From positions 1 through 64,000 of the forward strand of contig JAJDAT010000030.1 of NCBI GenBank assembly GCA_029261715.1: a stretch of 64,000 bases of DNA, given 5' to 3'. This document shows positions 1 through 64,000 of this stretch, piece by piece. Source of the DNA: Nitrospinia bacterium. GTDB lineage: Bacteria; Nitrospinota; Nitrospinia; Nitrospinales; JAJDAT01. Within the stretch, counting starts at the first letter, position 1. Every line of letters starts with the position of its first letter. The translations under genes were made by a program, and so were the position numbers. Below the pieces are notes generated by a model, which was given only the letters and a program-made list of their open reading frames with translations, did not search any database and had not been told where the DNA came from.

Positions 1-26
1 GATACAACCCCACCGCGAAGAGCCGA

Positions 27-680
27 ATGAATAAAGCCACCAAAACTTTTTCAATATTAGCTCTTACAACCCTGACTCTATACTCGACCTCCGTTTATTC
101 ATCCGAGATGGTTGAAATACCTGCTGGGGAATTTGTGATGGGACAAGACAATGACCGCTACGCCCCACCGCAACACACGATGCATTTGAAGAACTACTCG
201 ATAGATGTTTTCGAAGTCACTAATGAAGAGTTTAAAGTGCAGTTTCCCGAGCATTCTTTCTGGGAAAATGCAGGCCCCCATCCTGTTACAGATGTATCCT
301 GGCAGGAAGCACAATCTTATTGCATGAAAGTTGGCAAACGACTCCCTAGAGAAGAAGAATGGGAAAAAGCCGCGCGCGGAGAAGATGCGCGCCTCTACCC
401 GTGGGGTAACAAACCACTAAGAAAAAAAGCGCACCCCTTTTACTCAGGCTTAATCAAACGTCGGGTCGGGATCAACAAGAAGGATGTCTCTCCCTATGGA
501 GTTCGTGACATGGCAGGTTCTGTCTGGGAATGGACAGCAAGCGGTTTCTACAAAAAGAAAATAACACGTGGTGGACTCTGGAACTTCCACCTCGAATACG
601 AATTCAGCAAAACGTTTGATCGCAATCCCGTTGCCCCATCAAACCGATTGCCCTTTATAGGATTTCGATGCGCACGTTAG
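27..680 (+). CDS. secreted formylglycine-generating-enzyme-fold (SUMF1/FGE) protein
   Basis: 217 aa. Residues 1-26 are a signal peptide (KATK then a hydrophobic run ending VYSS). The rest is an FGE/sulfatase-modifying fold: 'VEIPAGEFVMG' near residue 30, 'VTDVSWQEAQSYC', 'RLPREEEWEKAARG', 'YPWGN', 'DMAGSVWEWTAS' and the closing 'GFRCAR'. The family includes formylglycine-generating enzyme, EgtB-like and purely structural members; the paired active-site cysteines of true FGE are not evident, so I do not assign a catalytic role. The last 13 bases overlap the next gene, a Tat-exported molybdopterin oxidoreductase, so the two are probably translationally coupled and act together in the periplasm. 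Residue use is richer in GC codons than in most of the window. Confidence 0.85.
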   Translation: MNKATKTFSILALTTLTLYSTSVYSSEMVEIPAGEFVMGQDNDRYAPPQHTMHLKNYSIDVFEVTNEEFKVQFPEHSFWENAGPHPVTDVSWQEAQSYCMKVGKRLPREEEWEKAARGEDARLYPWGNKPLRKKAHPFYSGLIKRRVGINKKDVSPYGVRDMAGSVWEWTASGFYKKKITRGGLWNFHLEYEFSKTFDRNPVAPSNRLPFIGFRCAR

Positions 681-1405
681 GAAAAATAACACGCCGCCTT
701 TTTTTGGAGCGCAGTTTTTGGGCAACGTCCCTCCTCTTCTGGAGTTGGCTCCGTGGCTCGTCCAGCGCAAAAGAACTGCATACTTACGCAGGCACCGATT
801 ACATAGGAAAAACCCGTGAGGGAGAATATAAAAATTTCTACATCAATTTCTGGAAACCCATGCGCCGTATCAACGGCAAATCATGGCAATTAAAAGTCAC
901 CGGACTTTGCGATACTCCGCAATCATTCACGCTGGAGAATTTTAAATCGTTCACGACAACCACGCAATCTTCACGTATGAAATGTGTGGAGTGCTGGTCC
1001 GCCCGTGCGCAGTGGTCGGGATTTTCTATTCAAGAACTGGAACAAATCGTTCAACCTCAACCCGAAGCCAAGGGAATTCTTTTTCATTGTGGCGATGAAT
1101 ATAAAGAATATCTTTCACGAGAAGCCTTAAATGAAGACAGAGTCATTCTTGCGCATTCGATGAACGGCAAACCCCTCACCGACGCACATGGATTTCCCCT
1201 ACGCTTGATAGCGCCTTCGAAATACGGCTATAAAAATCCGAAAGCGATTCTGGAAATGGAATATGTGTCTGAACATCAGGCAGGGACGTGGAGCAAGATA
1301 GGGCCTTATTCGCAAGACGGCACCATCCTCCCCGGCACCGACCACCCACTTGAATTCAGCAAAGAACCTCACCGCATCTCAGGCGGAGAAATCAAGGATT
1401 ATTGA
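668..1405 (+). CDS. Tat-exported molybdopterin-dependent oxidoreductase (sulfite oxidase/MsrP-like)
   Basis: 245 aa. A twin-arginine signal 'TRRLFLERS' at about residues 8-16 precedes a hydrophobic stretch, so the protein should be exported folded with its cofactor. The oxidoreductase molybdopterin-binding domain follows; 'RMKCVECWSARAQWSGFSI' matches the MsrP region 'FRCVEAWS..' in which the cysteine ligates molybdenum. 'FHCGDEYKEYLS' and 'HGFPLRLIAPSKYGYKNPK' are further family blocks. The family reduces or oxidises small sulfur or nitrogen compounds or repairs oxidised methionine; the substrate cannot be read here. No MsrQ-like heme membrane partner follows. It overlaps the upstream FGE-fold gene by 13 bases. 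The gene is followed by 115 bases without a recognisable signal. Confidence 0.85.
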   Translation: MRTLGKITRRLFLERSFWATSLLFWSWLRGSSSAKELHTYAGTDYIGKTREGEYKNFYINFWKPMRRINGKSWQLKVTGLCDTPQSFTLENFKSFTTTTQSSRMKCVECWSARAQWSGFSIQELEQIVQPQPEAKGILFHCGDEYKEYLSREALNEDRVILAHSMNGKPLTDAHGFPLRLIAPSKYGYKNPKAILEMEYVSEHQAGTWSKIGPYSQDGTILPGTDHPLEFSKEPHRISGGEIKDY

Positions 1406-1520
1406 TTCTGTTGCAAAACACCCTATCCCCTCTTTAGCAAAGATAAGGCCAAGCAAGTAAAATGTTACGTGCTATTGAACTCATAGAACCTTTGCCTAGA
1501 AAGGGCCAAAAGTAGACAAA

Positions 1521-2063
1521 TCATTTTTCTGGGAAAACCTGGAAGGTTTGTTTTAATTCAACTTCATCCCTAGAAATTTTATCAAGAAGGCGAGCTCGCA
1601 CTGTATATATTCCATTTGGGTCTTGAGGCTCGATTCTAAAACCAATTGCACCAATGCTAAGTTGTAGCTCGCCATATGATGGTGGAGGTTTTCCAATCCA
1701 CAGTTCTCCAGGCTCTTCTTTTCCGTAAGGTAATCCATCAGGCTTAAAAACTTGAAAGATTGCTGTTGAATTACATAATCCATTTTGGTCCTTTGAACAG
1801 CCTGCAAAAATAATAACTCCCACAACAGGTTGACCACGTTTGGCAACTTTAGTGGTGCTAATTTGAATTCCACCTTTTTTTTTGCCCCAAGTACTAAATA
1901 ACTGATTAGGCTTGTCCGTTAACAAAAGTGTAGCTCCATAATCCCCCCAACTTTTAGTCCAAGGGGTCTCTTTAGCAGGTTGGCCGTTTTCAAACCATTG
2001 GGCGTTTGCGCTTGTAACAATAATTGCCAATGATAAAATTGTTATAAAAATTTTGAGTTTCAT
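1521..2063 (-). CDS. hypothetical secreted protein
   Basis: 180 aa. The ATG at 2063 is chosen because GGAG lies six bases upstream; an in-frame TTG four codons earlier would place the ribosome site inside the gene. Residues 1-22 are a signal peptide ending 'SANAQ'. The mature part contains 'FSTWGKKKGG', 'GVIIFAGCSKDQNGLCNS' with two cysteines that could form a disulfide, 'GLPYGKEEPGELWIGKPPP' and an 'IGFRIEPQDPNGIYTVRARLLDK' block of beta-strand character typical of a periplasmic Ig-like domain. I do not recognise the family. It stands alone, convergent with the molybdopterin gene. Confidence 0.75.
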   Translation of the reverse strand: MKLKIFITILSLAIIVTSANAQWFENGQPAKETPWTKSWGDYGATLLLTDKPNQLFSTWGKKKGGIQISTTKVAKRGQPVVGVIIFAGCSKDQNGLCNSTAIFQVFKPDGLPYGKEEPGELWIGKPPPSYGELQLSIGAIGFRIEPQDPNGIYTVRARLLDKISRDEVELKQTFQVFPEK

Positions 2064-2208
2064 TAAATTCTCCAATCGTTATTTTAGGCCAAAGAACCTT
2101 ATATACTGATGTCTGCATTTGGTCGGAAGCGGTCTCTAAAAACCGGAGAGTTGCGTATTAGAATATCGTAGCTTAATTGACCCTTAATTCCGGCGTAAGC
2201 TAAATTAT

Positions 2209-2568
2209 TCACCCACCCGCACGTTTAGCCTTAACGCCTTGCTTACTCAAATAGTCGAGTATACGTTCGATATGGTCGCCTTGGATCTCGATGACGCCTT
2301 TTTTGACTGTACCGCCGGTACCGCACATCACTTTGAGCTTCTTGCCCATCAATGCTAGGGCATCAGCATCCATTGAGAGCCCTTTAATCAACGTGACACC
2401 TTTACCTTTTCTGCCCTTGGTCTCACGGGAAACCCGTACGTTACCATCACCCAATGGTAATGTTTGTTTGCGACAGGTGCATTGTTTAACGGGATTACCA
2501 CAGTCGGGACACATTTTACCGTGTTCGGTGGAGTAAACAGTCCGATCCTTGGAGAGCTTGTCTTTCAT
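2209..2568 (-). CDS. SUI1/eIF1-family translation factor (YciH-like)
   Basis: 119 aa from the ATG at 2568, preceded by AGGA; a TTG six codons upstream is the alternative. The N-terminus has a small zinc-ribbon-like 'CPDCGNPVKQCTC' (four cysteines). The C-terminal SUI1 domain is clear: 'KGVTLIKGL', then 'LMGKKLKVMCGTGGTVKKGVIEIQGDH', then 'ILDYLSKQGVKAKRAGG'. Bacterial YciH-type eIF1 homologues are thought to influence start-site fidelity or initiation at weak messages. That is notable in a window where several genes appear to lack an ATG, GTG or TTG start, but any link is speculation. Stand-alone gene. Confidence 0.88.
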   Translation of the reverse strand: MKDKLSKDRTVYSTEHGKMCPDCGNPVKQCTCRKQTLPLGDGNVRVSRETKGRKGKGVTLIKGLSMDADALALMGKKLKVMCGTGGTVKKGVIEIQGDHIERILDYLSKQGVKAKRAGG

Positions 2569-2703
2569 CTCAGGCTTTCCTAACAAATTCCAACTTCAAC
2601 ATCATTGTTCCTATACCAGTAATCTTGCAGTCCATATTATGGTCGCCGTCCACAAGGCGTTAGATATCTAACATAGTATATCAGAGCTATTATATGCAAA
2701 CAC

Positions 2704-2841
2704 ATATTGGAAGAACCCACCACAGGTTTGCATTTTGCAGACATCCAACAACCTCTAGGCGGAGACGGGGGTGGAGAAATTATTGCGGAAGGAACACTCG
2801 AAGAAATCGTCAAAATCATAAACCCCAGCGCTGACAAATAG
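2704..2841 (+). pseudogene. uvrA: uvrA 3'-end remnant (copy 1)
   Basis: Reading in one frame from 2704 gives I-L-E-E-P-T-T-G-L-H-F-A-D-I-Q, the UvrA second Walker B region, followed directly by G-G-D-G-G-G-E-I-I-A-E-G-T and then a short tail and TAG at 2839-2841. In intact UvrA these two blocks are separated by a few dozen residues, so an internal piece is deleted as well as everything upstream. No start codon or ribosome site is associated with it. The rest of this roughly 490-base gap (2569-3058) holds nothing else I can support. Confidence 0.8.
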
Positions 2842-3058
2842 ATGAAAAACACCCTCAAATCTAAGAAATAAAGACTTTGATATAGGGTAAGCTCCATTTG
2901 CGTAAACAAAGCTTACCCTAACCATGGACACCATAACTTTTATTATCTGCAACCTTGTCTTCTTCAAGCTCCAAGCGATCTAAATATATTCTTCCCTCTA
3001 GGGAAATATTTATGGAAAACACTTGAGACTTGTCTTTTCGCGTTAAGTAGTTTGGCGA

Positions 3059-3541
3059 TTAATTTCTTACTTTAGAGAAAACATAGTCATTTTTTTCCTG
3101 AGAGGTGTGGCAGAGATAACAACTTTTTCCGCCATCGCCTACTAGTCGTTTACTTTTGCTATTTCCAGAAAACCCCTCAAATCCCCATCCCCCTGTGGAT
3201 TTATAGGTATTTTTATTCTTGACCATCACGCCTACAAGTTTCCTTTCACCTTCCTGGATAGCATGATTCTTTTGGATGTAACCCAATAGATCAAATACAA
3301 GAACTGAACCATCGGAAAAATCTCCAGTTTTAAACCCATTCAGCGCTTTGTCGTTTCCATAAACATGATGGATGCCTTGAAACGGATTCTCCAAAGGATG
3401 TCCAGGTTCGATAAGCATGGATTTGACATGTGCCCAATTGCGATAGCCTTCAGGGTAATCAACTTTAGATTTGTCTGCAAAAGCTTGACTCGTAAGAAAA
3501 GAAAAAACGGTAAGCGCTAAAATCAATAAACATTTTTTCAT
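3059..3541 (-). CDS. cytochrome P460 family protein
   Basis: 160 aa. Signal peptide 1-22 (ends 'SQAFA'). The mature part has the P460 layout: 'YPEGYRNWAHVKSMLI', 'GIHHVYGNDKAL', 'FSDGSVLVFDLLGYI', 'GERKLVGVMVKNKNTY' and, near the end, one c-heme site C141-Y-L-C144-H145. P460 cytochromes carry a heme cross-linked to lysine and act on hydroxylamine or NO in the periplasm; this homologue could detoxify such intermediates, by inference. The start has TAGGAG nine bases upstream. It is divergent from a MarR-family gene; a 21-base palindrome at 3574-3594 sits in its promoter region. Confidence 0.88.
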   Translation of the reverse strand: MKKCLLILALTVFSFLTSQAFADKSKVDYPEGYRNWAHVKSMLIEPGHPLENPFQGIHHVYGNDKALNGFKTGDFSDGSVLVFDLLGYIQKNHAIQEGERKLVGVMVKNKNTYKSTGGWGFEGFSGNSKSKRLVGDGGKSCYLCHTSQEKNDYVFSKVRN

Positions 3542-3573
3542 CTTTAAAAATCTCCTAATTGATATGACGTAAT

Positions 3574-3594
3574 ATAGTTTCGATTCGAAACTAT
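3574..3594. promoter_or_regulatory. palindromic operator between P460 and marR genes
   Basis: Perfect inverted repeat ATAGTTTCG-att-CGAAACTAT. A second, degenerate copy (TTTCG-aat-CGAtA) lies at 3632-3644 inside the marR promoter spacer. MarR proteins bind such short palindromes, so autoregulation and control of the divergent cytochrome gene are likely. The binding assignment is inference; the repeats are seen directly. Confidence 0.75.
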
Positions 3595-3619
3595 TTAATG
3601 CTAGCCTTAATAAAAATAT

Positions 3620-3648
3620 TTGTCAAACTAATTTCGAATCGATACAAT
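3620..3648 (+). promoter_or_regulatory. marR promoter (-35 TTGTCA, -10 TACAAT) containing an operator copy
   Basis: TTGTCA at 3620-3625 and TACAAT at 3643-3648 are separated by exactly 17 bases, and that spacer holds the degenerate operator TTTCGaatCGAtA. A start site about seven bases after the -10 box falls on or next to the ATG at 3655, and there is no Shine-Dalgarno sequence, so the message is probably leaderless. Confidence 0.65.
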
Positions 3649-3654
3649 ATATTT

Positions 3655-4245
3655 ATGAACCCTGAGCTATTACATGAATATATAGAGAGAATATCCTGTT
3701 TGTTGGATTCGGAGGCCAGGATGGTAGGGGCTGACTTGAATCTGCAACCGGTTCAATTAAACGCCTTAAACTACATTAATCGCTCCAATCGCTATTCCAA
3801 TACGCCTCAAGGGGTGACAGAATACTTGGGCTTAACTAAAGGAACGGTGTCTCAGACATTGTCCATTTTAGAATCCAATGGGCTAATAAAAAAAAGTCCC
3901 GATAAAAAGGATGGTCGGGTAGTTCGCTTAAATGTCACCGCCGCAGGGAATAAATTATTGAGAAAAGCGATTCCTTCACCTTCAATCCGAAACACTTGGG
4001 AAGGATTAAATGAGCAGGATCAAAGCGCCTTAGTGGATGGGTTAAAACAGCTCTTATTAGAAATGCAGAAAACAAATGGAATGCAAGCTTTTGGGATTTG
4101 TGGAACCTGTCGTTTTAATTCTAAGAGAGGCGAGAAGAAGTTTTTCTGTGAATTGACCCAAGAGAATTTAACTCTGAAGGACACCGAACTCCTTTGCAGA
4201 GAACACCAATCTATTGAACAAGAAACTACGCCTAATGTGGTTTAG
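3655..4245 (+). CDS. MarR-family regulator with C-terminal Cys cluster
   Basis: 196 aa from the ATG at 3655 (an upstream in-frame ATG at 3598 lies before the promoter and is rejected). The winged helix runs about 30-110: 'LQPVQLNALNYINRSN', recognition helix 'GLTKGTVSQTLSILESNGLIKK', wing 'DKKDGRVVRLNVTAAG'. After a helical stretch the C-terminus adds C149-G-T-C152, C165 and C181-R-E-H185, a probable metal or redox site. Divergent from the P460 cytochrome, whose promoter shares its operator; it likely senses a reactive nitrogen, redox or metal signal. The leaderless promoter suggests a message read without a 5' UTR. Confidence 0.88.
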   Translation: MNPELLHEYIERISCLLDSEARMVGADLNLQPVQLNALNYINRSNRYSNTPQGVTEYLGLTKGTVSQTLSILESNGLIKKSPDKKDGRVVRLNVTAAGNKLLRKAIPSPSIRNTWEGLNEQDQSALVDGLKQLLLEMQKTNGMQAFGICGTCRFNSKRGEKKFFCELTQENLTLKDTELLCREHQSIEQETTPNVV

Positions 4246-4410
4246 GATCGTTTAAAAACATAAATAAGATTTTGACAACATTATTTAAACTCTAAAATCC
4301 ATAAGCCCTGCATTTAAGCGCTATCGCTACACTCGCCATAATCTCTCCTTAGCCCCCCACACATTGTCCTATTGAAAACAAATAAGTCTGTAAGAGTTTT
4401 AAACGACGGA

Positions 4411-4551
4411 TTATATTGTCACCTGGGACTGGACAGTGAAGATGGAGGCGGAGAAATTATCGTGGAAGGAACCCCAGAAGAAATCGTCAAAGTCAAAAAC
4501 TCCAGTGCCGGCAAACACCTAAAAGACGCGCTAAAACCATATGCTCAATAG
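4411..4551 (+). pseudogene. uvrA: uvrA 3'-end remnant (copy 2)
   Basis: One frame reads H-L-G-L-D-S-E-D-G-G-G-E-I-I-V-E-G-T-P-E then an I-V-K-V-K segment, 'GKHLKDALKPYAQ' and a stop at 4549-4551. This is the very C-terminus of UvrA ('DLGPEGGDGGGEIVAEGTPEE'), detached from the rest of the gene. It is similar to, but not identical with, the relic at 2704-2841 and on the same strand. The remainder of the 437-base gap (4246-4683) contains no supported gene apart from a possible fragment on the other strand. Confidence 0.78.
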
Positions 4552-4680
4552 TTTTTTTCTTTTCCACACTCAACCTCCTTAGCGCATAACAACAGTTGTC
4601 GTAGTGTTTGTTGCCCCTTTTTTAAATTACCTTCATCAAATAAAACAGCGGCTTGGGCTAGTCTTTCATGGTTTCCTAAT
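4545..4680 (-). pseudogene. possible start-less coding fragment after the antiporter gene
   Basis: On the minus strand a frame reads L-G-N-H-E-R-L-A-Q-A-A-V-L-F-D-E-G-N, continues through 'KKGQQTLRQLLL' and 'CAKEVECGKEKNY', and stops at 4545. It is amphipathic and TPR-like in texture, but has no ATG, GTG or TTG between an upstream stop and this segment. It could be a gene remnant or a small gene with an unusual start. I do not recognise it. Confidence 0.3.
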
Positions 4681-4683
4681 ATG

Positions 4684-5925
4684 TCAGTTGGCGTTTTTAT
4701 CTGTATCTACCGCTTCAAGTTGAAGGGAATGGCTAAAAGAACCACCGTATAAGCCCTTCAAAACTAAGGGAGACAATACAGTCGTAAAAGCAATAACTAT
4801 AACCATACTGGCATAAATCTCGTTATTTAGGATACCGCTTTCCTGACCTAATTCGGCAAATATGAGCCCCACTTCTCCGCGCGGGGTCATAGCTGCGCCA
4901 ATGATCCAACGAACTGGCCACGATTCCCGGATCAGGCAAGGCCCTAGCATTTTACCGATTATCGCGATAATAAGAAGCGCCATGGAAAAAACCCAAATGA
5001 ATGGCGAACTCCAATCGATCTCGCGCAGATTTAACGACATACCAACCATGACAAAGAAAATAGGGGTGAACAAATGGATGATGGATTTCATTTCTGTTTC
5101 AATGCGCTCGGCAAAAGATGGATCTGCATGCAATGCGGCTCCAAAAGGTAAAAAGAAACGTCTTGATAAAGCCAAGCCTGCCGCGAAACCGCCGAGCAAT
5201 TCGGGAGCGCCCATAACATGGGCAAGCCATGCGAAAAGTAGTACCAGGGAAACGATCGTAGTGGGAATCAGACCTGGGATCTCGGTGCTTGTGTGGATAT
5301 GTTTGATAACGACGGACATCAGCTTCGCTACCACCGGAGCTAAAAAAAAGAAGGCGGCCACAAACGAAATTACTTTGCTTGCATTGCCCAAAGTCACGCC
5401 GCCGCCGATGGAAAACTCGTAAAGTAACGCCAACAAAACGACGCCCATCACGTCGTCCAGAATTGCTGCGCCTAATATTATCTGCCCTTCCGGGGAGTGA
5501 TGACGATTGAAGTCAGTGAGAACTCGGGCGGTGATCCCAATACTGGTAGCCGTGAGTGTCCCGCCGATAAATAGGGATACCAAAAACGGCAAGCTGAATA
5601 TCCAATATCCCAAGCTAAACCCCAGCAAAAGCGGTAAAGCAAAACCCGCCAAAGCCACCACAAAAGATTTGCGACCTGCCTGCGCCAACTGCTTAGGATC
5701 TGTCCCCAGTCCCACCTCGAATAAAAGCAGAATGATGCCGATTTCCGCCATAAGCTTGATAGCTTCAATGGGTTCGATCCAGCCCAATAGACTTGGCCCC
5801 AGGACCACTCCCGCCAGAAGCTCGCCTATAACCGAAGGCGATTTTAACCTCACGGCCAATTCTGCAAAAACACGCGCGGTCAAAAGGATGATGAACAGGA
5901 TTAAAAAAAAGTCGTGGGTTTGCAA
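4684..5925 (-). CDS. CPA2-family cation:proton antiporter (KefB/NapA-like)
   Basis: 413 aa, about 12 membrane segments. Family blocks: 'SPSVIGELLAGVVLGPSLLG' near residue 30, 'IGIILLLFEVGLGTD', 'GTLTATSIGITARVLTDF', 'GAAILDDVMGVVLLAL' (the paired-acid region of CPA2 exchangers) and 'GMSLNLREIDW', 'TPRGEVGLIFAELG'. It ends shortly after the last helix, so the RCK/TrkA-N nucleotide-binding domain of true KefB/KefC is absent. It likely exchanges Na+ or K+ for protons across the inner membrane. Codons are GC-richer than in flanking genes. The gene is alone; 383 bases upstream (5926-6309) hold nothing I can name. Confidence 0.9.
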   Translation of the reverse strand: MQTHDFFLILFIILLTARVFAELAVRLKSPSVIGELLAGVVLGPSLLGWIEPIEAIKLMAEIGIILLLFEVGLGTDPKQLAQAGRKSFVVALAGFALPLLLGFSLGYWIFSLPFLVSLFIGGTLTATSIGITARVLTDFNRHHSPEGQIILGAAILDDVMGVVLLALLYEFSIGGGVTLGNASKVISFVAAFFFLAPVVAKLMSVVIKHIHTSTEIPGLIPTTIVSLVLLFAWLAHVMGAPELLGGFAAGLALSRRFFLPFGAALHADPSFAERIETEMKSIIHLFTPIFFVMVGMSLNLREIDWSSPFIWVFSMALLIIAIIGKMLGPCLIRESWPVRWIIGAAMTPRGEVGLIFAELGQESGILNNEIYASMVIVIAFTTVLSPLVLKGLYGGSFSHSLQLEAVDTDKNAN

Positions 5926-6309
5926 TGACGCTCCCTAATCGTTTTACGGTAAACTCTAAATCAAGTTTTTAGTTTAAAGTATTTCATTATCCAGAATGTC
6001 GGTTTTGGATCAAATCCAATCGTTTAATATCTGATCCAAATAATCTAATAATATTTCAGTTTTTTCATGTAAAAGCGCTTTGCACGAACCCAACACGACG
6101 TCTATCGCCGAGGCTAGGGTATCGAGAGTGTCAAAATGTATCCGGTCGTCACTCTACCTCTTATGACACAAAACACTCTACGCGCTTCCATGGATCGATA
6201 GAATACCGCTAATCCTATTCAGAATGATTAAATTATTACTTTTTATTTGTCGTTTTTCTAAAAATGATACTATTATTTAATAACAAAATTATGGAGGGAG
6301 ATTTGTTTA

Positions 6310-6534
6310 ATGAATAGACCTGAAGAACTGGATGACCCCAAGAAATTTGACGAATTAATGGAAACTATAAATTCAAGATTGGTGATAACATCCATTCCTA
6401 TTAGAGAACGGGCGCACCTGTCACAGATTCTTTTAAGCGATGAACTGGATTACGATATGGCAGACGATGATTCTGTTTATCCCCAGGTTATTGAGTGGTA
6501 CCGGAAAAAATTCCCAGGTGAAAAAATCCAGTAA
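6310..6534 (+). CDS. small acidic hypothetical protein
   Basis: 74 aa with a strong ribosome site GGAGGGAG at 6293-6300, nine bases before the ATG. The product is acidic and soluble: 'RPEELDDPKKFDELMETINSR', 'IPIRERAHLSQILLSDELDYDMADDDSVYPQ', 'EWYRKKFPGEK'. No domain recognised. It stands alone and has normal coding texture, so I regard it as a real gene. Confidence 0.65.
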   Translation: MNRPEELDDPKKFDELMETINSRLVITSIPIRERAHLSQILLSDELDYDMADDDSVYPQVIEWYRKKFPGEKIQ

Positions 6535-6661
6535 ATTAAAACGCCCGGGTTTTGGTAGGAAAATTATTCATGGTTCCTTCAAAATAACAAAATACATGCT
6601 TCTTTGAATATTAGATCTCTTGACAGAGTTCCTAAAGAACAAGTGGAAAAATTTAACCTAG

Positions 6662-6695
6662 ATTCTTCGTCACCACTTCGTGGCTCCTCAAGAAT
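6662..6695. repeat. intergenic hairpin of a REP-like type
   Basis: Imperfect inverted repeat: ATTCTT at 6662-6667 pairs with AAGAAT at 6690-6695, and CCAC at 6673-6676 pairs with GTGG at 6680-6683. Sequences of the form 'agattctt...cttcgtgg...aagaatgact' recur as interspersed intergenic elements in many bacteria. Only one copy is seen in this window, so repeat status is inferred. A minus-strand open frame across it has no support. Confidence 0.4.
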
Positions 6696-6808
6696 GACTT
6701 TGAGATAAGCTTTTATTAAACGCAAAGTTACAATTCGAAAGATCGTTGAGCTTGTTTTTTCAATAATTAACACGCAAAACGGATCTAACTCTTAAGACGA
6801 CATCAAAC

Positions 6809-7627
6809 TTAAGCTTTACTTTTTTCCAGAATAAAATTTACTAAAGGATTATCTTCTTGCCCCAATTTATGGACCATTTGATAATGGTTTAGTTGTTCGT
6901 ATTCATAATATTCTATGTTCGCCAACAACTTATTTTTGGCGCATAGGTCCTTCGACTGTCCAATAAATAAATCGGTCTCTCCCGCTCCCACGCTAAATAA
7001 AGTCGAACATTTTAGAAAAGATAAATCCTTATTTGAAGCGCTGAAATCATTGACGTCATTTTCACTTAATTGCAAAACTTCGTTAAGATAACTATTTTTT
7101 ATCGGCCTTAAGTCGAATAGTCCGCTCAAACTGCATAACGCTTTAATACTTGGTCTTAAACTTTCGTTCATCAAATAGGAAATCAAAGCCAGGTGCCCAC
7201 CAGCGGAATGCCCCGAAAGGATCATTGCATCAGGATCTCCATTGTATCTAAGAGCTTTTTCTTGAATCCAATATATCGATTCCTTTATGTCATCCAAGAT
7301 TGTTTCCATATTCACCGTTGGAATAAGTCTGTAATTCACTACACAAACGGTCAGATTATTTTTCACAAAAGGCTCTGCAATAAAGCTATAACTTTTTTTG
7401 TCCAAGGCGCGCCAATAGCCTCCGTGAATGAATATCAGTATTGGAGAATTGCTAACATTTGACGGAAATATGTCTAGAGTTTGTAACACCTCCTTTCCAT
7501 ATTTTTGATCTAAATAACAGTTGTACTGTTCTATGACTCTTCTGGATTCATTTTCATTGATGTTCAAATATTTTTGAAAATCGGGATGGCGCAATCGAAG
7601 GTTTAACTGATTGTCGGGAGTCAACAT
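6809..7627 (-). CDS. alpha/beta hydrolase (BD-FAE / kynurenine-formamidase-like esterase)
   Basis: 272 aa, no signal peptide, cytosolic. The oxyanion-hole motif 'IFIHGGYWRALDK' lies near residue 70, the nucleophile elbow 'LSGHSAGGHLALISY' near 145, and a C-terminal 'LNHYQMV' supplies the catalytic histidine. 'HGGYW' with 'GHSAGG' is characteristic of the carbylamide/ester hydrolases that include kynurenine formamidase. No tryptophan-degradation genes are nearby, so the substrate is unknown. No clear Shine-Dalgarno site precedes the ATG. Stand-alone gene. Confidence 0.85.
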   Translation of the reverse strand: MLTPDNQLNLRLRHPDFQKYLNINENESRRVIEQYNCYLDQKYGKEVLQTLDIFPSNVSNSPILIFIHGGYWRALDKKSYSFIAEPFVKNNLTVCVVNYRLIPTVNMETILDDIKESIYWIQEKALRYNGDPDAMILSGHSAGGHLALISYLMNESLRPSIKALCSLSGLFDLRPIKNSYLNEVLQLSENDVNDFSASNKDLSFLKCSTLFSVGAGETDLFIGQSKDLCAKNKLLANIEYYEYEQLNHYQMVHKLGQEDNPLVNFILEKSKA

Positions 7628-7778
7628 GTCTTATAGGCAACTTTTAATAAATAGAATCATTTTCGCTTAAACGTTCCCGACAAACAATAAATTTGCCTTA
7701 GCGCTTAATTTCCGCTTATAATTTTTACATACGTGTCGATAAGTTTATCAGGGAAACAATTCATTTTTTTGTGAGCCT

Positions 7779-8246
7779 ATGTCTTATTTATATAAAAAGA
7801 AACCGGAAGCTTCGTTTTTTTTAGTCTTCGTTTTAAGCCTCCAGTTTATATTTCTCCCCTTTTTCCATTTACATCCTGATGATGTGCATGGGCATGAAGG
7901 GGATTTATCGGCTCACAAACACGATGGACATGTTCACTCACATGAACTAGAAAGTTTAGCTCACTTTCTTCACCTTCACCCTGATGAACCTGGATCAGAT
8001 GAGAGCCAACATCATTCTCATTCTTCTCCAGAGCACGATTCTGACTTTTTTGAGGTCAATCTCAATAAAACGAGTCTCTATCCTGAAAAAACTTTTAAGT
8101 TAAACAAGGATTGGGCTGACGTAAGGGTTTTGCATAGCTCTAAACCCTCTTTTGTAAAATCTCTACCTCAAAAAACAGACCTTAAACACAATCACAACCT
8201 CCCCGATCTTCCCAAAGGACGATCTCCGCCACTCATTTTGCTTTAA
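7779..8246 (+). CDS. His-rich membrane-anchored protein upstream of czcCBA
   Basis: 155 aa. A single hydrophobic segment at about 12-30 is followed by a His/Asp-rich region (about 30-95) with clusters 'HLHPDDVHGHEGD', 'HKHDGHVHSHELE', 'HFLHLHPDEPG' and 'HHSHSSPEHDSD', suited to binding Zn, Co, Ni or Cu. The C-terminus ends 'KGRSPPLILL'. Small His-rich periplasmic proteins commonly precede heavy-metal RND operons; this one most likely buffers or delivers metal to the efflux pump encoded 219 bases downstream. A hairpin at 8251-8274 follows the stop. Confidence 0.75.
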   Translation: MSYLYKKKPEASFFLVFVLSLQFIFLPFFHLHPDDVHGHEGDLSAHKHDGHVHSHELESLAHFLHLHPDEPGSDESQHHSHSSPEHDSDFFEVNLNKTSLYPEKTFKLNKDWADVRVLHSSKPSFVKSLPQKTDLKHNHNLPDLPKGRSPPLILL

Positions 8247-8250
8247 CTAT

Positions 8251-8274
8251 TTGAGATCCTATGAAAGATCTCAA
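8251..8274. other. hairpin after the His-rich gene
   Basis: TTGAGATC and GATCTCAA form an 8-base-pair stem around an 8-base loop directly after the stop codon. There is no T-run behind it, so it is a weak terminator or an mRNA-end stabiliser rather than a classic terminator. Confidence 0.4.
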
Positions 8275-8422
8275 TTGAATAAAGTGAATTCAAAAAAACT
8301 CTTAATAGCATAGAGGCGTTAATTGCCCGTGCGCTTATATCGAGAATAGTTGTTTTATTGGTCACTAAAAGCGCCAAAACCCTCGATAAATCAAAGCGTT
8401 TTACCGTTAAGAAATAATCCAT

Positions 8423-8436
8423 GCTCCATTTGGAGC
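8423..8436. promoter_or_regulatory. palindrome upstream of czcC
   Basis: GCTCCA-TT-TGGAGC, a perfect 14-base palindrome 28 bases before the czcC ATG, followed by a TATATT box at 8443-8448. It may be an operator for a metal-responsive regulator encoded elsewhere. No -35 hexamer of quality is visible. Confidence 0.4.
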
Positions 8437-8464
8437 GACTAGTATATTTTGATCGTAAAAAACA

Positions 8465-9790
8465 ATGAAGCGGAATTCATTCGCGTTCGCTGTTGGGCTT
8501 TTATTTTGTTTTAGTATGGCGACTTCCGTCTACGCGCAAACAGACGGAAGAATTCAGATAAAAAAAAGCTATCGAAACAATTTGACGCTCAAACAAGCGA
8601 TCGTAAAAACATTAAATTTTAGTCCTGAGTTATCGGCGTTATCTTTGGAAAAACGCGCTCGCGAAGCGCATACGTTGCAGTCTGGCCTGCTTCCTAATCC
8701 TAGCTTGAATGTTTACACAGAAGACGTCGCTGGTTCAGGGCCTTTTGAAGGTTTCAAACAATCTGAAACCACCATTCAACTCGGACAACTCATCGAACTG
8801 GGTTCAAAGAGAAGCGCTCGGGTTAAAGCAAATCGACTCTCCGAGAAGATGGCCGACTGGGATTACGAAACCAAACGATTGGAGCTTTTAACCAAAGTTT
8901 CTAAAAACTTTTTGGACGTTTTAAAAGCTCAACACAAAGTATCCCTAACTAAAAAGTTAAGGGCGGTAGCCAAACAAGCTTACGATATAGTCGCTGAAAA
9001 AGTTAAAGCGGGAAAAGCCGCTTCCATAGAAAAGGTGAAAGCAAAAATAGCTCTATCTTCTATAAAAATCGAATTAAGCGGCGCCAAGTTAGAATTGAAT
9101 AATGCCAGATTACGTCTGTCCTCTTTTTGGGGAACTACTCAACCTCAATTCTCTAAAGCGGTTGGAGATTTCTTTCTCATTTCCGCAGTCCCCTCTTCCG
9201 AACGGCTTTTAGAAAAATTATCTAAAAACCCTAACCTAGCTCGCTGGTCCACCGAGTTAAAACGGCGTCGTGCCGCGCTCAATCGCGAAAAAGCTAATGG
9301 AATCCCCAATATCCAAGTTAACGGCGGTTTCAGACACCTAGAAACAACTAACGACGATACGTTTCGATTCGGAATCACTGTTCCGATTCAACTGTTCAAC
9401 CGAAATCAAGGGGCGATTGCTGAAGCCAAAAATAGATTAGAAAAAACTCGGGAAGAAAAAAGAGCCATGCAACTAAACACGACACAAGAGTTTTTTAAAG
9501 CTTATAACGCGCTCGTATTTTCACACTCCCAAGTAAGTTCCATAAAAAGCGAAATATTACCGGAAGCGCAAAAAGCCTTTGAAGCAACACAGGAAGGTTA
9601 TAAGTTTGGCAAGTTTGGGCTGCGTGAAGTACTAGAAAGTCAGAAGACATGGTTTGAAGCGCAAAAACAACATATCGAAGCGTTAGCAACTTATCACAAA
9701 GCTAATGTTGACGTGGAAGGTTTGACTGGGACTTTCTTAATGTTCAAATCAACAATCAATACAGAATCCGGGAGAAAGGCTCGACAATGA
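8465..9790 (+). CDS. czcC: outer-membrane efflux protein, CzcC/TolC family
   Basis: 441 aa. Signal peptide 1-25 ('FAVGLLFCFSMATSVYAQ'). Two outer-membrane efflux repeats follow, each mostly helical with alternating heptads: 'TLKQAIVKTLNFSPELSALSLEKRAREAHTLQSG' and, in the second half, 'NPNLARWSTELKRRRAALNREKANGIPNIQVNGGFR'. 'LGQLIELGSKRSARV' and 'FGITVPIQLFNRNQG' are CzcC-type blocks. It forms the trimeric outer-membrane duct for the pump encoded downstream. The stop overlaps the adaptor start as ATGA, so the genes are coupled. Confidence 0.9.
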   Translation: MKRNSFAFAVGLLFCFSMATSVYAQTDGRIQIKKSYRNNLTLKQAIVKTLNFSPELSALSLEKRAREAHTLQSGLLPNPSLNVYTEDVAGSGPFEGFKQSETTIQLGQLIELGSKRSARVKANRLSEKMADWDYETKRLELLTKVSKNFLDVLKAQHKVSLTKKLRAVAKQAYDIVAEKVKAGKAASIEKVKAKIALSSIKIELSGAKLELNNARLRLSSFWGTTQPQFSKAVGDFFLISAVPSSERLLEKLSKNPNLARWSTELKRRRAALNREKANGIPNIQVNGGFRHLETTNDDTFRFGITVPIQLFNRNQGAIAEAKNRLEKTREEKRAMQLNTTQEFFKAYNALVFSHSQVSSIKSEILPEAQKAFEATQEGYKFGKFGLREVLESQKTWFEAQKQHIEALATYHKANVDVEGLTGTFLMFKSTINTESGRKARQ

Positions 9791-11550
9791 AAAACAATTT
9801 CCCTTTCTCAGTAGTCGTTATTTTGGCCATCGGAGTCGTACTAGGATTAGTCATTTTAAAATCAGACTCTACAAGCTTAATGAGTCTTGGCGGAGAATCT
9901 CAGCAATCAATCGAAAATGGTGAAACTGTCCCACGGGGATCGCATGGCGGACGATTGTTTTCAAAAGACGACTTCCAAATCGAATTGACCATTTTTGAAA
10001 AAGGCGTTCCCCCTCAATTTAGGGCCTATGTTACCGATTCGTCCTCTAAATCTATCCCATTTTCTGAAGTCAAAATCACAGTCGAACTTAAACGCTTGGA
10101 TAGAGTCGACGTTATTCAATTTACGCCTTCGGGAGAATATTTAGTAAGCGATAAAACCGTGGAAGAACCTCATTCCTTTGAGGTTTTCATTAAAGCTCAA
10201 TGGAAGGGAAAAAACTTTGAATGGAATTTCTCAACATTCGAAACCCGAACCGAACTCTCCGCTGAAGCGTTTAAAAACGCCAAAATAGAAACCGAAATAG
10301 TCGGCCCTCAAAAAATAAAAAGAAAAATTGAACTTCCCGGAGAGATAGGACTCGATGAAACAAAAGTAGTTCACATTGTCCCCAGGTTAGATGGAGTCGT
10401 AAAAAAAGTCTTTAAGCATCTTGGAGACAAAGTTGAGAAGGGAGAAGCCATCGCAATTCTAGAAAGCCGAGAACTAGCCGACGCTAAAATATCCTATTTA
10501 GATTCTCTAAAAAAAGCTCAACTAGCAAAAATCGATTTTGATAGAGAGTCTCTCATTTTCGAAAACACCGCCGATATGCTTGATCTGCTAGAAAGAAAAT
10601 TAGATCTCGAAGAAATTTCCAAACAAATTGAAGATACTTTAATCGGAAAAAATCGAGAAGAGCTTATATCCTCCTACGCAAAACTCCGCTTGTCGAAATC
10701 AGTCTTTGAAAGAGAAAAGGGATTGTTCGCAAAAGGAATCGCCTCAGAATCTGACTACTTATTGGCTTTAGAAAAATATAAAAGCGCGGAAGCAAAATTT
10801 GTATCTTTGAAAGAAAAAATCGCTTTTGAAGGAAAGTGGGCCTTACGTCAGAAAAAGAGAAAGTATGAAATGGAGAATCTTAACTTACAAAACTCAACAC
10901 AGAAGCTTTTAGCGCTTGGCTTGACTCAAAACGAAATTAAATCGCTAACAAAAAATAAAGGGCGAACTTTTACTCAATACGAATTACGAGCGACTATGGA
11001 TGGAACCGTCATAAAAAAACATTTAGCCACAGGGGAAGCCGTTAAGGCTGACGACGACATTTTTCTTATCGCGGATCTCTCCGAGGTTTGGGCGACTATC
11101 TTAATCCCCGCAGACCAGATCAACAAAATTACTTTAGGCGCCCAAGTTATTGTCAGAAATAAAAATCTGAATCTTCAGTCCGAAGGCAAGTTGACTTATT
11201 TAAGTTCCATCATAGACGAAACAACCCGAACCATAACGGGAAGAGCCGTCATTCCAAACATCGAAAAAATATGGCGCCCCGGAACATTTGTGAATGTTGA
11301 ATTAATAATTGATGAAAAACTAGTTCCTTTGGCAATTCAAAGTAAAGCGCTTCAATCAATTCGTGATTGGTCGGTAGCGTTTGTAAAATACGGCAATGTT
11401 TTTGAAGCGCGTCCTCTCAAAATAGGACAAAACGACGGGGAGTTCGCCGAAGTTTTATCAGGTTTAAAAGAAGGCGAAGTTTACGTCACCGAAAATAGCT
11501 ATGCAGTTAAAGCGGAAATTGAAAAATCATCCGTCGTTCATGCGCATTGA
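9787..11550 (+). CDS. czcB: RND efflux periplasmic adaptor, CzcB family
   Basis: 587 aa, long for a membrane-fusion protein. An N-terminal anchor at about 6-26 is followed by an extra domain (about 45-165, 'RGSHGGRLFSKDDFQIELTIFEKGVPPQFRAYV') found in Czc/Cus-type adaptors. The lipoyl half-motif 'VPRLDGVVKKVFKHLGDKVEKGE' lies near 200, a long helical hairpin spans about 235-385, the second lipoyl half and beta-barrel follow ('ATMDGTVIKKHLATGEAV', 'GTFVNVELII'). The C-terminal 'VVHAH' is His-containing. It bridges the CzcA pump and CzcC duct. It overlaps czcC by 4 bases. Confidence 0.9.
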   Translation: MKNNFPFSVVVILAIGVVLGLVILKSDSTSLMSLGGESQQSIENGETVPRGSHGGRLFSKDDFQIELTIFEKGVPPQFRAYVTDSSSKSIPFSEVKITVELKRLDRVDVIQFTPSGEYLVSDKTVEEPHSFEVFIKAQWKGKNFEWNFSTFETRTELSAEAFKNAKIETEIVGPQKIKRKIELPGEIGLDETKVVHIVPRLDGVVKKVFKHLGDKVEKGEAIAILESRELADAKISYLDSLKKAQLAKIDFDRESLIFENTADMLDLLERKLDLEEISKQIEDTLIGKNREELISSYAKLRLSKSVFEREKGLFAKGIASESDYLLALEKYKSAEAKFVSLKEKIAFEGKWALRQKKRKYEMENLNLQNSTQKLLALGLTQNEIKSLTKNKGRTFTQYELRATMDGTVIKKHLATGEAVKADDDIFLIADLSEVWATILIPADQINKITLGAQVIVRNKNLNLQSEGKLTYLSSIIDETTRTITGRAVIPNIEKIWRPGTFVNVELIIDEKLVPLAIQSKALQSIRDWSVAFVKYGNVFEARPLKIGQNDGEFAEVLSGLKEGEVYVTENSYAVKAEIEKSSVVHAH

Positions 11551-11566
11551 TTGAGTCAAAAAAAAT

Positions 11567-14500
11567 ATGCTAGAAAAGATTGTTGATCTATCTATAAAAC
11601 AAAGAATCCTGGTCATTATTGCAACACTTGTAATGGCAGTTATTGGGATATTTAATTTTTATGCGCTTCCAATAGACGCCGTTCCCGATATCACTAATGT
11701 TCAAGTTCAGATCAACGCGGAAGCGGAAGGATTCACTCCTTTAGAAGTCGAACAACGCATCACTTTCCCATTAGAAAAAGCTATCTCTGGCCTTCCAAAC
11801 CTTAGCTACATTCGTTCGCTTTCAAAATATGGATTATCCCAAGTTACGGCAATTTTTGAGGATGGAACCGATATTTATTTCGCAAGGCAACTTGTAAGTA
11901 ATCGAATCCAAGAAGCAAAAGAACAGCTCCCTTTAGGGGTCGACCCTATTATGGGCCCTATTGCTACGGGTCTTAGCGAAATTTTTATGTGGTCTGTAAA
12001 AACAACCAGCGAGTCTGCAAAAAAAGCATACTCTCTTATGGACTTACGAACTTTTCAGGATTGGATAATTAAACCGCAATTATTAACCGTCCCTGGAGTG
12101 ACAGAGGTGAATAGCGCAGGAGGATACGTAAAACAATACCAAGTTGCCCCAAAAATTGAAAAATTATCCAAATATGGAATATCGCTTCGAGAGATCATTG
12201 CCGCCTTATCCCGAAATAACTCCAACGCTGGAGCGGGATACATCGAACATAACGGATCGCAATATCTCATACGAACTCCCGGTCAGGTCTCTGATTTAAA
12301 TGATATCGGAAATATCGTAGTAGGAACTCGGAACAATATTCCGATTTATATTAAAGACGTAGCTGACGTACAATTTGGTAAAGAACTAAGAACTGGAGCG
12401 GCGACGCAAAACGGAGAGGAAGTTGTACTTGGAACTGTTTTTATGTTAACGGGTGAGAATAGTCGATCCGTATCCTTAAAAGTTTCAGAAAAAATTAAAG
12501 AAATCAATAAAGCGCTCCCCCAAGGAGTGGAAGCGCAACCCGTTTACGACCGCACAAACTTAGTCAACGCAACGCTTAAAACCATTCGTAATAACCTTTT
12601 AGAAGGAGCCATATTAGTCATTGTCGTTCTTTTTCTTTTACTAGGTAACTTCAGAGCTGCGCTAATAGCTTCTTTAGTCATCCCCCTCTCTATGCTATTC
12701 GCGGTTACGGGAATGGTAAAAAACCAAGTAAGCGGAAACCTTCTAAGCTTAGGAGCTTTAGATTTCGGAATCATCGTAGACGGAACGGTAATCATTGTCG
12801 AAAATTGCAGTCGTCGATTAGCCGAAGAACAAAGAAGATTAGGAAGATTATTATTAAATGATGAACGTTACGCGCTAATCAAAGAAGCGGCGAAGGAAGT
12901 TTTCAGCCCTAGTATATTTGGCATCCTCATTATTATGATCGTCTATTTGCCTATCCTCACATTATCTGGTATTGAAGGCAAAATGTTTCAGCCTATGGCA
13001 TTTACCGTTTTGGCCGCTTTAACAGGGGCTATGATCCTATCTATAACATTTATACCGGCAATGATCGCACAGTTTCTATCAAACCAAGAAGCCGAAAAAG
13101 AAAACCAATTTATTACGAAAATCGCCAAAGTCTATTCTACTTATCTCAATCGCGCTCTCAACAACCGTCCTCCTGTTATCGCTTTCATATCTGTCATGAT
13201 AGCTTTAAGTCTTATCATATCAACCCGCATGGGCGGCGAATTTTTACCGACATTGGATGAACGAGATATTGCCGTACACGCTTTACGAGTTACAGGGACT
13301 AGCCTATCTCAAGCAATTAGCATGCAAGACGTCTTAGAAAAAAAGATCAAAGAATTACCAGAAGTCAAAACGGTGTTCTCTAAACTCGGAACACCCGATA
13401 TCGCAACGGACCCAATGCCGCCAAGCGTCGCCGACGTTTTTATTATCGTAAAACCGCGTTCTCAATGGGCAAACCCAAAATTACAAAAATCTGAATTCAT
13501 TCGACGGCTGGAAGAAAAATTGGCGCAAGTTCCAGGTAATAAATACGAAATTACCCAACCGATTGAAATGCGATTCAACGAACTTATCGCTGGAGTTAGG
13601 AGCGATATTGCAATTAAAGTTTTTGGAGAAAATATGGATATTCTTCTCTCAAAAGCTAACGAGATCGAACCTATTTTATCGAACATTCAAGGAGCTTCGG
13701 ATGTAAGAGTCGAAGAAGTCGACGGGTTACCCGTTTTATCTATCGAACTAGACCGTAAAAAAATGGCTCGGTTGGGGCTTAACGTAGCCGACGTTCAAGA
13801 TGTAATCCAAATTGCTCTTGGAGGGAAAAAAACAGGACAGGTTTTTACTGGAGACAGAAGGTTTGACATGGTAGTGAGACTCTCAGAAAACTCTCGAAAA
13901 GACCCCGAATTATTAAAAAGAATTCCAATACCTCTTTCACAAACTACCAACCATGTTCCAATTAAACAGAGCGATACAACAAACCCTGGATATATTACCT
14001 TAGGATCGGTCGCTAAATTTGTTTCCACAAAAGGACCGAACCAAATAAATCGAGAAAATGGGAAACGCCGTGTTGTCATTACCGCAAACGTAAGAGACCG
14101 AGATCTCGGCTCATTTGTGAAAGAAGCGCAAAACTCAATCGATGAAAAAATTTCACTACCGGTAGGTTACTGGATTTCTTGGGGAGGACAATTTGAAAAC
14201 TTAATTTCTGCCGCCAAGAGGTTATGGATTGTCGCTCCAATATCTTTGTTAATTATCTTTATATTGCTTTATGCCGCCTTCGGGTCCTTAAAAAATGCGA
14301 TCTTAGTATTTTCCGGAATTCCCTTAGCGCTTACTGGCGGAATTACTTTTTTGTGGCTACGCGGAATTCCTTTGTCAATTTCTGCCGCCGTTGGCTTTAT
14401 AGCCTTATCAGGAGTTGCGGTGCTTAATGGTCTGGTTCTAGTATCCTTTTTCACCTCATTACGGGAACAAGGAATCGGACTGGATGATGCCATTCGCCAA

Positions 14501-14716
14501 GGATCAATAACTCGTTTACGACCTATTCTAATGACAGCTTTAGTGGCATCGTTAGGCTTTTTTCCAATGGCATTCGCAACTGGAATGGGAGCGGAAGTAC
14601 AGCGTCCATTGGCGACAGTAGTTATTGGAGGCATCATATCTTCAACAGCGCTTTCCCTCTTTGCTTTACCCGTTCTTTATAGAATCGCTCATTTCAAAGA
14701 ATCGGAAATTTCCTAG
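11567..14716 (+). CDS. czcA: heavy-metal RND efflux pump, CzcA/CusA family
   Basis: 1049 aa with the 12-helix RND plan, two large periplasmic loops and proton-relay helix 4 'LGALDFGIIVDGTVIIVENCSRR' (the DFGxxVDGxVxxVEN signature of heavy-metal pumps). The start 'MLEKIVDLSIKQRILVIIATLVM' is typical. Other blocks are 'LPIDAVPDITNVQVQINAEAEGFTPLEVEQ' and 'SGVAVLNGLVLVSFF'. The metal cannot be assigned with certainty; the His-rich partner favours Zn/Co/Ni or Cu. Lies 16 bases after czcB. A stem AGGGTTT/AAACCCT at 14734-14760 follows. Confidence 0.93.
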   Translation: MLEKIVDLSIKQRILVIIATLVMAVIGIFNFYALPIDAVPDITNVQVQINAEAEGFTPLEVEQRITFPLEKAISGLPNLSYIRSLSKYGLSQVTAIFEDGTDIYFARQLVSNRIQEAKEQLPLGVDPIMGPIATGLSEIFMWSVKTTSESAKKAYSLMDLRTFQDWIIKPQLLTVPGVTEVNSAGGYVKQYQVAPKIEKLSKYGISLREIIAALSRNNSNAGAGYIEHNGSQYLIRTPGQVSDLNDIGNIVVGTRNNIPIYIKDVADVQFGKELRTGAATQNGEEVVLGTVFMLTGENSRSVSLKVSEKIKEINKALPQGVEAQPVYDRTNLVNATLKTIRNNLLEGAILVIVVLFLLLGNFRAALIASLVIPLSMLFAVTGMVKNQVSGNLLSLGALDFGIIVDGTVIIVENCSRRLAEEQRRLGRLLLNDERYALIKEAAKEVFSPSIFGILIIMIVYLPILTLSGIEGKMFQPMAFTVLAALTGAMILSITFIPAMIAQFLSNQEAEKENQFITKIAKVYSTYLNRALNNRPPVIAFISVMIALSLIISTRMGGEFLPTLDERDIAVHALRVTGTSLSQAISMQDVLEKKIKELPEVKTVFSKLGTPDIATDPMPPSVADVFIIVKPRSQWANPKLQKSEFIRRLEEKLAQVPGNKYEITQPIEMRFNELIAGVRSDIAIKVFGENMDILLSKANEIEPILSNIQGASDVRVEEVDGLPVLSIELDRKKMARLGLNVADVQDVIQIALGGKKTGQVFTGDRRFDMVVRLSENSRKDPELLKRIPIPLSQTTNHVPIKQSDTTNPGYITLGSVAKFVSTKGPNQINRENGKRRVVITANVRDRDLGSFVKEAQNSIDEKISLPVGYWISWGGQFENLISAAKRLWIVAPISLLIIFILLYAAFGSLKNAILVFSGIPLALTGGITFLWLRGIPLSISAAVGFIALSGVAVLNGLVLVSFFTSLREQGIGLDDAIRQGSITRLRPILMTALVASLGFFPMAFATGMGAEVQRPLATVVIGGIISSTALSLFALPVLYRIAHFKESEIS

Positions 14717-14733
14717 ACCATCATTTCAAAATT

Positions 14734-14760
14734 AGGGTTTGACCGCCGCATAAAAACCCT
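14734..14760 (+). terminator. possible terminator after czcA
   Basis: AGGGTTT pairs with AAACCCT across a 13-base loop, followed by TTATC. The stem is short and the T-run poor, so this is a modest candidate. Confidence 0.4.
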
Positions 14761-14788
14761 TTATCATAGTTTCTTTGGAGGTGTACTT

Positions 14789-15019
14789 ATGGTAGCAATG
14801 ACAGAAATTTTAGATCTTGAAAAAAACGCTCTGAAAGTCGTTAAGAGTCGTTATTTATTGTGTATTTTAGTTTCCCAACGCATTCATCAAATAGAAAAAG
14901 GCGCCCAACCTTGTATTGAGGTTGACCCTCTTGAATTTAACTCTCCTAAAACCTACTATCCACTTGCTTTGAAAGAAATCAATGAAGGCAATATGGATTT
15001 AGAACAAATCGACGAGTAG
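14789..15019 (+). CDS. rpoZ: RNA polymerase omega subunit
   Basis: 76 aa, strong ribosome site GGAGGTG about five bases before the ATG. The omega fold is recognisable: 'KSRYLLCILVSQRIHQIEKGAQPCIEV' corresponds to the 'NRFELVLLAAKRARQL..G..P.V' helix region and 'YYPLALKEINEGNMDLEQID' to the conserved 'P..ALREIAEGKI' end. It would stabilise the beta' subunit of RNA polymerase. The initial 'VAMTEILDLEKNAL' departs from the usual 'ITVEDCLEKV'. It is a single gene, followed by a 219-base gap with a small GCCGG/CCGGC stem at about 15040-15061. Confidence 0.75.
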   Translation: MVAMTEILDLEKNALKVVKSRYLLCILVSQRIHQIEKGAQPCIEVDPLEFNSPKTYYPLALKEINEGNMDLEQIDE

Positions 15020-15238
15020 TTAAGTTTTTTTAAAATTAGCCGGTTCCCACGTGAGCCGGCGGATTTTAACCAGCTTTTCCCCCACTTAAGACTTCGTTTC
15101 ACCTTTCTGCTAAATCTCACCTTTGATCGTTTCTTTTACTCATTAAAATTCAAACCGTTTTATTTAGATTGCTTTAAACTGTCCTTGGTAGTTTTAAGGG
15201 ATCGTATAAAATCGTTTCAACAATCATTTTAATGAACT

Positions 15239-16240
15239 ATGTTTTCCCCCAAGAATAAAGATTTTGTTCTTAATAAAATCTTGTCCATAGGAATTACAAG
15301 CCTAATCTTATACTCCGTAAGTTGGCTAGGCTCCGTGCAGGCGCAATGGGTTGTTTTGACTCTTTTAATCGTAGTCCTTGGACAAGGGCATTTCATCTCT
15401 ACATATATCTATCACTTCAAATCCCTACCTCAAAAACTCTCCAGACGTAAAGAGTGGACAATCTATTTTAGCTTTTTGGTAATTACCGCTTTTATCTTTG
15501 GGTTATTACGTTGGGAGTACCGGCTAGATGCTTTTATCATGGGCTTCGTGGGTCTTTATTTCCTTTTTCATCACGCGCTAAACGAAAGAACTTTGGCGGC
15601 TTTTTATTCAAATACGTCAACAAAAAACTATCTTGAAACTTTTTTCATTTTCACTCTAGTAACCTTAGTTTTTTTGCCGACTCTCAATGACAAAAGTTTC
15701 TCATTTATCCTGACCAAAGACGTTATTTCGTTACAAAATATTTCTTCTCAATCTACTTACTCAACCCTACAAATAATTTCTCCGAAAATTCAAGCTGGCT
15801 TTGGCGCTTTAGCGCTCGCTTTTTTCTTTTTTTATTGTTGGACAAACTATAAGGAAGGTAAAAATAAAATCGCCGTAATCGGAAGTTTAACAGCTTTATC
15901 TTTCGCTTGTGTCTACCTCAAATTATTTCAGGATTTTCTTTATTTTCTAGCGTTTGTTATTTTGTATCACTACGTAACTTGGTTTCTTTTCTTCATATTC
16001 CGTTTTAGTAAAGGAGACCAATTAATAGCTCAAAATAAAAAGTATAAAATAACCCACCTTATAATTTACTCAAGCCTCTTCCTTCTTTTTATTCTTGGAC
16101 AAAACTCGCAATCGGGTTTTCTTTGGGATTTATATTACTTTGTCTTTTCCTTAAACTTTTTCATGTTTTGGACGTTTCTACATATCACTGTTACGTTAAT
16201 AAATGAAAAACCTGTAGAAAGTTTTCTCAAAGCCCTTTAA
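15239..16240 (+). CDS. polytopic membrane protein of unknown function
   Basis: 333 aa with roughly nine hydrophobic segments and very short loops. Histidines recur at membrane positions: 'GQGHFISTYIYHFKSL', 'LYFLFHHALNERTL', 'FVILYHYVTWFLFF' and 'FWTFLHITVTLINE'. This His distribution recalls membrane di-iron or heme-binding oxygenase folds (for example Brp/Blh-type), but I cannot confirm a family. It is convergent with a UbiA-type prenyltransferase ending eight bases away, so a shared lipid or quinone role is conceivable. Start codon ATG at 15239; no strong ribosome site. Confidence 0.7.
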   Translation: MFSPKNKDFVLNKILSIGITSLILYSVSWLGSVQAQWVVLTLLIVVLGQGHFISTYIYHFKSLPQKLSRRKEWTIYFSFLVITAFIFGLLRWEYRLDAFIMGFVGLYFLFHHALNERTLAAFYSNTSTKNYLETFFIFTLVTLVFLPTLNDKSFSFILTKDVISLQNISSQSTYSTLQIISPKIQAGFGALALAFFFFYCWTNYKEGKNKIAVIGSLTALSFACVYLKLFQDFLYFLAFVILYHYVTWFLFFIFRFSKGDQLIAQNKKYKITHLIIYSSLFLLFILGQNSQSGFLWDLYYFVFSLNFFMFWTFLHITVTLINEKPVESFLKAL

Positions 16241-16247
16241 GAAAACT

Positions 16248-17066
16248 TTAGACGTCAAAAACCAAACGTATTATTGTGGCTCCGCACCAAAGAAAAACCA
16301 AGTTATGGTAAAACATCGGACCACGACTTTCTTTGACCATTAAGATTAGCCCAATTGAAATAAACAAGGCGACTAAGGAAGATTTAAAAAAAGAAAATTT
16401 CAGCATTAAAAATCCTGGAATACAAAACAAAGCAATACATATTATTTTGGTCCATTGAACCCCCAGCACATTAGGGATTGTTTTTATTCCAAAACGTCTA
16501 TCCCCTTCTATATCTCGCACGTCCCAAACAATTTCAATAGGCACAACAATAAAAAAAACGACGATGAAAGAAACAATATCTAGCGGCCATAGAGCTCCCC
16601 TAAGAGCCGCTGGAACTAAAGCCGGAGGCGACGCCCACATAACTGCGCTGGAAAGGTTTTTAATCAGGAACTTATCTTTAAAGCGAAAAGGTTTCCCAAA
16701 AACTGAAACCTTGTAACTGTATAAAAGCCCAATCCCAGCAACAACGAAATAAATGAGAAGCAAATAAAGATTATGATATAGAAAAAACAGAGGACATGTT
16801 AAGAACAAAAGCGAACCGTACAAAACTCGATTTTTTTTGGCAGGGTCGAGCGGTCCCCCCTTAATATTTATTTGATCTTCATCAGTGTCCGTCCACTTAT
16901 TAAAAAGATATACGAACGCCATCAGAAAAGAAAAACCAATGGCCGCAAAAAACAACTCTTTTTGAATATCTAAAAAACTACCACCGCTAGACAACACCAA
17001 AAGAAACACTAACAAGCATATATGCGGTCGATAACTCAAAATCTTTTCGAAACTTAGGTTTCCCAT
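16248..17066 (-). CDS. UbiA-family prenyltransferase
   Basis: 272 aa, about eight membrane helices. The first Asp-rich motif is 'YLFNKWTDTDEDQINIKGG' (NxxxDxxxD form) and the second is 'WDVRDIEGDRRFGIKTIPNVLG', both diagnostic for intramembrane aromatic prenyltransferases (UbiA, MenA, chlorophyll or heme synthases). It transfers a polyprenyl or phytyl group to an aromatic or ring acceptor at the inner membrane; the acceptor cannot be told. It lies downstream of the peroxidase gene but is separated from it by a strong terminator, so it has its own promoter. Confidence 0.88.
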   Translation of the reverse strand: MGNLSFEKILSYRPHICLLVFLLVLSSGGSFLDIQKELFFAAIGFSFLMAFVYLFNKWTDTDEDQINIKGGPLDPAKKNRVLYGSLLFLTCPLFFLYHNLYLLLIYFVVAGIGLLYSYKVSVFGKPFRFKDKFLIKNLSSAVMWASPPALVPAALRGALWPLDIVSFIVVFFIVVPIEIVWDVRDIEGDRRFGIKTIPNVLGVQWTKIICIALFCIPGFLMLKFSFFKSSLVALFISIGLILMVKESRGPMFYHNLVFLWCGATIIRLVFDV

Positions 17067-17126
17067 ACAAAACTACCCAAATAAACTTTGTTTTACGGTT
17101 ATATTATCAAACTCGCTTAAAGCAAA

Positions 17127-17161
17127 AAAGCGTCGTTCAATTTAGAATTGAACGACGCTTT
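17127..17161 (-). terminator. terminator of the cytochrome c peroxidase gene
   Basis: A perfect 16-base-pair stem, AAAGCGTCGTTCAATT with AATTGAACGACGCTTT, around a 3-base loop, followed on the minus strand by TTTTTTGC. This is the strongest hairpin in the window and insulates ubiA from the peroxidase gene. Confidence 0.85.
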
Positions 17162-17205
17162 CAAGCCTACAGTGTGCAGTGATTAAATCAACCTACATCA
17201 TTCGA

Positions 17206-18246
17206 CTAAGGCAATATTGGAAAAGAAACAATGATTGGTTCGCCTTCTAAAGCCTTCATAAATTCAACAAGGTCGCGTTTCTCAGCATCGGTTAACTCTA
17301 AAGGCGTAATAAAGGGACTTATATTTTCCTTAACGTCTCCCCCTCTATTATAAAAATCGATAACATCTTCTAGCGTTGCTTCGCTACCATCATGCATGTA
17401 AGGAGCCGTGCGAGAAATATGCCGTAATCCAGGAGTTTTGAAAGCTCCTTTATCAAAATCCTCTTTAGAAATATTGTATCTTCCCAAATCTTCTTTTAAA
17501 GGACCATGTTGCTTAACTCCAATATTATGAAAGTTACTATCCGTAAACGCAGGTCCATTATGACAAATTGAGCATTTGGCTTTTCCAAAGAAAAGATTCA
17601 TCCCATTCACCGCAGAAATAGACATCGCCTTCTTATCGCCTGCCCAGTATTTATCATAGGGAGCATTTTTAGAAACGACAGTCCTCTCAAAAGCGGCAAT
17701 CGATTTTGCAATGTTTTTTGGAGTTACGCCCGACTCCCCAAAAACCTTACTGAATTTTTTAACGTATCCAGGAATCGCTTTCAATTCTTTAATTAATTCG
17801 TCCATATCCTGGTTCATTTCAACTTCAGCTTGAATAGGCCCTAGAGCTTGCTCTTCAAGATCCTTAGCTCTACCATCCCACATCTGGACCTCAGAGTAAC
17901 CGCTATTAATAATCGTTGGCGAATGCCGACCTAATTCGTTTTGCCCGTCGCCAATGGTTCTTGGAAGGCCGTCGCTCCAACCTAAGCCCGGGTTATGACA
18001 AGTGGCGCAACTAATCCAATTACTTCCCGATAACCGAGGATCAAAATAAAGCGCCTTACCAAGCTCAATTTTTTCTTTGGAACCCAAATTATTTGACGGA
18101 TGCGTTACTTTTGGTAGCGGCTCATAAACCGAGTCCTCGCTTATTGCGAGAGAAGGAAAAACAGAACATATTAAAATAAATAAAAATGATAATATAAATC
18201 CTCTTCCTAATACTTTCCTTATCATTCTCTGAGCTGGCGAATTCAT
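17206..18246 (-). CDS. ccpA: di-heme cytochrome c peroxidase (CcpA/MauG family)
   Basis: 346 aa with a signal peptide (hydrophobic 15-35). Two c-heme sites, C80-A-T-C-H84 and C225-S-I-C-H229, are spaced as in bacterial di-heme peroxidases. 'YFDPRLSGSNWISCATCHN', 'HSPTIINSGY', 'QMWDGRAKDLEEQALGPIQ', 'FKTPGLRHISRTAPYMHDGS' and 'LEDVIDFYNRGG' are family blocks. It reduces H2O2 in the periplasm with electrons from cytochrome c. The start has CAGGAG eight bases upstream. It is divergent from an OxyR regulator, which strongly suggests peroxide induction. Confidence 0.95.
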   Translation of the reverse strand: MNSPAQRMIRKVLGRGFILSFLFILICSVFPSLAISEDSVYEPLPKVTHPSNNLGSKEKIELGKALYFDPRLSGSNWISCATCHNPGLGWSDGLPRTIGDGQNELGRHSPTIINSGYSEVQMWDGRAKDLEEQALGPIQAEVEMNQDMDELIKELKAIPGYVKKFSKVFGESGVTPKNIAKSIAAFERTVVSKNAPYDKYWAGDKKAMSISAVNGMNLFFGKAKCSICHNGPAFTDSNFHNIGVKQHGPLKEDLGRYNISKEDFDKGAFKTPGLRHISRTAPYMHDGSEATLEDVIDFYNRGGDVKENISPFITPLELTDAEKRDLVEFMKALEGEPIIVSFPILP

Positions 18247-18268
18247 TTTTATTCTCCTGATAAAACGT

Positions 18269-18294
18269 ATGTTTATTACATAAATGTTTATTAC
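18269..18294. promoter_or_regulatory. direct repeats in the oxyR-ccpA intergenic region
   Basis: Two copies of ATGTTTATTAC, at 18269-18279 and 18284-18294, 15 bases apart, close to the ccpA start. They may be an OxyR or other activator site, or an element in the ccpA leader. Confidence 0.5.
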
Positions 18295-18341
18295 GCTTTA
18301 AGTTTCTAACAAATCCTTATATAATTCAAATCGATTAAACT

Positions 18342-18347
18342 TATAAT
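18342..18347 (+). promoter_or_regulatory. -10 box of oxyR (leaderless start)
   Basis: A perfect TATAAT ends seven bases before the oxyR ATG at 18355 and no Shine-Dalgarno sequence intervenes, so transcription should begin at or within a base or two of the start codon. No good -35 element is visible, as expected for an activator- or repressor-dependent promoter. Confidence 0.6.
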
Positions 18348-18354
18348 ATCATCA

Positions 18355-19317
18355 ATGTTATCTATATCTCTAATTCAGCTTTCTTATATTACCGCAGTCC
18401 ATAAAGCTAAAAACTTTGGGTTAGCCGCTAAATCTTGTTTTGTAACTCAACCTACTTTGAGTATGCAAATCCAAAAATTAGAAGAGGAACTAGGGGTTTT
18501 AATTTTTGATAGATCTAAAAAACCCGTTCAAGCGACAACCATTGGGAAAAAAATAATTGCACAAGCCCAACTAATCCTTCAAGAAGTTTCAAGAGTTGAC
18601 GAACTTATAAAAGCTGAAAAAGGCGAACTGACAGGAGAGTTTAGATTAGGAACTATTCCTACCTTAGCTCCATATCTAATTCCTCTTTTCATACAAAGTT
18701 TTTCACAAAAGTACCCAAAAGTTCAACTCATTGTTGAAGAATTGCAAACAGCTCAAATTATTCAAAAACTGAAAGAAGACAATTTAGACGCTGGGCTTCT
18801 TATTACCCCCTTAAACTTCAAAGGAATCATTGAAAAAGTTTTATTCTATGAGCCTTTCGTGGTCTATATTTCAGAAAACCACGAATTACATAAATTAGGA
18901 AAAATAACGGAAAATGATTTAGACCTTAACGATGTTTGGCTTCTGAGTGAGGGACACTGTCTAAGAAACCAAATAATTAGACTGTGCGAAAAAAAGGTCG
19001 CTAATGATATCAGAAGAAAAAAAGTGCGGTTTGAAAGCGGAAACCTAGAAACCTTAAAAAAATTAGTGGACCAAAATTTAGGAAGCACTTTATTGCCTCA
19101 CCTTGCAATTAACCAAATGCCAAAAGAAGAAATTAAAGCAAAAATCAAGTTCTTCAAAGACCCCATTCCTACAAGAGAGGTAAGCCTTGTTTATAGTCGG
19201 TCTTTCCTTAAAAAAGGCATTATTGAAGCCTTAGAAACTGAAATCTGCGCTTCTATTCCCAAAAAGCTAAAAAAGCCTCCCCTTAAAACTAATATTATCA
19301 AAATTTCGAACCCCTAA
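18355..19317 (+). CDS. oxyR: LysR-family peroxide regulator OxyR
   Basis: 320 aa. An N-terminal winged helix-turn-helix ('NFGLAAKSCFVTQPTLSMQIQKLEEELGVLIFDRS') is followed by a LysR substrate domain. 'LLSEGHCLRNQIIRLCEKK' places C202 and C211 nine residues apart in the same GHCLR context as C199 and C208 of E. coli OxyR, so the disulfide switch is retained. It should activate the divergent di-heme peroxidase gene on H2O2 exposure. The C-terminus has a Lys/Pro-rich tail ('KKLKKPPLKTN') beyond the usual end. Probably leaderless. Confidence 0.92.
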   Translation: MLSISLIQLSYITAVHKAKNFGLAAKSCFVTQPTLSMQIQKLEEELGVLIFDRSKKPVQATTIGKKIIAQAQLILQEVSRVDELIKAEKGELTGEFRLGTIPTLAPYLIPLFIQSFSQKYPKVQLIVEELQTAQIIQKLKEDNLDAGLLITPLNFKGIIEKVLFYEPFVVYISENHELHKLGKITENDLDLNDVWLLSEGHCLRNQIIRLCEKKVANDIRRKKVRFESGNLETLKKLVDQNLGSTLLPHLAINQMPKEEIKAKIKFFKDPIPTREVSLVYSRSFLKKGIIEALETEICASIPKKLKKPPLKTNIIKISNP

Positions 19318-19377
19318 CATAAGTTAAAGAATGGTTTAACTTTCCACTCAAAACTTTTTCTATATTTAAGGCAAAAA

Positions 19378-19403
19378 AAAAGCCCGCCTTTCGGCGGGCT
19401 TTT
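19378..19403. terminator. bidirectional terminator between oxyR and the respiratory cluster
   Basis: AAAAGCCCGCC-TTTC-GGCGGGCTTTT: an 11-base-pair stem with A and T runs on both sides, serving oxyR on the plus strand and the cytochrome cluster on the minus strand. Confidence 0.92.
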
Positions 19404-19426
19404 CTGAAACTAACTCTTATCGAGTT

Positions 19427-21124
19427 TTATTTCATTTTACCTTCATCCCACATTTTGCGAGTTCTCTTTGTCATCCAAACTAACCATCCTTGGAAACAAA
19501 TGAATATCGCAGCAGCGATCGGAGGCATGTAATAAATAGAATCTGGCACTGGCGGCTCTAAAATGGTGTACAACCAAGTTGAAAGCGCTTGATGCTCGTC
19601 CTTTTCATTATCATAACCGGACCATTGCATGAAGGAAACCGGAATAAAAGTTTCCGAAGGAATTTGAACGTCCGTTTCTTTATTATCATTGGTCAAAGAG
19701 CGTTTAAAGAGAACTCGAACTTTACCTTGATGAAACTTAGATGCAACAACTTGTACGGTAGGTTCTGTTTCTTTCTCTTTAATCGCGTCAAAACCATTAC
19801 CAATATATTCATGAACTTTCAAATCCAAGTCATACCCTTCTGGCTTTGGAGCATTGGCTGGATTGTAGTCTTTAGCCATAAACTCCGCTTTCCAAAGGTC
19901 GACTGGTTTTTTTGAATCGCCATAAATAAAGTAAGGTTTTTCAGCTCCAAACAAATCTTGAAGTTTACCAGGCCATTGGATACCAACAGCGTCTGGAAAC
20001 TCAGGATTCGTGGACAAAAACCGCAAGTGATATTCAAGCAAATAATAAACAGCATTTTCCTCAGGACTCCATCGAGAAGTAACCCAAAGATTGTCTACTT
20101 TTGGCTTGAAATTTCTATTACCACGAGTGATTTGTCCCGCCATGGCCACATAACTTCGGTATTGGTCACCCTCATAATCATCTGCTCGAGGTATAACCTT
20201 ATGGTCATCATAAGGAGCTGTCCACATAGGATCGTCCAAATTGTTTGAAACTGGACCTTCAGTGTATTTAGACTTAATTAAAAAGTCACTTACTGGCTTA
20301 TTCGCCAAAGGATCAATTCTTTTCCTTGGACAAAGCGAGTTAACGAAAGCCGCAATATTCCAACGATCTTCAATGGTAATCTGCTCCCTAAAGTTAGGCA
20401 TTGGAGTACCGTTTAAGCCGGTAGAAATAGTTCTTACAATATTGAACGGATTGTAAGGGTCGCGCCGACTGCCACGAAAATTCCAGCATTGCTGCCAATC
20501 AGCTGCAACAATTGGAAATCCCCAGTCATCCTTCATGGTTGGGTTACCATCACCGCGACCTTCGCCGCCATGACACTCAAAGCATTTGTTCTTTATAAAA
20601 ATTTCCTTGCCTTTGTCAATAGCCTCTTGAGGAACGCCTAAATGATAAGGCCCTTGCGTACCCCAAGGGTTTGTACCGAAATCTTGAACGTTGACTTCTT
20701 CATCTTCATCGCCAAAGTCTCGATCTTGAACCAAGGTTTTAACAAATTGTATAACCGCTTCGATTTCTTCCTTTTTGAGGAATTCACCCCAGGCCGGCAT
20801 AGCCGAACCAGGGAGACCATTCGTTACGGTTTTTATTAAATTCGCGTCTAAGGGGAGTTCCCCTGAGTCGGTCGTTCTAATTTTAAACGTGCCCTGAATA
20901 AAGTTTCTAGGACGCGTAAACAATCTATCTGCAGAAGGGCCGTCACCGCCACCTTCAACTCCATGACACCACACGCAACGCTTAAAATACACACTTTTAC
21001 CCGCTTCAACTTTATCCTTAAGAACAGGATCTGGTAGAGCGGCAAAAGACGTTGCAGGTAGCAAGAAGACTAATAGCAAAATGGCTAAAAAACCCCACCC
21101 TTTTACTTTATTAATTCTTACCAT
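19427..21124 (-). CDS. di-heme cytochrome c with ethylbenzene-dehydrogenase-like heme b domain
   Basis: 565 aa. Signal peptide 1-29 ('LLPATSFAA'). Two cytochrome c domains carry C50-V-W-C-H54 and C181-F-E-C-H185, with candidate axial methionines in 'GSAMPAWGEF' and 'GTPMPNFRE'. Residues about 280-520 resemble the ethylbenzene dehydrogenase gamma-subunit heme b fold ('SNNLDDPMWTAPYDDHKVIPRADD', 'YHLRFLSTNPEF', 'FHQGKVRVLFKRSL'). A C-terminal anchor (about 535-555) ends 'WLVWMTKRTRKMW'. Proteins of this layout appear with nitrite oxidoreductase or bd-like oxidases in nitrite oxidisers. Last gene of the four-gene cluster; likely an electron-entry or scaffold subunit. Confidence 0.85.
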   Translation of the reverse strand: MVRINKVKGWGFLAILLLVFLLPATSFAALPDPVLKDKVEAGKSVYFKRCVWCHGVEGGGDGPSADRLFTRPRNFIQGTFKIRTTDSGELPLDANLIKTVTNGLPGSAMPAWGEFLKKEEIEAVIQFVKTLVQDRDFGDEDEEVNVQDFGTNPWGTQGPYHLGVPQEAIDKGKEIFIKNKCFECHGGEGRGDGNPTMKDDWGFPIVAADWQQCWNFRGSRRDPYNPFNIVRTISTGLNGTPMPNFREQITIEDRWNIAAFVNSLCPRKRIDPLANKPVSDFLIKSKYTEGPVSNNLDDPMWTAPYDDHKVIPRADDYEGDQYRSYVAMAGQITRGNRNFKPKVDNLWVTSRWSPEENAVYYLLEYHLRFLSTNPEFPDAVGIQWPGKLQDLFGAEKPYFIYGDSKKPVDLWKAEFMAKDYNPANAPKPEGYDLDLKVHEYIGNGFDAIKEKETEPTVQVVASKFHQGKVRVLFKRSLTNDNKETDVQIPSETFIPVSFMQWSGYDNEKDEHQALSTWLYTILEPPVPDSIYYMPPIAAAIFICFQGWLVWMTKRTRKMWDEGKMK

Positions 21125-21194
21125 TATTCTTTCCTCAGTTTATAATTATAGTTATAGCAATTAAAACAAAACTAAATCTTTTAACAAACTTTAC

Positions 21195-22232
21195 TTACAT
21201 ACAGGTTTCAGGATCGGAACCAATTCCTCCTGGAGGAACTGGAGCGCCAATGTATGCAGGCTCGGTGTCAAAAGTTCTAGGATGCCATCCCGTATACCAG
21301 TATTCAAATAGAATAACTTTCCAAATTTGTTCGGTTTTCAAATGTTCTTCCCAAGGAGGCATAGCCGAAGACCAAGGGGTAGATTCATTTGGAAGACCAG
21401 GTCCGCCTTTGGAAACACGCCAGAAGAGAAAAGATTCTCTCAACATAGCGATGGTACCCGGATCGATGAAGTTAGCTGGAGTTGGGTTAAACACATGAGA
21501 AAACATACCCAAACCGTTTAACTGATCGCCGTGACAGTAATGGCAATTCTGAAAGAAAATGGTGCCGCCTTCAGTCACGTTCTTCATGTATTGCGCGCCT
21601 GTACCGCCTTTTCCAAAATCTTTATTTACGTCCAAGAATGGAAATGCAGTTTGATAATCATCTTGCTCTTGAATTCGGAATGGATTCCGGGTTTTTTCAA
21701 GTGCGCAAGTCTTACCATGCACGCGAGTCGTCGCAGGAGGCGCTGGATGAACTGTTCTTAACTCAACCGGTTCTTCAAATTTCGGCAACAGGCTTTTGTA
21801 AGTTGTAAAACCTACAAATACTGGCAAAAAGATGAAGACTACTATACGAGCCAATTTATATTCACCAACAATCGTTTTAACGATTGGCCTTCTGAACTCC
21901 TTAAATGTTGCTGCATCCTGACTAATATATAGAAAGGTTCCAATAGACCACAGCATCATGTAAGTGATGAAAAGAGTCCAAGGAATATGCGGAATCAACA
22001 CATAATCATAAAAATAAAACCCAAAGCCCCAAACAAACAAAGCCTTCATGGCCATGGGCGGCTTCAACCTCAATATCAAATGAATGATAATAAAAGTTAA
22101 AACGAATAAAATGAAACCTACATATCTAGCCGGATTCAGCCCCGATGACGTCTGAAACATCGGAAATATGAAATTATGGAAGATCGGCAGGCCTAATACA
22201 AAAATTATAAAAGACGTTAACCCTTGCTTCAT
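21195..22232 (-). CDS. membrane-anchored mono-heme cytochrome c
   Basis: 345 aa. Four or so membrane helices in the first 145 residues ('FIIFVLGLPIFHNFIFPMF', 'GFILFVLTFIIIHLILRL', 'WTLFITYMMLWSIGTFLYI', 'IVVFIFLPVFVGFTTYKS') are followed by a periplasmic cytochrome c domain with C230-H-Y-C-H234 and probable ligand methionine in 'SSAMPPWEEHL'. An extra cysteine pair (C176 in 'GKTCALEK' and the C-terminal 'PETCM') could form a disulfide. Third gene of the cluster, 70 bases before the di-heme EB_dh gene. It likely passes electrons between a soluble donor and the oxidase. Confidence 0.82.
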   Translation of the reverse strand: MKQGLTSFIIFVLGLPIFHNFIFPMFQTSSGLNPARYVGFILFVLTFIIIHLILRLKPPMAMKALFVWGFGFYFYDYVLIPHIPWTLFITYMMLWSIGTFLYISQDAATFKEFRRPIVKTIVGEYKLARIVVFIFLPVFVGFTTYKSLLPKFEEPVELRTVHPAPPATTRVHGKTCALEKTRNPFRIQEQDDYQTAFPFLDVNKDFGKGGTGAQYMKNVTEGGTIFFQNCHYCHGDQLNGLGMFSHVFNPTPANFIDPGTIAMLRESFLFWRVSKGGPGLPNESTPWSSAMPPWEEHLKTEQIWKVILFEYWYTGWHPRTFDTEPAYIGAPVPPGGIGSDPETCM

Positions 22233-22247
22233 TCTTAAAACCTCCTA

Positions 22248-23606
22248 TTAACCCTCTGCCGGGGCTTCAGTCTGACTGATAAAATCTACTAATTTATCAA
22301 GGGCTTTCACGGACAACATGGTTGAAAAAGTTGCTGGCATCAACCCATCCGGGAATAGTTCTCCCTCTGCTTCATTCATTACAACGTATGCGCTAGGATT
22401 CAAAATAGACTCCCTAACATACTCTTTAGTGTTCGTCGCCGAACCTTTATAACGAGGATCTTTGATACGTAATGGAGCGTTCGTTTTTTCATGCAACTTC
22501 GGCCCCAACTCTCCCATCGCGCCTTCGACGCCAGGGATAGTATGACAAAGTGGACAACCTAGCGTATTGATGATTGCTTGAATATCCTCATCGCCAGTAA
22601 CAAAAACAGGTCTCTCTTCCTCTTCTCCCTCATCAGCCGGAGCTGCATCAGCTTGAGATTGCGCTGAAGGCAGTGGAACAGTAACCTTACTAAAGTCACC
22701 AGGTGTATCTTTAGATTGCAACCAAGCTATAACAGCATTTAACTCTACTGGAGACAAACTAATCGGTGGCTTACTAATAACCGGCATTGGACTTTTAGTA
22801 TCGCCATCCTTACCGTACCCCTCAACAACATAACAAGTTGGGCACATTAAGGATTCACGCAAATAGTCCTCGCCAATCAAGTCTTCCGAACCGCCTCGAC
22901 GATAAGCTTCGTCGATTTCCATCGGCAAACCCTTCATAATGCCAGTGGCAGGCTCTTTCTCCCCAATAGCAACCGGAGAGGTTTTATAGCGATCTTCTTG
23001 GATACGGGTCTCACTTCTTTCTTGAACTCCAAAGAGGTTAGGACATCGACCAATATTATCACCCGGATCAAACGTATGACATAAAGGACATTGACCTTTA
23101 CCAATTGACTTCTGACCAGCTACCTGCTTGGCTCCGAAAACAATAATTCGGCCCATCTCGGTAAACTCTTCCATCGTCAAATCTTCACTGATAGCAGCTC
23201 CACCCTTAGGCGGAGGGTCGCTCCTTTGTTGGGGCAACCAGTTGGTATACCCCGCCAAACAAACGGAAACAGTCATCCAGAAGAACATCGCCCGAGTAAT
23301 CGGAGGCGACTGAGATTCAATATCCGTAGATTTAAAGAATAAGCCCCAGGCAAATAACAGGACTAAAATCCCCGCTAATTGCCAAGGTAAAAACGCCATT
23401 TGATCCTGTTGGATCAAAGTAAACATATGCTTGGTCAGGAAAAAGTTCAGCACAAAAAAACCAGCGAACAACCCGCCCCACAATTTTGTATTAACACCTT
23501 CGTTTTCTCTACAATGCTTTAACACATTGACGAATGCATACAGAGAAAACACTGTGAACGCTATTGTGACAAACGTCCACAAAATGTCATGCTGCTCTGG
23601 TAACAT
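22248..23606 (-). CDS. membrane-anchored di-heme cytochrome c with duplicated domain
   Basis: 452 aa. Four hydrophobic helices in the first 120 residues are followed by two related cytochrome c domains with C173-P-L-C-H177 and C351-P-L-C-H355. Both repeats share 'RYK.S', 'YLRESLM..' or 'YVRESIL..', 'YVV' and a Met-Pro ligand loop ('KSPMPVI' and 'DGLMPATF'), so the second arose by duplication. A 'CPTCY' site at 255-259 imitates a heme motif but lacks the histidine. An acidic linker (about 320-335) separates the domains. It lies 33 bases after the bd-like subunit and 15 before the mono-heme gene, so it is part of one transcript. Confidence 0.84.
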   Translation of the reverse strand: MLPEQHDILWTFVTIAFTVFSLYAFVNVLKHCRENEGVNTKLWGGLFAGFFVLNFFLTKHMFTLIQQDQMAFLPWQLAGILVLLFAWGLFFKSTDIESQSPPITRAMFFWMTVSVCLAGYTNWLPQQRSDPPPKGGAAISEDLTMEEFTEMGRIIVFGAKQVAGQKSIGKGQCPLCHTFDPGDNIGRCPNLFGVQERSETRIQEDRYKTSPVAIGEKEPATGIMKGLPMEIDEAYRRGGSEDLIGEDYLRESLMCPTCYVVEGYGKDGDTKSPMPVISKPPISLSPVELNAVIAWLQSKDTPGDFSKVTVPLPSAQSQADAAPADEGEEEERPVFVTGDEDIQAIINTLGCPLCHTIPGVEGAMGELGPKLHEKTNAPLRIKDPRYKGSATNTKEYVRESILNPSAYVVMNEAEGELFPDGLMPATFSTMLSVKALDKLVDFISQTEAPAEG

Positions 23607-23639
23607 TTCTCTTACATCCTCCTTAGTAGCAGTAAAAAA

Positions 23640-25622
23640 TTATTGCTGTTGCTGAGCGGGAACTGGAACACCCTCTGGAGCTTTCTCAACAGCGGCTTTT
23701 TTACCGGTGAGACTACCAACCCAGAACACAATGACAATTTGAACCCACACAAACAGGGTATTAAACGTTAACATCTTACCCGCTTCCCCAATCGTCAGTG
23801 TATATGCGTCGACCGAGTTATCGCGAACAACTTCCGTTACATGCCAGAACAGTCTTACAGCAGAACGAATGTAACCCATCAAACCCATTAACCAGGTAAA
23901 AGCGATGGCTAACATAAAGATCGCGTAAGTACCAACCTTAGACTGTGTACCCCATTCAATATCGCCAAAAGACTCAGAGTCCTTAAACATGGAAATATTA
24001 ATCGCAGTACCGGCAAACAAGGTAGTCAAAGTAGAAGTAACCTGAGGCACAGACAACCCAACCCGTTGGTTAGCAGGGAGGAAGTATCCGTAGTATCCCA
24101 AGAAAGCAATATTTACTACCGCGCCAACAAAGATAGCCGCAATCCAGCAGTTACCTACAGTAGCCCAAGGAACCGTAATCCTTTTATTCGACCGTTGATA
24201 CAACAAGAAACAAAGCACGGTCGTTGTAATCATAATATTTACCGCAGTGTTCTTGGCCGACATAACGCCAAAGTGACCTACAATCGGATGTTGCGCGCCA
24301 CCCATAACCTTCAATTCAGCTGGCGTCATAACAATCGTATGAGGAGTCATCCACATGGTAAACATCAGAATCAAAACCAAAACCATATACTTACAATATT
24401 TCATGTAACGTTCCGATCCTTTAACACGCGACATACCGTTATGCAGGTAAGAATTTGCGCCAAAGAAAAGGAGGCCAATCATAACCGCTTGAATGATGAA
24501 CAACCAAGCCATGATTCCGCCCATGAGAGTAATACCCATTTGTTGACGGAAGGCGTAAACCTCTTTCATCAACCAGTAGCCAGCGAATGGCAATGGGATC
24601 AAACCAAATATTGCAATAAACATAGCAACGTAACAAACCCAGTCATAATGAGCTTTCTCTTCTTCATTCCTAGCGTTGAGATAATGATATGCCGCGTACG
24701 CTCCAACGATACCACCACCAAAAACGATATTACCCAAAATCCTGTGCACCCCAACCGGGTTCCACAAGGTGGAATGAATAACGTGCCAAATATTCCCTAA
24801 GAAACGGCCCTGCTCATCGATTCCGCCAGGAGCTTGCATAAAAGTAGCCCAAGAGTTGGCGAGATACATCAAAACAGTACCGATCAAGTTCAACAAAGCT
24901 GCGAGACTAACGTGAACCCATTTCAAGAAAGGATCCGCGCTCATCTTGTCCCAACCGTAATAGTAAACATACAACACGCCACTTTCCGCCAAAAACATCA
25001 AAGCGTAAACGTGCATTACAGGTCGAAAGATAGTCGCCATATACTTAAAGAATCCTGGAAACAGCGTAATAAACGTAAACAATAGAATGCCGCCCAGAAT
25101 AGCCGTCCAAGAATATGCGGTAAGACTAATCTTCATTAAGTCATGAGCCAACTTGTCATACTTTTTGGCCATAACAGGATCTTCTTTTCTAGTTCGAATT
25201 CCAATGAATTCAATAACCATACAGAAAATCGGAACCGCCAAAACAAAGCTACCGAAATACAAATGCTGCTGGTTAGAAATCCAAAGAATCATTCGACTAG
25301 GAGCGAATGAATAAGTATTGTAATCGGTTTCACCTAAGTCCGGAGCAGGATGACCACTCACACAACCTTTTAGGGGATTACCTTCCCAATCCTTATAAAA
25401 TACGTCCTGACTGATTTCGCATTCTTCACCAGCCGCGCCTTCCGCTGCTTCTTCTTCCGCGAGCACTTCCTTTGCAAAAGCTTCCTCCGCAAATGCTCTT
25501 TCTGCAAACGCTTCCTTAGCAAAGGAATCGTTCACAAAATTCGGAACAAATAAGCTGAAGGCAAAGAACATCACTGCCAAAAGTGGCAGCGTGCGACTTA
25601 AACTTGCCTTTTTACCCAACAT
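23640..25622 (-). CDS. cytochrome bd-like oxidase subunit I (CydA-related)
   Basis: 660 aa from the ATG at 25622, which has AAGGAGGT five bases upstream; an ATG 23 codons earlier lacks a ribosome site. After an N-terminal hydrophobic segment there is a low-complexity A-F-A-E/K-E repeat (about 33-60), then some 14 helices. 'NQQHLYFGSFVLAVPIFCMVIEF' provides an N-terminal heme-ligand-like His, and 'YLANSWATFMQAPGG' corresponds to CydA 'ANGWMQHPVG'. The quinol-site signature GRQPW is replaced by 'YAFRQQMG', and no CydB gene follows. With five c hemes encoded downstream, it probably takes electrons from cytochrome c. First gene of the cluster. Confidence 0.83.
   Translation of the reverse strand: MLGKKASLSRTLPLLAVMFFAFSLFVPNFVNDSFAKEAFAERAFAEEAFAKEVLAEEEAAEGAAGEECEISQDVFYKDWEGNPLKGCVSGHPAPDLGETDYNTYSFAPSRMILWISNQQHLYFGSFVLAVPIFCMVIEFIGIRTRKEDPVMAKKYDKLAHDLMKISLTAYSWTAILGGILLFTFITLFPGFFKYMATIFRPVMHVYALMFLAESGVLYVYYYGWDKMSADPFLKWVHVSLAALLNLIGTVLMYLANSWATFMQAPGGIDEQGRFLGNIWHVIHSTLWNPVGVHRILGNIVFGGGIVGAYAAYHYLNARNEEEKAHYDWVCYVAMFIAIFGLIPLPFAGYWLMKEVYAFRQQMGITLMGGIMAWLFIIQAVMIGLLFFGANSYLHNGMSRVKGSERYMKYCKYMVLVLILMFTMWMTPHTIVMTPAELKVMGGAQHPIVGHFGVMSAKNTAVNIMITTTVLCFLLYQRSNKRITVPWATVGNCWIAAIFVGAVVNIAFLGYYGYFLPANQRVGLSVPQVTSTLTTLFAGTAINISMFKDSESFGDIEWGTQSKVGTYAIFMLAIAFTWLMGLMGYIRSAVRLFWHVTEVVRDNSVDAYTLTIGEAGKMLTFNTLFVWVQIVIVFWVGSLTGKKAAVEKAPEGVPVPAQQQQ
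25445..25530 (-). repeat. 15-base tandem repeats encoding A-F-A-E-E pentapeptides
   Basis: Within the oxidase gene, five to six imperfect 15-base units encode A-K-E-A-F, A-E-R-A-F, A-E-E-A-F, A-K-E-V-L and A-E-E-E-A, just after the N-terminal hydrophobic segment. The units differ at several codons, so this is an old or selected repeat rather than a fresh slippage product. Confidence 0.7.
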
Positions 25623-25833
25623 ATCCGACCTCCTTGAGTAGTTAATACCTATTAAATCTTTTAATAAACTAATATTCATAAAAATATTCAAAAATCTTTC
25701 ACTATTAAGACTAAAAAACTAAATTTTCTTAAAGAACCACTCCTCTAAAGTAGCCCCTATCTTACAGACAAACGAATATCCACAAGCAAAGAGACTAAGG
25801 CAAAAAATGCCCGAAGAACCGTAACCCCTTGTT

Positions 25834-25849
25834 TTATAAGCCCTTATAA
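25834..25849. promoter_or_regulatory. palindrome upstream of the bd-like cluster
   Basis: TTATAAG-cc-CTTATAA, a perfect inverted repeat about 210 bases upstream of the oxidase start, in the 392-base gap 25623-26014. The rest of that gap shows no convincing promoter or gene; a minus-strand open frame there lacks coding texture. Operator role is inferred. Confidence 0.4.
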
Positions 25850-26014
25850 TTGCGCGATTTTCAATACATTTAAGCGCAACTAGGGCTATTAATCGAAGGT
25901 GTTTTTTAACAAGGATTGGCAAAATTGTCAAGCTAATTCGGACCAAAAACCAAGCCTATATCCCCTTTAAAAATTGAATGCTGAGTTAGATTTACAATTA
26001 AAACTGGTTTTGAA

Positions 26015-27307
26015 TTAATCTTGATCTTCTACTCGAATTTTCACCGCATTTGCATGACCGTCTAAATCTTCTAAATGGGCTAAAATTTGACAGGGATCGG
26101 ACACCGCGCGCAAAGTTTCCTTTGAATATGAAATTATGCTGGTTTTTTTAAGGAAATCATAAACTCCAAGTGGAGATGAGAAGCGAGCCGTCCCACTAGT
26201 TGGCAAAACATGGTTAGGTCCCGCCAAATAATCGCCAATCGCCTCTGGGGTGTAGTGCCCCAAAAATACCGCCCCTGCATTCGTTATTTCCTTAGCCCAT
26301 TTTTCTGGGGACTCCACAGCAAGCTCTAAATGCTCTGGCGCGATCTGATTAGCCAACTTAACTCCTTCAGCAACGTCAGAAACTATAAATATCTGACATT
26401 TATCATTAAGAGACGTTTCAATAATGTTTTTTCTATTTAATGTCTGTTTTTGGCGGTTTAATTCCACTACTACTTGTTCAGCTAAGCCTGAGGAACATGT
26501 TACCAATATAGGAACCGCCTCTTCATCATGTTCCGCTTGTGAAAGTAAATCTGCAGCTACAAAGCTTGATTTGGCGCTCTCATCGGCAACTATTAATATT
26601 TCACTTGGACCGGCTATCATATCTATATCCACAACCCCAAAAACCATGCGTTTGGCCAATGCTACAAATATATTGCCTGGTCCTACTATTTTATCTACTT
26701 TAGGGATCGATTCCGTACCATAAGCCAAAGCGGCTACAGCCTGAGCGCCACCTACCTTATATATGGAATTTACTCCAGCCAGATCTGCCGCAACAAGACA
26801 ATGGGGCCGCACTTCTCCACCAGGGGTAGGGCTTACCATGACAATTTCATCAACTCCCGCCACTTTAGCCGGAATTGCATTCATCAATATTGAAGATGGG
26901 TAAGACGCTTTTCCTCCGGGGACATATATCCCCACCCTTTTCAACGGGCGCACCATTTGCCCTAAAATCACTCCATTTTCTTCGTATTGCCAAGATTCTT
27001 GTCCTTGTCTTTCATGAAACTTCTTTATTTTTTCGGCAGCCAACTTTAACGCTTCTATCTCTTCAGACGAAACAACTTCATAAGCGGCTTTTATTTCCGC
27101 AGGCTGTACCTTTATATCCGCTAGCTCATAACCCGTTTTATCAAACTGGTTTGTATATTTCAGAAGAGCGGAATCACCTTCATTTCTAACATCTTCAATA
27201 ATTTGCCGAACGGTGGCATCATGGGTAGCGTAGTCAACATCTGCTCGGTTGATCAATTCTTCAAGAGCTTTACTGAAACCAGAGTCCGTTTTTTTCCATA
27301 TTTTCAT
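26015..27307 (-). CDS. hisD: histidinol dehydrogenase
   Basis: 430 aa, full length. It oxidises L-histidinol to L-histidine with two NAD+ in the last steps of histidine synthesis, in the cytosol. Blocks: 'RVGIYVPGGKASYPSSILMNAIPAKVAGV', 'YGTESIPKVDKIVGPGNIFVA', the active-site 'LLSQAEHDEEA' and 'AGPNHVLPTSGTARFSSPLGV'. No other his genes are nearby. The upstream DUF2064 gene ends 24 bases before its start on the same strand, so the two are probably cotranscribed. Confidence 0.96.
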   Translation of the reverse strand: MKIWKKTDSGFSKALEELINRADVDYATHDATVRQIIEDVRNEGDSALLKYTNQFDKTGYELADIKVQPAEIKAAYEVVSSEEIEALKLAAEKIKKFHERQGQESWQYEENGVILGQMVRPLKRVGIYVPGGKASYPSSILMNAIPAKVAGVDEIVMVSPTPGGEVRPHCLVAADLAGVNSIYKVGGAQAVAALAYGTESIPKVDKIVGPGNIFVALAKRMVFGVVDIDMIAGPSEILIVADESAKSSFVAADLLSQAEHDEEAVPILVTCSSGLAEQVVVELNRQKQTLNRKNIIETSLNDKCQIFIVSDVAEGVKLANQIAPEHLELAVESPEKWAKEITNAGAVFLGHYTPEAIGDYLAGPNHVLPTSGTARFSSPLGVYDFLKKTSIISYSKETLRAVSDPCQILAHLEDLDGHANAVKIRVEDQD

Positions 27308-27331
27308 TTATTTAACTCGTATCGAATTAGG

Positions 27332-28009
27332 TTAAAGTTCGATTTGTTCTAAAAATTCTAATGTCTCTTTTGGGAAGTCTTGCCCTGAATATGAAAGACA
27401 TTTCACGTGCGTCTTTAATAGGGCTAAGTCTTGGAATTCATCCACATCATACCATACTGGCAATAACTCCAAGCTTGCTCTTGCAATCTGAACTCTCTTC
27501 AATGTCTCGCTAAGAACAGCATCGCTTCCCCAAGGCACGCCTTCAAAAACTTCTATTCTTCCCCTATTCATTCCAATTAAATAGTAACCAGAATCGGCGC
27601 TGGGTCCTATAACAATATCTTTTTCGGAATGAAAAGCCATTCTAATATTCTCTAAAGGTAAAGACGGGCTGTCAGAACCAATGATAACAACCTTTTCATA
27701 ACCTTCATTAAAGCGATCGTCAAAAGCGTTTCTCATTTTTTCTCCCAAATCATTTCCTGATTGAGGAAAAACTGAAATATTTTTCTCTTGCGACACATTA
27801 TCAAAATAAGCCAGGTCTTCTTCAGGAAACCCTGCAATAAAATGATCTGATTCTACAATTCTCGAAATTTTTTCTATACTGTCGTTAAGAAAACGAGTAT
27901 ATAGTTTAAGAATTGTTTCTTGTGGCAACTTTGGATTCAGCCTTGTTTTTACTTTTCCTATCCGCGGCGTCCGAGCAAACAATACTAAAGCGTTAGATTT
28001 TTTTTTCAT
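27332..28009 (-). CDS. DUF2064/TIGR04282-type nucleotidyl- or glycosyltransferase
   Basis: 225 aa, GT-A-like fold. 'LVLFARTPRIGKVKTRLNP' is the nucleotide-binding start typical of this family, followed by 'GNDLGEKMRNAFDDRF', 'KVVIIGSDSPSLPLENI' with the metal-binding D-S-D equivalent, 'DIVIGPSADSGYYLIGMNR' and 'YDVDEFQDLALL'. Homologues are annotated as arsenosugar-biosynthesis glycosyltransferases; no arsenic genes are next to it, so the substrate is open. Divergent from the PAP2 gene and upstream of hisD. Confidence 0.85.
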   Translation of the reverse strand: MKKKSNALVLFARTPRIGKVKTRLNPKLPQETILKLYTRFLNDSIEKISRIVESDHFIAGFPEEDLAYFDNVSQEKNISVFPQSGNDLGEKMRNAFDDRFNEGYEKVVIIGSDSPSLPLENIRMAFHSEKDIVIGPSADSGYYLIGMNRGRIEVFEGVPWGSDAVLSETLKRVQIARASLELLPVWYDVDEFQDLALLKTHVKCLSYSGQDFPKETLEFLEQIEL

Positions 28010-28081
28010 GACAATTTCCGTCGTTATCCCTTCTAATTCAATTCTTATCTTTCCTTATCCTCTAACTCTCGGAGGCTTTCA

Positions 28082-28621
28082 ATTCTTACCGACCTTGACG
28101 TAGAATTATTCCACTGGATTTATAGCCTAATTCAAAGCGAGGCATCTCATAAACTATTGGAATCTGTATCTAATCCAAGAAATTTTATCTTTGTTGGGGT
28201 ACTATGCATTCTATCTTTAATAATATTTGAAAAAAGGCGCGGTTTAGTTTTAATAGTCGTCTTATCGAGCGGAGTGGCGTTCAACGACGCTGTTTGCCAT
28301 AACATCTTAAAACCTTTGATCGCTCGCCCCAGACCGTGCCAAACTATTGACTTAAATAAACCCGGCTTGCGATGTTCACATAATTTTTCCTTTCCATCAA
28401 ACCATGCGGGAAACTCGTTTACAGCGGCGACTATGCTTAGTCTTCGGTTTCCTTTAGTTTCTATCCCCGTATACGGGCTAGCTATCACCGTCGGTTTTTC
28501 TAGAATCCATCTTGGCTTGCACTATCCATTGGATATCTTAGGCGGAGCCTTTGTTGGAGGTTTGATGGGTTGGTTTTTCTTCCTTATCTATAGGAAAACA
28601 ATTTCAGCCGCGCAATTGTAA
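28082..28621 (+). CDS. PAP2-superfamily membrane phosphatase (probable ATT start)
   Basis: 179 aa if translation starts at ATT 28082. The phosphatase motif is complete: K-x6-RP in 'LKPLIARPRPC', 'FPSNHAGN' (PSNH instead of PSGH) and 'SRIHLGLHYPLD' (SR-x5-H-x3-D). The first canonical start in frame is a TTG at 28157, but the frame upstream reads 'LTDLDVELFHWIYSLIQSE', the standard PAP2 first helix, and GGAGG at 28071-28075 sits six bases before the ATT; no ATG, GTG or TTG exists there. It likely dephosphorylates undecaprenyl pyrophosphate or a lipid A intermediate, in keeping with the heptosyltransferase gene 9 bases downstream. Confidence 0.85.
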   Translation: MLTDLDVELFHWIYSLIQSEASHKLLESVSNPRNFIFVGVLCILSLIIFEKRRGLVLIVVLSSGVAFNDAVCHNILKPLIARPRPCQTIDLNKPGLRCSHNFSFPSNHAGNSFTAATMLSLRFPLVSIPVYGLAITVGFSRIHLGLHYPLDILGGAFVGGLMGWFFFLIYRKTISAAQL

Positions 28622-28630
28622 CAAAGTTTC

Positions 28631-29716
28631 ATGCTAGAAACCCCACAAAGAATTTTGATAGTAAAGCTAGGCTCCATAGGCGATATTGTTCACACGCTTC
28701 CAGTCTTGCGTACGCTTAGATCCCGCTTTCCAAAAGCTTTCATCGCCTGGGCCGTAGAAGAAAAGTTAGCCGACCTATTATATGGAAATGCCGACTTGGA
28801 TGAAGTTATCATTATTTCAACAAAGCGGTGGCGTAAAAACCTGAACCTTGCAACATTTTCAGAAGTAATGGAAACTGTTCGCAACCTGCGTGAAAAGTCT
28901 TTCGATATAGTTTTAGATTTCCAAGGATTGATCAAAAGCGGCGTTGTATCTTTTCTAACCGGAGCAAAAAGCAGAGCTGGTTTTTCTAGAGGGGATTGTC
29001 GCGAAAAAGCAAACGCCCTATTTACAAATCGAAAAGCCAGGCCATTTATTAAAACAGGTCATGTTGTAGATAAAAACTTATCTCTTTTAAAAAAGTTTCA
29101 AATCGAAAAGTTTGAAACTGAATTTTCTCTTAAAGCGTCACCAGAAGCCGAAGCTTCTGTTAATCATTTTTGCGATAATCATGCCGACTTTTTCCAAAAA
29201 CCCATTGCCGCGGTGAATCCTGGAGTTGGTTTTCCAACAAAACAATGGGCTCTGGACCGCTTCGCAAAAATTGCCGATCGAGTTTTTCGCGAACTGAATT
29301 TAAATATTCTGCTAACGTGGGGGCCTGGCGAAAAAGAAAAAGTCGAAGAGATTGCATCCCAAATGAAAGAAAAGTGTCTAATAGCTCCTCCAACCACAAT
29401 TCTAGAATCTATCGCTCTCTATGAAAAACTCGACCTTTTCATCGGAGGGGACACTGGTCCCCTACATATTTGCGCAGCGTTAGGAGTTCCCACAGTTTCA
29501 ATTTTTGGGCCGACAGACCCAGGAAGAAACGGAGCTTATGGTCCTGGGCATACAACCGCCTTTAAAAAGTTATCTTGTAGCTTTTGTTACAAAAGGAAAT
29601 GCCCTACTCAAAATGAATGTATGATTGAATTAAAAGAAGAGGAAGTGTTTGAAGCTATTTTAAAAAATAATTATAATGCCTCAGTCAAACCTAACTCCAA
29701 AAAAGGAACTATATAA
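28631..29716 (+). CDS. waaC: lipopolysaccharide heptosyltransferase I-like GT9 glycosyltransferase
   Basis: 361 aa. 'ILIVKLGSIGDIVHTLPVLRTLR' opens the first Rossmann domain; 'DIVLDFQGLIKSGVVSFLTGAKSRAGF' and the donor-site 'LFIGGDTGPLHICAALGVPTVSIFGPTDPGRNGAYG' are diagnostic of ADP-heptose transferases. It adds heptose to Kdo in the LPS inner core on the cytoplasmic face. An extra 'CSFCYKRKCPTQNEC' stretch near residue 315-330 has four cysteines. It follows the PAP2 gene and its stop shares one base with the next start. Confidence 0.9.
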   Translation: MLETPQRILIVKLGSIGDIVHTLPVLRTLRSRFPKAFIAWAVEEKLADLLYGNADLDEVIIISTKRWRKNLNLATFSEVMETVRNLREKSFDIVLDFQGLIKSGVVSFLTGAKSRAGFSRGDCREKANALFTNRKARPFIKTGHVVDKNLSLLKKFQIEKFETEFSLKASPEAEASVNHFCDNHADFFQKPIAAVNPGVGFPTKQWALDRFAKIADRVFRELNLNILLTWGPGEKEKVEEIASQMKEKCLIAPPTTILESIALYEKLDLFIGGDTGPLHICAALGVPTVSIFGPTDPGRNGAYGPGHTTAFKKLSCSFCYKRKCPTQNECMIELKEEEVFEAILKNNYNASVKPNSKKGTI

Positions 29717-29898
29717 TGGCGTTCGATAAAGAATTACTAGAAATTTTAGCTTGTCCTAAATGTAAAAAGGAGCTTTGCTTAAATTCTAAGGAAGACAGTT
29801 TAGTCTGCAAACACTGCAAAATAGTTTATGAGATTCGAGACGGTATCCCAATTCTGCTGGTCGACCAAGCCGCGAAACTGTCAAACCTTAACGAATAA
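29716..29898 (+). CDS. Trm112-family zinc-ribbon protein
   Basis: 60 aa: 'LLEILACPKCKKEL', 'LVCKHCKIVYEIRDGIPILL', the usual Trm112 layout with two CxxC pairs. Bacterial members are stand-alone partners or activators of methyltransferases, and are often encoded in lipid A or LPS clusters as here. It starts on the last base of the waaC stop, so it is translationally coupled. Confidence 0.92.
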   Translation: MAFDKELLEILACPKCKKELCLNSKEDSLVCKHCKIVYEIRDGIPILLVDQAAKLSNLNE

Positions 29899-29953
29899 AA
29901 CGGTTAATTTGCCTTATTTTACCTTGTAGGCAAATTTTTCTAAATTCAATCTA

Positions 29954-31015
29954 ATGATAAAAAAGCTCAAAGGTCTTCTTTGGAAAGTTTTGGGAACCTT
30001 TTTAGCAAAAAATCTTCCGCCATCTAGCGCTCCCTTTAGTCCCAATAAAATAAGTTCTATTTTAACGATTAGACCAGATCGTCTAGGCGATGTCGTTTTA
30101 TCGACACCCGTTTATGCATCTATAAAAAAATCGTTTCCAAATATTAAATTAACCGTCTTAGTCAAAAAAGGGCAAAGTGAGATTCTATTAGAAAACCCTT
30201 ACATCGACGAAATAATTGTCTTCGACCCAAAAAATATTTTAAAAACTCTTAAGACCCTGAGATCAAAAAAATATGACCTAGCAATCGTTTTGAATTTAGT
30301 CTTTAGTTCAACGGCGGTATTCTTTGCGCTTCTTTCTAAAGCCCCCTGGAGAGCTGGATACGATACACCTCAAGGTAGAGATTTTTTTAACCTCATTGTC
30401 CCCAAAAAAAACAAATTATTACATGAAACCCAACACAATTTAGACATCCTGAGATTCTTACAATTCCCTATAATTGAGGAGTCGCCTAAATTATTTATTG
30501 AAGAAAAAGCAAAAAAATACGTCGAAAATTTAATCTCAGACAAAGTTCATTTTCCTGACAGACCATTAATTCTGATAAAACCTGGAACGCGCGTCTTAAA
30601 ATGGGGCTGGGAAATAGATAATTTTAAAGAAGTGATCAAACAATTAGTGGAATCTGAACAAGCTGAAGTATTTATCTTACAAGGTCCCGGTGAAGAAAGT
30701 TTAATTTCAAAGTTTACTGAGCCTTCTAACGCCTACGGCACGATTGTACCGCCACTTTCTATTATCCAATTGGCTTACTTAATTCAACGCTCTAAATTAT
30801 TAGTATGCAATCATACAGGGATAATGCATTTAGCTTCCGCAACTCAAACCCCATCTCTAATTATTTTCAAACATGGTGAAATAGATCGATGGGGTCCCAT
30901 TTGCAACAAACACATCATTTTGGAAGAACGAAATAGAGATAATCTTTCTCCCACTATCGTTATAGAAAATATTCAACGATTATTAAACTCGAGTGATACT
31001 GCAAAACAAAATTAA
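29954..31015 (+). CDS. GT9-family glycosyltransferase (heptosyltransferase II/III-like)
   Basis: 353 aa. 'ILTIRPDRLGDVVLSTPVYASIKKSFP' and 'LLVCNHTGIMHLASATQTPSLIIFKHGEIDRWGP' are the two GT9 domain signatures; 'LIKPGTRVLKWGWEIDNFKEV' lies between. It probably extends the LPS core with a second heptose or similar sugar. Cotranscribed with waaC and the Trm112 gene (55-base gap). The acceptor specificity cannot be set from sequence alone. Confidence 0.87.
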   Translation: MIKKLKGLLWKVLGTFLAKNLPPSSAPFSPNKISSILTIRPDRLGDVVLSTPVYASIKKSFPNIKLTVLVKKGQSEILLENPYIDEIIVFDPKNILKTLKTLRSKKYDLAIVLNLVFSSTAVFFALLSKAPWRAGYDTPQGRDFFNLIVPKKNKLLHETQHNLDILRFLQFPIIEESPKLFIEEKAKKYVENLISDKVHFPDRPLILIKPGTRVLKWGWEIDNFKEVIKQLVESEQAEVFILQGPGEESLISKFTEPSNAYGTIVPPLSIIQLAYLIQRSKLLVCNHTGIMHLASATQTPSLIIFKHGEIDRWGPICNKHIILEERNRDNLSPTIVIENIQRLLNSSDTAKQN

Positions 31016-31078
31016 AAATCGCTGAACACGAAAACCTTATTAGCCATATCTACCGCACTAAATGAGAAAGGACAGAGC

Positions 31079-32590
31079 ATGGGAGCTAACAACACCTCAA
31101 CTCAACCAAAAGGAATTGGAACCAAAGGACTAATTTTTGAAGAGTCCCTCTTATTCGAGTTAAGTTCTCATGGAAGAAAAGCTTATTCTCTTCCCTCACT
31201 TGACGTTCCCGATGTCGATATAAAATCAATACTACCGCAAGCAGAAATACGCGATGAAATCAAAGATTTTCCTGAGCTTTCGGAGTTAGATGTAGTTAGA
31301 CATTACACACGGCTTTCTCAATGGAACTTTAGCATTGAAACCAATTTCTATCCTCTTGGTTCATGCACTATGAAATACAACCCAAAAATAAACGATCAAA
31401 TGGCTCAACTGCCTCAATTTAGTCAACACCACCCTGCAACTCCGGAACCACTTTCTCAAGGCAGTCTAGAATTGATGCACGACCTTCAAGAGTTTTTGAA
31501 GGAAATTAGCGGCATGGATAGCGTGTGCTTACAACCTGCCGCTGGCGCCCAAGGAGAACTGGCAGGTATGTTGATGATCCACGCTTGGCATCAATCGAAA
31601 GGAGCTCAACGTAAAAAAGTACTGCTCCCTGATTCGGCGCATGGCACTAACCCAGCTAGTTCAGCCCTGTGCGGTTACCAAGTAATTTCGATTCCTTCCA
31701 ACTCTAATGGGTTTATCGACTTGGAGGTTCTTGAAAGCGTTATGGATGAAGAAGTCGCCGGCATTATGTTGACTAATCCCAACACGCTTGGAAAGTTTGA
31801 AAAAGATATTCTTCAAATCACCGACATCGTTCATAAAAAAGGCGGACTTGTTTATTGTGACGGCGCCAACCTAAACGCGATTATGGGAATGACAAAGATG
31901 GGTGAAATGGGAATTGACGTCATGCATTTTAATTTGCACAAAACGTTTTCTACTCCGCATGGAGGGGGAGGCCCTGGCGCAGGTCCTGTTGGAGTCAAAA
32001 AAATATTAGAACCCTTTTTACCAGTTCCAGTCATAGAAAAAAAAGATACCAGCTTCCATCTCAACTATGAGCGTCCTCAATCGATTGGAAAACTAAAAGC
32101 ATTTTATGGCAACTTTGGCATTCTATTACGAGCCTATGTTTACATCCTATCTCTCGGGAAAAAAGGAATTAAGCAAGCTTGCCAAATGGCTGTCCTAAAC
32201 GCAAACTACATTCGCTCACATCTAGAAGGAACTTACCACCAACCTTATCCTGGCGATTCCCTACATGAATGTATTTTCTCCGATAAAAATCTCCAATCAA
32301 CCGGAGTAAAAACTCTCGATATAGCAAAAGCCTTGATTGATTATGGGATTCATCCGCCTACAGTCTATTTTCCGCTAATAGCCAAAGGGGCGATTATGAT
32401 TGAACCTACAGAAACAGAATCCAAGGAGACCTTAGATCTATTTATTAAGGCAATGAAAGAAATTGCAGAAAACGCCACTAAAGACCCCGAAAGTTTTCAC
32501 AACGCGCCAACAATGCCCAAGGTGTCTCGACTAGACGAAACGCAGGCCGCAAGAAAACCCGTTCTCAGGTGGCTACCTGCGAACAATTAA
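31079..32590 (+). CDS. gcvPB: glycine dehydrogenase (decarboxylating) subunit 2
   Basis: 503 aa, the usual size of the beta half of split P-protein. It decarboxylates glycine with pyridoxal phosphate as part of the glycine cleavage system. The PLP lysine is in 'VMHFNLHKTFSTPHGGGGPGAGPVGV'; 'SIETNFYPLGSCTMKYNPK', 'LQPAAGAQGELAGMLMI' and 'LPDSAHGTNPASSA' are further signatures. The ATG at 31079 has AAAGGA eight bases upstream. No gcvPA, gcvT or gcvH lie next to it. No glycine riboswitch is visible in the 63-base leader. Confidence 0.95.
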   Translation: MGANNTSTQPKGIGTKGLIFEESLLFELSSHGRKAYSLPSLDVPDVDIKSILPQAEIRDEIKDFPELSELDVVRHYTRLSQWNFSIETNFYPLGSCTMKYNPKINDQMAQLPQFSQHHPATPEPLSQGSLELMHDLQEFLKEISGMDSVCLQPAAGAQGELAGMLMIHAWHQSKGAQRKKVLLPDSAHGTNPASSALCGYQVISIPSNSNGFIDLEVLESVMDEEVAGIMLTNPNTLGKFEKDILQITDIVHKKGGLVYCDGANLNAIMGMTKMGEMGIDVMHFNLHKTFSTPHGGGGPGAGPVGVKKILEPFLPVPVIEKKDTSFHLNYERPQSIGKLKAFYGNFGILLRAYVYILSLGKKGIKQACQMAVLNANYIRSHLEGTYHQPYPGDSLHECIFSDKNLQSTGVKTLDIAKALIDYGIHPPTVYFPLIAKGAIMIEPTETESKETLDLFIKAMKEIAENATKDPESFHNAPTMPKVSRLDETQAARKPVLRWLPANN

Positions 32591-32650
32591 TTCAAGACTC
32601 GATTCGAAACAAATCTACTTAATACCAAATCATTCACAATCAAAACCAAA

Positions 32651-33592
32651 ATTATTAAAACTTCTTTTTATTTTAAATTAGCGACTTGGGCGCTTTTTTC
32701 CGTTTCTATATTTAGCTTAGCCGGGAGGTGGCAGTGGAGCGCTGAGTTGGCCTCACATTTTAAACTTCAATACTTTTTTCTGGCTTTAGGGCTTTTTATT
32801 TTTTATTTAGGATGCCGAAACTTTAAATATATCGCGTTTAACTTTGTAATCTTATTAATAAATGCATATGACATTGCCCCTCTTTTCGCCCAAAATGAAA
32901 CTTCTGCAACAAGCGGTCAAAAACTAACAATAGTTCAATTTAATCGATATATAACTAGCCTCCAAGACGACAAAGTTTTTCAGTGGCTATCTAACAAAGA
33001 AAATGAATTCGATATTGTATTGATTCAGGAAATTGCTCCAAGCTTTGTTCAAGAACTTAAAAGCCTTGCGCCAACATACCCATATCAATATATCACTCCA
33101 AAGAAAGGTAGCTTTGGCCAAGCCCTTCTCAGCAAAAAAGAAATTATCGTCGACAAACCCACGTCATCAGATAAACCTAGTTTTCATTTAGCCGCAAAAA
33201 TCCGTATTTCTCAAACCAACAGCCTTAAGCTTTATGGCATCCATATAATGTCGCCGGAATTTCCAAAAGGAGCGATAAGCCGTAACTCTCAACTTAAAAT
33301 AATTGGGGAATCTATCTCTAACGATCCCTCAAAAACAAAAATAGCTATGGGGGATTTTAATGTTACTCCCTACTCTTACTATTTTTCTCGATTTGAAAAA
33401 ACAATTGGGCTAAAAAACACGATGACAGGTTTTGGGCCTCAAAATTCATGGCCGAGCTTATCTCCTCTTGATATTTTTCGGATACCTATTGACCATGTTT
33501 TTGTTTCAAAAAACATTCAAGTTATAGATAGGAAAATCGGCCCTAATTTGGGGTCGGATCATTTCCCTGTAATCGTAAAATTATCTCTATAG
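32651..33592 (+). CDS. endonuclease/exonuclease/phosphatase-family membrane protein (start uncertain)
   Basis: The catalytic domain (from about 'QKLTIVQFNRYITS') has 'FDIVLIQEIAP', 'KIAMGDFNVTPYSYYFS', 'IDHVFVSKNI' and 'LGSDHFPVIVKL', the four EEP active-site blocks, facing the periplasm after N-terminal helices. A TTG at 32747 is the first ordinary start, but the frame upstream continues as 'ATWALFSVSIFSLAGRWQW', a first membrane helix typical of this subfamily. Back to the gcvPB stop there is no ATG, GTG or TTG; ATT at 32651 or 32654 is offered as a guess, without a ribosome site. Possible role in lipid or nucleic acid phosphodiester cleavage. Confidence 0.75.
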   Translation: MIKTSFYFKLATWALFSVSIFSLAGRWQWSAELASHFKLQYFFLALGLFIFYLGCRNFKYIAFNFVILLINAYDIAPLFAQNETSATSGQKLTIVQFNRYITSLQDDKVFQWLSNKENEFDIVLIQEIAPSFVQELKSLAPTYPYQYITPKKGSFGQALLSKKEIIVDKPTSSDKPSFHLAAKIRISQTNSLKLYGIHIMSPEFPKGAISRNSQLKIIGESISNDPSKTKIAMGDFNVTPYSYYFSRFEKTIGLKNTMTGFGPQNSWPSLSPLDIFRIPIDHVFVSKNIQVIDRKIGPNLGSDHFPVIVKLSL

Positions 33593-33618
33593 AAATAATC
33601 TCATTATTCAAAAAAAAA

Positions 33619-35316
33619 TTAGCGCAATCTGTTAAAAACCGCTAAAACTTCTTGCAACCTAGGAAGCGATAAACGGCCATTATTGAATGGAGTTAAATAC
33701 TCAAAACCGCTTTCGAAAATTTTCTCAAAAACAAGATTACCTCCAACTGTATTGGATTTAGCGCCATCTAATAACTCTGTTTTTAATTTCTTTAATATCC
33801 AGCCACACGCTTCTAGTTGACCAACCTCGCTTAATTGTTCTAAATATCGAGTATCAATTCGGTTAGTCCCCAAATCCAGATAATCTAAACCGCGAGCGTC
33901 GATAGCGTTTTCTTTTTTACCTCTAAAAAATGTGAGTTGTTGTGCGTCAAACTTCCGAGATGGCGCTTTTGGGAATATGCCAAAACTTTCATTTTTTCTA
34001 TCATTAGGAAATTCTTCAAAAATTTGCTTAGCTTTTTTTGTGACTAAACGCGGCAAATAAACATCCATTGCAATTATGCAATCGGCGCATTGAAAGTAAT
34101 CGCCGCTTCCCCCCATAACTAGAATAGTACTAACTCCATAGTCGTTAAATAGCTCTTCCATACGGTCGATAAAAGGAGTAATCGGTTCCTTCTCTGAACG
34201 AATCAGCTGTTGCATTCGAGAATCACGAATCATAAAATTAGCGGCGCAAGTATCTTCATCCATCAAAATAAGCTTACAACCGGCTTCCATCGCCTCTAAA
34301 ATATTTGCCGCCTGCGAAGTAGAACCGCTGGCAGAAACTGTTGAAAATTCTTTTGTCGATTCAATGGAAGGAAGATTATTCATAAATCCCGAAACGTCGA
34401 TTTTTTTAACCGGTCGGCCATCCTCAGCTCGTATCTTGACAGCATTTCCAATTGTCGCCACACACTCTCTTCCATCCCCCGGAATATGTGGATAAACAGC
34501 CTCTTGAATAGCTTTCAATAAAGCGCTCTTTCCGTGAAACCCACCGCCCACAATCAGAGTCGACCCACTTTTTATTGACATCCCCCTAACCTTTCCCGCA
34601 TGAGGCAATTCGACTTCTGCAAAAAAGTCTTCAGAAGCGCGAAACTGAACGACTCCCTTAAGCAAAGGCTTTTCGGAAATACCAGAAGCTCTCGGTAAAA
34701 TGGACCCATCCGCGATAAAAGCTGCCCACTCGTTTTTCTCTAATAATTGGGAAAGGTAGTTATAATCTTCTAATACATGGAGATGTTTGTTAATTTCATT
34801 TAGATCCAACGACGTGGCCAACAAAGCCTTTTCAAATAAAAGGGGAACAGTTTCGGAAAACAACCGAGCGCATTCTTTTCCCAAAATATTCCTTCCCTCG
34901 CCAGGCAACCCTACAAAAAAAATAACTTGTAACGCCCCTTGATTTATCAGAACAGCGTTTCTTTTTAAAATTTTTTGGCTGGGTTGATATATTTCAACAA
35001 CTCCGCTTTTACCCGACCCTCCACTTGATCTTATTAAAAGATTTAATTGATCATAAAACTTACGTAACAAGAAATCTTCTAGGCCTAGTCTACGTTCTGG
35101 AGTTTCAAACAGTTCTTTAGAAAATCCGGCTTCTATCAAATCAAATTGAACGGATAATCTACTCGGTTGGGCAAAGGGGTCTCCTTGCACATGCTCAAAA
35201 GTTAATTGAAACAATCCATAATTAAACGTTTGTTTTTGGAGTTGTTTATAAGACTTATATCCTCGACCATCTAGATCAATTAAAATCTTATTAAGAGCTT
35301 TAGGAGCTTCAATCAT
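33619..35316 (-). CDS. ABC-class ATPase (COG3044/PF09818 family)
   Basis: 565 aa, cytosolic. Typical N-terminal half ('ALNKILIDLDGRGYKSYKQLQ', 'FQLTFEHVQGDPFAQPSRL') and a P-loop 'LIVGGGFHGKSALLKAI' at about residue 255; Walker B is 'KLILMDEDTCAANFM'. 'SASGSTSQAANILEAMEAG' is the ABC-like signature region. The biochemical role of this family is not established to my knowledge. It is 36 bases downstream of an unusual radical SAM gene on the same strand, and the pairing may be functional. Confidence 0.88.
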   Translation of the reverse strand: MIEAPKALNKILIDLDGRGYKSYKQLQKQTFNYGLFQLTFEHVQGDPFAQPSRLSVQFDLIEAGFSKELFETPERRLGLEDFLLRKFYDQLNLLIRSSGGSGKSGVVEIYQPSQKILKRNAVLINQGALQVIFFVGLPGEGRNILGKECARLFSETVPLLFEKALLATSLDLNEINKHLHVLEDYNYLSQLLEKNEWAAFIADGSILPRASGISEKPLLKGVVQFRASEDFFAEVELPHAGKVRGMSIKSGSTLIVGGGFHGKSALLKAIQEAVYPHIPGDGRECVATIGNAVKIRAEDGRPVKKIDVSGFMNNLPSIESTKEFSTVSASGSTSQAANILEAMEAGCKLILMDEDTCAANFMIRDSRMQQLIRSEKEPITPFIDRMEELFNDYGVSTILVMGGSGDYFQCADCIIAMDVYLPRLVTKKAKQIFEEFPNDRKNESFGIFPKAPSRKFDAQQLTFFRGKKENAIDARGLDYLDLGTNRIDTRYLEQLSEVGQLEACGWILKKLKTELLDGAKSNTVGGNLVFEKIFESGFEYLTPFNNGRLSLPRLQEVLAVFNRLR

Positions 35317-35352
35317 AGTCGTATTTAATAAAACAGTTTAGGAGAGTAAACT

Positions 35353-36216
35353 TCAGGGCAATACGTCTTTCCTATTACCAGAAAAACCTTCCGCTGAAAT
35401 ACCTACGGGTAAAAATCGCCGAGCGATCTTTACTATTTTGTCGCGGTATAGCAAATCCACAGACGAAGCGTCAATTTTCCGCATAATTTCTGGAAGAGTG
35501 GTTTTTAAAGTTCTCGAACCCTCACGCGTTCCATCGCCTTCTATAAAATGGTCTATAATCACTCCACTTACGCCAGCGAGCGCTAACCGACTAAAAAATT
35601 TCTCAGGATCTTTCAGTGGATATAAAGGAGATAAACAAGCTACCGTTTCTATTCCCATTTTAGAAAATATAGATAAAGCCTCAATACGCCTATCTATAGA
35701 GCAGGGAGGCGAAGGCAGCCCAGGCAATGTTTCTCTGTCCCCTTCTAGTGATATATGAACTTTTACCAAAGTTCTTTCTGCCAGTTTAATTATAGTTTCC
35801 TTATCTTCTAAAATATCTGCGGTATGAGTTTGAAGAATAATCTTATCGGGAGGAAGTTCTATCATTGCCAGCAACAGGGATCGCGAAATCCGGTATTTTT
35901 TTTCTAAGGGTTGCCAGGGATCTGTCGAGCTAGAAAAAAATATAGAAAATTTTCCGCCTTCGCGACGAGCCCACATGCTCTCACGCTTGTAATTTTGTTG
36001 ATAAAGACTGTCGGCTTCTAATTTAACATCGACAAAAGTCCCCCAATCGCGCCCCTTAGTCAACCAATAGTTATGCTGAACGTAACAAGGAACACCGCAA
36101 GAAGATCGGCCAAAACCGCACCCCACATATGGATTTAAGGAATGAGAGGAAACTTTTTTTAAATAACCCGTTACTCGCGTCAAAATCGATTTACGAACTT
36201 CTTCTGTCACTATCAT
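35353..36216 (-). CDS. SplB-like radical SAM protein with extended cysteine motif
   Basis: 287 aa. Resembles the spore-photoproduct-lyase/COG1533 group: 'LNPYVGCG' at the cluster site, 'WGTFVDVKLEADSLYQQ', 'IFFSSSTDPWQPLEKKYRISRSLLLAM'. The expected CxxxCxxC is replaced by 'CGFGRSSCGVPCY', that is C-x6-C-x3-C. If all three cysteines hold a 4Fe-4S cluster, this is a variant radical SAM site. 'VKVHISLEGDRETLPGLPSPPC' and 'GIETVACLSPLYPLKDPE' complete a partial TIM barrel. Downstream neighbour is the ABC-class ATPase. Function unknown. Confidence 0.8.
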   Translation of the reverse strand: MIVTEEVRKSILTRVTGYLKKVSSHSLNPYVGCGFGRSSCGVPCYVQHNYWLTKGRDWGTFVDVKLEADSLYQQNYKRESMWARREGGKFSIFFSSSTDPWQPLEKKYRISRSLLLAMIELPPDKIILQTHTADILEDKETIIKLAERTLVKVHISLEGDRETLPGLPSPPCSIDRRIEALSIFSKMGIETVACLSPLYPLKDPEKFFSRLALAGVSGVIIDHFIEGDGTREGSRTLKTTLPEIMRKIDASSVDLLYRDKIVKIARRFLPVGISAEGFSGNRKDVLP

Positions 36217-36223
36217 AAAGAAC

Positions 36224-36724
36224 TTAATTTAGCTTATTCCACCAGTGTCCCCATTTTACCGAAGCGATCTTTTCGCTGAAAGCTGGAGAAGCCTTATAAT
36301 AGTATTGATAGTCGCCGTATCCATCTTTACCTTCTACAGTTTGCCAACCTCCTTGTTTAAGATTATTTAAATCCTTAAGCCATATTCTTTTATCGTTTGT
36401 CTTGCGGACGATCAAATATCCCCAATCTATCCTGTAATCTGGATTTCCAAACAGAGTAACTAACGTGTTTGAGGGTCCATCCAAAGTAAATGTGTAACCA
36501 CCATTACAATAAAAATAAACAAAATCTCTAAGAGAAGAGTAATTCTTTTCCCCATCCACACTGAACAAACCATTACAACGGCTACGAGCGGGATAGAAAT
36601 TAAAGTTGTCTGCAAAAAAAGGAGCTTTGTATAAGGTTAGCTCTACCTTCTCTTTACTGGCAAAAACGAATGAAGGAACTAATAAAGTCGAAATTACTAT
36701 GAAAGTCCAAATTTTAGATTTCAT
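36224..36724 (-). CDS. hypothetical secreted protein
   Basis: 166 aa with a signal peptide (1-22, 'LVPSFVFASKE'). The mature part is aromatic-rich, beta-type: 'ELTLYKAPFFADNFNFYPARSRCNGLFSV', 'FVYFYCNGGYTFTLDGPSNTLVTLFGNPDYRIDWGYLIVRK', 'WKGHWWNKLN'-like end. Two cysteines could form a disulfide. No family recognised. Seven bases upstream of the radical SAM start, so it may be the first gene of that transcript; 252 bases separate it from the giant NTPase gene upstream. Confidence 0.7.
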   Translation of the reverse strand: MKSKIWTFIVISTLLVPSFVFASKEKVELTLYKAPFFADNFNFYPARSRCNGLFSVDGEKNYSSLRDFVYFYCNGGYTFTLDGPSNTLVTLFGNPDYRIDWGYLIVRKTNDKRIWLKDLNNLKQGGWQTVEGKDGYGDYQYYYKASPAFSEKIASVKWGHWWNKLN

Positions 36725-36976
36725 AATTTTTTTCCAAAGAATATTATTATTAACCCGACACTTAAATAGATGAGATCAGTCTAGACACATCATACAGAAA
36801 CAAGGCTTTAAATGGATGTGTTTTGATTGCTTCATGTCGGGTATTTAATCATCCTCGTAATAATCTATTTATGATAATATCCCCATTAATCTTTACGCAA
36901 GAACTTCTTTTTGCAATCCTTATAGGCAAAGTTTCTTTAGTTTACTGATAGCCCCCTCCTAATAAGTTCTATAAAA

Positions 36977-39900
36977 CTAATTTTCCCATTTTTCCTTTAA
37001 ATTAAATTGCGTATTTTCAATAATTCTGCGGTGAATATACGCTGAAGGGGAAAACATTTGGTTCATTGTCCACTCCATCAAAAATTGAGGATCTTCAAAA
37101 TCGTCATCAATATAATACTTTGTTTTTATAATATTTCGACGGGCCTTATTGGTCGGATCGCCGTTATTTTCTACTTCGCGAAATAAATGAATCGCTCGAC
37201 TTTTTATATATTCATAATCAATAAAATGAGCTGGAATTTTGCGCCATAATTTTGGTTGAATTTGCTTTTGAACTTCCTTTTCGGCATTTCTAATTTCAGC
37301 ACTTCTTTTTTCCACATCTTCTATATTAAGATTTCTAATTTCAATTCTTTTTTGTTTAGAATAATCTCGAACTGGGAACTCTAATTCAAACTGGATTAAG
37401 TCGTACAACAATTCCCATAAGTTATAGTAAATCAAAAATTTAGGAACAATCACTAAACCTTGATTATTACCAGAAATCAACTGGACTGTTTGCGAAGCCC
37501 AATAATAGTTTCTAACTGCCTTAGTTGCATTCCACCAATATTCTTTATCCAAATCATCAGTTTGCTTATTTTTAAACTTAAAAACCGCGTCTCTAATATT
37601 ACTACTTAAAAACCGCGCATCTTGCCATAAGGCCATTGCCCTATTTTGAGCGGAGTATGGAGGCATATAAGTATTATCAATAGGGATCAGTTTAATTTCT
37701 GAAGAATTGTCCAAATTAAGTTTTTCAGACAAGCTTTTTAAAATAGATCTCCGAAAATTATCCTCCCAAAAACTAGTGATCAATACATTTTGCCCTAGAA
37801 GAGAACGAAACCAAAAAGCGGTCTCTTGACGCTTTTTAACTTGAGAATCTCCTTCGTTCTTGAATAAATACTTAAAAGGATCACGGACTATTTGTATTTG
37901 AAATCTTTCGTATTCTTGTGTATCTATGTTTCCAGGATTTTCATCAACAAGGTTATCCTCAAAAGCTTCACCGAGGTCTTTATTTAAATACCTCAATAGA
38001 AAAACTCCAAAAGCTCCATGATAAAGACGACTGATTCCCTTCCAAGCTTCATTTCTAACCACTTCAATCCATTTTTCATTTAACTTAAGATTTTCTAATA
38101 ACTTTTCATACTTGTCTCTTAAATCATCTTGTTGTTCATTTTTAATAAGAAAAGATTCAATAGCTCGCCTTGGAAACATTTCTAGAAACATAGCCCATAA
38201 TGAAATAACTTTAAAGTTAACCCTAGTCTCATAATCGTCTAATCCCAATTCTTTAAATTTTTGAGACGACTTAAGCAATAAAGCCAAAATATCTAGAAAT
38301 TTAATATCTTTAAAATCATGTTCAATATTTAGTAGAGGCAGACCGATATCAAATTGTTTTCTTTTTTTTAATAGCTTAGAAATAACTTCATCACACTTAA
38401 TAGTTTTCATCAGCGAATCAATATTAGTACAATTATTTAACTCAGGACAACTTCTCAAATCTACAAAATCATTAAATTTATTCAGGAAAAAAGAATACTC
38501 TTTTTCCAAAGATCTAGAGGGACTCTTGATTTCTTTAAATAATGTCTTCAGATTTCCAACCAATAGAGATTCGGCAAAACTAAATAGGCTAACCGCTTCC
38601 CAAAACCCGCAACTTTCTCTCTCAGAGTTTTTGTTATTTTGAGCATAATGATAAGCCCGGCTAAAGAATCTGAGTGCGGAAGAAGTTTGATTAAGAAAAA
38701 AAGCTAATCGACCACGTCGAGCCCATGTAGCAGGTTTATCATCCAAAACATCCTCAAATTTTTTGGGAAAAACAATCTTTATACTGTGATCTCCAGCTCC
38801 ATGTTTTAACGCAAGATACGCGCGACAAATAAATGGTTGAAGTAATATGTTCCATTTAGAATCTCCAGATTTGATGTAATTTAGCAATCCACCATTTTCC
38901 TTTTTCCGAAAATCAGATTTAACCCATCGGTTTACTATTTGACACCCTCTTTCATATAAGGCCATTGCAGTTTTGTAATTGTGCCGCCTTTCATGTAAAT
39001 TGGCCAACTTGAGGATTGTAATAAGAAAAATATTTAACTCTTGTGGGTCGCTTTTTTCATCTGGTTCAATGACGTTTTTTTCGCATAATTGTTGAGTTCT
39101 TCGAAAATATTCTGCCGCCTGGTCATAGTTTTCTTCAAAGAAATAGAAATTACCCAAAATACCTCTTAATACCGCAGACGTAGATTGATCTTCTTTCTCT
39201 TTTTCGCTTGTTTTACCCTCATGGACCAAGCTTTTATAATGCCGTTTGACTTTTTCTGCCGCAGCCATAGAAAAATTGAAGGAAGAAGACTCTAAATCAC
39301 TTACACGAGTAACATAACGAATTTCTCTTTCAAATCCAGTGACAAATCTATAGCGCAAAAAACCATTTCGGATATGACGAACAAATGGTTTTAAAACTAC
39401 TTCTAATAGAGAAGAAACAATATCATCAAGATGTGGAGAGCTATGGATGTTGATCGCTTCGACCATCCTTTCAAGGTATCTACGAGAAAACCCTCTTTTG
39501 TGGAACTTCAATATATAATGTAAAGCGCCTAATGCAGTCACCTTCAATTTATCGTCCCCCGAAGACAATCTTCTTCCTAAATGGTGCTCTAGAGGAATAT
39601 AAATATTAGCGGCTAATAGAATTCTTTGGTGATCTAAAAATCCAATTTTTAGCATAAATCGTGTGGTAGAACGAACTGGAGGAACGGTTAAATTATTTTT
39701 CAATTCTATTGGAGAAAACGAAGTAACAAAATCTTCAAACACAGTATTCAATCGCTTAAAATTTCCCCAAGTGTGAAAACTTAAATACAAAATAAATTGT
39801 CTTAAGGTTAAAATAATGTACTTTGCTTCCTCTCTAAGTTTAGGGTTCTTGTCAAACCCTATTTCAAGAAGATACCGATAATAAATATTTAACTGGAATG

Positions 39901-42145
39901 GCCTGTAAACTAAATCCGAATCATTTAGTTTAGCTTCGTTAATTGCATCATTTTCAGTTTCATTAGTCTTTTCCCCAGGTTCTATTTGTTCGTCTTCTTG
40001 AGAAACTTTTTTACCAGAAACGCTATTCGATTTACTTTGACTGCCATAATATTTATCCCAAAGATAACGTGCAGTATCCATCTCCATCAACCTTCGACAA
40101 ACAAAAACCTCGATCATGTTGTCGAGTCGACTTCCTCCCAAACCATCGGAATCGTCTGTCAACAGAGAAGGAATTTCAAAAACTCTGGTAAAAAGACTCT
40201 CGTACAATAAACTTGAGCTATCCTGATCGGCATACCAACTATCTAACATCTCTCTTCCTGCTATAAAAATAAATCTAGCTTGACCCAAAGTAATTAAATT
40301 TTTTAAGGTTCCTAACAAGACGTCAATCTCTTTTTTTCTTTCATATATATCTTCCGAAATTTCTTTAAACTTTCCGGTATCGGAGCTAGAATCTTCTTTT
40401 GCAATTTTATCTAACTCATCAAACACGAAAATAATGTCAGGACGGATAAATGGAACCGGGACAAAATATTTTCTACAATCTTCCAATATTTTCAACAACT
40501 CACTTTCCAATTGTCGCTCGTCCAATGGTAGCTGAGCTCGCGACCACTTTAAAGAAAACCATCTAGGACCTGCGTTGCCGTCAACTTTATGGGAATAAAT
40601 CATTCTAGAGTAGAGTTTTTCAATGCGCCTTAATGTCCTGTATTCTGTCGGCAACAACCTTGAATTCAAAAAATCAATCAAAACCATACAAAACAAATAA
40701 ACCAAAACAAAATAAATCGACTCGACATAATTTATGGACCAAAAAAAACCACTTAGTATTAATCCAATACCAAACTTGACCCAGTCGCCAATAAATCCAT
40801 CCGTTGAAAAATCCAAACGAGGAGTCTTCTCAATAAATTTTTCCAAATATTCAAATAAATAAGACAGTATTTGATGACTCGTTGAATAGAATGATTTTGT
40901 AAGATGAGAAAAAGAACCGCAACTTGAAAATGTTTCAGAACAAACAAAACTATTTTTTAGTTCCTCAGCAACTTTCAAATGTAAATCTTCGAAAAGAAAA
41001 AATTGATAATGGCTTATTAGAGAAGCCACAAAAATAAGCCCTACCCAATATAAAATTCTTCGAAAAATATGTTTTACACAGCCCCTCAATTCATCGCGCA
41101 ACAAACTAACAATATTAAAAAGAACTTTATCGGATAGCAAAGGTTGAAAACTTAAATTGACTTTCACTAAAACAACAGGGCGAATTATTCTCTTAATACA
41201 ATTTAAAAATTGGAAATGATCAATCCCATGTCTAAGCCATAAATGCTTAACCACACATCTAATAAAAACACACATAAAAATAACAAGCCAAATCCAAGAA
41301 AATGGAAGAAAAATCCCAAGAATTAAAGGACCAATAAAAACTTGGCAAATCCATTGGGCCAATCCTTGATGAGGGTCAAAGTAATCAAAAAAACCAATAA
41401 CCTTTGAAGAAGGTAGTTTAGTTTTAGATTGCTCTCGATAAATATCTCTTTCAATTTTCAGTTTATTTTCATTGGCGTTTTTGAAGTTTTCAGTTTTTAT
41501 ATTTTCAAATATAGAAACTTTTTCGAGAAAAACCGCTTCCCATAACCCACGCAAAAACTTTAGTTTTAAAACATAAATAATAGCTCTTAAACTCCAGAGT
41601 AAGTAACGAGTCCCAAAGCCTAGCAAACTTATTTTTTGGTTCTTTTTTGAAGAGTCATTAGAATTATTACAATCACTTTTTTTTTCTAAAAATTCGTATT
41701 TATTCAACATCCATTTCCAAGGTCTCTCAACTATTGACTTTGGAATCAAGAATGAAAAAATATTTTTTAGAACATTCAACAAAACCATCAATATTTTAAA
41801 AATTCTTACCGAAATCGATCTAAAAACTTTTATAAGTAAAACCATCCACTTAGGGAGACTTGAACTCCCTTTAATGTAATAATCTAATACCTTTTCAACA
41901 GCTTTAGTCTTACCCACGCCACGATAACCTGAAATCAGATAACTCCCGCTGCTAAATCTTGAATTACGTAGAATTTCGTGGAATTCGTTTATAAATTTAT
42001 CTCTTCCAACAAAAAGCTGGTCTTGGGGTTGATGTAATAAAGAACCATAGGAAAGTTTGTATGCATTCAATGGAACAGTAACAGTTAAATGATCAATTAT
42101 AGGAGATTCTGCTTTTTCCCCCTCTGGATTAGTTTTATCTGCCAT
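36977..42145 (-). CDS. giant membrane P-loop NTPase with TPR-like C-terminal half
   Basis: 1722 aa from the ATG at 42145 (GAGG six bases upstream; a TTG four codons earlier is rejected). 'QDQLFVGRDKFINEFHEIL' precedes Walker A 'SGYRGVGKTK' at about 73-81. Walker B 'IIFVFDELDKI' is at about 573-579, so some 500 residues are inserted, with hydrophobic segments near 100-135, 180-195, 265-300, 365-385 and 455-495. 'FIFIAGREMLDSW' follows as a sensor-like strand. From about 1010, helical repeats resemble TPRs ('LGNFYFFEENYDQAAEYFRR', 'LANLHERRHNYKTAMALYERG'). The insertion of membrane segments into the NTPase core recalls KAP-type NTPases; a STAND-like sensor or defence role is possible but unproven. 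Confidence 0.8.
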   Translation of the reverse strand: MADKTNPEGEKAESPIIDHLTVTVPLNAYKLSYGSLLHQPQDQLFVGRDKFINEFHEILRNSRFSSGSYLISGYRGVGKTKAVEKVLDYYIKGSSSLPKWMVLLIKVFRSISVRIFKILMVLLNVLKNIFSFLIPKSIVERPWKWMLNKYEFLEKKSDCNNSNDSSKKNQKISLLGFGTRYLLWSLRAIIYVLKLKFLRGLWEAVFLEKVSIFENIKTENFKNANENKLKIERDIYREQSKTKLPSSKVIGFFDYFDPHQGLAQWICQVFIGPLILGIFLPFSWIWLVIFMCVFIRCVVKHLWLRHGIDHFQFLNCIKRIIRPVVLVKVNLSFQPLLSDKVLFNIVSLLRDELRGCVKHIFRRILYWVGLIFVASLISHYQFFLFEDLHLKVAEELKNSFVCSETFSSCGSFSHLTKSFYSTSHQILSYLFEYLEKFIEKTPRLDFSTDGFIGDWVKFGIGLILSGFFWSINYVESIYFVLVYLFCMVLIDFLNSRLLPTEYRTLRRIEKLYSRMIYSHKVDGNAGPRWFSLKWSRAQLPLDERQLESELLKILEDCRKYFVPVPFIRPDIIFVFDELDKIAKEDSSSDTGKFKEISEDIYERKKEIDVLLGTLKNLITLGQARFIFIAGREMLDSWYADQDSSSLLYESLFTRVFEIPSLLTDDSDGLGGSRLDNMIEVFVCRRLMEMDTARYLWDKYYGSQSKSNSVSGKKVSQEDEQIEPGEKTNETENDAINEAKLNDSDLVYRPFQLNIYYRYLLEIGFDKNPKLREEAKYIILTLRQFILYLSFHTWGNFKRLNTVFEDFVTSFSPIELKNNLTVPPVRSTTRFMLKIGFLDHQRILLAANIYIPLEHHLGRRLSSGDDKLKVTALGALHYILKFHKRGFSRRYLERMVEAINIHSSPHLDDIVSSLLEVVLKPFVRHIRNGFLRYRFVTGFEREIRYVTRVSDLESSSFNFSMAAAEKVKRHYKSLVHEGKTSEKEKEDQSTSAVLRGILGNFYFFEENYDQAAEYFRRTQQLCEKNVIEPDEKSDPQELNIFLITILKLANLHERRHNYKTAMALYERGCQIVNRWVKSDFRKKENGGLLNYIKSGDSKWNILLQPFICRAYLALKHGAGDHSIKIVFPKKFEDVLDDKPATWARRGRLAFFLNQTSSALRFFSRAYHYAQNNKNSERESCGFWEAVSLFSFAESLLVGNLKTLFKEIKSPSRSLEKEYSFFLNKFNDFVDLRSCPELNNCTNIDSLMKTIKCDEVISKLLKKRKQFDIGLPLLNIEHDFKDIKFLDILALLLKSSQKFKELGLDDYETRVNFKVISLWAMFLEMFPRRAIESFLIKNEQQDDLRDKYEKLLENLKLNEKWIEVVRNEAWKGISRLYHGAFGVFLLRYLNKDLGEAFEDNLVDENPGNIDTQEYERFQIQIVRDPFKYLFKNEGDSQVKKRQETAFWFRSLLGQNVLITSFWEDNFRRSILKSLSEKLNLDNSSEIKLIPIDNTYMPPYSAQNRAMALWQDARFLSSNIRDAVFKFKNKQTDDLDKEYWWNATKAVRNYYWASQTVQLISGNNQGLVIVPKFLIYYNLWELLYDLIQFELEFPVRDYSKQKRIEIRNLNIEDVEKRSAEIRNAEKEVQKQIQPKLWRKIPAHFIDYEYIKSRAIHLFREVENNGDPTNKARRNIIKTKYYIDDDFEDPQFLMEWTMNQMFSPSAYIHRRIIENTQFNLKEKWEN

Positions 42146-42399
42146 TTTCCGCCTCAAAAAACTGCTATATTTTTTCGCATTTAATACTTTTTTTTAAATA
42201 TAAAAACTTAAAAACAGGCCATTCCCCTGAGAATACTGAACAAAAATCAGTTAGAGCAAAAACTCTAACTATACTACAGATCCTTCAGCACAAAACTTCA
42301 GAAACAATAATATTGTTAAATCGAAAATTATTTCAGAAAATAAATAGATTGTCAATTTGTTGTCGGAATAACGAATTAACTGAAGGTAAAATCCATGCG

Positions 42400-42422
42400 T
42401 AGCGATTCATCAACAATCGCTA
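42400..42422. other. inverted repeat between the giant NTPase and gltX
   Basis: TAGCGATT-catcaac-AATCGCTA, an 8-base-pair hairpin, in the 357-base divergent gap 42146-42502. It is followed on the plus strand by TAGAATTTCTTTATTTTT, so it could act as an attenuator in front of gltX or as an operator. No T-box features (specifier loop, UGGN bulge) were seen. Nothing else in this gap. Confidence 0.45.
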
Positions 42423-42502
42423 TAGAATTTCTTTATTTTTACTTTTATGTTATTTTCCAAAGCTACCGAACCTACAATTAAATTAATTTTTGAGAGTTAC
42501 CC

Positions 42503-43990
42503 ATGAATCAAGAGATACGAGTTCGTTTTGCCCCGAGTCCTACGGGTTTTTTACATATTGGCGGCGTTAGAACCGCTTTATTTAATTGGTTATTCGCAAG
42601 AAGTAAGGGCGGAAAATTCATCCTCCGAATAGAAGACACCGACCAGGATCGCTCTACTGATGAATCTATTAAAGAAATCATAGAGTCTATGTTGTGGCTT
42701 GGATTGAACTGGGACGAAGGTCCTTACCGTCAAACCCAAAGACAGGACTTGTATCGGTCAAAAATCGCCGAGTTATTTAAAGACGACAAAGCCTATCGAT
42801 GTTATTGCTCTCCTGAAGACCTTGAACAACGTAAAAAAGAAGCTATGAAGAAAGGCCTTAAACCTAAATATGACGGTCGCTGCCGAAATCGAACAGATTG
42901 TCCAGACGACCAACCTTACGTCATTAGGTTTAGGAGCCCTGAAGAGGGTTCTGTTGTTGTAGACGACCTTTTACGAGGTAAAGTTGTATTCGATAATAAG
43001 GAGCTGGACGATATAATTTTATTGAGATCCGACGGTTCTCCTACATACAATTTTGTCGTTGTGGTTGACGACGCAGAAATGGGCATCACTCACGTTATCC
43101 GAGGCGACGATCATTTATCCAATACCCCCAGACAAGTTTTGTTATTTGACGCTCTTGGTTATACACGACCGCAATTTGCGCATATTTCAATGATTCTTGG
43201 AGAAGATAAAACTCGCTTGAGTAAACGACACGGCGCAACATCCGCTCTTGCCTATAGAGATATGGGATATTTACCGCAAGCTCTTATCAATTATTTAGTT
43301 CGGCTTGGTTGGTCTCATGGGGATCAAGAAATATTTTCTCAAGAAGAAATGTTTGAATCATTTTCATTAGAATCAATTACTACATCTGCAGCTGTATTTA
43401 ACCCCGAAAAACTTTCCTGGCTAAATCAACATTATCTCAAAACATTGCCTATAGAAGAAATCGCGGAACGATGGAAACCTATTTTGGTAAAAGAGAATAT
43501 TTTTGAAGAAAAGTTTGATAACTTAATCGACGCTGTTCAAGAAAACCCAAATCCCAAAGACATGATTCCAATACCCGAGAAACTCGCTAGCCAAAACTTT
43601 GAAGCAATCATACTAGCTCTGCGCGAAAGATCTAAGACCTTAGTTGAAATGGCCCAAGCTTCGGAATTTTATTTTAAGGAAAATTTGACGTTTGACGAAA
43701 AATCAAAAAATAAATTTCTAAAACCGGAAGTAGCTCCATTATTAGAAATGGTCGTTGAAGAACTTTCCCATTTAGACGATTTTACAGAGAAAGAAGCGGA
43801 AATAGAATCTATCGTAAAAGGCATTGTCGAAAAAGAAGGTTTAAAGCTGGGGAAATTAGCGCAACCGATTCGAGTAGCTTTAACGGGGAAAACCGTAAGC
43901 CCTGGTATATACGATGTCATAACATTGCTTGGGCGAACGCGAACTTTAAAACGGCTTAAAGAGGCATTAGACTTTATCAAGACTCTTTAG
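42503..43990 (+). CDS. gltX: glutamyl-tRNA synthetase
   Basis: 495 aa, class I synthetase charging tRNA-Glu. The HIGH-type motif is in 'RFAPSPTGFLHIGGVRTALFNWLFAR', the KMSKS-type motif is 'DKTRLSKRHGATS', and 'YNFVVVVDDAEMGITHVIRGDDHLSNTPRQ' is characteristic of GluRS. The anticodon-binding cage ends 'LGKLAQPIRVALTGKTVSPGIYDVITLLG'. A zinc-like insert 'YRCYCSPEDLEQRKKEA...YDGRCRNR' is present. Divergent from the giant NTPase. Confidence 0.97.
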   Translation: MNQEIRVRFAPSPTGFLHIGGVRTALFNWLFARSKGGKFILRIEDTDQDRSTDESIKEIIESMLWLGLNWDEGPYRQTQRQDLYRSKIAELFKDDKAYRCYCSPEDLEQRKKEAMKKGLKPKYDGRCRNRTDCPDDQPYVIRFRSPEEGSVVVDDLLRGKVVFDNKELDDIILLRSDGSPTYNFVVVVDDAEMGITHVIRGDDHLSNTPRQVLLFDALGYTRPQFAHISMILGEDKTRLSKRHGATSALAYRDMGYLPQALINYLVRLGWSHGDQEIFSQEEMFESFSLESITTSAAVFNPEKLSWLNQHYLKTLPIEEIAERWKPILVKENIFEEKFDNLIDAVQENPNPKDMIPIPEKLASQNFEAIILALRERSKTLVEMAQASEFYFKENLTFDEKSKNKFLKPEVAPLLEMVVEELSHLDDFTEKEAEIESIVKGIVEKEGLKLGKLAQPIRVALTGKTVSPGIYDVITLLGRTRTLKRLKEALDFIKTL

Positions 43991-44039
43991 AAAGACTGGT
44001 AATTAAAACCATAATAAAACTGTTAATGGAGAAAACGTT

Positions 44040-44276
44040 ATGGAAGGACCATCGGTGAACTTGCAAAAACAATCGTCTCATACCTTCGACCTATTTATGG
44101 AAGACGAAGACGGTTCTGGCCCCGACGGAGTTACCGTCGTTTTCTTACCAATGAATGAAATGGAAAAAGATTTTAATTTAGAGAACAGAGATTGGGAAGA
44201 AATTGCCAAACGTGTTGGAGTGTTAATAAAAAGATATGTAGTCCAAAAAGGGAGCGGTATCTCAGATCCCTATTAA
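44040..44276 (+). CDS. small hypothetical protein
   Basis: 78 aa, ribosome site GGAG eight bases before the ATG. Acidic at the centre ('DLFMEDEDGSGPDGVTVVFLPMNEMEKDF') and basic at the end ('RVGVLIKRYVVQKGSG'). No known domain. It sits 49 bases after gltX and 37 before a methyltransferase on the same strand, so it belongs to that transcript. Confidence 0.65.
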   Translation: MEGPSVNLQKQSSHTFDLFMEDEDGSGPDGVTVVFLPMNEMEKDFNLENRDWEEIAKRVGVLIKRYVVQKGSGISDPY

Positions 44277-44313
44277 TTTATAAAATAATATATTAAAACT
44301 TTTAGAAAAACAT

Positions 44314-45111
44314 ATGAGTTCTACAACTAACAACGACTATTGGCCTTTACCCAAAAATGATCCTTGGTCTACGCCTTTTGCCGAAACTCTTCTAAGCGTA
44401 GTCGATTTATTTTCTGGCGCTTCGGTCTTGGATCTTGCCGCTGGCGGAGGAATCCCCTCATTTCATATTGCTGAAGAAGTTGGTCCAACGGGAAAAGTTT
44501 TGGGTATTGATTTACATCCCGGTCAAATCCAAAGGGCTAAAACGGTGCAGGCTCATCGAGTTCCCTGGTTACAATTTATACATGGCGACATAAAAAAAAT
44601 CCCTCAAGATCTGCCGCAATTTGATCGTATTACTGGAAATTTATCTTTTATGTTTTTTCGTCCTGATCGATTCAGCGCTTTGAATGAAGTTTTAAAGTTT
44701 TTAAAACCGGGGGGGCAAATTGCTCTTTCTTTTCCTTCTCTTGGAACTTTTGATCCGCTTTGGGCGCGAATTGACAAGGAAATGAAAAAGCACAAACTAG
44801 TAAAAGAAAGGGAAGCGCTTGAGGAATATCGTTTAGAAAGGCCGTCTTCCGACCACGTACAAGGTTGGCTTAAAGAATTGGATATGGATCAAATTAAAAT
44901 TAAAGAAGAACCTTTAGAAATTAAATCTAATCCTGGACAAGAATTCCTCTATCATCCATTACTGAGGAATGGTTTTTTAGAAGACGCGTATGAATGCTTT
45001 GAAGACCAAAAACTAGCCGAGACGGTAATGAACTCCGTCTCCAACGACATGGAAAGTTTTACCCCGCTTTTAGCTATCCGATGCGCTTTTTCAGCCTGGA
45101 AAAAAAACTGA
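44314..45111 (+). CDS. class I SAM-dependent methyltransferase
   Basis: 265 aa. Motif I 'VLDLAAGGGIPSFHIAEEVG', the ribose-binding acid in 'VLGIDLHPGQIQRAKT', 'FIHGDIKKIPQDL' and 'EVLKFLKPGGQIALSFPSL' define a Rossmann methyltransferase of the UbiE/Methyltransf_11 type. No substrate-specific domain is evident. The N-terminus 'NNDYWPLPKNDPWSTPFAETLLSV' resembles proteins of quinone or small-molecule methylation. Convergent with dnaJ, 13 bases apart. Confidence 0.83.
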   Translation: MSSTTNNDYWPLPKNDPWSTPFAETLLSVVDLFSGASVLDLAAGGGIPSFHIAEEVGPTGKVLGIDLHPGQIQRAKTVQAHRVPWLQFIHGDIKKIPQDLPQFDRITGNLSFMFFRPDRFSALNEVLKFLKPGGQIALSFPSLGTFDPLWARIDKEMKKHKLVKEREALEEYRLERPSSDHVQGWLKELDMDQIKIKEEPLEIKSNPGQEFLYHPLLRNGFLEDAYECFEDQKLAETVMNSVSNDMESFTPLLAIRCAFSAWKKN

Positions 45112-45124
45112 GATAAAAGTTTTT

Positions 45125-46222
45125 TTAAGACATCAGTTTTTCGAAAAACCCCATATGTTTATTTTTAACGGCTTTCCCATCAATCTCTGCAAGCTCTTGA
45201 AACAACTCTTTTTGCTTTTTTGATAATTTCTTAGGAGTTTCGATCACTATTTGAAGCACTTGATCTCCTTTTCCTCGCCCCTGAATATGAGGTATTCCAA
45301 CACCAGGAATACGGTAGGTATTTCCCGATTGAGTTCCCTGTGGCAATGAAATAACTTTTGTTTTTCCTTCTTCTAATAGTGGCACTTCAATTTCCGCCCC
45401 TAAAGCGGCTTGAGAAAAAGAAATTGGAAGCCGGCAATAAAGATCATATTCCTCTCGGTGAAAAAATTCATGTGGCTGCATGTGAATAATCACATAAATA
45501 TCTCCAGGAGGTTCTCCATTTGGCCCTCTTTCTCCTTCTCCTCGAAGTCTCAATCTAGAACCGTTATCTACTCCGGCAGGAACATTTACAGAAATTTCTT
45601 TTGGTTTTAGCGTAGACCCTTGGCCTCGACAGTCGGAACAAGGACTGACAATCTTTTTCCCAGCTCCGTTACACGTAGGACAAGTTGTTTTAATGCTAAA
45701 AAAACCTTGTTGCTGGATAAATTGTCCAGAACCACGGCACATACCACATACTTGTGGAGAAGTTCCAGGCTTAGAACCGCTCCCTCTACACGTATCGCAC
45801 GATTCTCTTTTATTTATATTAACAGTTTTTTGGGTTCCAAAAGCGGCTTCTTCAAACTTTAATTTCAAATCAAGTCGCAAATCAGCTCCGGTAGATCTGG
45901 ACCTTCCCCCACCGCCGCCAAAAAAACCGTCAAAAATATCGCCAAAGCTAGAAAAGATATCATCGAAACCGCCTGGGCCGCCTCCCATACCTCGTCCTTT
46001 TAAACCCTCATGCCCAAATTGATCGTAAATTTGCCTTTTTTCTTGGTCTTTTAAAACATCATAGGCCTCAGCCGCTTCTTTAAACATTTCTTCAGCTTCA
46101 TTATCTCCCGGGTTTTTATCAGGATGATATTGCATCGCCAATTTTCTATAAGCTTTTTTAAGTTCAGTTTCATTTGCGTCTCTACCAACGCCTAAAATTT
46201 GATAAAAGTCTCTTTTCGACAT
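45125..46222 (-). CDS. dnaJ: chaperone DnaJ
   Basis: 365 aa from the ATG at 46222. Complete type I J-protein: J domain with '[16 protein letters not shown]' (HPD), Gly/Phe-rich region '[20 protein letters not shown]', and a zinc domain with four repeats 'CDTCRGSG', 'CGMCRGSG', 'CPTCNGAG', 'CSDCRGQG'. It delivers substrates to DnaK and stimulates ATP hydrolysis. It follows grpE by 64 bases. Confidence 0.96.
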
Positions 46223-46286
46223 AAACAATCCAATTCGGAGTCAATTTTACCGGCTCGTAGAACAAACGCGCCGATCATCTTCAACA

Positions 46287-46898
46287 TTATCCAGCTTTAG
46301 CAACTTTTACTTTAACCGGTTTTAACAACTTATCCTTAAACATATATCCGGGTTCTAATTCTTCTATAACGACATTATCCTGCTCTGGGTTTTCGGCGGG
46401 AACAGTCATACAAGCTTCATCCGTACTAGGATTAAACTTTCTTCCTACAGCTTTAATTGGCTCGACGCCATTCCCCTCCAATTCCTTACTAAACTGACCT
46501 ATCGTCATATCAAGACCCTGTTTCAAACTTGCAAAGTCATCGCTATTCTTAGCCGACCCAGAGGCTCTTTTTAAGTTATCTAAAATTGGAACTAACTGGG
46601 AAAATAATTTTGCTTTAGCTTGATCAAGCTTACCTTCATTTTCCCTTTGTAATCGCTGTCTAATTTCTTCCGTTTCAGCGCTTTTAGCTTTATAAGCGGC
46701 TATGTATTCTCGTAGCCTCTTATCTTTTTCTTCAGCTTCGTCTTTTAATTTTTTGACATAGCTAGGGACCTGCTCTTCCATCTCTACATCGCCGTCAGAA
46801 TCATCTTCATTCACCCAATGTCGTTTATCATTTACGGTAAAATTTGAAGCTTCTTGATTTTCGTTTTCTTCTTCTTTTTCTTTTTCTACATCTGCCAT
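46287..46898 (-). CDS. grpE: nucleotide exchange factor GrpE
   Basis: 203 aa from the ATG at 46898, which has AGGAGAGG five bases upstream; an earlier in-frame ATG lacks a site. A highly acidic N-terminus ('EKEKEEENENQE') leads to a long coiled coil and the beta domain: 'LFSQLVPILDNLKRA', 'GLDMTIGQFSKELEGNGVEPI', 'GRKFNPSTDEACM', 'EELEPGYMFKDKLLKPVKVKVAK'. It releases ADP from DnaK. Between dnaK and dnaJ, but separated from dnaK by a terminator hairpin. Confidence 0.93.
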   Translation of the reverse strand: MADVEKEKEEENENQEASNFTVNDKRHWVNEDDSDGDVEMEEQVPSYVKKLKDEAEEKDKRLREYIAAYKAKSAETEEIRQRLQRENEGKLDQAKAKLFSQLVPILDNLKRASGSAKNSDDFASLKQGLDMTIGQFSKELEGNGVEPIKAVGRKFNPSTDEACMTVPAENPEQDNVVIEELEPGYMFKDKLLKPVKVKVAKAG

Positions 46899-46980
46899 AT
46901 ACGAACCTCTCCTAAAATCATATACATCGTATGTGGGAATCAAAATTCAGGGGATCGTTTTGTTCCAGAAAAAACAATGA

Positions 46981-47005
46981 CCGCGCCGAAAATAACTCGG
47001 CGCGG
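46981..47005 (-). terminator. terminator or attenuator between dnaK and grpE
   Basis: CCGCGCCGA and TCGGCGCGG form a 9-base-pair GC-rich stem with a 7-base loop; on the minus strand it is followed by TCATTGTTTTTTC. It lies 17 bases past the dnaK stop and should reduce read-through into grpE-dnaJ. Confidence 0.8.
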
Positions 47006-47021
47006 CCTAAAGTTAAACTTG

Positions 47022-48971
47022 TTACTTTTTGCTAATATCCTCGAACTCAGCATCAACAACATCGTCATTAGACGTCTTGTTTTCAGCCTCCCCTTCTGCA
47101 GGAGGAGCATCCGCAGAACCATCGGCTCCACCAGCTGCCTCAGCTCCATCTGGATTAGCGCCATCGGCGTCTTGAGTTTGCGAATACATTGACGAAGCAA
47201 CTTTATGAGAGGCTTGAGTCAACTTCTCAATTTGTTCTTTCATTTTCTCTTCGTCATCGCTTTCTAAAGCGGTTTTGGCTTCAGCAATAGCCGCTTCAGA
47301 CTCTTTAACTTCATCTTCAGAAAGCTTCTCTTTATTCTCAGTGAGAGTCTTTTCAAAGTTATAAACTAAAGAATCTAGTTGGTTTTTCAAGTCAATCATC
47401 TCGCGACGTTTTTTATCCGACTCTGCGTTTGACTCTGCATCTTTAACCATATTCTCAATATCATCATCGCTCAAACCAGTAGAGTCTGTAATGGTAATTT
47501 TTTGTTCTTTATTCGTCCCTTTGTCTTTTGCAGAAACGTTTAAAATACCATTTGCGTCGATATCAAAAGTAACTTCAACCTGCGGAACTCCACGAGGCGC
47601 TGGTGGTATACCATCCAAATGAAATTTTCCTATAGATCGATTGTCTTTTGCCATTTCCCGTTCACCTTGGAGGATATTAATTTCCACGCTAGGCTGGTTA
47701 TCTGCCGCAGTTGAAAATGTTTCGGCTTTTTTCGTAGGAATGGTAGTATTTCTTTCGATTAGTTTAGTAGTTACTCCACCTAAAGTTTCTATCCCTAAAG
47801 ACAAAGGAGTAACATCTAGTAATAAAATATCTTTTACGTCGCCAGATAATACGCCCGCTTGAACAGCAGCGCCTAAAGCTACAACTTCGTCTGGATTAAC
47901 ACCGCGATGCGGCTCTTTACCAAATAATCCTTTAACCATCTCCTGAACCTTAGGAACACGAGTAGATCCACCAACCAAAACAGCTTCAGTAATTTGGCTC
48001 GCTTCAAGACTTGAATCCGACAAAGCTTTCTTGCACGGCTCTAAACTTCTTTGCAATAAATCATCGATCATAGATTCGAATTTAGCTCTGGAAATTTTCA
48101 TTCCCAAATGCTTAGGGCCTGCAGCGTCTGCTGTTATAAACGGAAGGTTGACTTCAGTTTCGTTTACTGTAGACAATTCCATTTTAGCTTTTTCGGCTGC
48201 CTCTTTTAATCTTTGTAAAGCCATCGTGTCTTTAGAAAGATCAATTCCCTGCTCTTTCTTAAACTCAGTAATTAACCAATCGATAACTTTTTGGTCCAAG
48301 TTATCGCCGCCTAAATGAGTATCACCATTAGTGGCTTTAACTTCGACAACGTTATCTCCTACTTCTAGAATTGATACGTCAAAAGTACCGCCGCCAAAGT
48401 CATAAACAGCTATCATTTGGTCGTTTTTCTTATCTAATCCGTAAGCTAACGCAGAAGCCGTTGGTTCGTTAATAATACGTTTAACCTCTAAGCCTGCGAT
48501 CTTGCCAGCATCTTTGGTTGCTTGTCTCTGAGCGTCATTAAAATAAGCGGGTACTGTAATTACTGCTTCGGTAACTGATTCGCCTAAATATGCTTCCGCA
48601 GATTTTTTCAGCTTTTGCAAAATCATAGCTGAAATCTCAGGAGCCGAATATTGTTTTCCATTCGCTTCAATCTTAATGTCGTTTTTGTCTCCCTTAACAA
48701 CCTTGTAAGGCACCATTTTCATCTCTTCAGAGACTTCTTCAAACGACCGGCCCATAAACCGTTTTACGGAAAAAATTGTATTTTCCGGATTGGTTATTGC
48801 TTGTCTTTTAGCAACTTGCCCAACTAAAATTTCTCCATCTTTAGTGAAAGCCACTACCGAGGGGGTAGTTTGGTTTCCTTCTTCATTTACAATTACTTTG
48901 GGTTCATTGCCTTCCATTACAGCTACAACAGAATTCGTGGTTCCCAAGTCAATTCCGACAATCTTTCCCAT
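47022..48971 (-). CDS. dnaK: chaperone DnaK (Hsp70)
   Basis: 649 aa from the ATG at 48971 (GAGGAG nine bases upstream). '[16 protein letters not shown]' begins the nucleotide-binding domain; '[36 protein letters not shown]', '[16 protein letters not shown]' and the linker '[20 protein letters not shown]' are standard. The C-terminus is Ala/Gly/Asp-rich and ends '[10 protein letters not shown]'. First gene of the set, transcribed from a sigma-70-like promoter at 49032-49060; no CIRCE element was found. Confidence 0.97.
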
Positions 48972-49031
48972 GATTGCTGACTCCTCAAATTTTTTATTCA
49001 TTTCAAAAATTACATATTTTCAGTCAAAGTG

Positions 49032-49060
49032 TTCATAAGATTTAAAAAAAACGATGTCAA
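49032..49060 (-). promoter_or_regulatory. dnaK promoter (TTGACA -17- TATGAA)
   Basis: On the minus strand TTGACA (49060-49055) and TATGAA (49037-49032) are 17 bases apart, about 60 bases before the dnaK start. It resembles a housekeeping promoter more than a sigma-32 site. Confidence 0.6.
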
Positions 49061-49172
49061 GTAATGGAGACTTTTTTTCATCATTTTTTAATTACGACTA
49101 TTTTTTTGACGATAATATTTGATAAGATAAAGCTATAACTAATGAGAAACTAAACTTATTTGGGTATTAATT

Positions 49173-49571
49173 ATGTCTGGACAAAAGAATGATCGAGAGT
49201 TTACCCGGGTCCCTATTAATATAAGGGTCGAATTATCTTACGATGGAAAAACAATAACCTCTAATAATTGCCAGGACGTAAGCATGAATGGCGTTTATGT
49301 CATTTCGGAAGATAAGTTTAAAGAAAATTCATCTTGCGATGTCACATTACTCGTTAGCAAGGATGAAAAAACCAGCGAGGAAATAAAAGCTCAAGGGCAC
49401 ATTGAGCGAGTTACAGAAAATGGAATGGCGATTAAGTTTTTAGGAATTGAAATGGAAAGCTATGACAAGTTGTACGAATTGATTGTCTTTAACTCTACTA
49501 GTTCCGAACAAATGGAAAAAGAATTCCAAGAGCATGTTGGACTAAAAAAAAGGAATGAAAACGATAAATAA
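49173..49571 (+). CDS. PilZ-domain protein
   Basis: 132 aa. 'REFTRVPINIRVELSYDG' supplies the arginine pair and 'CQDVSMNGVYVISEDKF' the D/NxSxxG c-di-GMP motif; 'GHIERVTENGMAIKFLGIE' finishes the beta barrel. It should bind c-di-GMP as a stand-alone adaptor. The C-terminus is charged and helical. It is convergent with a chemotaxis-like cluster, which suggests a role in surface or motility behaviour. Confidence 0.85.
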   Translation: MSGQKNDREFTRVPINIRVELSYDGKTITSNNCQDVSMNGVYVISEDKFKENSSCDVTLLVSKDEKTSEEIKAQGHIERVTENGMAIKFLGIEMESYDKLYELIVFNSTSSEQMEKEFQEHVGLKKRNENDK

Positions 49572-49588
49572 TTAAGAAAACCTTTTAA

Positions 49589-50029
49589 TTATGATCGTTT
49601 TTGGACGGATACAACAAAAGACTGGTCGCCGTAACAAAAAACTGCCTTAGCAACCTCTGTACTATCGGAAATATATAATTGGTGATCGGTTATTGCACAA
49701 GCTGGTAATGACAATTGACACTGTTGATGTTCTGGCAATAACCCCTTGATGTTACCTCCCACCATATTTGTTAACTCTCCCAAGGCGTCTTGAATCTCTT
49801 CCATTGAAGCTTTTGCTTCTTCAATTCCAAACATTACAGAAGCGGCTCTTCTAGCGACTGAAGCTGAACAGTGGATTGAAATTGTCCCATTCCAAGCGCC
49901 AGTAATCTGAATAAATCCCAACAAGGTCTTTTCAATTTCAGAGGATTTAAATACATCGGTCGTTTCAACTTCAATTTCCAATATCGATTGCCAGACTTCT
50001 TTTGTATATTGAATAATTTCAGCTTCCAT
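49589..50029 (-). CDS. cheX: CheX-like chemotaxis phosphatase
   Basis: 146 aa. The CheC/CheX/FliY-type catalytic helix is 'IQDALGELTNMVGGNIKGLLP' with the E-x2-N pair at about 85-88. 'TGAWNGTISIHCSASVARRAASVMFG' is the preceding sheet. It dephosphorylates CheY-P. It is the last gene of a cheY-cheB-cheR-cheX run and starts 5 bases after the cheR stop. Confidence 0.83.
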   Translation of the reverse strand: MEAEIIQYTKEVWQSILEIEVETTDVFKSSEIEKTLLGFIQITGAWNGTISIHCSASVARRAASVMFGIEEAKASMEEIQDALGELTNMVGGNIKGLLPEHQQCQLSLPACAITDHQLYISDSTEVAKAVFCYGDQSFVVSVQKRS

Positions 50030-50034
50030 AGTTC

Positions 50035-50856
50035 TTAAGTTCCTATTTTATAACAACCTGCCTGAGGAAATTGGACTCGAACAAATTTATCGTCTAAATT
50101 TAAAGTAGTTTCTGCCGCACCTAAAAACATATAACCATCTGGTTTCAATAATTGCCTAATATTACCCAATATTTTCTTTTTAGTCTGAACATCAAAATAG
50201 ATAAGAACATTACGCATCATTACGATATCCATTTTAGGCATAATAGGCCATCTCTCCGCTAAATTAACTTGGCGAAAGTCTATTTGCTTTCTAAATTCAG
50301 GCTTTACCCTCCATGTCATATTTTCTCTTTGAAAATACTTTACCAAAAGCATCGCCGGCAACCCTCGATTAACCTCTAGCTGAGAGTAAATCCCTTCCCT
50401 GCATCTAGTAAGCATTTCAGTAGAAAGGTCACTTGCAATAAAGGTAAACTTCCAATTAATTAACTCGGGAAAGTTTTCTCGTAGCAACATAAGAATCGTA
50501 TAAGGTTCTTGACCGCTCGAGCTAGCTCCACACCATAAACTCAACGTCTTTTCCTTAGCTCTAATCTTCATCATTTCAGGAATGACAATTTTTTTAAGAG
50601 CCTCAAAGGGATGTAAATCTCTAAAAAACGAGGTTTCATTGGTCGTCATTGCATCTACAACTTTTTGGGCAAATGGACCTCTTGACTGGAGCTTGAGCTT
50701 TTGGACTAATTCTTCAATAGTCTTTAGACCTTCTGAATTTACCAGCGGCCACATCCTCGACTCAACCAAATATTCTTTTCCTGGCTCCAGAATAATGGCT
50801 GAACGCTCTTTTATTAACTTTCTAATAAAATCAAAGTCATTGGGATTAATGGCCAT
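50035..50856 (-). CDS. cheR: chemotaxis methyltransferase CheR
   Basis: 273 aa. N-terminal helical CheR domain ('DFDFIRKLIKERSAIIL'), then the SAM-binding domain with 'TTNETSFFRDLHPFEALKK', 'LSLWCGASSSGQEPYTILMLL', 'FIASDLSTEMLTRCREGIYSQLEV' and 'MDIVMMRNVLIYFD'. It methylates glutamates of chemoreceptors. No receptor or cheA gene is in the window. Confidence 0.93.
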   Translation of the reverse strand: MAINPNDFDFIRKLIKERSAIILEPGKEYLVESRMWPLVNSEGLKTIEELVQKLKLQSRGPFAQKVVDAMTTNETSFFRDLHPFEALKKIVIPEMMKIRAKEKTLSLWCGASSSGQEPYTILMLLRENFPELINWKFTFIASDLSTEMLTRCREGIYSQLEVNRGLPAMLLVKYFQRENMTWRVKPEFRKQIDFRQVNLAERWPIMPKMDIVMMRNVLIYFDVQTKKKILGNIRQLLKPDGYMFLGAAETTLNLDDKFVRVQFPQAGCYKIGT

Positions 50857-50897
50857 ATAAAAACCTTTAAAAAATCAAAACCCTATTTTGCTTAATA

Positions 50898-51518
50898 TTA
50901 AGTCAATATTCCACTTGGAAATATTTTAAGAAGTATCTCATCTGTTAGCTGTTTCAAAGGTAATACCTTATGAGCCAGTCCAGATTGCGCTACCTGTCCC
51001 GGCATACCCCAAACAACGCTAGTACTTTTATCTTGAACCATTACTTGGCCGCCAACTCTTCGAACTTCTTCGCAACCTTTAAGTCCATCTTTTCCCATAC
51101 CTGTCAAAACTACAGCTAATGTGTTTGCTCCATAAAGATTCGCTACTGATCGAAACAAGACATCCACTGCTGGCCTGCATGAATTTTCTGGGGGGTCTTG
51201 ATTTAAACCCAGAAGAGGTTCAGAGGCGCTCCTTTTTAAAACCATATGGTAGTCACCAGGAGCTAAATAAGCAGTACCTTTTTCTAGAGTATCGCCTTCT
51301 TTTGCTTCGACTATTCTGATATTAGAAATATCATTAAGCCTTTCAGCTAACCTTTTTGTAAAGCTTGCCGGCATATGTTGGACAATTACAACCGGAACGG
51401 ATAAGTTTTTTGGGAAAGGCTCTAAAAGCTTTTGCAAGGCATCGGGGCCCCCTGTAGAAGATCCAATGGCAAGGACGTCGATTTTCTTTTTATTCTCGCG
51501 GCCTTTAAAACCAACCAT
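50898..51518 (-). CDS. cheB: CheB-type methylesterase lacking a receiver domain
   Basis: 206 aa, catalytic domain only. Ser in 'LAIGSSTGGPDALQ', His in 'VIVQHMPASFTKRLAERL' and Asp in 'LTGMGKDGLKGCEEVRRVGG' form the triad. Canonical CheB has an N-terminal receiver; here the frame starts right at the catalytic domain, and a separate CheY lies upstream. It removes or deamidates receptor methyl esters. Its control must come from other proteins, perhaps the neighbouring CheY. Confidence 0.9.
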   Translation of the reverse strand: MVGFKGRENKKKIDVLAIGSSTGGPDALQKLLEPFPKNLSVPVVIVQHMPASFTKRLAERLNDISNIRIVEAKEGDTLEKGTAYLAPGDYHMVLKRSASEPLLGLNQDPPENSCRPAVDVLFRSVANLYGANTLAVVLTGMGKDGLKGCEEVRRVGGQVMVQDKSTSVVWGMPGQVAQSGLAHKVLPLKQLTDEILLKIFPSGILT

Positions 51519-51693
51519 CTATAGAAATTCCGCTCTAACCCAACTTATTTCGCGCTTTAACAAACTTAAAATCGACTCAGTCAACTAACTTGTTACAATT
51601 TGACTGTAAAAATAGGGAAAATAATTACATACATTAACAGAAATCGTTATTCATAATAACTAAAAAACCATAAAAAGAACATACTTCGCTTTA

Positions 51694-52065
51694 TTAAGTG
51701 TTTATAACTCCTAACAAAGCTAATTTCTCTCTAATTATGTCTTTAGTAAACGGTTTCATTACATATTCGTTAGCGCCAGCCTCTAAAGCTTTAATTACCT
51801 GGGACATCTCTGTTTCAGTTGTAACCATCATCAGGAGCATGTCGTTATAGGCTGCATCTTTTCGAACCTCACAAACAAATTCATACCCATTCATTTCAGG
51901 CATATTCCAATCGACTAGGGCTATCTCAACTTTCCCAACTTCCTTGAGACGTTCTACTGCTTGACGACCATTACCGGCTTCAAATATCTCAAAGCCCATT
52001 TCTTTCAACATCTTCCCTAGAATCAAGCGAATTGCTTTGGAATCATCAATTACCAGAGCCCGCAC
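51694..52065 (-). CDS. cheY: CheY-like single-domain response regulator
   Basis: 123 aa: acidic pair at 'LVIDDSKAIRLIL', phosphoacceptor Asp in 'IALVDWNMPEMNGYEFV', Thr in 'LLMMVTTETEMSQV' and Lys in 'EYVMKPFTKDII'. First gene of the che run; 175 bases separate it from cheB. It could signal to flagella, pili or another output. An AAGGAGGC ribosome site precedes the ATG. Confidence 0.93.
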   Translation of the reverse strand: MRALVIDDSKAIRLILGKMLKEMGFEIFEAGNGRQAVERLKEVGKVEIALVDWNMPEMNGYEFVCEVRKDAAYNDMLLMMVTTETEMSQVIKALEAGANEYVMKPFTKDIIREKLALLGVINT

Positions 52066-52243
52066 TGCTGCCTCCTTTTTTTGCCCATTAAATTATTCAC
52101 TATCGAGGCGAAACTTATAATATTTATTATAATCTAAAACTAAATCTTTGAAACTTTAATATTGTAACAAATTCTTAATAATCAACACGATTGTCACTAA
52201 AAAATCTTTTCACTAAAAGTAAATCTAATGACTAAAAAAAAGA

Positions 52244-52277
52244 CCCCTTCTCAAAGACCAATACGCCAGAGAAGGGG
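52244..52277 (-). terminator. terminator of the CODH-beta-family gene
   Basis: CCCCTTCTC and GAGAAGGGG pair across a 16-base loop; the minus strand continues TCTTTTTTTT. Good rho-independent terminator. Confidence 0.85.
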
Positions 52278-52356
52278 CATTTAAATCAGCCTAAAATCTT
52301 AGATAGACTTTTATTTTGCAAGTTCAGAGTAAGTTTCGCAAAAGCACTTCTTTAAC

Positions 52357-53076
52357 CTACTCAGCATTCTCATCTAAGCCAGTTTCTAATTCATGCATGA
52401 AAATATTTGTATCTTCTTTTTTAGGAATCTTAGCTTCTTCTTTTAACCTTTTAATCTCGGCCAATTCCTCAGACCCTTCAGGAGTTTTTGCCCAAGGAGT
52501 CAAACCTTCACTCAATTGCCGTTTTACTTCGGCAATAACGGATTCCAATTTTGAGCTATCAATATCGCGAAGCGAAAGTAATGCATCTTCATGACCATCA
52601 TAAGCGCACATGGCTACCGTATAACAATTCGTGTTAGCGCGAATCATCTTAAGGGTAATGTTCGCAAAATGGCAATGTAACCCAATAAATACCGCGCATT
52701 CGATTTTATTATGCATGATAGTTAAATTAGGGTGACATGGGTTGATAACTCTTTCAGGATCAATCTTAGGATAAATAGGCCGATAATCTGGCATTGTAAT
52801 TATATTCATCCCTGGGACCGCCGCTGCCAAATCTAGAGCTAGTTGAGCTTTATGCTTAGTATCTTCAGTCCAACCCCAAACAATCATTGGACCAGGATGT
52901 AGTGTTGGGTTTCTTCTCGTCAACAATTCCGTTGCCAAGGTTTCAATAGCTTTTTGCGTGGGAACATGTTCACCCTGTACAAGGTCATAACCAGAACCTT
53001 GTATCGGCTGGAATATACCCATAGCAGCAGCCGATGGTGGCAATAAACCTACGGGTCCGACTTCTAATTTTGGCAT
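52357..53076 (-). CDS. CO-dehydrogenase-beta-subunit-family protein (possible OFOR accessory subunit)
   Basis: 239 aa, cytosolic. 'GPVGLLPPSAAAMGIFQPIQGSGYDLVQGEHV', 'GPMIVWGWTEDTKHKAQLALDLAAAVPGMNI', 'CHPNLTIMHNKIECAVFIGLHCHFANITLKMIR' and 'YTVAMCAYDGHEDALLSLRDI' look like a conserved CODH/acetyl-CoA-synthase-type alpha/beta domain. Nitrite-oxidising bacteria that use the reductive TCA cycle carry homologues with 2-oxoacid:ferredoxin oxidoreductases; assignment as such an epsilon-like subunit is my inference. It is monocistronic, with its own terminator. The tail (from about 195) is Glu/Lys-rich. Confidence 0.6.
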   Translation of the reverse strand: MPKLEVGPVGLLPPSAAAMGIFQPIQGSGYDLVQGEHVPTQKAIETLATELLTRRNPTLHPGPMIVWGWTEDTKHKAQLALDLAAAVPGMNIITMPDYRPIYPKIDPERVINPCHPNLTIMHNKIECAVFIGLHCHFANITLKMIRANTNCYTVAMCAYDGHEDALLSLRDIDSSKLESVIAEVKRQLSEGLTPWAKTPEGSEELAEIKRLKEEAKIPKKEDTNIFMHELETGLDENAE

Positions 53077-53293
53077 TATTTCAAAACCTCAAAAAAAATT
53101 AACCGATAATGATGTCTTACTATATTAACTCGCAGAAAGACCAACTGAGCGGCCTAACCGATATTCGCTTTGAAAAACGTTCATAATATTATCATTCAAA
53201 ACCCCTGTCAATCTTAAAGTTACGGCTAAACCGACCAATTCATGGATGATTTTAAGATCTTATTTAAAAATTAAAGCTAATAAAACTTAAAAT

Positions 53294-53683
53294 CTACGCT
53301 TGCGGTAGGTGAGAAGCATGATGAAGCACCATCTTCCAATCTTCGCCAACCTTTTGAAACAAATTAGTTGCGAAAACTTTTGAAGCCTGAACCCCAGACA
53401 TTGTTATTGCAAATAAGTTCTCCTGACATCTAACCCAAGCAAAATCACCTGAAATTAAAGTCTCAACGTCTGACAACTTAATTTCCATATTGTCGGTGTT
53501 ATCAAAAATACCTTTCCAACTATTAATAATTGGTTCATAACCATGTATAGGAGGCCATCCAGGGTGGATGCAGCTTATTCGATCTAAATCACTCCAGACT
53601 TCTTTCATATTCGTCAAGCTTTGAGCGTTAAACGCATTATAAAAACCTTCATTCGCCGCTTTTGCTTCTTCATCTAGAGTCAT
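53294..53683 (-). CDS. SnoaL-like / NTF2-fold protein
   Basis: 129 aa: 'EGFYNAFNAQSLTNMKEVWSDLDRISCIHPGWPPIHGYEPIINSWKGIF' with 'HHASHLPQ' at the end is the SnoaL_3/DUF4440 pattern, a small cone-shaped ligand-binding fold. Function unknown. It ends the ccm transcript, 23 bases after the TlpA-like gene. Confidence 0.82.
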   Translation of the reverse strand: MTLDEEAKAANEGFYNAFNAQSLTNMKEVWSDLDRISCIHPGWPPIHGYEPIINSWKGIFDNTDNMEIKLSDVETLISGDFAWVRCQENLFAITMSGVQASKVFATNLFQKVGEDWKMVLHHASHLPQA

Positions 53684-53706
53684 TTATTTAATTTCAATAT
53701 TATTTT

Positions 53707-54276
53707 TTAATTTGGGGCATCATTTAACAAAAACTCTATCGCCTCCAATGTTTCAGGCGACGCCCAGTTTTTCGCGCCATCTACTTTTGCCGTAATATGT
53801 CCCGATCTGCTAACCACATAGGTTATCGGAATTGTGTGAGACTGATATAATCTTTCAGCCTGTCCTTCTTTATCCATTAAAACGGGGAAAGACAACTTTC
53901 GCTCTTCAATAAACCCTTCGACCCCTCCAGCCTTATCTATACTAACAGCTAAAACGGTAAAGCCCTGGGATCGGAACCTTCTATAAAGCTTTTCCAATGA
54001 TGGCATTTCTATTCGACATGGTACGCACCAGGTTGCCCAAAAATTAATTAAAATCACTTCACCACGATGGTCCTTTAAACTCTCACGGTTTCCTTTTAAA
54101 TTAACTAGCGAAAAATCAGGCGCCAAGAAACCGACTTCTGCCTTCACTTGATTTTTTAGCTTTTGAAGTTTAACTTGCGATAGCTCCAATGGCTCTTCAT
54201 TATAATGACTAACCAGAAAAAAAATCGCTAACGCAAATAGGAAAAAGTACAGGCCTATATACTTTTTAATTGGAAT
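53707..54276 (-). CDS. TlpA/ResA/CcmG-like thiol-disulfide oxidoreductase (probable ATT start)
   Basis: 189 aa if translation begins at ATT 54276. 'PDFSLVNLKGNRESL', 'ILINFWATWCVPCRIEMPSLEKL' (CxxC with the TlpA fold) and 'TIPITYVVSRSGHI' are clear. A TTG at 54189 is the first ordinary start, but upstream the frame encodes 'IPIKKYIGLYFFLFALAIFF', a signal anchor. AAAGGAG lies seven bases before the ATT, inside the end of ccmC, with an 11-base overlap. It would reduce apocytochrome disulfides for heme attachment. Confidence 0.88.
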   Translation of the reverse strand: MPIKKYIGLYFFLFALAIFFLVSHYNEEPLELSQVKLQKLKNQVKAEVGFLAPDFSLVNLKGNRESLKDHRGEVILINFWATWCVPCRIEMPSLEKLYRRFRSQGFTVLAVSIDKAGGVEGFIEERKLSFPVLMDKEGQAERLYQSHTIPITYVVSRSGHITAKVDGAKNWASPETLEAIEFLLNDAPN

Positions 54277-54985
54277 AGAAACGCTCCTTTTTTATTTGAT
54301 CAATTTCATCTTTCATCTTTTCAATGCGGACTCTCTGCCCCATTAACAAAAAATACAAAAGTGTAAAAGCTCCCAGTGAAATCATCAAAGTCATAACCAT
54401 AGAGTCATCCATTCCCGCCCCAAACCCTTCTGGAGTGATCATTTTTGGCTTTGGATGGAAAGTCCTCCACCATAAAACGGAAAAATGAATGATGGGAATA
54501 TTAAGAAAACCTGCAATTCCTATTACCGCAGAATATCGCGCTCTCATAGAACCAGCATCTGATTGCAACCTCAACATGATGTACGCGACATAAATCAACC
54601 ATAAGACTAAGGTCGATGTAAGCCTAGCGTCCCAAACCCACCATGTCCCCCAAATAGGCTTAGCCCAAATTGGCCCTGTGATTAAAACAAGAGAACAAAA
54701 CACCACTCCAATTTCGGCAGAAGACTGCGCATAAATATCCCACTCCCGCTCCCGTTTCCATAAATATAAAATACTACTTAAAAAAACGATAAAAAAAGCA
54801 AAAAAGGATAACCAAGCGGAAGGTATATGGTAATACATTATTCGTTGAACCAGCCCTTCCTGCTTTTCAGTCGGCACATAAACAAAAATAGCGTACACCG
54901 TTGCGGAAAATGCAAGAACGGTCAAACCCCATAAAATCCAATTAATCTCTGAATCTTCTTCTTTTTCTTCTAATTCTTCGCTCAC
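54266..54985 (-). CDS. ccmC: heme exporter CcmC
   Basis: 239 aa, GTG start overlapping the ccmD stop as GTGA. Six helices with the heme-handling WWD motif 'PIWGTWWVWDARLTSTLVLWLIYVAY'; 'YYHIPSAWLSFFAFFIVFLSS' holds a conserved His. It loads heme onto CcmE. The C-terminus 'KDEIDQIKKERFYSN' overlaps the next gene's probable start. Confidence 0.92.
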   Translation of the reverse strand: MSEELEEKEEDSEINWILWGLTVLAFSATVYAIFVYVPTEKQEGLVQRIMYYHIPSAWLSFFAFFIVFLSSILYLWKREREWDIYAQSSAEIGVVFCSLVLITGPIWAKPIWGTWWVWDARLTSTLVLWLIYVAYIMLRLQSDAGSMRARYSAVIGIAGFLNIPIIHFSVLWWRTFHPKPKMITPEGFGAGMDDSMVMTLMISLGAFTLLYFLLMGQRVRIEKMKDEIDQIKKERFYSN

Positions 54986-55131
54986 CGGTCAGAATCCTTT
55001 TCCAGAGTTTCTTTTAATAGTTCAAGGTCGCGCCTAAGAGCTTGATTTCGCTTCATCAAACTGACTATATAAATTAGAATTCCCGCCCATACAAAAGCAT
55101 TCGCGGCGAATAAATAACCTAATTGGCCCAT
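54982..55131 (-). CDS. ccmD: CcmD-like small membrane protein
   Basis: 49 aa, not found by length-limited searches. 'GQLGYLFAANAFVWAGILIY' is a single helix followed by basic coiled coil 'MKRNQALRRDLELLKETLEKD'. GAGGAA lies eleven bases before the ATG, its stop overlaps the ccmC GTG, and its position between ccmB and ccmC is that of ccmD. It assists release of holo-CcmE from the CcmABC complex. Confidence 0.85.
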   Translation of the reverse strand: MGQLGYLFAANAFVWAGILIYIVSLMKRNQALRRDLELLKETLEKDSDR

Positions 55132-55138
55132 ATTGGTC

Positions 55139-55819
55139 TCATTCCTCCAGAATATGATCTATGGTCATAATGGACACCGCTAAAAAAACGATATCAAAGC
55201 ACGAAATTAATCCAATCCACTTGGTCATATCAGCTAACTTTTCGCCAGCTAACAACCGGCTAGTCATATTAACCGAACCAATAACAACTGGCGTTACTAA
55301 TGGATATAATAAAATCGGTAACATGATCTCCCTAGTTTTCAAATTAGACGCCAGTGAAGATAACAATGTTCCCAAAACACAAAAACCAATTGAACCTAAA
55401 AATATTACCAATAATAACGAAAATAAAACACTGATAATATCTACATTAAAAAAGATCATAAACACTGGAAGAATTAACACTTCCATTATGCTTAGAAATA
55501 AAAGATTGCTTATCATTTTACCAAAATAAATCGCGGTTCTATCGACTGGGCTCAGCATCATTCCTTGAAGACAGCCATTTTCTTTTTCTAAAGTAAAAGA
55601 TCTATTGAGTCCCAAAGTCCCCGAAAAAATAAAAGCGACCCATAATACTCCTGGCCCCACGTCGTTTGCGTTTACAATACTTAAGTTTATAGAAAAAATA
55701 AAAATAAGAATCGATAAAACAGCAAATATAAACATAGATGCAAAAAGCTCTTTCGTTTTAAGTTCCGAAAGAACGTCTTTCCAGATTATCGTCCCAATTT
55801 GAGCTAGATAAGCTTTCAT
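55139..55819 (-). CDS. ccmB: heme exporter permease CcmB
   Basis: 226 aa, six helices. 'IIWKDVLSELKTKELFASMFIFAVLS' and 'GVLWVAFIFSGTLGLNRSFTLEKENGCLQGMMLSPVDRTAIYFGKMISN' are CcmB signatures, as is 'LPILLYPLVTPVVIGSV'. It pairs with CcmA in the CcmABCD transporter. 29 bases after ccmA. Confidence 0.93.
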   Translation of the reverse strand: MKAYLAQIGTIIWKDVLSELKTKELFASMFIFAVLSILIFIFSINLSIVNANDVGPGVLWVAFIFSGTLGLNRSFTLEKENGCLQGMMLSPVDRTAIYFGKMISNLLFLSIMEVLILPVFMIFFNVDIISVLFSLLLVIFLGSIGFCVLGTLLSSLASNLKTREIMLPILLYPLVTPVVIGSVNMTSRLLAGEKLADMTKWIGLISCFDIVFLAVSIMTIDHILEE

Positions 55820-55848
55820 CTCAATACAAAACCATTCATATATTTTTC

Positions 55849-56604
55849 TTATTTCCTGTTTTTGTCGACTCGACTATTTGCGATAGTTTGATAATAAAAA
55901 CCTTCAAAACTATTTTTATCAACATCGTCAACATGTCCCATAAAGGCTTTTTTTCCGTCTGCCATAATTGCGACACGGTCACACATCTCCAACCCTCTTG
56001 GAATATCGTGAGTGATCATCACAATACTGCGCTTAGCGTCACGCAAAACCGACAACCGTTCCTTTAGGTTTTCAGACGCGTGTTGATCTAGGCCTGTATA
56101 AGGCTCATCCAAAAAAAGAATTGCTGGGTTATTTATGATCGCTCTCGCAATAGAAAGCCTTTGAGTCATTCCTCTTGAGAAAACTCCGACAGGATCGTGC
56201 ATTCGCGCTTTCAAACCCATTTCATCAATGACTTGAGCTGCTCGCTCTTCTGGGTTCTCCAGACGATGCATTTTGGCATAAAACACAAGATTCTCTAAAG
56301 CGCTTAAGTTATCGTATAAATATGACGCATGGGAGATAACGCCTATTTGGCTACGCATTTGAGGGTTTGCGTCTTCGATATTAAAACCTGCAATATAAGC
56401 AGTTCCAGAAGTTGGTTTTGCAAGGGAGGAAAGAATTTTTATTAATGTTGTTTTACCCGCGCCATTAGGACCAAATATAGTTAGAAACTCGCCTTTAAAG
56501 AGCTCTAAGTCAATTCCACGCAACGCTTGGATTAACCCAAACGTTTTTCGCAACGCTTTTACAAACAATATATGATTTGGAGATGGGAGGCCGTTTTCAG
56601 ACAT
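55849..56604 (-). CDS. ccmA: heme exporter ATP-binding protein CcmA
   Basis: 251 aa ABC ATPase: Walker A 'TIFGPNGAGKTTLIKIL', signature 'VFSRGMTQRLSIARAI', Walker B 'ILFLDEPYTGLD', H-loop 'IVMITHDIPRGLE'. The ABC signature is FSRGMTQR rather than LSGGQ, as usual for CcmA-type. It powers release of heme-loaded CcmE. It sits between the CcmI-like gene and ccmB. Confidence 0.92.
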   Translation of the reverse strand: MSENGLPSPNHILFVKALRKTFGLIQALRGIDLELFKGEFLTIFGPNGAGKTTLIKILSSLAKPTSGTAYIAGFNIEDANPQMRSQIGVISHASYLYDNLSALENLVFYAKMHRLENPEERAAQVIDEMGLKARMHDPVGVFSRGMTQRLSIARAIINNPAILFLDEPYTGLDQHASENLKERLSVLRDAKRSIVMITHDIPRGLEMCDRVAIMADGKKAFMGHVDDVDKNSFEGFYYQTIANSRVDKNRK

Positions 56605-56671
56605 GAAATGGTTTGAATGATTAAGAGGAAGTTTGTCCGTAACACTTTGGCCAAAAATCCAATGTCTCAGG

Positions 56672-57007
56672 TTATACGGCCCCGATTTTTTCGGAAGAGG
56701 CTTTTTTTCCCGTCTTTTTATTATTCTCTAGAATGTCTATCTTTTCTAAAATACTTACCGCTTCCATTTGGAGTTTTTCCTTCATAGAAGCGTAATCAGA
56801 ATCTGACAACTTTCCTGTTTTAAAATCAAATTCTAGTTCTTTAATCGATAGTAGAACTTCTTCTTTTCTCACTAACAAATGTTTGTATTCTTCTAACGCA
56901 GGGTCCCTGCTGACAAACAAATTTTTGATAGTTTTTGGAGAGAATAAAGGAATCCCAACCAAACCCAAAATTACTACAACAAAAAGTAGTTGAAAAAAAT
57001 GAACCAA
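56672..57007 (-). CDS. CcmI-like small membrane protein
   Basis: 111 aa, TTG start. One N-terminal helix ('FFQLLFVVVILGLVGIPLF') and a coiled region 'YKHLLVRKEEVLLSIKELEFDFKTGKLSDSDYASMKEKLQMEA', the pattern of the CcmI N-terminal part. The TPR domain of full CcmI is missing. In the ccm operon, 7 bases after the ccmH stop. Confidence 0.75.
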   Translation of the reverse strand: MVHFFQLLFVVVILGLVGIPLFSPKTIKNLFVSRDPALEEYKHLLVRKEEVLLSIKELEFDFKTGKLSDSDYASMKEKLQMEAVSILEKIDILENNKKTGKKASSEKIGAV

Positions 57008-57014
57008 TTCTAAT

Positions 57015-57515
57015 CTAGAGCTCCAATTTATCTAATTCTTTTTCCAATCGCTTGGAGTATTCGCCAGAAATGGGTTCGGAAGAATTTTTTACTTCTTCGA
57101 CGTCTCCCTCTTCCTTCTTATCTCCCTTGCGACCTTTACCTAACCAAGTTTGGGCAATTTTCCTAATACCCAACCCACCACCAACCAATGCTGCAAATGG
57201 TGTCAACCAAGCTGTTAAATTAAATCCTGTTTTTGTCGGAGCAGAAAGAATTGTCTCGCCATACTTATCCACATAAATCTGAATAACTTGTTCTGTAGTA
57301 AGACCAGATTCCAGTTTTTTTCGAAAATCTGCTCGCGTCTTATCTGAGGTGCTGCACGTACAATTTATCATCACCTTACCGCATTTATCGTCACACTTAC
57401 ACATTAATGCATTTTCAAGGTCTGATATAATCACAGCCGCAGACACAGAATAAGGAGTAAAAAACACCCATCCCGCTAATACTAAACCCAAAATTAAAAT
57501 TGTTTTCTTAGCCAT
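57015..57515 (-). CDS. ccmH: CcmH/CcmL-like protein with atypical cysteine motif
   Basis: 166 aa from the ATG at 57515 (GGAG upstream). Signal peptide 1-26. Canonical CcmH has LRCxxCQ; here the place is taken by 'ENALMCKCDDKCGKVMINCTCST', with C39, C41, C45, C52 and C54. 'TEQVIQIYVDKYGETILSAPTKTGFNLTAWLTPFAALVGG' confirms the family and gives one helix, with a charged cytoplasmic tail. It should present reduced apocytochrome to CcmF. The five cysteines may imply metal binding or a different thiol relay. Confidence 0.83.
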   Translation of the reverse strand: MAKKTILILGLVLAGWVFFTPYSVSAAVIISDLENALMCKCDDKCGKVMINCTCSTSDKTRADFRKKLESGLTTEQVIQIYVDKYGETILSAPTKTGFNLTAWLTPFAALVGGGLGIRKIAQTWLGKGRKGDKKEEGDVEEVKNSSEPISGEYSKRLEKELDKLEL

Positions 57516-57520
57516 ATGGA

Positions 57521-59533
57521 TCACTCCTGGGCAGGCGAAAATGCCAGTTCTTGTTTTTTCATTCTTTCCAATCGGCGGCGACGTTCCAATCTATCTGGCC
57601 ACATAGCAATCAAAGTTCCAATAGCTATGATCAAACCGCCTTTCCACAACCAACTCACCATTGGATTGACGTAAACTTTGATCGTTATTGACATGTCTTC
57701 CCTATAATCCGCTAGAATGACGTATAAGTCTTCTTTCCAGGTAGAGTGTAAGGCAACTTCAGACACAGGCTGGTTTTGCCCTTTATAGATCTCTTTTTCC
57801 GGTTTACTTACATAAATCACTTTTCCGTCTTTCTCAACTTCTAAAAGCGCGATAATTCTAGTTTTAATGTCAGTTTGTTGAATAGCTTTAAGGTCTTTGT
57901 GTCTCAAAGTATAATCACGAATTTCCAAAGTTTCGCCTATCTTAAGCAACTTTTCAGTATGAACGCTATATGCTTGCGATCCGGCGATACCTGCAAAAAT
58001 ACATACGACCCCAATATGGACAAGATATCCTCCATATCGACGCTTATTTTTCCATATCAAAATGCCTAAAGCCTTAACAAAAGGTTCTTTATTAAGCTGC
58101 ATTCTCGCCATCGCCCCCTTATAAAACTCGGACAATATACAAACCATCACAAATATACAAAGTATAAATGTAGCGTAAGTAAAAAGTTCTGCCTTGGAGT
58201 TAAGTGGAACTATAGGAAAAAGAATTGCCCCGCCTATCAAACCAGCAATCACAGGTAACTTAAAATTCTTTTTCAAATTTCCCCAAGACGCCTTTCTCCA
58301 AGCTATCAGAGGACCAATACCAATTAATGCCAAAAGAGCCAACCCAATAGGAACATTAACTTGGTTATAAAAGGGAGGTCCAACAGTAATTTTCACTCCC
58401 CTTACAGCCTCAGAAATGATAGGAAAAATTGTTCCCCAAAAGGTAGCGAATGCAATACCTAGTAAAAGCAAATTATTAAACAAAAAACTGCTTTCTCTAG
58501 AAAGAAAAGAATCCAACTCATTCTTACTTTTTAATAGGGACAATCGCTTGATAATCATTACTGCAGAGCACAAAATTACAAAGAACAAAAAACCTAGAAA
58601 GTAATATCCTAATGTAGCTTCGTCAAAAGTATGCACTGATTGGATCAAACCGCTACGAGTAATAAATGTTCCAAAAATTGTCATGACAAAGGTAAGCAAA
58701 ATCAAAGACATGTTCCAAACTTTCATCATATCTTTTCTTTCTTGAATCATGACCGAATGCAAATACGCCGTAGCAACTAATAAAGGCATAAAAGCTGCAT
58801 TTTCTACGGGATCCCATGCCCAATAACCACCCCAACCAAGCTCGACATAAGCCCATTGAGCTCCAAATAAATTTCCCATACAAAGGAAAAACCACGACAC
58901 TAATGTCCATTTTCGCGTCAACCGAATCCAACTATCATCTAAATTCTTGGTAATCAACGCCGCCATCGCAAAAGCAAATGGGATTGTAAAACCAACGTAA
59001 CCCAGATAAAGCGTTGGCGGATGAATTACCATCCAGTAGTTCTGCAATAAAGGATTTAAACCTCTTCCGTCTTCTGGAGGTAAAGGTAATCTTTCAAAAG
59101 GATTTGTGGAAAAATTTAGAAGGAGTAAAAAGAATATCGTAATGGATAAACAAACGCACATGGCGTAAGGAAATACTTCTAGACGCTTCTTTTTATTTTG
59201 GTAGTAGGCAATCGTCGTATAGGCAGTTAGCAATAATGTCCAAAACAACAAAGAACCTTTTTGACCTCCCCAAAACGAAGAAATCTTATAAAATGTTTCC
59301 AACTCAATATTCGAATAGGCCCAAACGTACTGCAAACTAAAATCGTTAATCATAAAGGCGCGCAGTAAAACCGCAGATGAAACAAAAACACATCCAAAAA
59401 CAATTACAGGAGTTTTATCAGCGCTAAAATATAAATCAACACGATTACCCTTGACTGCCATCACATACGATACCAAGCCATAAATTGCAGTCGCGAGGGC
59501 TAGAAGTAATGCAAATTCACCAATATCATTCAT
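57521..59533 (-). CDS. ccmF: cytochrome c heme lyase CcmF
   Basis: 670 aa, about 15 helices. The WWD domain 'LGWGGYWAWDPVENAAFMPLLVATAYLHS' and flanking histidines in 'NYWMVIHPPTLYLGYVGF' and 'GTFITRSGLIQSVHTF' are present; the C-terminal 'RRYGGYLVHIGVVCIFAGIAGSQ' region is standard. It ligates heme from CcmE to apocytochrome. Its TGA stop is six bases from the ccmH ATG. Confidence 0.95.
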   Translation of the reverse strand: MNDIGEFALLLALATAIYGLVSYVMAVKGNRVDLYFSADKTPVIVFGCVFVSSAVLLRAFMINDFSLQYVWAYSNIELETFYKISSFWGGQKGSLLFWTLLLTAYTTIAYYQNKKKRLEVFPYAMCVCLSITIFFLLLLNFSTNPFERLPLPPEDGRGLNPLLQNYWMVIHPPTLYLGYVGFTIPFAFAMAALITKNLDDSWIRLTRKWTLVSWFFLCMGNLFGAQWAYVELGWGGYWAWDPVENAAFMPLLVATAYLHSVMIQERKDMMKVWNMSLILLTFVMTIFGTFITRSGLIQSVHTFDEATLGYYFLGFLFFVILCSAVMIIKRLSLLKSKNELDSFLSRESSFLFNNLLLLGIAFATFWGTIFPIISEAVRGVKITVGPPFYNQVNVPIGLALLALIGIGPLIAWRKASWGNLKKNFKLPVIAGLIGGAILFPIVPLNSKAELFTYATFILCIFVMVCILSEFYKGAMARMQLNKEPFVKALGILIWKNKRRYGGYLVHIGVVCIFAGIAGSQAYSVHTEKLLKIGETLEIRDYTLRHKDLKAIQQTDIKTRIIALLEVEKDGKVIYVSKPEKEIYKGQNQPVSEVALHSTWKEDLYVILADYREDMSITIKVYVNPMVSWLWKGGLIIAIGTLIAMWPDRLERRRRLERMKKQELAFSPAQE

Positions 59534-59605
59534 TCAAAAGCTCTAATAATTATTTAATAACACAGGAAGTTTTTGCTTAACACAAAACTACCTTTGAAAA
59601 ACGAA

Positions 59606-59627
59606 ACGGGGGCCTTACGACCCCCGT
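59606..59627 (-). terminator. terminator between ccmE and ccmF
   Basis: ACGGGGG and CCCCCGT form a 7-base-pair GC stem with an 8-base loop; the minus strand continues TTCGTTTTTC. It may lower read-through from ccmE into ccmF. Confidence 0.75.
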
Positions 59628-59668
59628 CTTTATAAAATGCTTTAAAACAGAAAACAAAACGAATTAAC

Positions 59669-60163
59669 TTAAATAGTCGCTTTGGGTCCCGTTCCTAAAT
59701 CTTTTAAATCAGGCTTCTTTAATTCATAAGGAGTTACAGAACCTGGGTGGGATTTACCTGCTTGTTTCTCCGCTTCATATTTTGAAGGACAGCTTGTCAA
59801 TAGGGTGTTAGCGTGAAACACTCCATTCTTAATTACCCCTTCAACAACCACTTCTCCGTCATCTTGAAACATATCAGGCGTTACACCTTTAAAATGAACC
59901 TTTAAATTATTCCCCTTGCTCTCTTTATCGGCAATAGCAAAGTCCACTTCTAGATAGTCGTTTGGATCTCGAATAATTGATCCTTTTACAACATTACCCT
60001 TAACTTTCAATTCAGAAGTGTAGCGAGACAATCCCTGGTCGGTTAACTCAGCTACAGTCACAAAATACATTGAAGTCTGGCTGATGCTCGTTGAAATCAA
60101 ATATCCGATCGATCCAACGATCAAAAAAGCGCCAAGCGTAAACTTTATTTTTTTGGTCGTCAT
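59669..60163 (-). CDS. ccmE: heme chaperone CcmE, CxxxY variant
   Basis: 164 aa: N-terminal anchor ('FTLGAFLIVGSIGYLIST'), OB-fold core ('LKVKGNVVKGSIIRDPNDYLEVDFAIAD', 'LKVHFKGVTPDMFQDDGEVVVEGVI') and the heme-attachment segment 'LLTSCPSKYE' where C125-x3-Y129 replaces the usual H-x3-Y ('AKHDE.Y'). The C-terminus is Gly/Lys/Pro-rich. Variants with CxxxY are known from archaea and sulfate reducers such as Desulfovibrio. First gene of the ccm set. Confidence 0.92.
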   Translation of the reverse strand: MTTKKIKFTLGAFLIVGSIGYLISTSISQTSMYFVTVAELTDQGLSRYTSELKVKGNVVKGSIIRDPNDYLEVDFAIADKESKGNNLKVHFKGVTPDMFQDDGEVVVEGVIKNGVFHANTLLTSCPSKYEAEKQAGKSHPGSVTPYELKKPDLKDLGTGPKATI

Positions 60164-60372
60164 TAGTTTCCTAACCTCTTTATTTCTTGAGTTTAATTTA
60201 CCCTCTCCAAGGATTTAATTAATTTTAACATTCCTCATTTAAAAGAGTCAAAACAAATCCAACTCTAATCGCCTATCCATTGACTATAAAAGAACCCAGA
60301 AGTTTCCTGACTTAAATTTTCAAAATCCCCAAATATCCAAAAAAAACAAGACAAAACACACCTGTTTTTTTA

Positions 60373-60400
60373 TTGACAGGGTGTCAGATTGTGTTACGAT
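60373..60400 (+). promoter_or_regulatory. mraZ promoter (TTGACA -16- TACGAT)
   Basis: TTGACA at 60373-60378 and TACGAT at 60395-60400. The region between and after these boxes carries the five phased GTGTC elements. It should drive the mraZ-rsmH-ftsL-ftsI cell-division transcript. Confidence 0.7.
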
Positions 60401-60425
60401 GTGACTAATAGTGTCGAAAAGTGTC
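60381..60425 (+). promoter_or_regulatory. five phased GTGTC boxes (probable MraZ operator)
   Basis: GTGTC, GTGTT, GTGAC, GTGTC, GTGTC begin at 60381, 60391, 60401, 60411 and 60421, exactly ten bases apart with five-base spacers. MraZ is known to bind several short direct repeats with 10-base phasing upstream of its own gene (TGGGA-type boxes in E. coli). Here the box sequence is different. Site use is inferred, the repeat is seen. Confidence 0.85.
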
Positions 60426-60465
60426 AGACTTTTTTCGTTTAATTCATTTTTTTGCCAAATAATTC

Positions 60466-60870
60466 ATGAACGGCTTTCTAGGAACATATTACGTCAATTT
60501 GGACGACAAAGGAAGGGCGAACGTCCCTGCCAAGTTTCGTACCATTTTAGAAAAGGACAACAATCTAAACATGGTTGTCTGCGTAATGGACGATTTTTTA
60601 ATCGTTTTCCCACAAGATGAATGGAAGTTAAATGAGGAAAAGATGAACGATTTATCAGCGTTCGACACAGCGGACAGGAATCGATTAAGAGAATTCTATT
60701 CGAGAGCTGATGAATGTGAAATGAAGTCTGGCAAGGTTTTAGTTCCATCAAGGCTAAGAAAGATGGCTGAGCTAAATAAAGAAGTGGTTTTGGTGGGAAT
60801 GTCCAGGACATTTGAAATTTGGTCAAAAGACCGTTGGGAAAAAGCAAATCCGGAGTTTGCCGAAAACTAA
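60466..60870 (+). CDS. mraZ: transcriptional regulator MraZ
   Basis: 134 aa, tandem AbrB-like SpoVT domains: 'GTYYVNLDDKGRANVPAKFR' in the first and 'ECEMKSGKVLVPSRLRKMAELNKEVVLVGMSRTFEIWSKDRWE' in the second. It forms a ring that binds phased repeats and autoregulates the division and wall cluster. The five GTGTC boxes at 60381-60425 are the likely targets. No clear Shine-Dalgarno site precedes the ATG. Confidence 0.94.
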   Translation: MNGFLGTYYVNLDDKGRANVPAKFRTILEKDNNLNMVVCVMDDFLIVFPQDEWKLNEEKMNDLSAFDTADRNRLREFYSRADECEMKSGKVLVPSRLRKMAELNKEVVLVGMSRTFEIWSKDRWEKANPEFAEN

Positions 60871-60947
60871 AACACAAAGGGTTTCTAAGGTAACCCTAAA
60901 AAATATGTATATAAATCTTAAAAACAACTGGTTAGAGCCGTTCAAAC

Positions 60948-61886
60948 ATGTCGAACTACCACCTTCCGGTATTAGCGGAAGAAATTCTCAAATTTTTAAA
61001 CCCTTCTCAGATGAATTGGGTTGTGGATGGAACTTTGGGCGATGGGGGGCATGCCGAGCTCATACTAAAAAATACGCCGCCGCATTGCAGGTTGCTTGGA
61101 ATAGACAGAGACCCCTCTGCGATAAAGCGAGCAACTGAGAGGCTATCTAAATATAAGGAACGAATTTTATTAGTTCATGGAAATTATAAAGACATTAAAG
61201 AGATCTTGATGAAAGAGCAAATCGAAAAAATAGACGGATTCCTACTTGATTTAGGGGTGTCGTCTCCGCAGCTAGACACTCCTGAACGCGGTTTTAGTCT
61301 GAAAAAGGATGGTCCTCTCGATATGAGGATGAACCCAGGTGATCCTAGGACGGCTGCAGATCTTTTAGTGGAGAGCTCGGATAAAGAATTGTATTCCATT
61401 ATAAAGGGATACGGAGAAGAACGATTTTCAAAACGGATCGTGCGGGCGATCCGCAAAGCGCAGGCAAACAGTCCCGTGAGAACCACCTTCCAACTTGCCC
61501 GTATCGTTCGCGATGCGGCGCCTCAAACGCATCACTTCCGCATTGACCCTTCTACCCGTACTTTCCAAGCCCTGCGCATTGCCGTCAACAACGAATTGGA
61601 ACCCCTTAAGCAAGCTCTTAAGGATTTCCTGTTCGCTTTAAATAAAACTGGTAGGGCATTAGTGATTTCTTTTCATTCTCTGGAAGACAGGATCGTGAAA
61701 CAAGTCTTTGTAGAGAAGGCGAAGGGTTGCATATGCCCTCCCAAAATTCCCATTTGTGTTTGTGGGGAAAAAAGCTCCTTGAAAATTCTTACCAGGAAAC
61801 CAATTCGACCTTCCCTCCTTGAAACGCAAATGAATCCTCGCGCTTCCAGTGCAAAACTGAGAGTCGCCGCAAAGATATATGCCTGA
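60948..61886 (+). CDS. rsmH: 16S rRNA (cytosine1402-N4)-methyltransferase RsmH
   Basis: 312 aa. 'YHLPVLAEEILKFL', SAM motif 'VVDGTLGDGGHAELIL', 'LGIDRDPSAIKRA', 'GFLLDLGVSSPQLDTPERGFSLKKDGPLDMRM' and 'VISFHSLEDRIVKQVF' are complete. It N4-methylates C1402 of 16S rRNA. Its 3' half is GC-richer than the rest. The stop overlaps ftsL by eight bases. Confidence 0.96.
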   Translation: MSNYHLPVLAEEILKFLNPSQMNWVVDGTLGDGGHAELILKNTPPHCRLLGIDRDPSAIKRATERLSKYKERILLVHGNYKDIKEILMKEQIEKIDGFLLDLGVSSPQLDTPERGFSLKKDGPLDMRMNPGDPRTAADLLVESSDKELYSIIKGYGEERFSKRIVRAIRKAQANSPVRTTFQLARIVRDAAPQTHHFRIDPSTRTFQALRIAVNNELEPLKQALKDFLFALNKTGRALVISFHSLEDRIVKQVFVEKAKGCICPPKIPICVCGEKSSLKILTRKPIRPSLLETQMNPRASSAKLRVAAKIYA

Positions 61887-62196
61887 TTCCTCTTCTAGAA
61901 AATCTGGCATGCGTAAGGGGATCTCCTTCAAGGAAATGAAGGCCGTTATAGGAATTTCTTGTCTTTTTATGATTGCCGCAATGATCTACGTGTGGACGGG
62001 AGTCAAGATGGTCCGTCTCTCTTATGACTACCAAACTTTACGCGCAGAACATACCCGGCTCTATAGGGAGAATCGCCTTGTAAAGCTTGAGCGGGAAAGC
62101 CTTCGGTCTCTTCCGCGAGTTGAAATGATCGCAAGAAGAGATTTAGGTATGAAAAACGCAAACCCACAACAAACTATCGCTGTTTTCATTAAGTGA
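61879..62196 (+). CDS. ftsL: cell-division protein FtsL
   Basis: 105 aa: a short basic cytoplasmic part, one helix ('AVIGISCLFMIAAMIYVWTG') and a periplasmic coiled coil 'SYDYQTLRAEHTRLYRENRLVKLERESLRS' ending 'PRVEMIARRDLGMKNA'. Position between rsmH and ftsI and the topology identify it; primary sequence of FtsL is poorly conserved. It joins FtsB and FtsQ in the divisome. Confidence 0.85.
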   Translation: MPDSSSRKSGMRKGISFKEMKAVIGISCLFMIAAMIYVWTGVKMVRLSYDYQTLRAEHTRLYRENRLVKLERESLRSLPRVEMIARRDLGMKNANPQQTIAVFIK

Positions 62197-62200
62197 AATC

Positions 62201-63949
62201 ATGGCCAAAACTAAAAACAAAAAACCTGCCGATGCCCCTGGAGACAACTTTAAGAAAAGGTTGCTTATAGCCGGTGGACTCTTGTTCGTTTATGGCATCA
62301 CTATCCTAGGGAAACTCTTCTATCTTCAAATTCTCCAACATGAAGAGCTTTGGTCTCAGTCCGAAAAACAATATATTCGCAAAGTAAAAACTTCTCGCGA
62401 ACGCGGGAAAATCCTTGATCGTAATTTTGTCGATTTAGCCGCAAATGTTGAAGTTGACTCTGTTTATGTCAACCCGAGATCCGTAGCCAATAAACAAAAA
62501 ACAGCAAGCGCGCTTTCCCAGATTTTGGGTTTGAGCTATCAGAACGCCCTGAAAAAGGTTTCATCAAAAAAGAAATTTGTTTGGGTTAAACGTAAAAGTT
62601 CCCTACAGGAATCAAAACAACTAAAGCGACTATCTTTACCTGGAATAGGTTTTAAAACTGAGATTCAACGATTTTACCCAAAAAGACAATTAGCTGCTGG
62701 CACTCTCGGGTTCGTTGGAATGGATAATCAAGGTCTGTCCGGCGTTGAACATTTTCACGATACGCTATTAAAAGGATTGATTTCGCTTAAATCGGAAGAA
62801 AAAGACGCGCGAGGAAGATATTTCCGCGGTCCTAAACTAGATAAAATTCAGCCAGATCGCAGTCCCGACCTTGTCTTAACTCTAGATGAAGTTATTCAAT
62901 ACTATGTAGAAACTGAATTAGAAAAAGCGGTAAAAAAATACCGAGCTAAAGGCGGGGTAGCCGTCGTTATGGCTCCTAATACCGGAGAGATACTAGCTTT
63001 AGCCAATCTTCCAACTTATAACCCCAATAATTATAGCGTTTCCAATCCAAGCTCTTGGAAGAATATAGCAATCTCTTCCTCATTCGAACCGGGATCAATT
63101 TTCAAACCAATTATTGCCGCTGCAGCTATCGAAACAAAAGTGGCCTCTCCAGAAAAAGTTTTCTTTTGTGAAAATGGTTCTTACCGTATCGGTAAGACTG
63201 AAATCGGTGAAGCCGCTGAACATAAGTTCGGATGGCTAAGTCTAGCTAAGATCATTCAAAAATCCAGCAACATTGGCGTTATCAAAATCTCCGAAGAATT
63301 AGGCCCATCTCGCTATTACGATTACATACGAAAATTTGGTTTCGGCTCTAAGTCCGGCATTGATCTGCCGGGAGAAGCTTCTGGACAATTGCGTCCATTA
63401 GATCAATGGTCGAAACTCTCTGCCGCCTCTATTTCTTTCGGCCATGAAATTGGGGCAACGCCTATTCAGTTGATCTCTGCGATTTCCGCCATCGCGAATG
63501 GAGGCAACTTGATGAAACCCTATATCGCCCAAGCTGTAGTTCAGGATGGAGAAACGGTCAAAGAATTTGAACCTCAATTAATTAGGCGCGTCATATCAGA
63601 AAAAACAAGTCGACAAATGGTGGAAATATTAAAAACCGTAGTCAAAGAAGGAACGGGTAAAAAAGCCGGTTTGCCAGGCTACGAAACTGCAGGCAAGACA
63701 GGTACCGCGCAGAAAATAGATCCGGAAACGCAATCCTATTCGAATTCTGCATACGTTGCTTCTTTCGTGGGATTTGCTCCGGCAGATGCACCGCGTATCG
63801 CAATACTCGTAATGATCGACGAACCTAAGCGAGTTTATTGGGGCGGAGAAATTGCGGCTCCTGCATTTAGAGAAATTGCAAGGCAGGCTCTACGATACTT
63901 AAACGTTCCCTCTAAGGAGGAGCGCGTCGTTTATATAGAACGCGCTTAA
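62201..63949 (+). CDS. ftsI: septal peptidoglycan transpeptidase FtsI (PBP3)
   Basis: 582 aa. N-terminal anchor ('LLIAGGLLFVYGITILGKLFYL'), a dimerisation domain ('RGKILDRNFVDLAANVEVDSVYVNP') and the transpeptidase with S-I-F-K in 'SSFEPGSIFKPIIAAA', S-S-N in 'IIQKSSNIGVI' and K-T-G-T in 'TAGKTGTAQKI'. It cross-links septal peptidoglycan. Residue 'LPGEASGQLRPLDQWSKLS' is usual for FtsI. No C-terminal PASTA domain. The stop is at 63947-63949; the last 51 bases show nothing. Confidence 0.95.
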   Translation: MAKTKNKKPADAPGDNFKKRLLIAGGLLFVYGITILGKLFYLQILQHEELWSQSEKQYIRKVKTSRERGKILDRNFVDLAANVEVDSVYVNPRSVANKQKTASALSQILGLSYQNALKKVSSKKKFVWVKRKSSLQESKQLKRLSLPGIGFKTEIQRFYPKRQLAAGTLGFVGMDNQGLSGVEHFHDTLLKGLISLKSEEKDARGRYFRGPKLDKIQPDRSPDLVLTLDEVIQYYVETELEKAVKKYRAKGGVAVVMAPNTGEILALANLPTYNPNNYSVSNPSSWKNIAISSSFEPGSIFKPIIAAAAIETKVASPEKVFFCENGSYRIGKTEIGEAAEHKFGWLSLAKIIQKSSNIGVIKISEELGPSRYYDYIRKFGFGSKSGIDLPGEASGQLRPLDQWSKLSAASISFGHEIGATPIQLISAISAIANGGNLMKPYIAQAVVQDGETVKEFEPQLIRRVISEKTSRQMVEILKTVVKEGTGKKAGLPGYETAGKTGTAQKIDPETQSYSNSAYVASFVGFAPADAPRIAILVMIDEPKRVYWGGEIAAPAFREIARQALRYLNVPSKEERVVYIERA

Positions 63950-64000
63950 TTAAAGCTGTGATTCAAATTAATCTTATATCGCCGTCAATGAAAAGGCTTA

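Follow-up and report, generated by a model that had tools for sequence, protein, structure and literature searches.

A predicted membrane-embedded P-loop NTPase of KAP/AAA_16-like kind, with two membrane inserts and a TPR-like C-terminal half, in Nitrospinota

What kind of protein holds its Walker A and Walker B motifs hundreds of residues apart, with predicted membrane segments in between, and continues into a large helical-repeat half, and what use might a bacterium have for it? A gene in the window, by which we mean the whole analysed stretch of 64,000 nucleotides (contig JAJDAT010000030.1), raises this question. Its source is a marine bacterium of the Nitrospinota. The gene is present as a single copy in its own genome, whose order has Nitrospinaceae relatives.

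Layout of the gene and its membrane inserts

The gene is a single uninterrupted open reading frame on the reverse strand (36977-42145 (-), 1,722 aa), with the stop codon at 36977-36979 and the ATG at 42145 as the likely start. Its features are given here with the evidence for each in brackets; two proteins serve as references, L011, a full-length relative from another Nitrospinaceae MAG, and P0003, a shorter plasmid-encoded protein.

42327-42355 (-): TG-extended sigma-70-like promoter, 11/12 to consensus, between the gene and divergent gltX (consensus match only; the whole scan was not above chance)
36977-42145 (-): whole gene, predicted membrane-embedded P-loop NTPase whose C-terminal half is TPR-like (reading frame and full-length relative L011)
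41867-42055 (-): conserved N-terminal block, aa 31-93, closing with the Walker A helix (70% identity to L011; AAA_16 match)
41906-41929 (-): Walker A, GYRGVGKT, aa 73-80 (YRGxGKT invariant in L011 and P0003)
41186-41866 (-): insert 1, aa 94-320, fast-evolving predicted membrane segments, including a hairpin at aa 262-299 (25% identity to L011)
41075-41185 (-): core strand-helix separating inserts 1 and 2, aa 321-357, VVLVKVNLSFQPL...VLFNIVSLLRDEL (68% identity to L011; its own separate profile match)
40655-41074 (-): insert 2, aa 358-497, predicted TM segments at aa 362-380 and aa 475-493, in KAP-type position (hydrophobicity scan; 29% identity to L011)
40403-40429 (-): Walker B, FVFDELDKI, aa 573-581 (F..DE.DKI kept in L011 and P0003)
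40247-40273 (-): sensor-1-like strand FIFIAGREM, aa 625-633 (alignment; strand also in a low-confidence model)
39728-39775 (-): HTWGNFKRLNTVFEDF, aa 791-806, like the C-terminal NPRxxKRxxN motif of KAP proteins (resemblance by inspection only)
38021-39265 (-): TPR-like helical repeats, about aa 961-1375 (Pfam TPR matches; Foldseek on a model)
37046-37165 (-): C-terminal block, aa 1661-1700, KTKYYIDDDFEDPQFLMEWTMNQMFSPSA, the most highly conserved of all stretches (88% identity to L011)

The earlier note had described a 500-residue membrane insert between Walker A and Walker B. The two motifs are indeed 492 residues apart, with predicted hydrophobic TM segments in between, but the membrane part consists of two inserts and not one, because the conserved core strand-helix (aa 321-357) sits between them. 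Between the window protein and L011 the inserts are 25-29% identical, compared with 60-75% for most core blocks. Insert 1 contains weaker hydrophobic segments beyond its hairpin, and the hydrophobicity scan leaves its TM count ambiguous, giving 3 candidates for the window protein versus 5 for L011. In insert 2, a simple hydrophobicity scan gave a weaker third candidate TM (aa 456-474) in addition to the predicted TM pair, which carries basic residues on its outer sides; the loop, presumed to be extracytoplasmic, contains Cys402 and Cys409, with Cys 394 and 402 as their counterpart in L011. Between insert 2 and Walker B runs a soluble linker, conserved at 60% identity to L011 (aa 498-570). Further downstream, WGNFKRLN (aa 793-800) is similar to the KAP NPRxxKRxxN motif with its register off by one residue.

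L011, encoded by MAG OFTM91 (genome G054), aligns to aa 6-1715 of the window protein at ~49% identity; its frame is interrupted once, near L011:8845, which may be a fault of the assembly or a true lesion. Blockwise identity is 66% from Walker B to sensor 1, 74% over aa 641-690, 75% over aa 851-960 and 58% in the TPR region. The great length and odd architecture of the protein, in an assembly fragmented into 52 contigs, might suggest unrelated genes joined as a chimera in one contig. We consider such an artefact exceedingly improbable, as an independent MAG has the same block order over aa 6-1715, the frame of the window NTPase is free of stops, and the flanks of the gene are syntenic with relatives. 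The fusion of NTPase and tail is therefore genuine, as shown by a full-length relative in another Nitrospinaceae MAG, the comparison covering two full-length sequences.

That the second half is a large helical-repeat region, as had been noticed beforehand, was borne out. In the native protein TPR_14 scored 24.6 bits, over its cut-off of 23.5, and Foldseek matched a low-confidence model of aa 855-1722 (pLDDT 44.4, better around aa 1155-1375) to TPR superhelices such as LGN (E 2.5e-4). A search of the sequence against solved structures returned designed TPRs and chance matches, and nothing else. Five genomes considered as carriers (G037, G057, G059, G060 and G064) were rejected, their matches being confined to the TPR region at aa 958-1037, and the one of these hits that was read (L004) is a plain TPR protein.

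A ten-pair stem-loop with a T-run behind it (42248-42271 (-)) lies in the 5' leader, downstream of the best promoter-like site and ahead of the start codon; judged by its sequence, it is a possible attenuator candidate. Terminator-like sites in the region of the gene numbered 8, versus 3.0 expected.

Relationship to KAP and AAA_16 proteins

AAA_16 (PF13191) was the top Pfam match, both for the native sequence (E 3.5e-5, 24.8 bits) and with the inserts removed (E 1.2e-6, 29.6 bits), in each case below the cut-off of 32.6. KAP_NTPase (PF07693) gave no match to the native sequence and matched the insert-free core at 14.0 bits (E 0.03), below its cut-off of 20. With a profile of the two full-length sequences, hhalign returned a probability of 80.5% for AAA_16 and of 33.9% for the KAP alignment of the phylum, the latter over 64 columns around Walker A, while shuffled and reversed controls gave <1%. 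Moreover, neither the native protein (searched at E up to 1) nor its core without inserts (E up to 10) matched any family of PADLOC-DB 2.0.0, which includes PifA and QatA. The same genome encodes three classical KAP proteins, and these do match PADLOC PifA/QatA, at E 1e-11 to 1e-31. Their genes are L027 (contig C20), L028 (C1) and L029 (C25), and the C-terminal region of L027 reads, by inspection, like a formylglycine-generating/SUMF-type domain. A structure model of the N-terminal aa 1-950 had a mean pLDDT of 32.7 and was discarded; Foldseek was applied to the C-terminal model only.

KAP proteins are defined as a family by TM segments placed within their P-loop domain, according to the title of Aravind et al. 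2004 as cited in PMC11846954, and the window protein has such an insertion upstream of Walker B in the form of insert 2. This insert follows the strand at aa 325-332 and precedes Walker B, and the TM segments of P0003 and of two KAP proteins of the phylum with a recognisable WFNAW-type strand motif (L023 and L038) are placed likewise; KAP proteins L037, L039, L040 and L041 also have TM segments between Walker A and Walker B. Conversely, the DDLDR Walker B and the WFNAW-type strand motif of KAP are absent from the window protein, which has FDELDK and VKVNLSF instead.

P0003 (WP_171779233.1, 774 aa, 'ATP-binding protein') was found with the insert-free core at E 8e-3. Its gene lies at L014:5878-8202 on the Priestia megaterium plasmid pFDU301C, and the protein exceeds both Pfam cut-offs (KAP_NTPase, 26.2 versus 20; AAA_16, 34.6 versus 32.6) and aligns with the KAP alignment of the phylum over 300 columns (hhalign, 93.5%). 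Queried with either the complete protein or its core, plasmids, phages and viral contigs yielded P0003 as the sole relative; a Phaeobacter candidate (H2) turned out to be an unrelated PHP-ATPase. Among the plasmids in the collection, pFDU301C alone has a compact NTPase core of this type.

It is possible, at somewhat less than an even chance, that an AAA_16/STAND lineage gained membrane inserts independently, in which case the likeness to KAP would be convergent. AAA_16 as the best profile throughout, the DELDK Walker B in place of DDLDR and the missing WFNAW-type motif all fit such a descent. P0003, however, argues against it by aligning with KAP proteins of the phylum and passing the Pfam KAP model, by containing YRGVGKT and F.xDELDKI as the window protein does, and by having its TM segments in the KAP position. 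We describe the window protein as KAP/AAA_16-like and stop short of counting it among the KAP proteins, because the cut-offs were missed, the hhalign match to KAP is limited to Walker A and PADLOC was blank.

The "KAP/STAND-type" label of the earlier note is the best lead, in view of the top AAA_16 match, the weak KAP match, P0003 as a bridge and the accessory spread of the gene, although neither Pfam cut-off was reached. Its further remark, that it knew of no described family exactly like this protein, was not supported, as it overlooks that membrane segments inside the P-loop domain are already a hallmark of KAP proteins, Tmn included (PMC11846954). Going by sequence, insert 1 is what the window protein has in addition to KAP, and the protein appears to resemble KAP/STAND signalling ATPases while fitting none of the catalogued families.

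Distribution and genomic setting

The NTPase occurs in two of the 77 Nitrospinota genomes (G000 and G054), a rarity that applies within the phylum; the wider genome scan was by exact 8-residue patterns only. The gene order in the window is ABC_ATPase, radical SAM, small secreted protein, NTPase and divergent gltX, with dnaK also nearby. Defence islands, which the earlier note had suggested looking for, did not appear: the window neighbourhood holds gltX, radical SAM and dnaK instead of defence genes. The secreted-protein gene and gltX adjoin in G006, 663 bp apart and without the NTPase, and in most relatives the gltX-adjacent slot holds a two-component pair (histidine kinase and response regulator), small secreted proteins, or both. 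In four loci running from the radical SAM or secreted-protein gene to gltX, from several families of the order (L098, L102, L103 and L105), the pair is a histidine kinase with a LuxR/NarL-type regulator, and the small secreted proteins in the slot are all of one family. The small secreted-looking protein of the window (36224-36724 (-)) has no Pfam match; several relatives keep it beside their radical SAM gene, and G002 has it in duplicate.

In G054 the NTPase relative lies within a 13.9-kb insertion that separates an ABC gene from a TPR gene; these two are adjacent, with the insertion absent, in G001, G016 and G018. The same slot in G036 carries a different 3.7-kb insertion with a PHP-ATPase similar to PADLOC PDC-M49A (E 2e-32), and G052 has a Sll1717-family-like P-loop ATPase near that same TPR gene; the slot may be a defence hotspot. 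The PDC-M49A-like gene has a small overlapping ORF downstream, and these two accessory ATPases of sister genomes, in the slot that G054 fills with the NTPase relative, lie at L127:10091-12542 and L126:13510-15645.

The NTPase is an accessory gene, as indicated by its presence in 2/77 genomes, by a GC3 of 0.269 that is the lowest among the 14 genes compared in the neighbourhood, and by the existence, for both loci, of relatives whose site is empty. This status is consistent with horizontal acquisition and would suit a gene for conflict or signalling. No integration signature was seen, in that the window has no tRNA and no Rfam family and only short imperfect repeats surround the gene.

Possible function and known systems

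We hypothesize, with roughly even confidence, that the window protein is a KAP/STAND-like membrane sensor ATPase used in defence or stress response, a reading held at this level on account of its analogy with Tmn and the accessory-slot evidence. It would be a P-loop NTPase of the KAP/AAA_16 (STAND-like) type, embedded in the membrane, encoded as a stand-alone gene and acquired horizontally; NTPase and tail are probably cytoplasmic, and the inserts would form helical hairpins with a small extracytoplasmic loop. The TPR-like tail and the near-invariant C-terminal block may sense a ligand or partner, and ATP binding would change the oligomeric state. Because the membrane helices emerge from the NTPase core to either side of a single strand, this change might reach the membrane in the form of a pore, a depolarisation or a transmembrane signal, and the likeliest use would be an anti-phage or stress response, as for Tmn. 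The motifs and core kept in L011, the shorter, single-insert form in P0003, the KAP position of insert 2, the fast evolution of both inserts, the TPR signals, the accessory status and the defence candidate in the G036 slot speak for this reading. The missed Pfam cut-offs for the NTPase domain, the blank PADLOC result, the restriction of the hhalign KAP match to the Walker A region, the poor N-terminal model, the window neighbourhood free of defence genes, the two-component and secreted-protein genes in its slot in most relatives and the ambiguous TM count of insert 1 speak against it.

The main rival to a defence or stress role is a membrane signalling or scaffold NTPase with no part in defence, whose TPR tail would recruit cytoplasmic partners and whose NTPase would act as a switch, as proposed for Kidins220. 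The lone position of the gene amid housekeeping genes, the histidine kinase and response regulator (sensing genes) in the same slot of most relatives, the large TPR tail and the two Cys residues that both full-length proteins have in their presumed extracytoplasmic loop are in keeping with signalling. Yet a core signalling protein would not be expected in so few genomes, with empty sites in relatives, and a phage-defence candidate occupies the slot of L011 in the sister genome G036; we find a purely signalling role less likely than one in defence or stress response. Less probable still is that the protein founds an undescribed family of STAND/KAP-like immune ATPases embedded in the membrane, in which helices flanking one core strand would let nucleotide-driven core motion move the membrane bundle directly, with phage recognition by the TPR tail as the trigger. 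Since the question of KAP or AAA_16 lineage is separate from that of defence or signalling, our confidences in these readings do not sum to one.

Tmn is presented in PMC11846954 as a phage-blocking KAP-family NTPase with two transmembrane domains, whose defence mechanism is described there as unexplored. A divergent relative that has two membrane inserts and a large, sensor-like tail could probe whether the NTPase drives membrane helices directly. More generally, the window NTPase would widen the search space for such proteins, because both the Pfam KAP model and PADLOC miss it.

Among known proteins, P0003 shares with the window protein GYRGVGKT, the K.N strand, F.xDELDKI, G.A.FI..G.E, IPxL and a TM insert at the insert-2 position, but it has neither insert 1 nor the TPR tail, ends in a different C-terminus and is ~26% identical over the matched parts. 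KAP proteins (PF07693; Tmn, PifA, QatA), some of which are anti-phage, are likewise single large proteins with TM segments between Walker A and Walker B at the insert-2 position. Unlike them, the window protein carries a further membrane insert immediately behind its Walker A helix, and its C-terminal half is TPR-like; it fails the Pfam KAP cut-off and all PADLOC models, and has DELDK in place of DDLDR with WFNAW missing. In AAA_16/STAND NTPases with TPR sensor domains, such as those of Avs-like architecture, the repeats have been proposed to sense. The window protein has the same succession of an AAA_16-like P-loop and C-terminal helical repeats, whereas it carries membrane inserts in its NTPase and an N-terminal effector domain was not found in it. 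Kidins220/ARMS is a eukaryotic KAP protein proposed to act as a membrane switch or scaffold; its repeats are ankyrin repeats at the N-terminus, but, likened by description only, it too combines TM segments inside an NTPase with helical repeats in one large protein.

Follow-up and report, generated by a model that had tools for sequence, protein, structure and literature searches.

The question raised by this locus is where translation of a tlpA/resA/ccmG-like gene begins when its open frame offers no canonical start codon ahead of the conserved N-terminus. The window, which is the whole stretch of 64,000 nucleotides that was analysed, carries on its minus strand ccmC (54266..54985), coding for a haem exporter subunit-like protein with a Cytochrom_C_asm domain (PF01578, 2.2e-36), and the end of ccmC overlaps the start region of tlpA. 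The tlpA frame (stop at 53707, minus strand) is open back to 54291, and the first ATG, GTG or TTG within it is TTG 54189, which lies beyond a hydrophobic segment. A preliminary description of this DNA had placed the start at ATT 54276, seven bases after an AAAGGAG site and overlapping the ccmC end by 11 bases, with a membrane anchor encoded before the first TTG. These positions were exact (AAAGGAG at 54290-54284, ATT at 54276-54274, ccmC end at 54266), and the anchor was correctly located. Read from ATT, the gene (53707..54276) specifies a product of 189 aa and has orthologues in relatives.

The source genome is a draft of 5.33 Mb in 52 contigs, with completeness of 96.9% and contamination of 3.7%, and its protein-level relatives include entries named Nitrospina and Nitrospinaceae. 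The whole genomes used for comparison were drawn from the same order, outside the window's own genus and family. Orthologues of ccmC were found in 52 relatives at 67-79% identity. The junction was compared across 46 distinct ccmC-tlpA loci, comprising the window and 45 loci from relatives; the relatives' sequences share descent, and the rows are not independent. The 3' end of the 16S was searched for in the assembly and was not found, so a generic anti-Shine-Dalgarno sequence was assumed. The tlpA start site was itself selected in a scan, a procedure that makes coincidences more frequent. Use of AUU starts was surveyed in 1.25 Mb of the window's genome and 1.2 Mb of one relative.

An ATG in the tlpA frame precedes the end of ccmC by exactly 44 nt (position -44) in 43 of the 45 relatives, and the window has kept this codon at 54307..54309 on the minus strand. 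It lies 33 nt upstream of ATT 54276 and is the ancestral start. The preliminary description had overlooked ATG 54309, because an intervening TAA separates this codon from the open stretch containing tlpA. The window has no canonical start left for the conserved N-terminus (ATG 54309 is cut off and TTG 54189 is past the anchor), and in the comparison of orthologue starts that the description had proposed, the relatives start at ATG -44. Selection for the -44 start is visible in the ccmC codon choice of the relatives, where the Asp codon that spells the tlpA ATG is GAT in 43/45, compared with a GAT share of 49% over the rest of these ccmC genes. Except for a TTG at -38 in some relatives, their next canonical codons fall in or after the anchor. 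An ancestral AUU start of tlpA was ruled out, because the relatives use ATG -44. The remaining two loci (L093 and L101, from relatives G033 and G044 of one genus) have ACG at -44, produced by a GAT to GAC change that is silent in ccmC, together with TTG at -38, from which their tlpA presumably starts. This would be another start shift within the same ccmC-tlpA overlap, suggesting that the tlpA start was already mobile in relatives.

The window departs from its relatives at tlpA codon 6, which is TCA or TTA in relatives and TAA (54292..54294, minus strand) in the window. By direct reading, a remnant frame of five codons, ATG AAA TTG ATC AAA TAA (MKLIK*), is left at 54292..54309 on the minus strand. 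One substitution from TCA or TTA is sufficient to produce this stop, and it is silent in CcmC, where the overlying codon is ATA for Ile. A stop at this place occurs in 1 of the 46 loci, the window being the only one with a stop-making ccmC codon; a form of the Leu/Ile codon that would give TAA or TGA was seen in none of the 45 relatives (1.4e-11 under independence of the rows, an assumption that does not hold). By these comparisons the interpretation in the preliminary description is supported in part: the window's tlpA has lost its ancestral start, or else the loss is artefactual, and AUU is a possible rescue and not the ancestral start.

The TAA may be an error of the consensus sequence or the variant of a minor strain, in which case tlpA would start at ATG 54309 as in the relatives. 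This explanation was considered unlikely. Its appeal lies in the restriction of the stop to a single locus, in the undamaged remainder of the ancestral start, and in the draft state of the genome (52 contigs, 16S end not detected); the TAA and AUU arrangement of tlpA is itself known from this one draft assembly. Weighing against an artefact, the change is a substitution that leaves ccmC in frame, whereas the typical sequencing error is a homopolymer indel, and ATA is a normal choice in this genome, accounting for 22% of its Ile codons. A homopolymer indel at the A6 run present at the site was ruled out, as ccmC continues in frame to its normal end.

Separated from the TAA by one base is the Shine-Dalgarno-like AAAGGAG (54284..54290, minus strand). 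The duplex calculated for ATT 54276 was -9.3 kcal/mol with the assumed generic anti-Shine-Dalgarno sequence, and was the strongest at this place among the 46 loci, the next being -6.2. Between the TAA and TTG 54189, the only near-cognate codons preceded by a strong site are ATT 54276 (-9.3) and, almost as good, ATT 54270 (-9.0), all others having values of -1.6 or weaker. The codon ATT 54276 is spelled by TAT TCN, which encodes Tyr-Ser in ccmC, and most relatives have it too; being forced by these codons, it is in itself no evidence of use as a start. The Shine-Dalgarno site requires the codon pair AAG GAG, which makes up 3.0% of the 498 Lys-Glu codon pairs in the genome, and 1.9% of random 16-nt segments of the window reach -9.3 kcal/mol or better. 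On these figures, and at a site picked by scan, AAAGGAG could be a coincidence. The ATT at 54274..54276 (minus strand) is most likely the surviving tlpA start codon and the best placed of those remaining for an anchored protein. To this extent the ATT start put forward in the preliminary description was retained, AUU initiation being credible in the lineage, but as a replacement for the start that relatives have upstream.

The product itself was found to be intact. It contains an AhpC-TSA/redoxin thioredoxin-like domain (PF00578, 1.2e-27; PF08534, 1.1e-20) and the CxxC active site of the TlpA/ResA/CcmG-like family, in the form of a catalytic CVPC motif (54016..54027, minus strand) within WCVPC, with WCxPC in aligned relatives. 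The N-terminal membrane anchor of this family is present in the frame from ATT, its most hydrophobic 19-residue window (54202..54258, minus strand) having a Kyte-Doolittle mean of 2.05; the relatives are also anchored, and orthologues without an anchor, which would have spoken against the ATT start, were not found. In its anchor, AhpC-TSA domain, CxxC and ccm neighbours the protein resembles the membrane-anchored thiol-disulfide oxidoreductases of the TlpA/ResA/CcmG-like group, among which it is ordinary, the start alone being unusual. It may act as a reductant in cytochrome c maturation, the ccm neighbourhood being the one feature that suggests this role. All 30 residues that are invariant in relatives are kept in the window's TlpA, and the ratio of tlpA-core to ccmC divergence is 1.49, compared with 1.44 +/- 0.11 in relatives. 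The absence of decay in tlpA argues against an old pseudogene.

This lack of damage does not argue against a young null allele, in which the TAA would be real, tlpA silenced or strongly lowered (perhaps covered by other TlpA-like genes) and the Shine-Dalgarno site coincidental. One synonymous ccmC change is enough for such an allele, and since no relative has the TAA, the stop may be recent and a young null would look identical. The genome has ten TlpA/thioredoxin-like matches beyond tlpA. A protein-level scan of genome contigs returned mostly paralogous TlpA-family genes (identity <=48%). The probability assigned to this explanation is nonetheless low, given that a tlpA orthologue is retained in nearly all relatives, that the window's gene has no sign of decay and that its Shine-Dalgarno site is unusually strong.

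The preferred reading, to which a probability of roughly 0.5 is given, is that the ancestral start of tlpA was lost and that the gene is rescued by re-initiation at AUU 54276. The ancestral gene, ccm-linked and coding for a membrane-anchored thioredoxin-like protein, starts at an ATG inside the ccmC end, and a single substitution, silent in ccmC, would have turned its codon 6 into TAA. Ribosomes starting at the old ATG would then terminate after five codons, one base before the strong Shine-Dalgarno site, and those completing ccmC would terminate 5 nt downstream of the AUU. Re-initiation at AUU 54276 by ribosomes of either kind could yield an anchored protein with a cytoplasmic N-terminus 11 residues shorter. 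In E. coli, re-initiation is raised by a Shine-Dalgarno site and falls with the distance between stop and start (PMC2268962). The TAA, one base ahead of the site, and the stop codon of ccmC, 5 nt beyond the AUU, are both placed for re-initiation. Initiation at AUU 54276 and selection of its Shine-Dalgarno site are inferred.

Two further routes to a TlpA product were weighed against re-initiation at the AUU. One is readthrough of the TAA by ribosomes that began at ATG 54309, or else a CcmC-TlpA fusion produced from ccmC through a +1 shift or slippage on the A run; this was judged very improbable. An A6 run is indeed present and the topology of such a fusion is possible, but the run is short and is found also in relatives with a normal start, and none of the known readthrough elements was seen at the site. 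A -1 frameshift at A AAA AAG was ruled out, as it leads into the wrong frame. A start at TTG 54189, the first canonical start remaining in frame, is scarcely credible and was ruled out as the main start, because it has no Shine-Dalgarno site (-1.7 kcal/mol) and would give a soluble cytoplasmic protein (Kyte-Doolittle 19-residue maximum of 1.08) without the anchor that relatives keep.

The predicted arrangement can be compared with known non-AUG starts. In S. aureus, cvfC1 has a conserved and proven AUU start behind a strong Shine-Dalgarno site, and ccpN, with an AUA start, is a recent proven parallel (PMC13009471). The window's tlpA shares with these genes and with E. coli infC and pcnB a strong Shine-Dalgarno site, the absence of a usable canonical start and an expectation of weak initiation (PMC13009471). 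The site is also properly spaced, as in AUU genes (AAAGGAG, 7 nt, -9.3 kcal/mol). Unlike those starts, which are conserved or experimentally proven, the AUU of the window's tlpA is predicted, and its orthologues do not share a non-AUG start (ATG -44 in 43/45). Coupling reporters of the M13 geneV-geneVII type (PMC2268962) likewise have stops within a few nucleotides of the next start and a Shine-Dalgarno site between; the window differs from them in its presumed AUU start and in the five-codon remnant frame, which belongs to tlpA itself.

Comparison with relatives makes AUU initiation credible elsewhere in this lineage, in infC, a PAP2-family gene and a PfpI-family gene. In infC (G000:C20 near 116200, minus strand; L148), ATT stands behind AGGAGG where IF3 genes start, as in E. 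coli, and the codon at the start place is ATT or ATA in many relatives. The PAP2-family gene of the window (28082-28621, plus strand) has ATT at 28082-28084 behind GGAGG at 28071-28075. Its relatives have ATT, ATC or ATA at the same place or one codon on in 28 of 29 cases, the remaining one having ATG three codons upstream; an AAGGA-type site lies upstream in these relatives, and a canonical start nearby is absent in most. By this comparison the non-AUG start of PAP2 is conserved across the order and is a stronger case than tlpA. The preliminary description had counted PAP2 and tlpA as two independent AUU candidates. The first has a non-AUG start that is conserved order-wide, but tlpA cannot be counted beside it as a second conserved AUU gene, because the tlpA case is derived and confined to one genome.

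The PfpI/DJ-1-family gene (G000:C25:207366, plus strand; locus L189 about 7366) has ATT preceded by AAAGG. In 29 relatives the corresponding codon is ATG or TTG, or an ATG lies one codon upstream, and the gene appears to be a second one-genome shift to AUU. Among 253 orthologue pairs sampled, tlpA and the PfpI-family gene had no canonical start in the window's genome, with rsfS a doubtful third; rsfS was set aside as a further AUU case, since it has a TTG with its own AAGGA four codons on. In the reverse test, the relative showed no clear loss of a canonical start.

A more specific version of the preferred reading is offered tentatively, at somewhat less than even odds. In it, the tlpA start was relocated after a nonsense change cut off the ATG, and the gene was kept by AUU re-initiation from a Shine-Dalgarno site whose bases come from synonymous codon choices in ccmC. 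AUU and AUC starts would in this version be commoner in the lineage than in model bacteria (infC, PAP2, the PfpI-family gene and tlpA). If true, a gene whose start is lost can survive by adopting a near-cognate codon instead, the compensating changes being silent in an overlapping neighbour. Gene callers that ignore AUU and AUC would then mis-start or lose genes in these Nitrospina-like bacteria, a point made more firmly by the conserved non-AUG start of PAP2 than by tlpA. As a separate observation, the region upstream of rpsU contains, ahead of the first start codon, a stretch with conservation across families (G000:C25:170476-170791; G031:C1:998305-998590). It reads RKGLF.F.TPFWSGFFLP in one frame and may belong to a conserved RNA leader, or else to a small frame.
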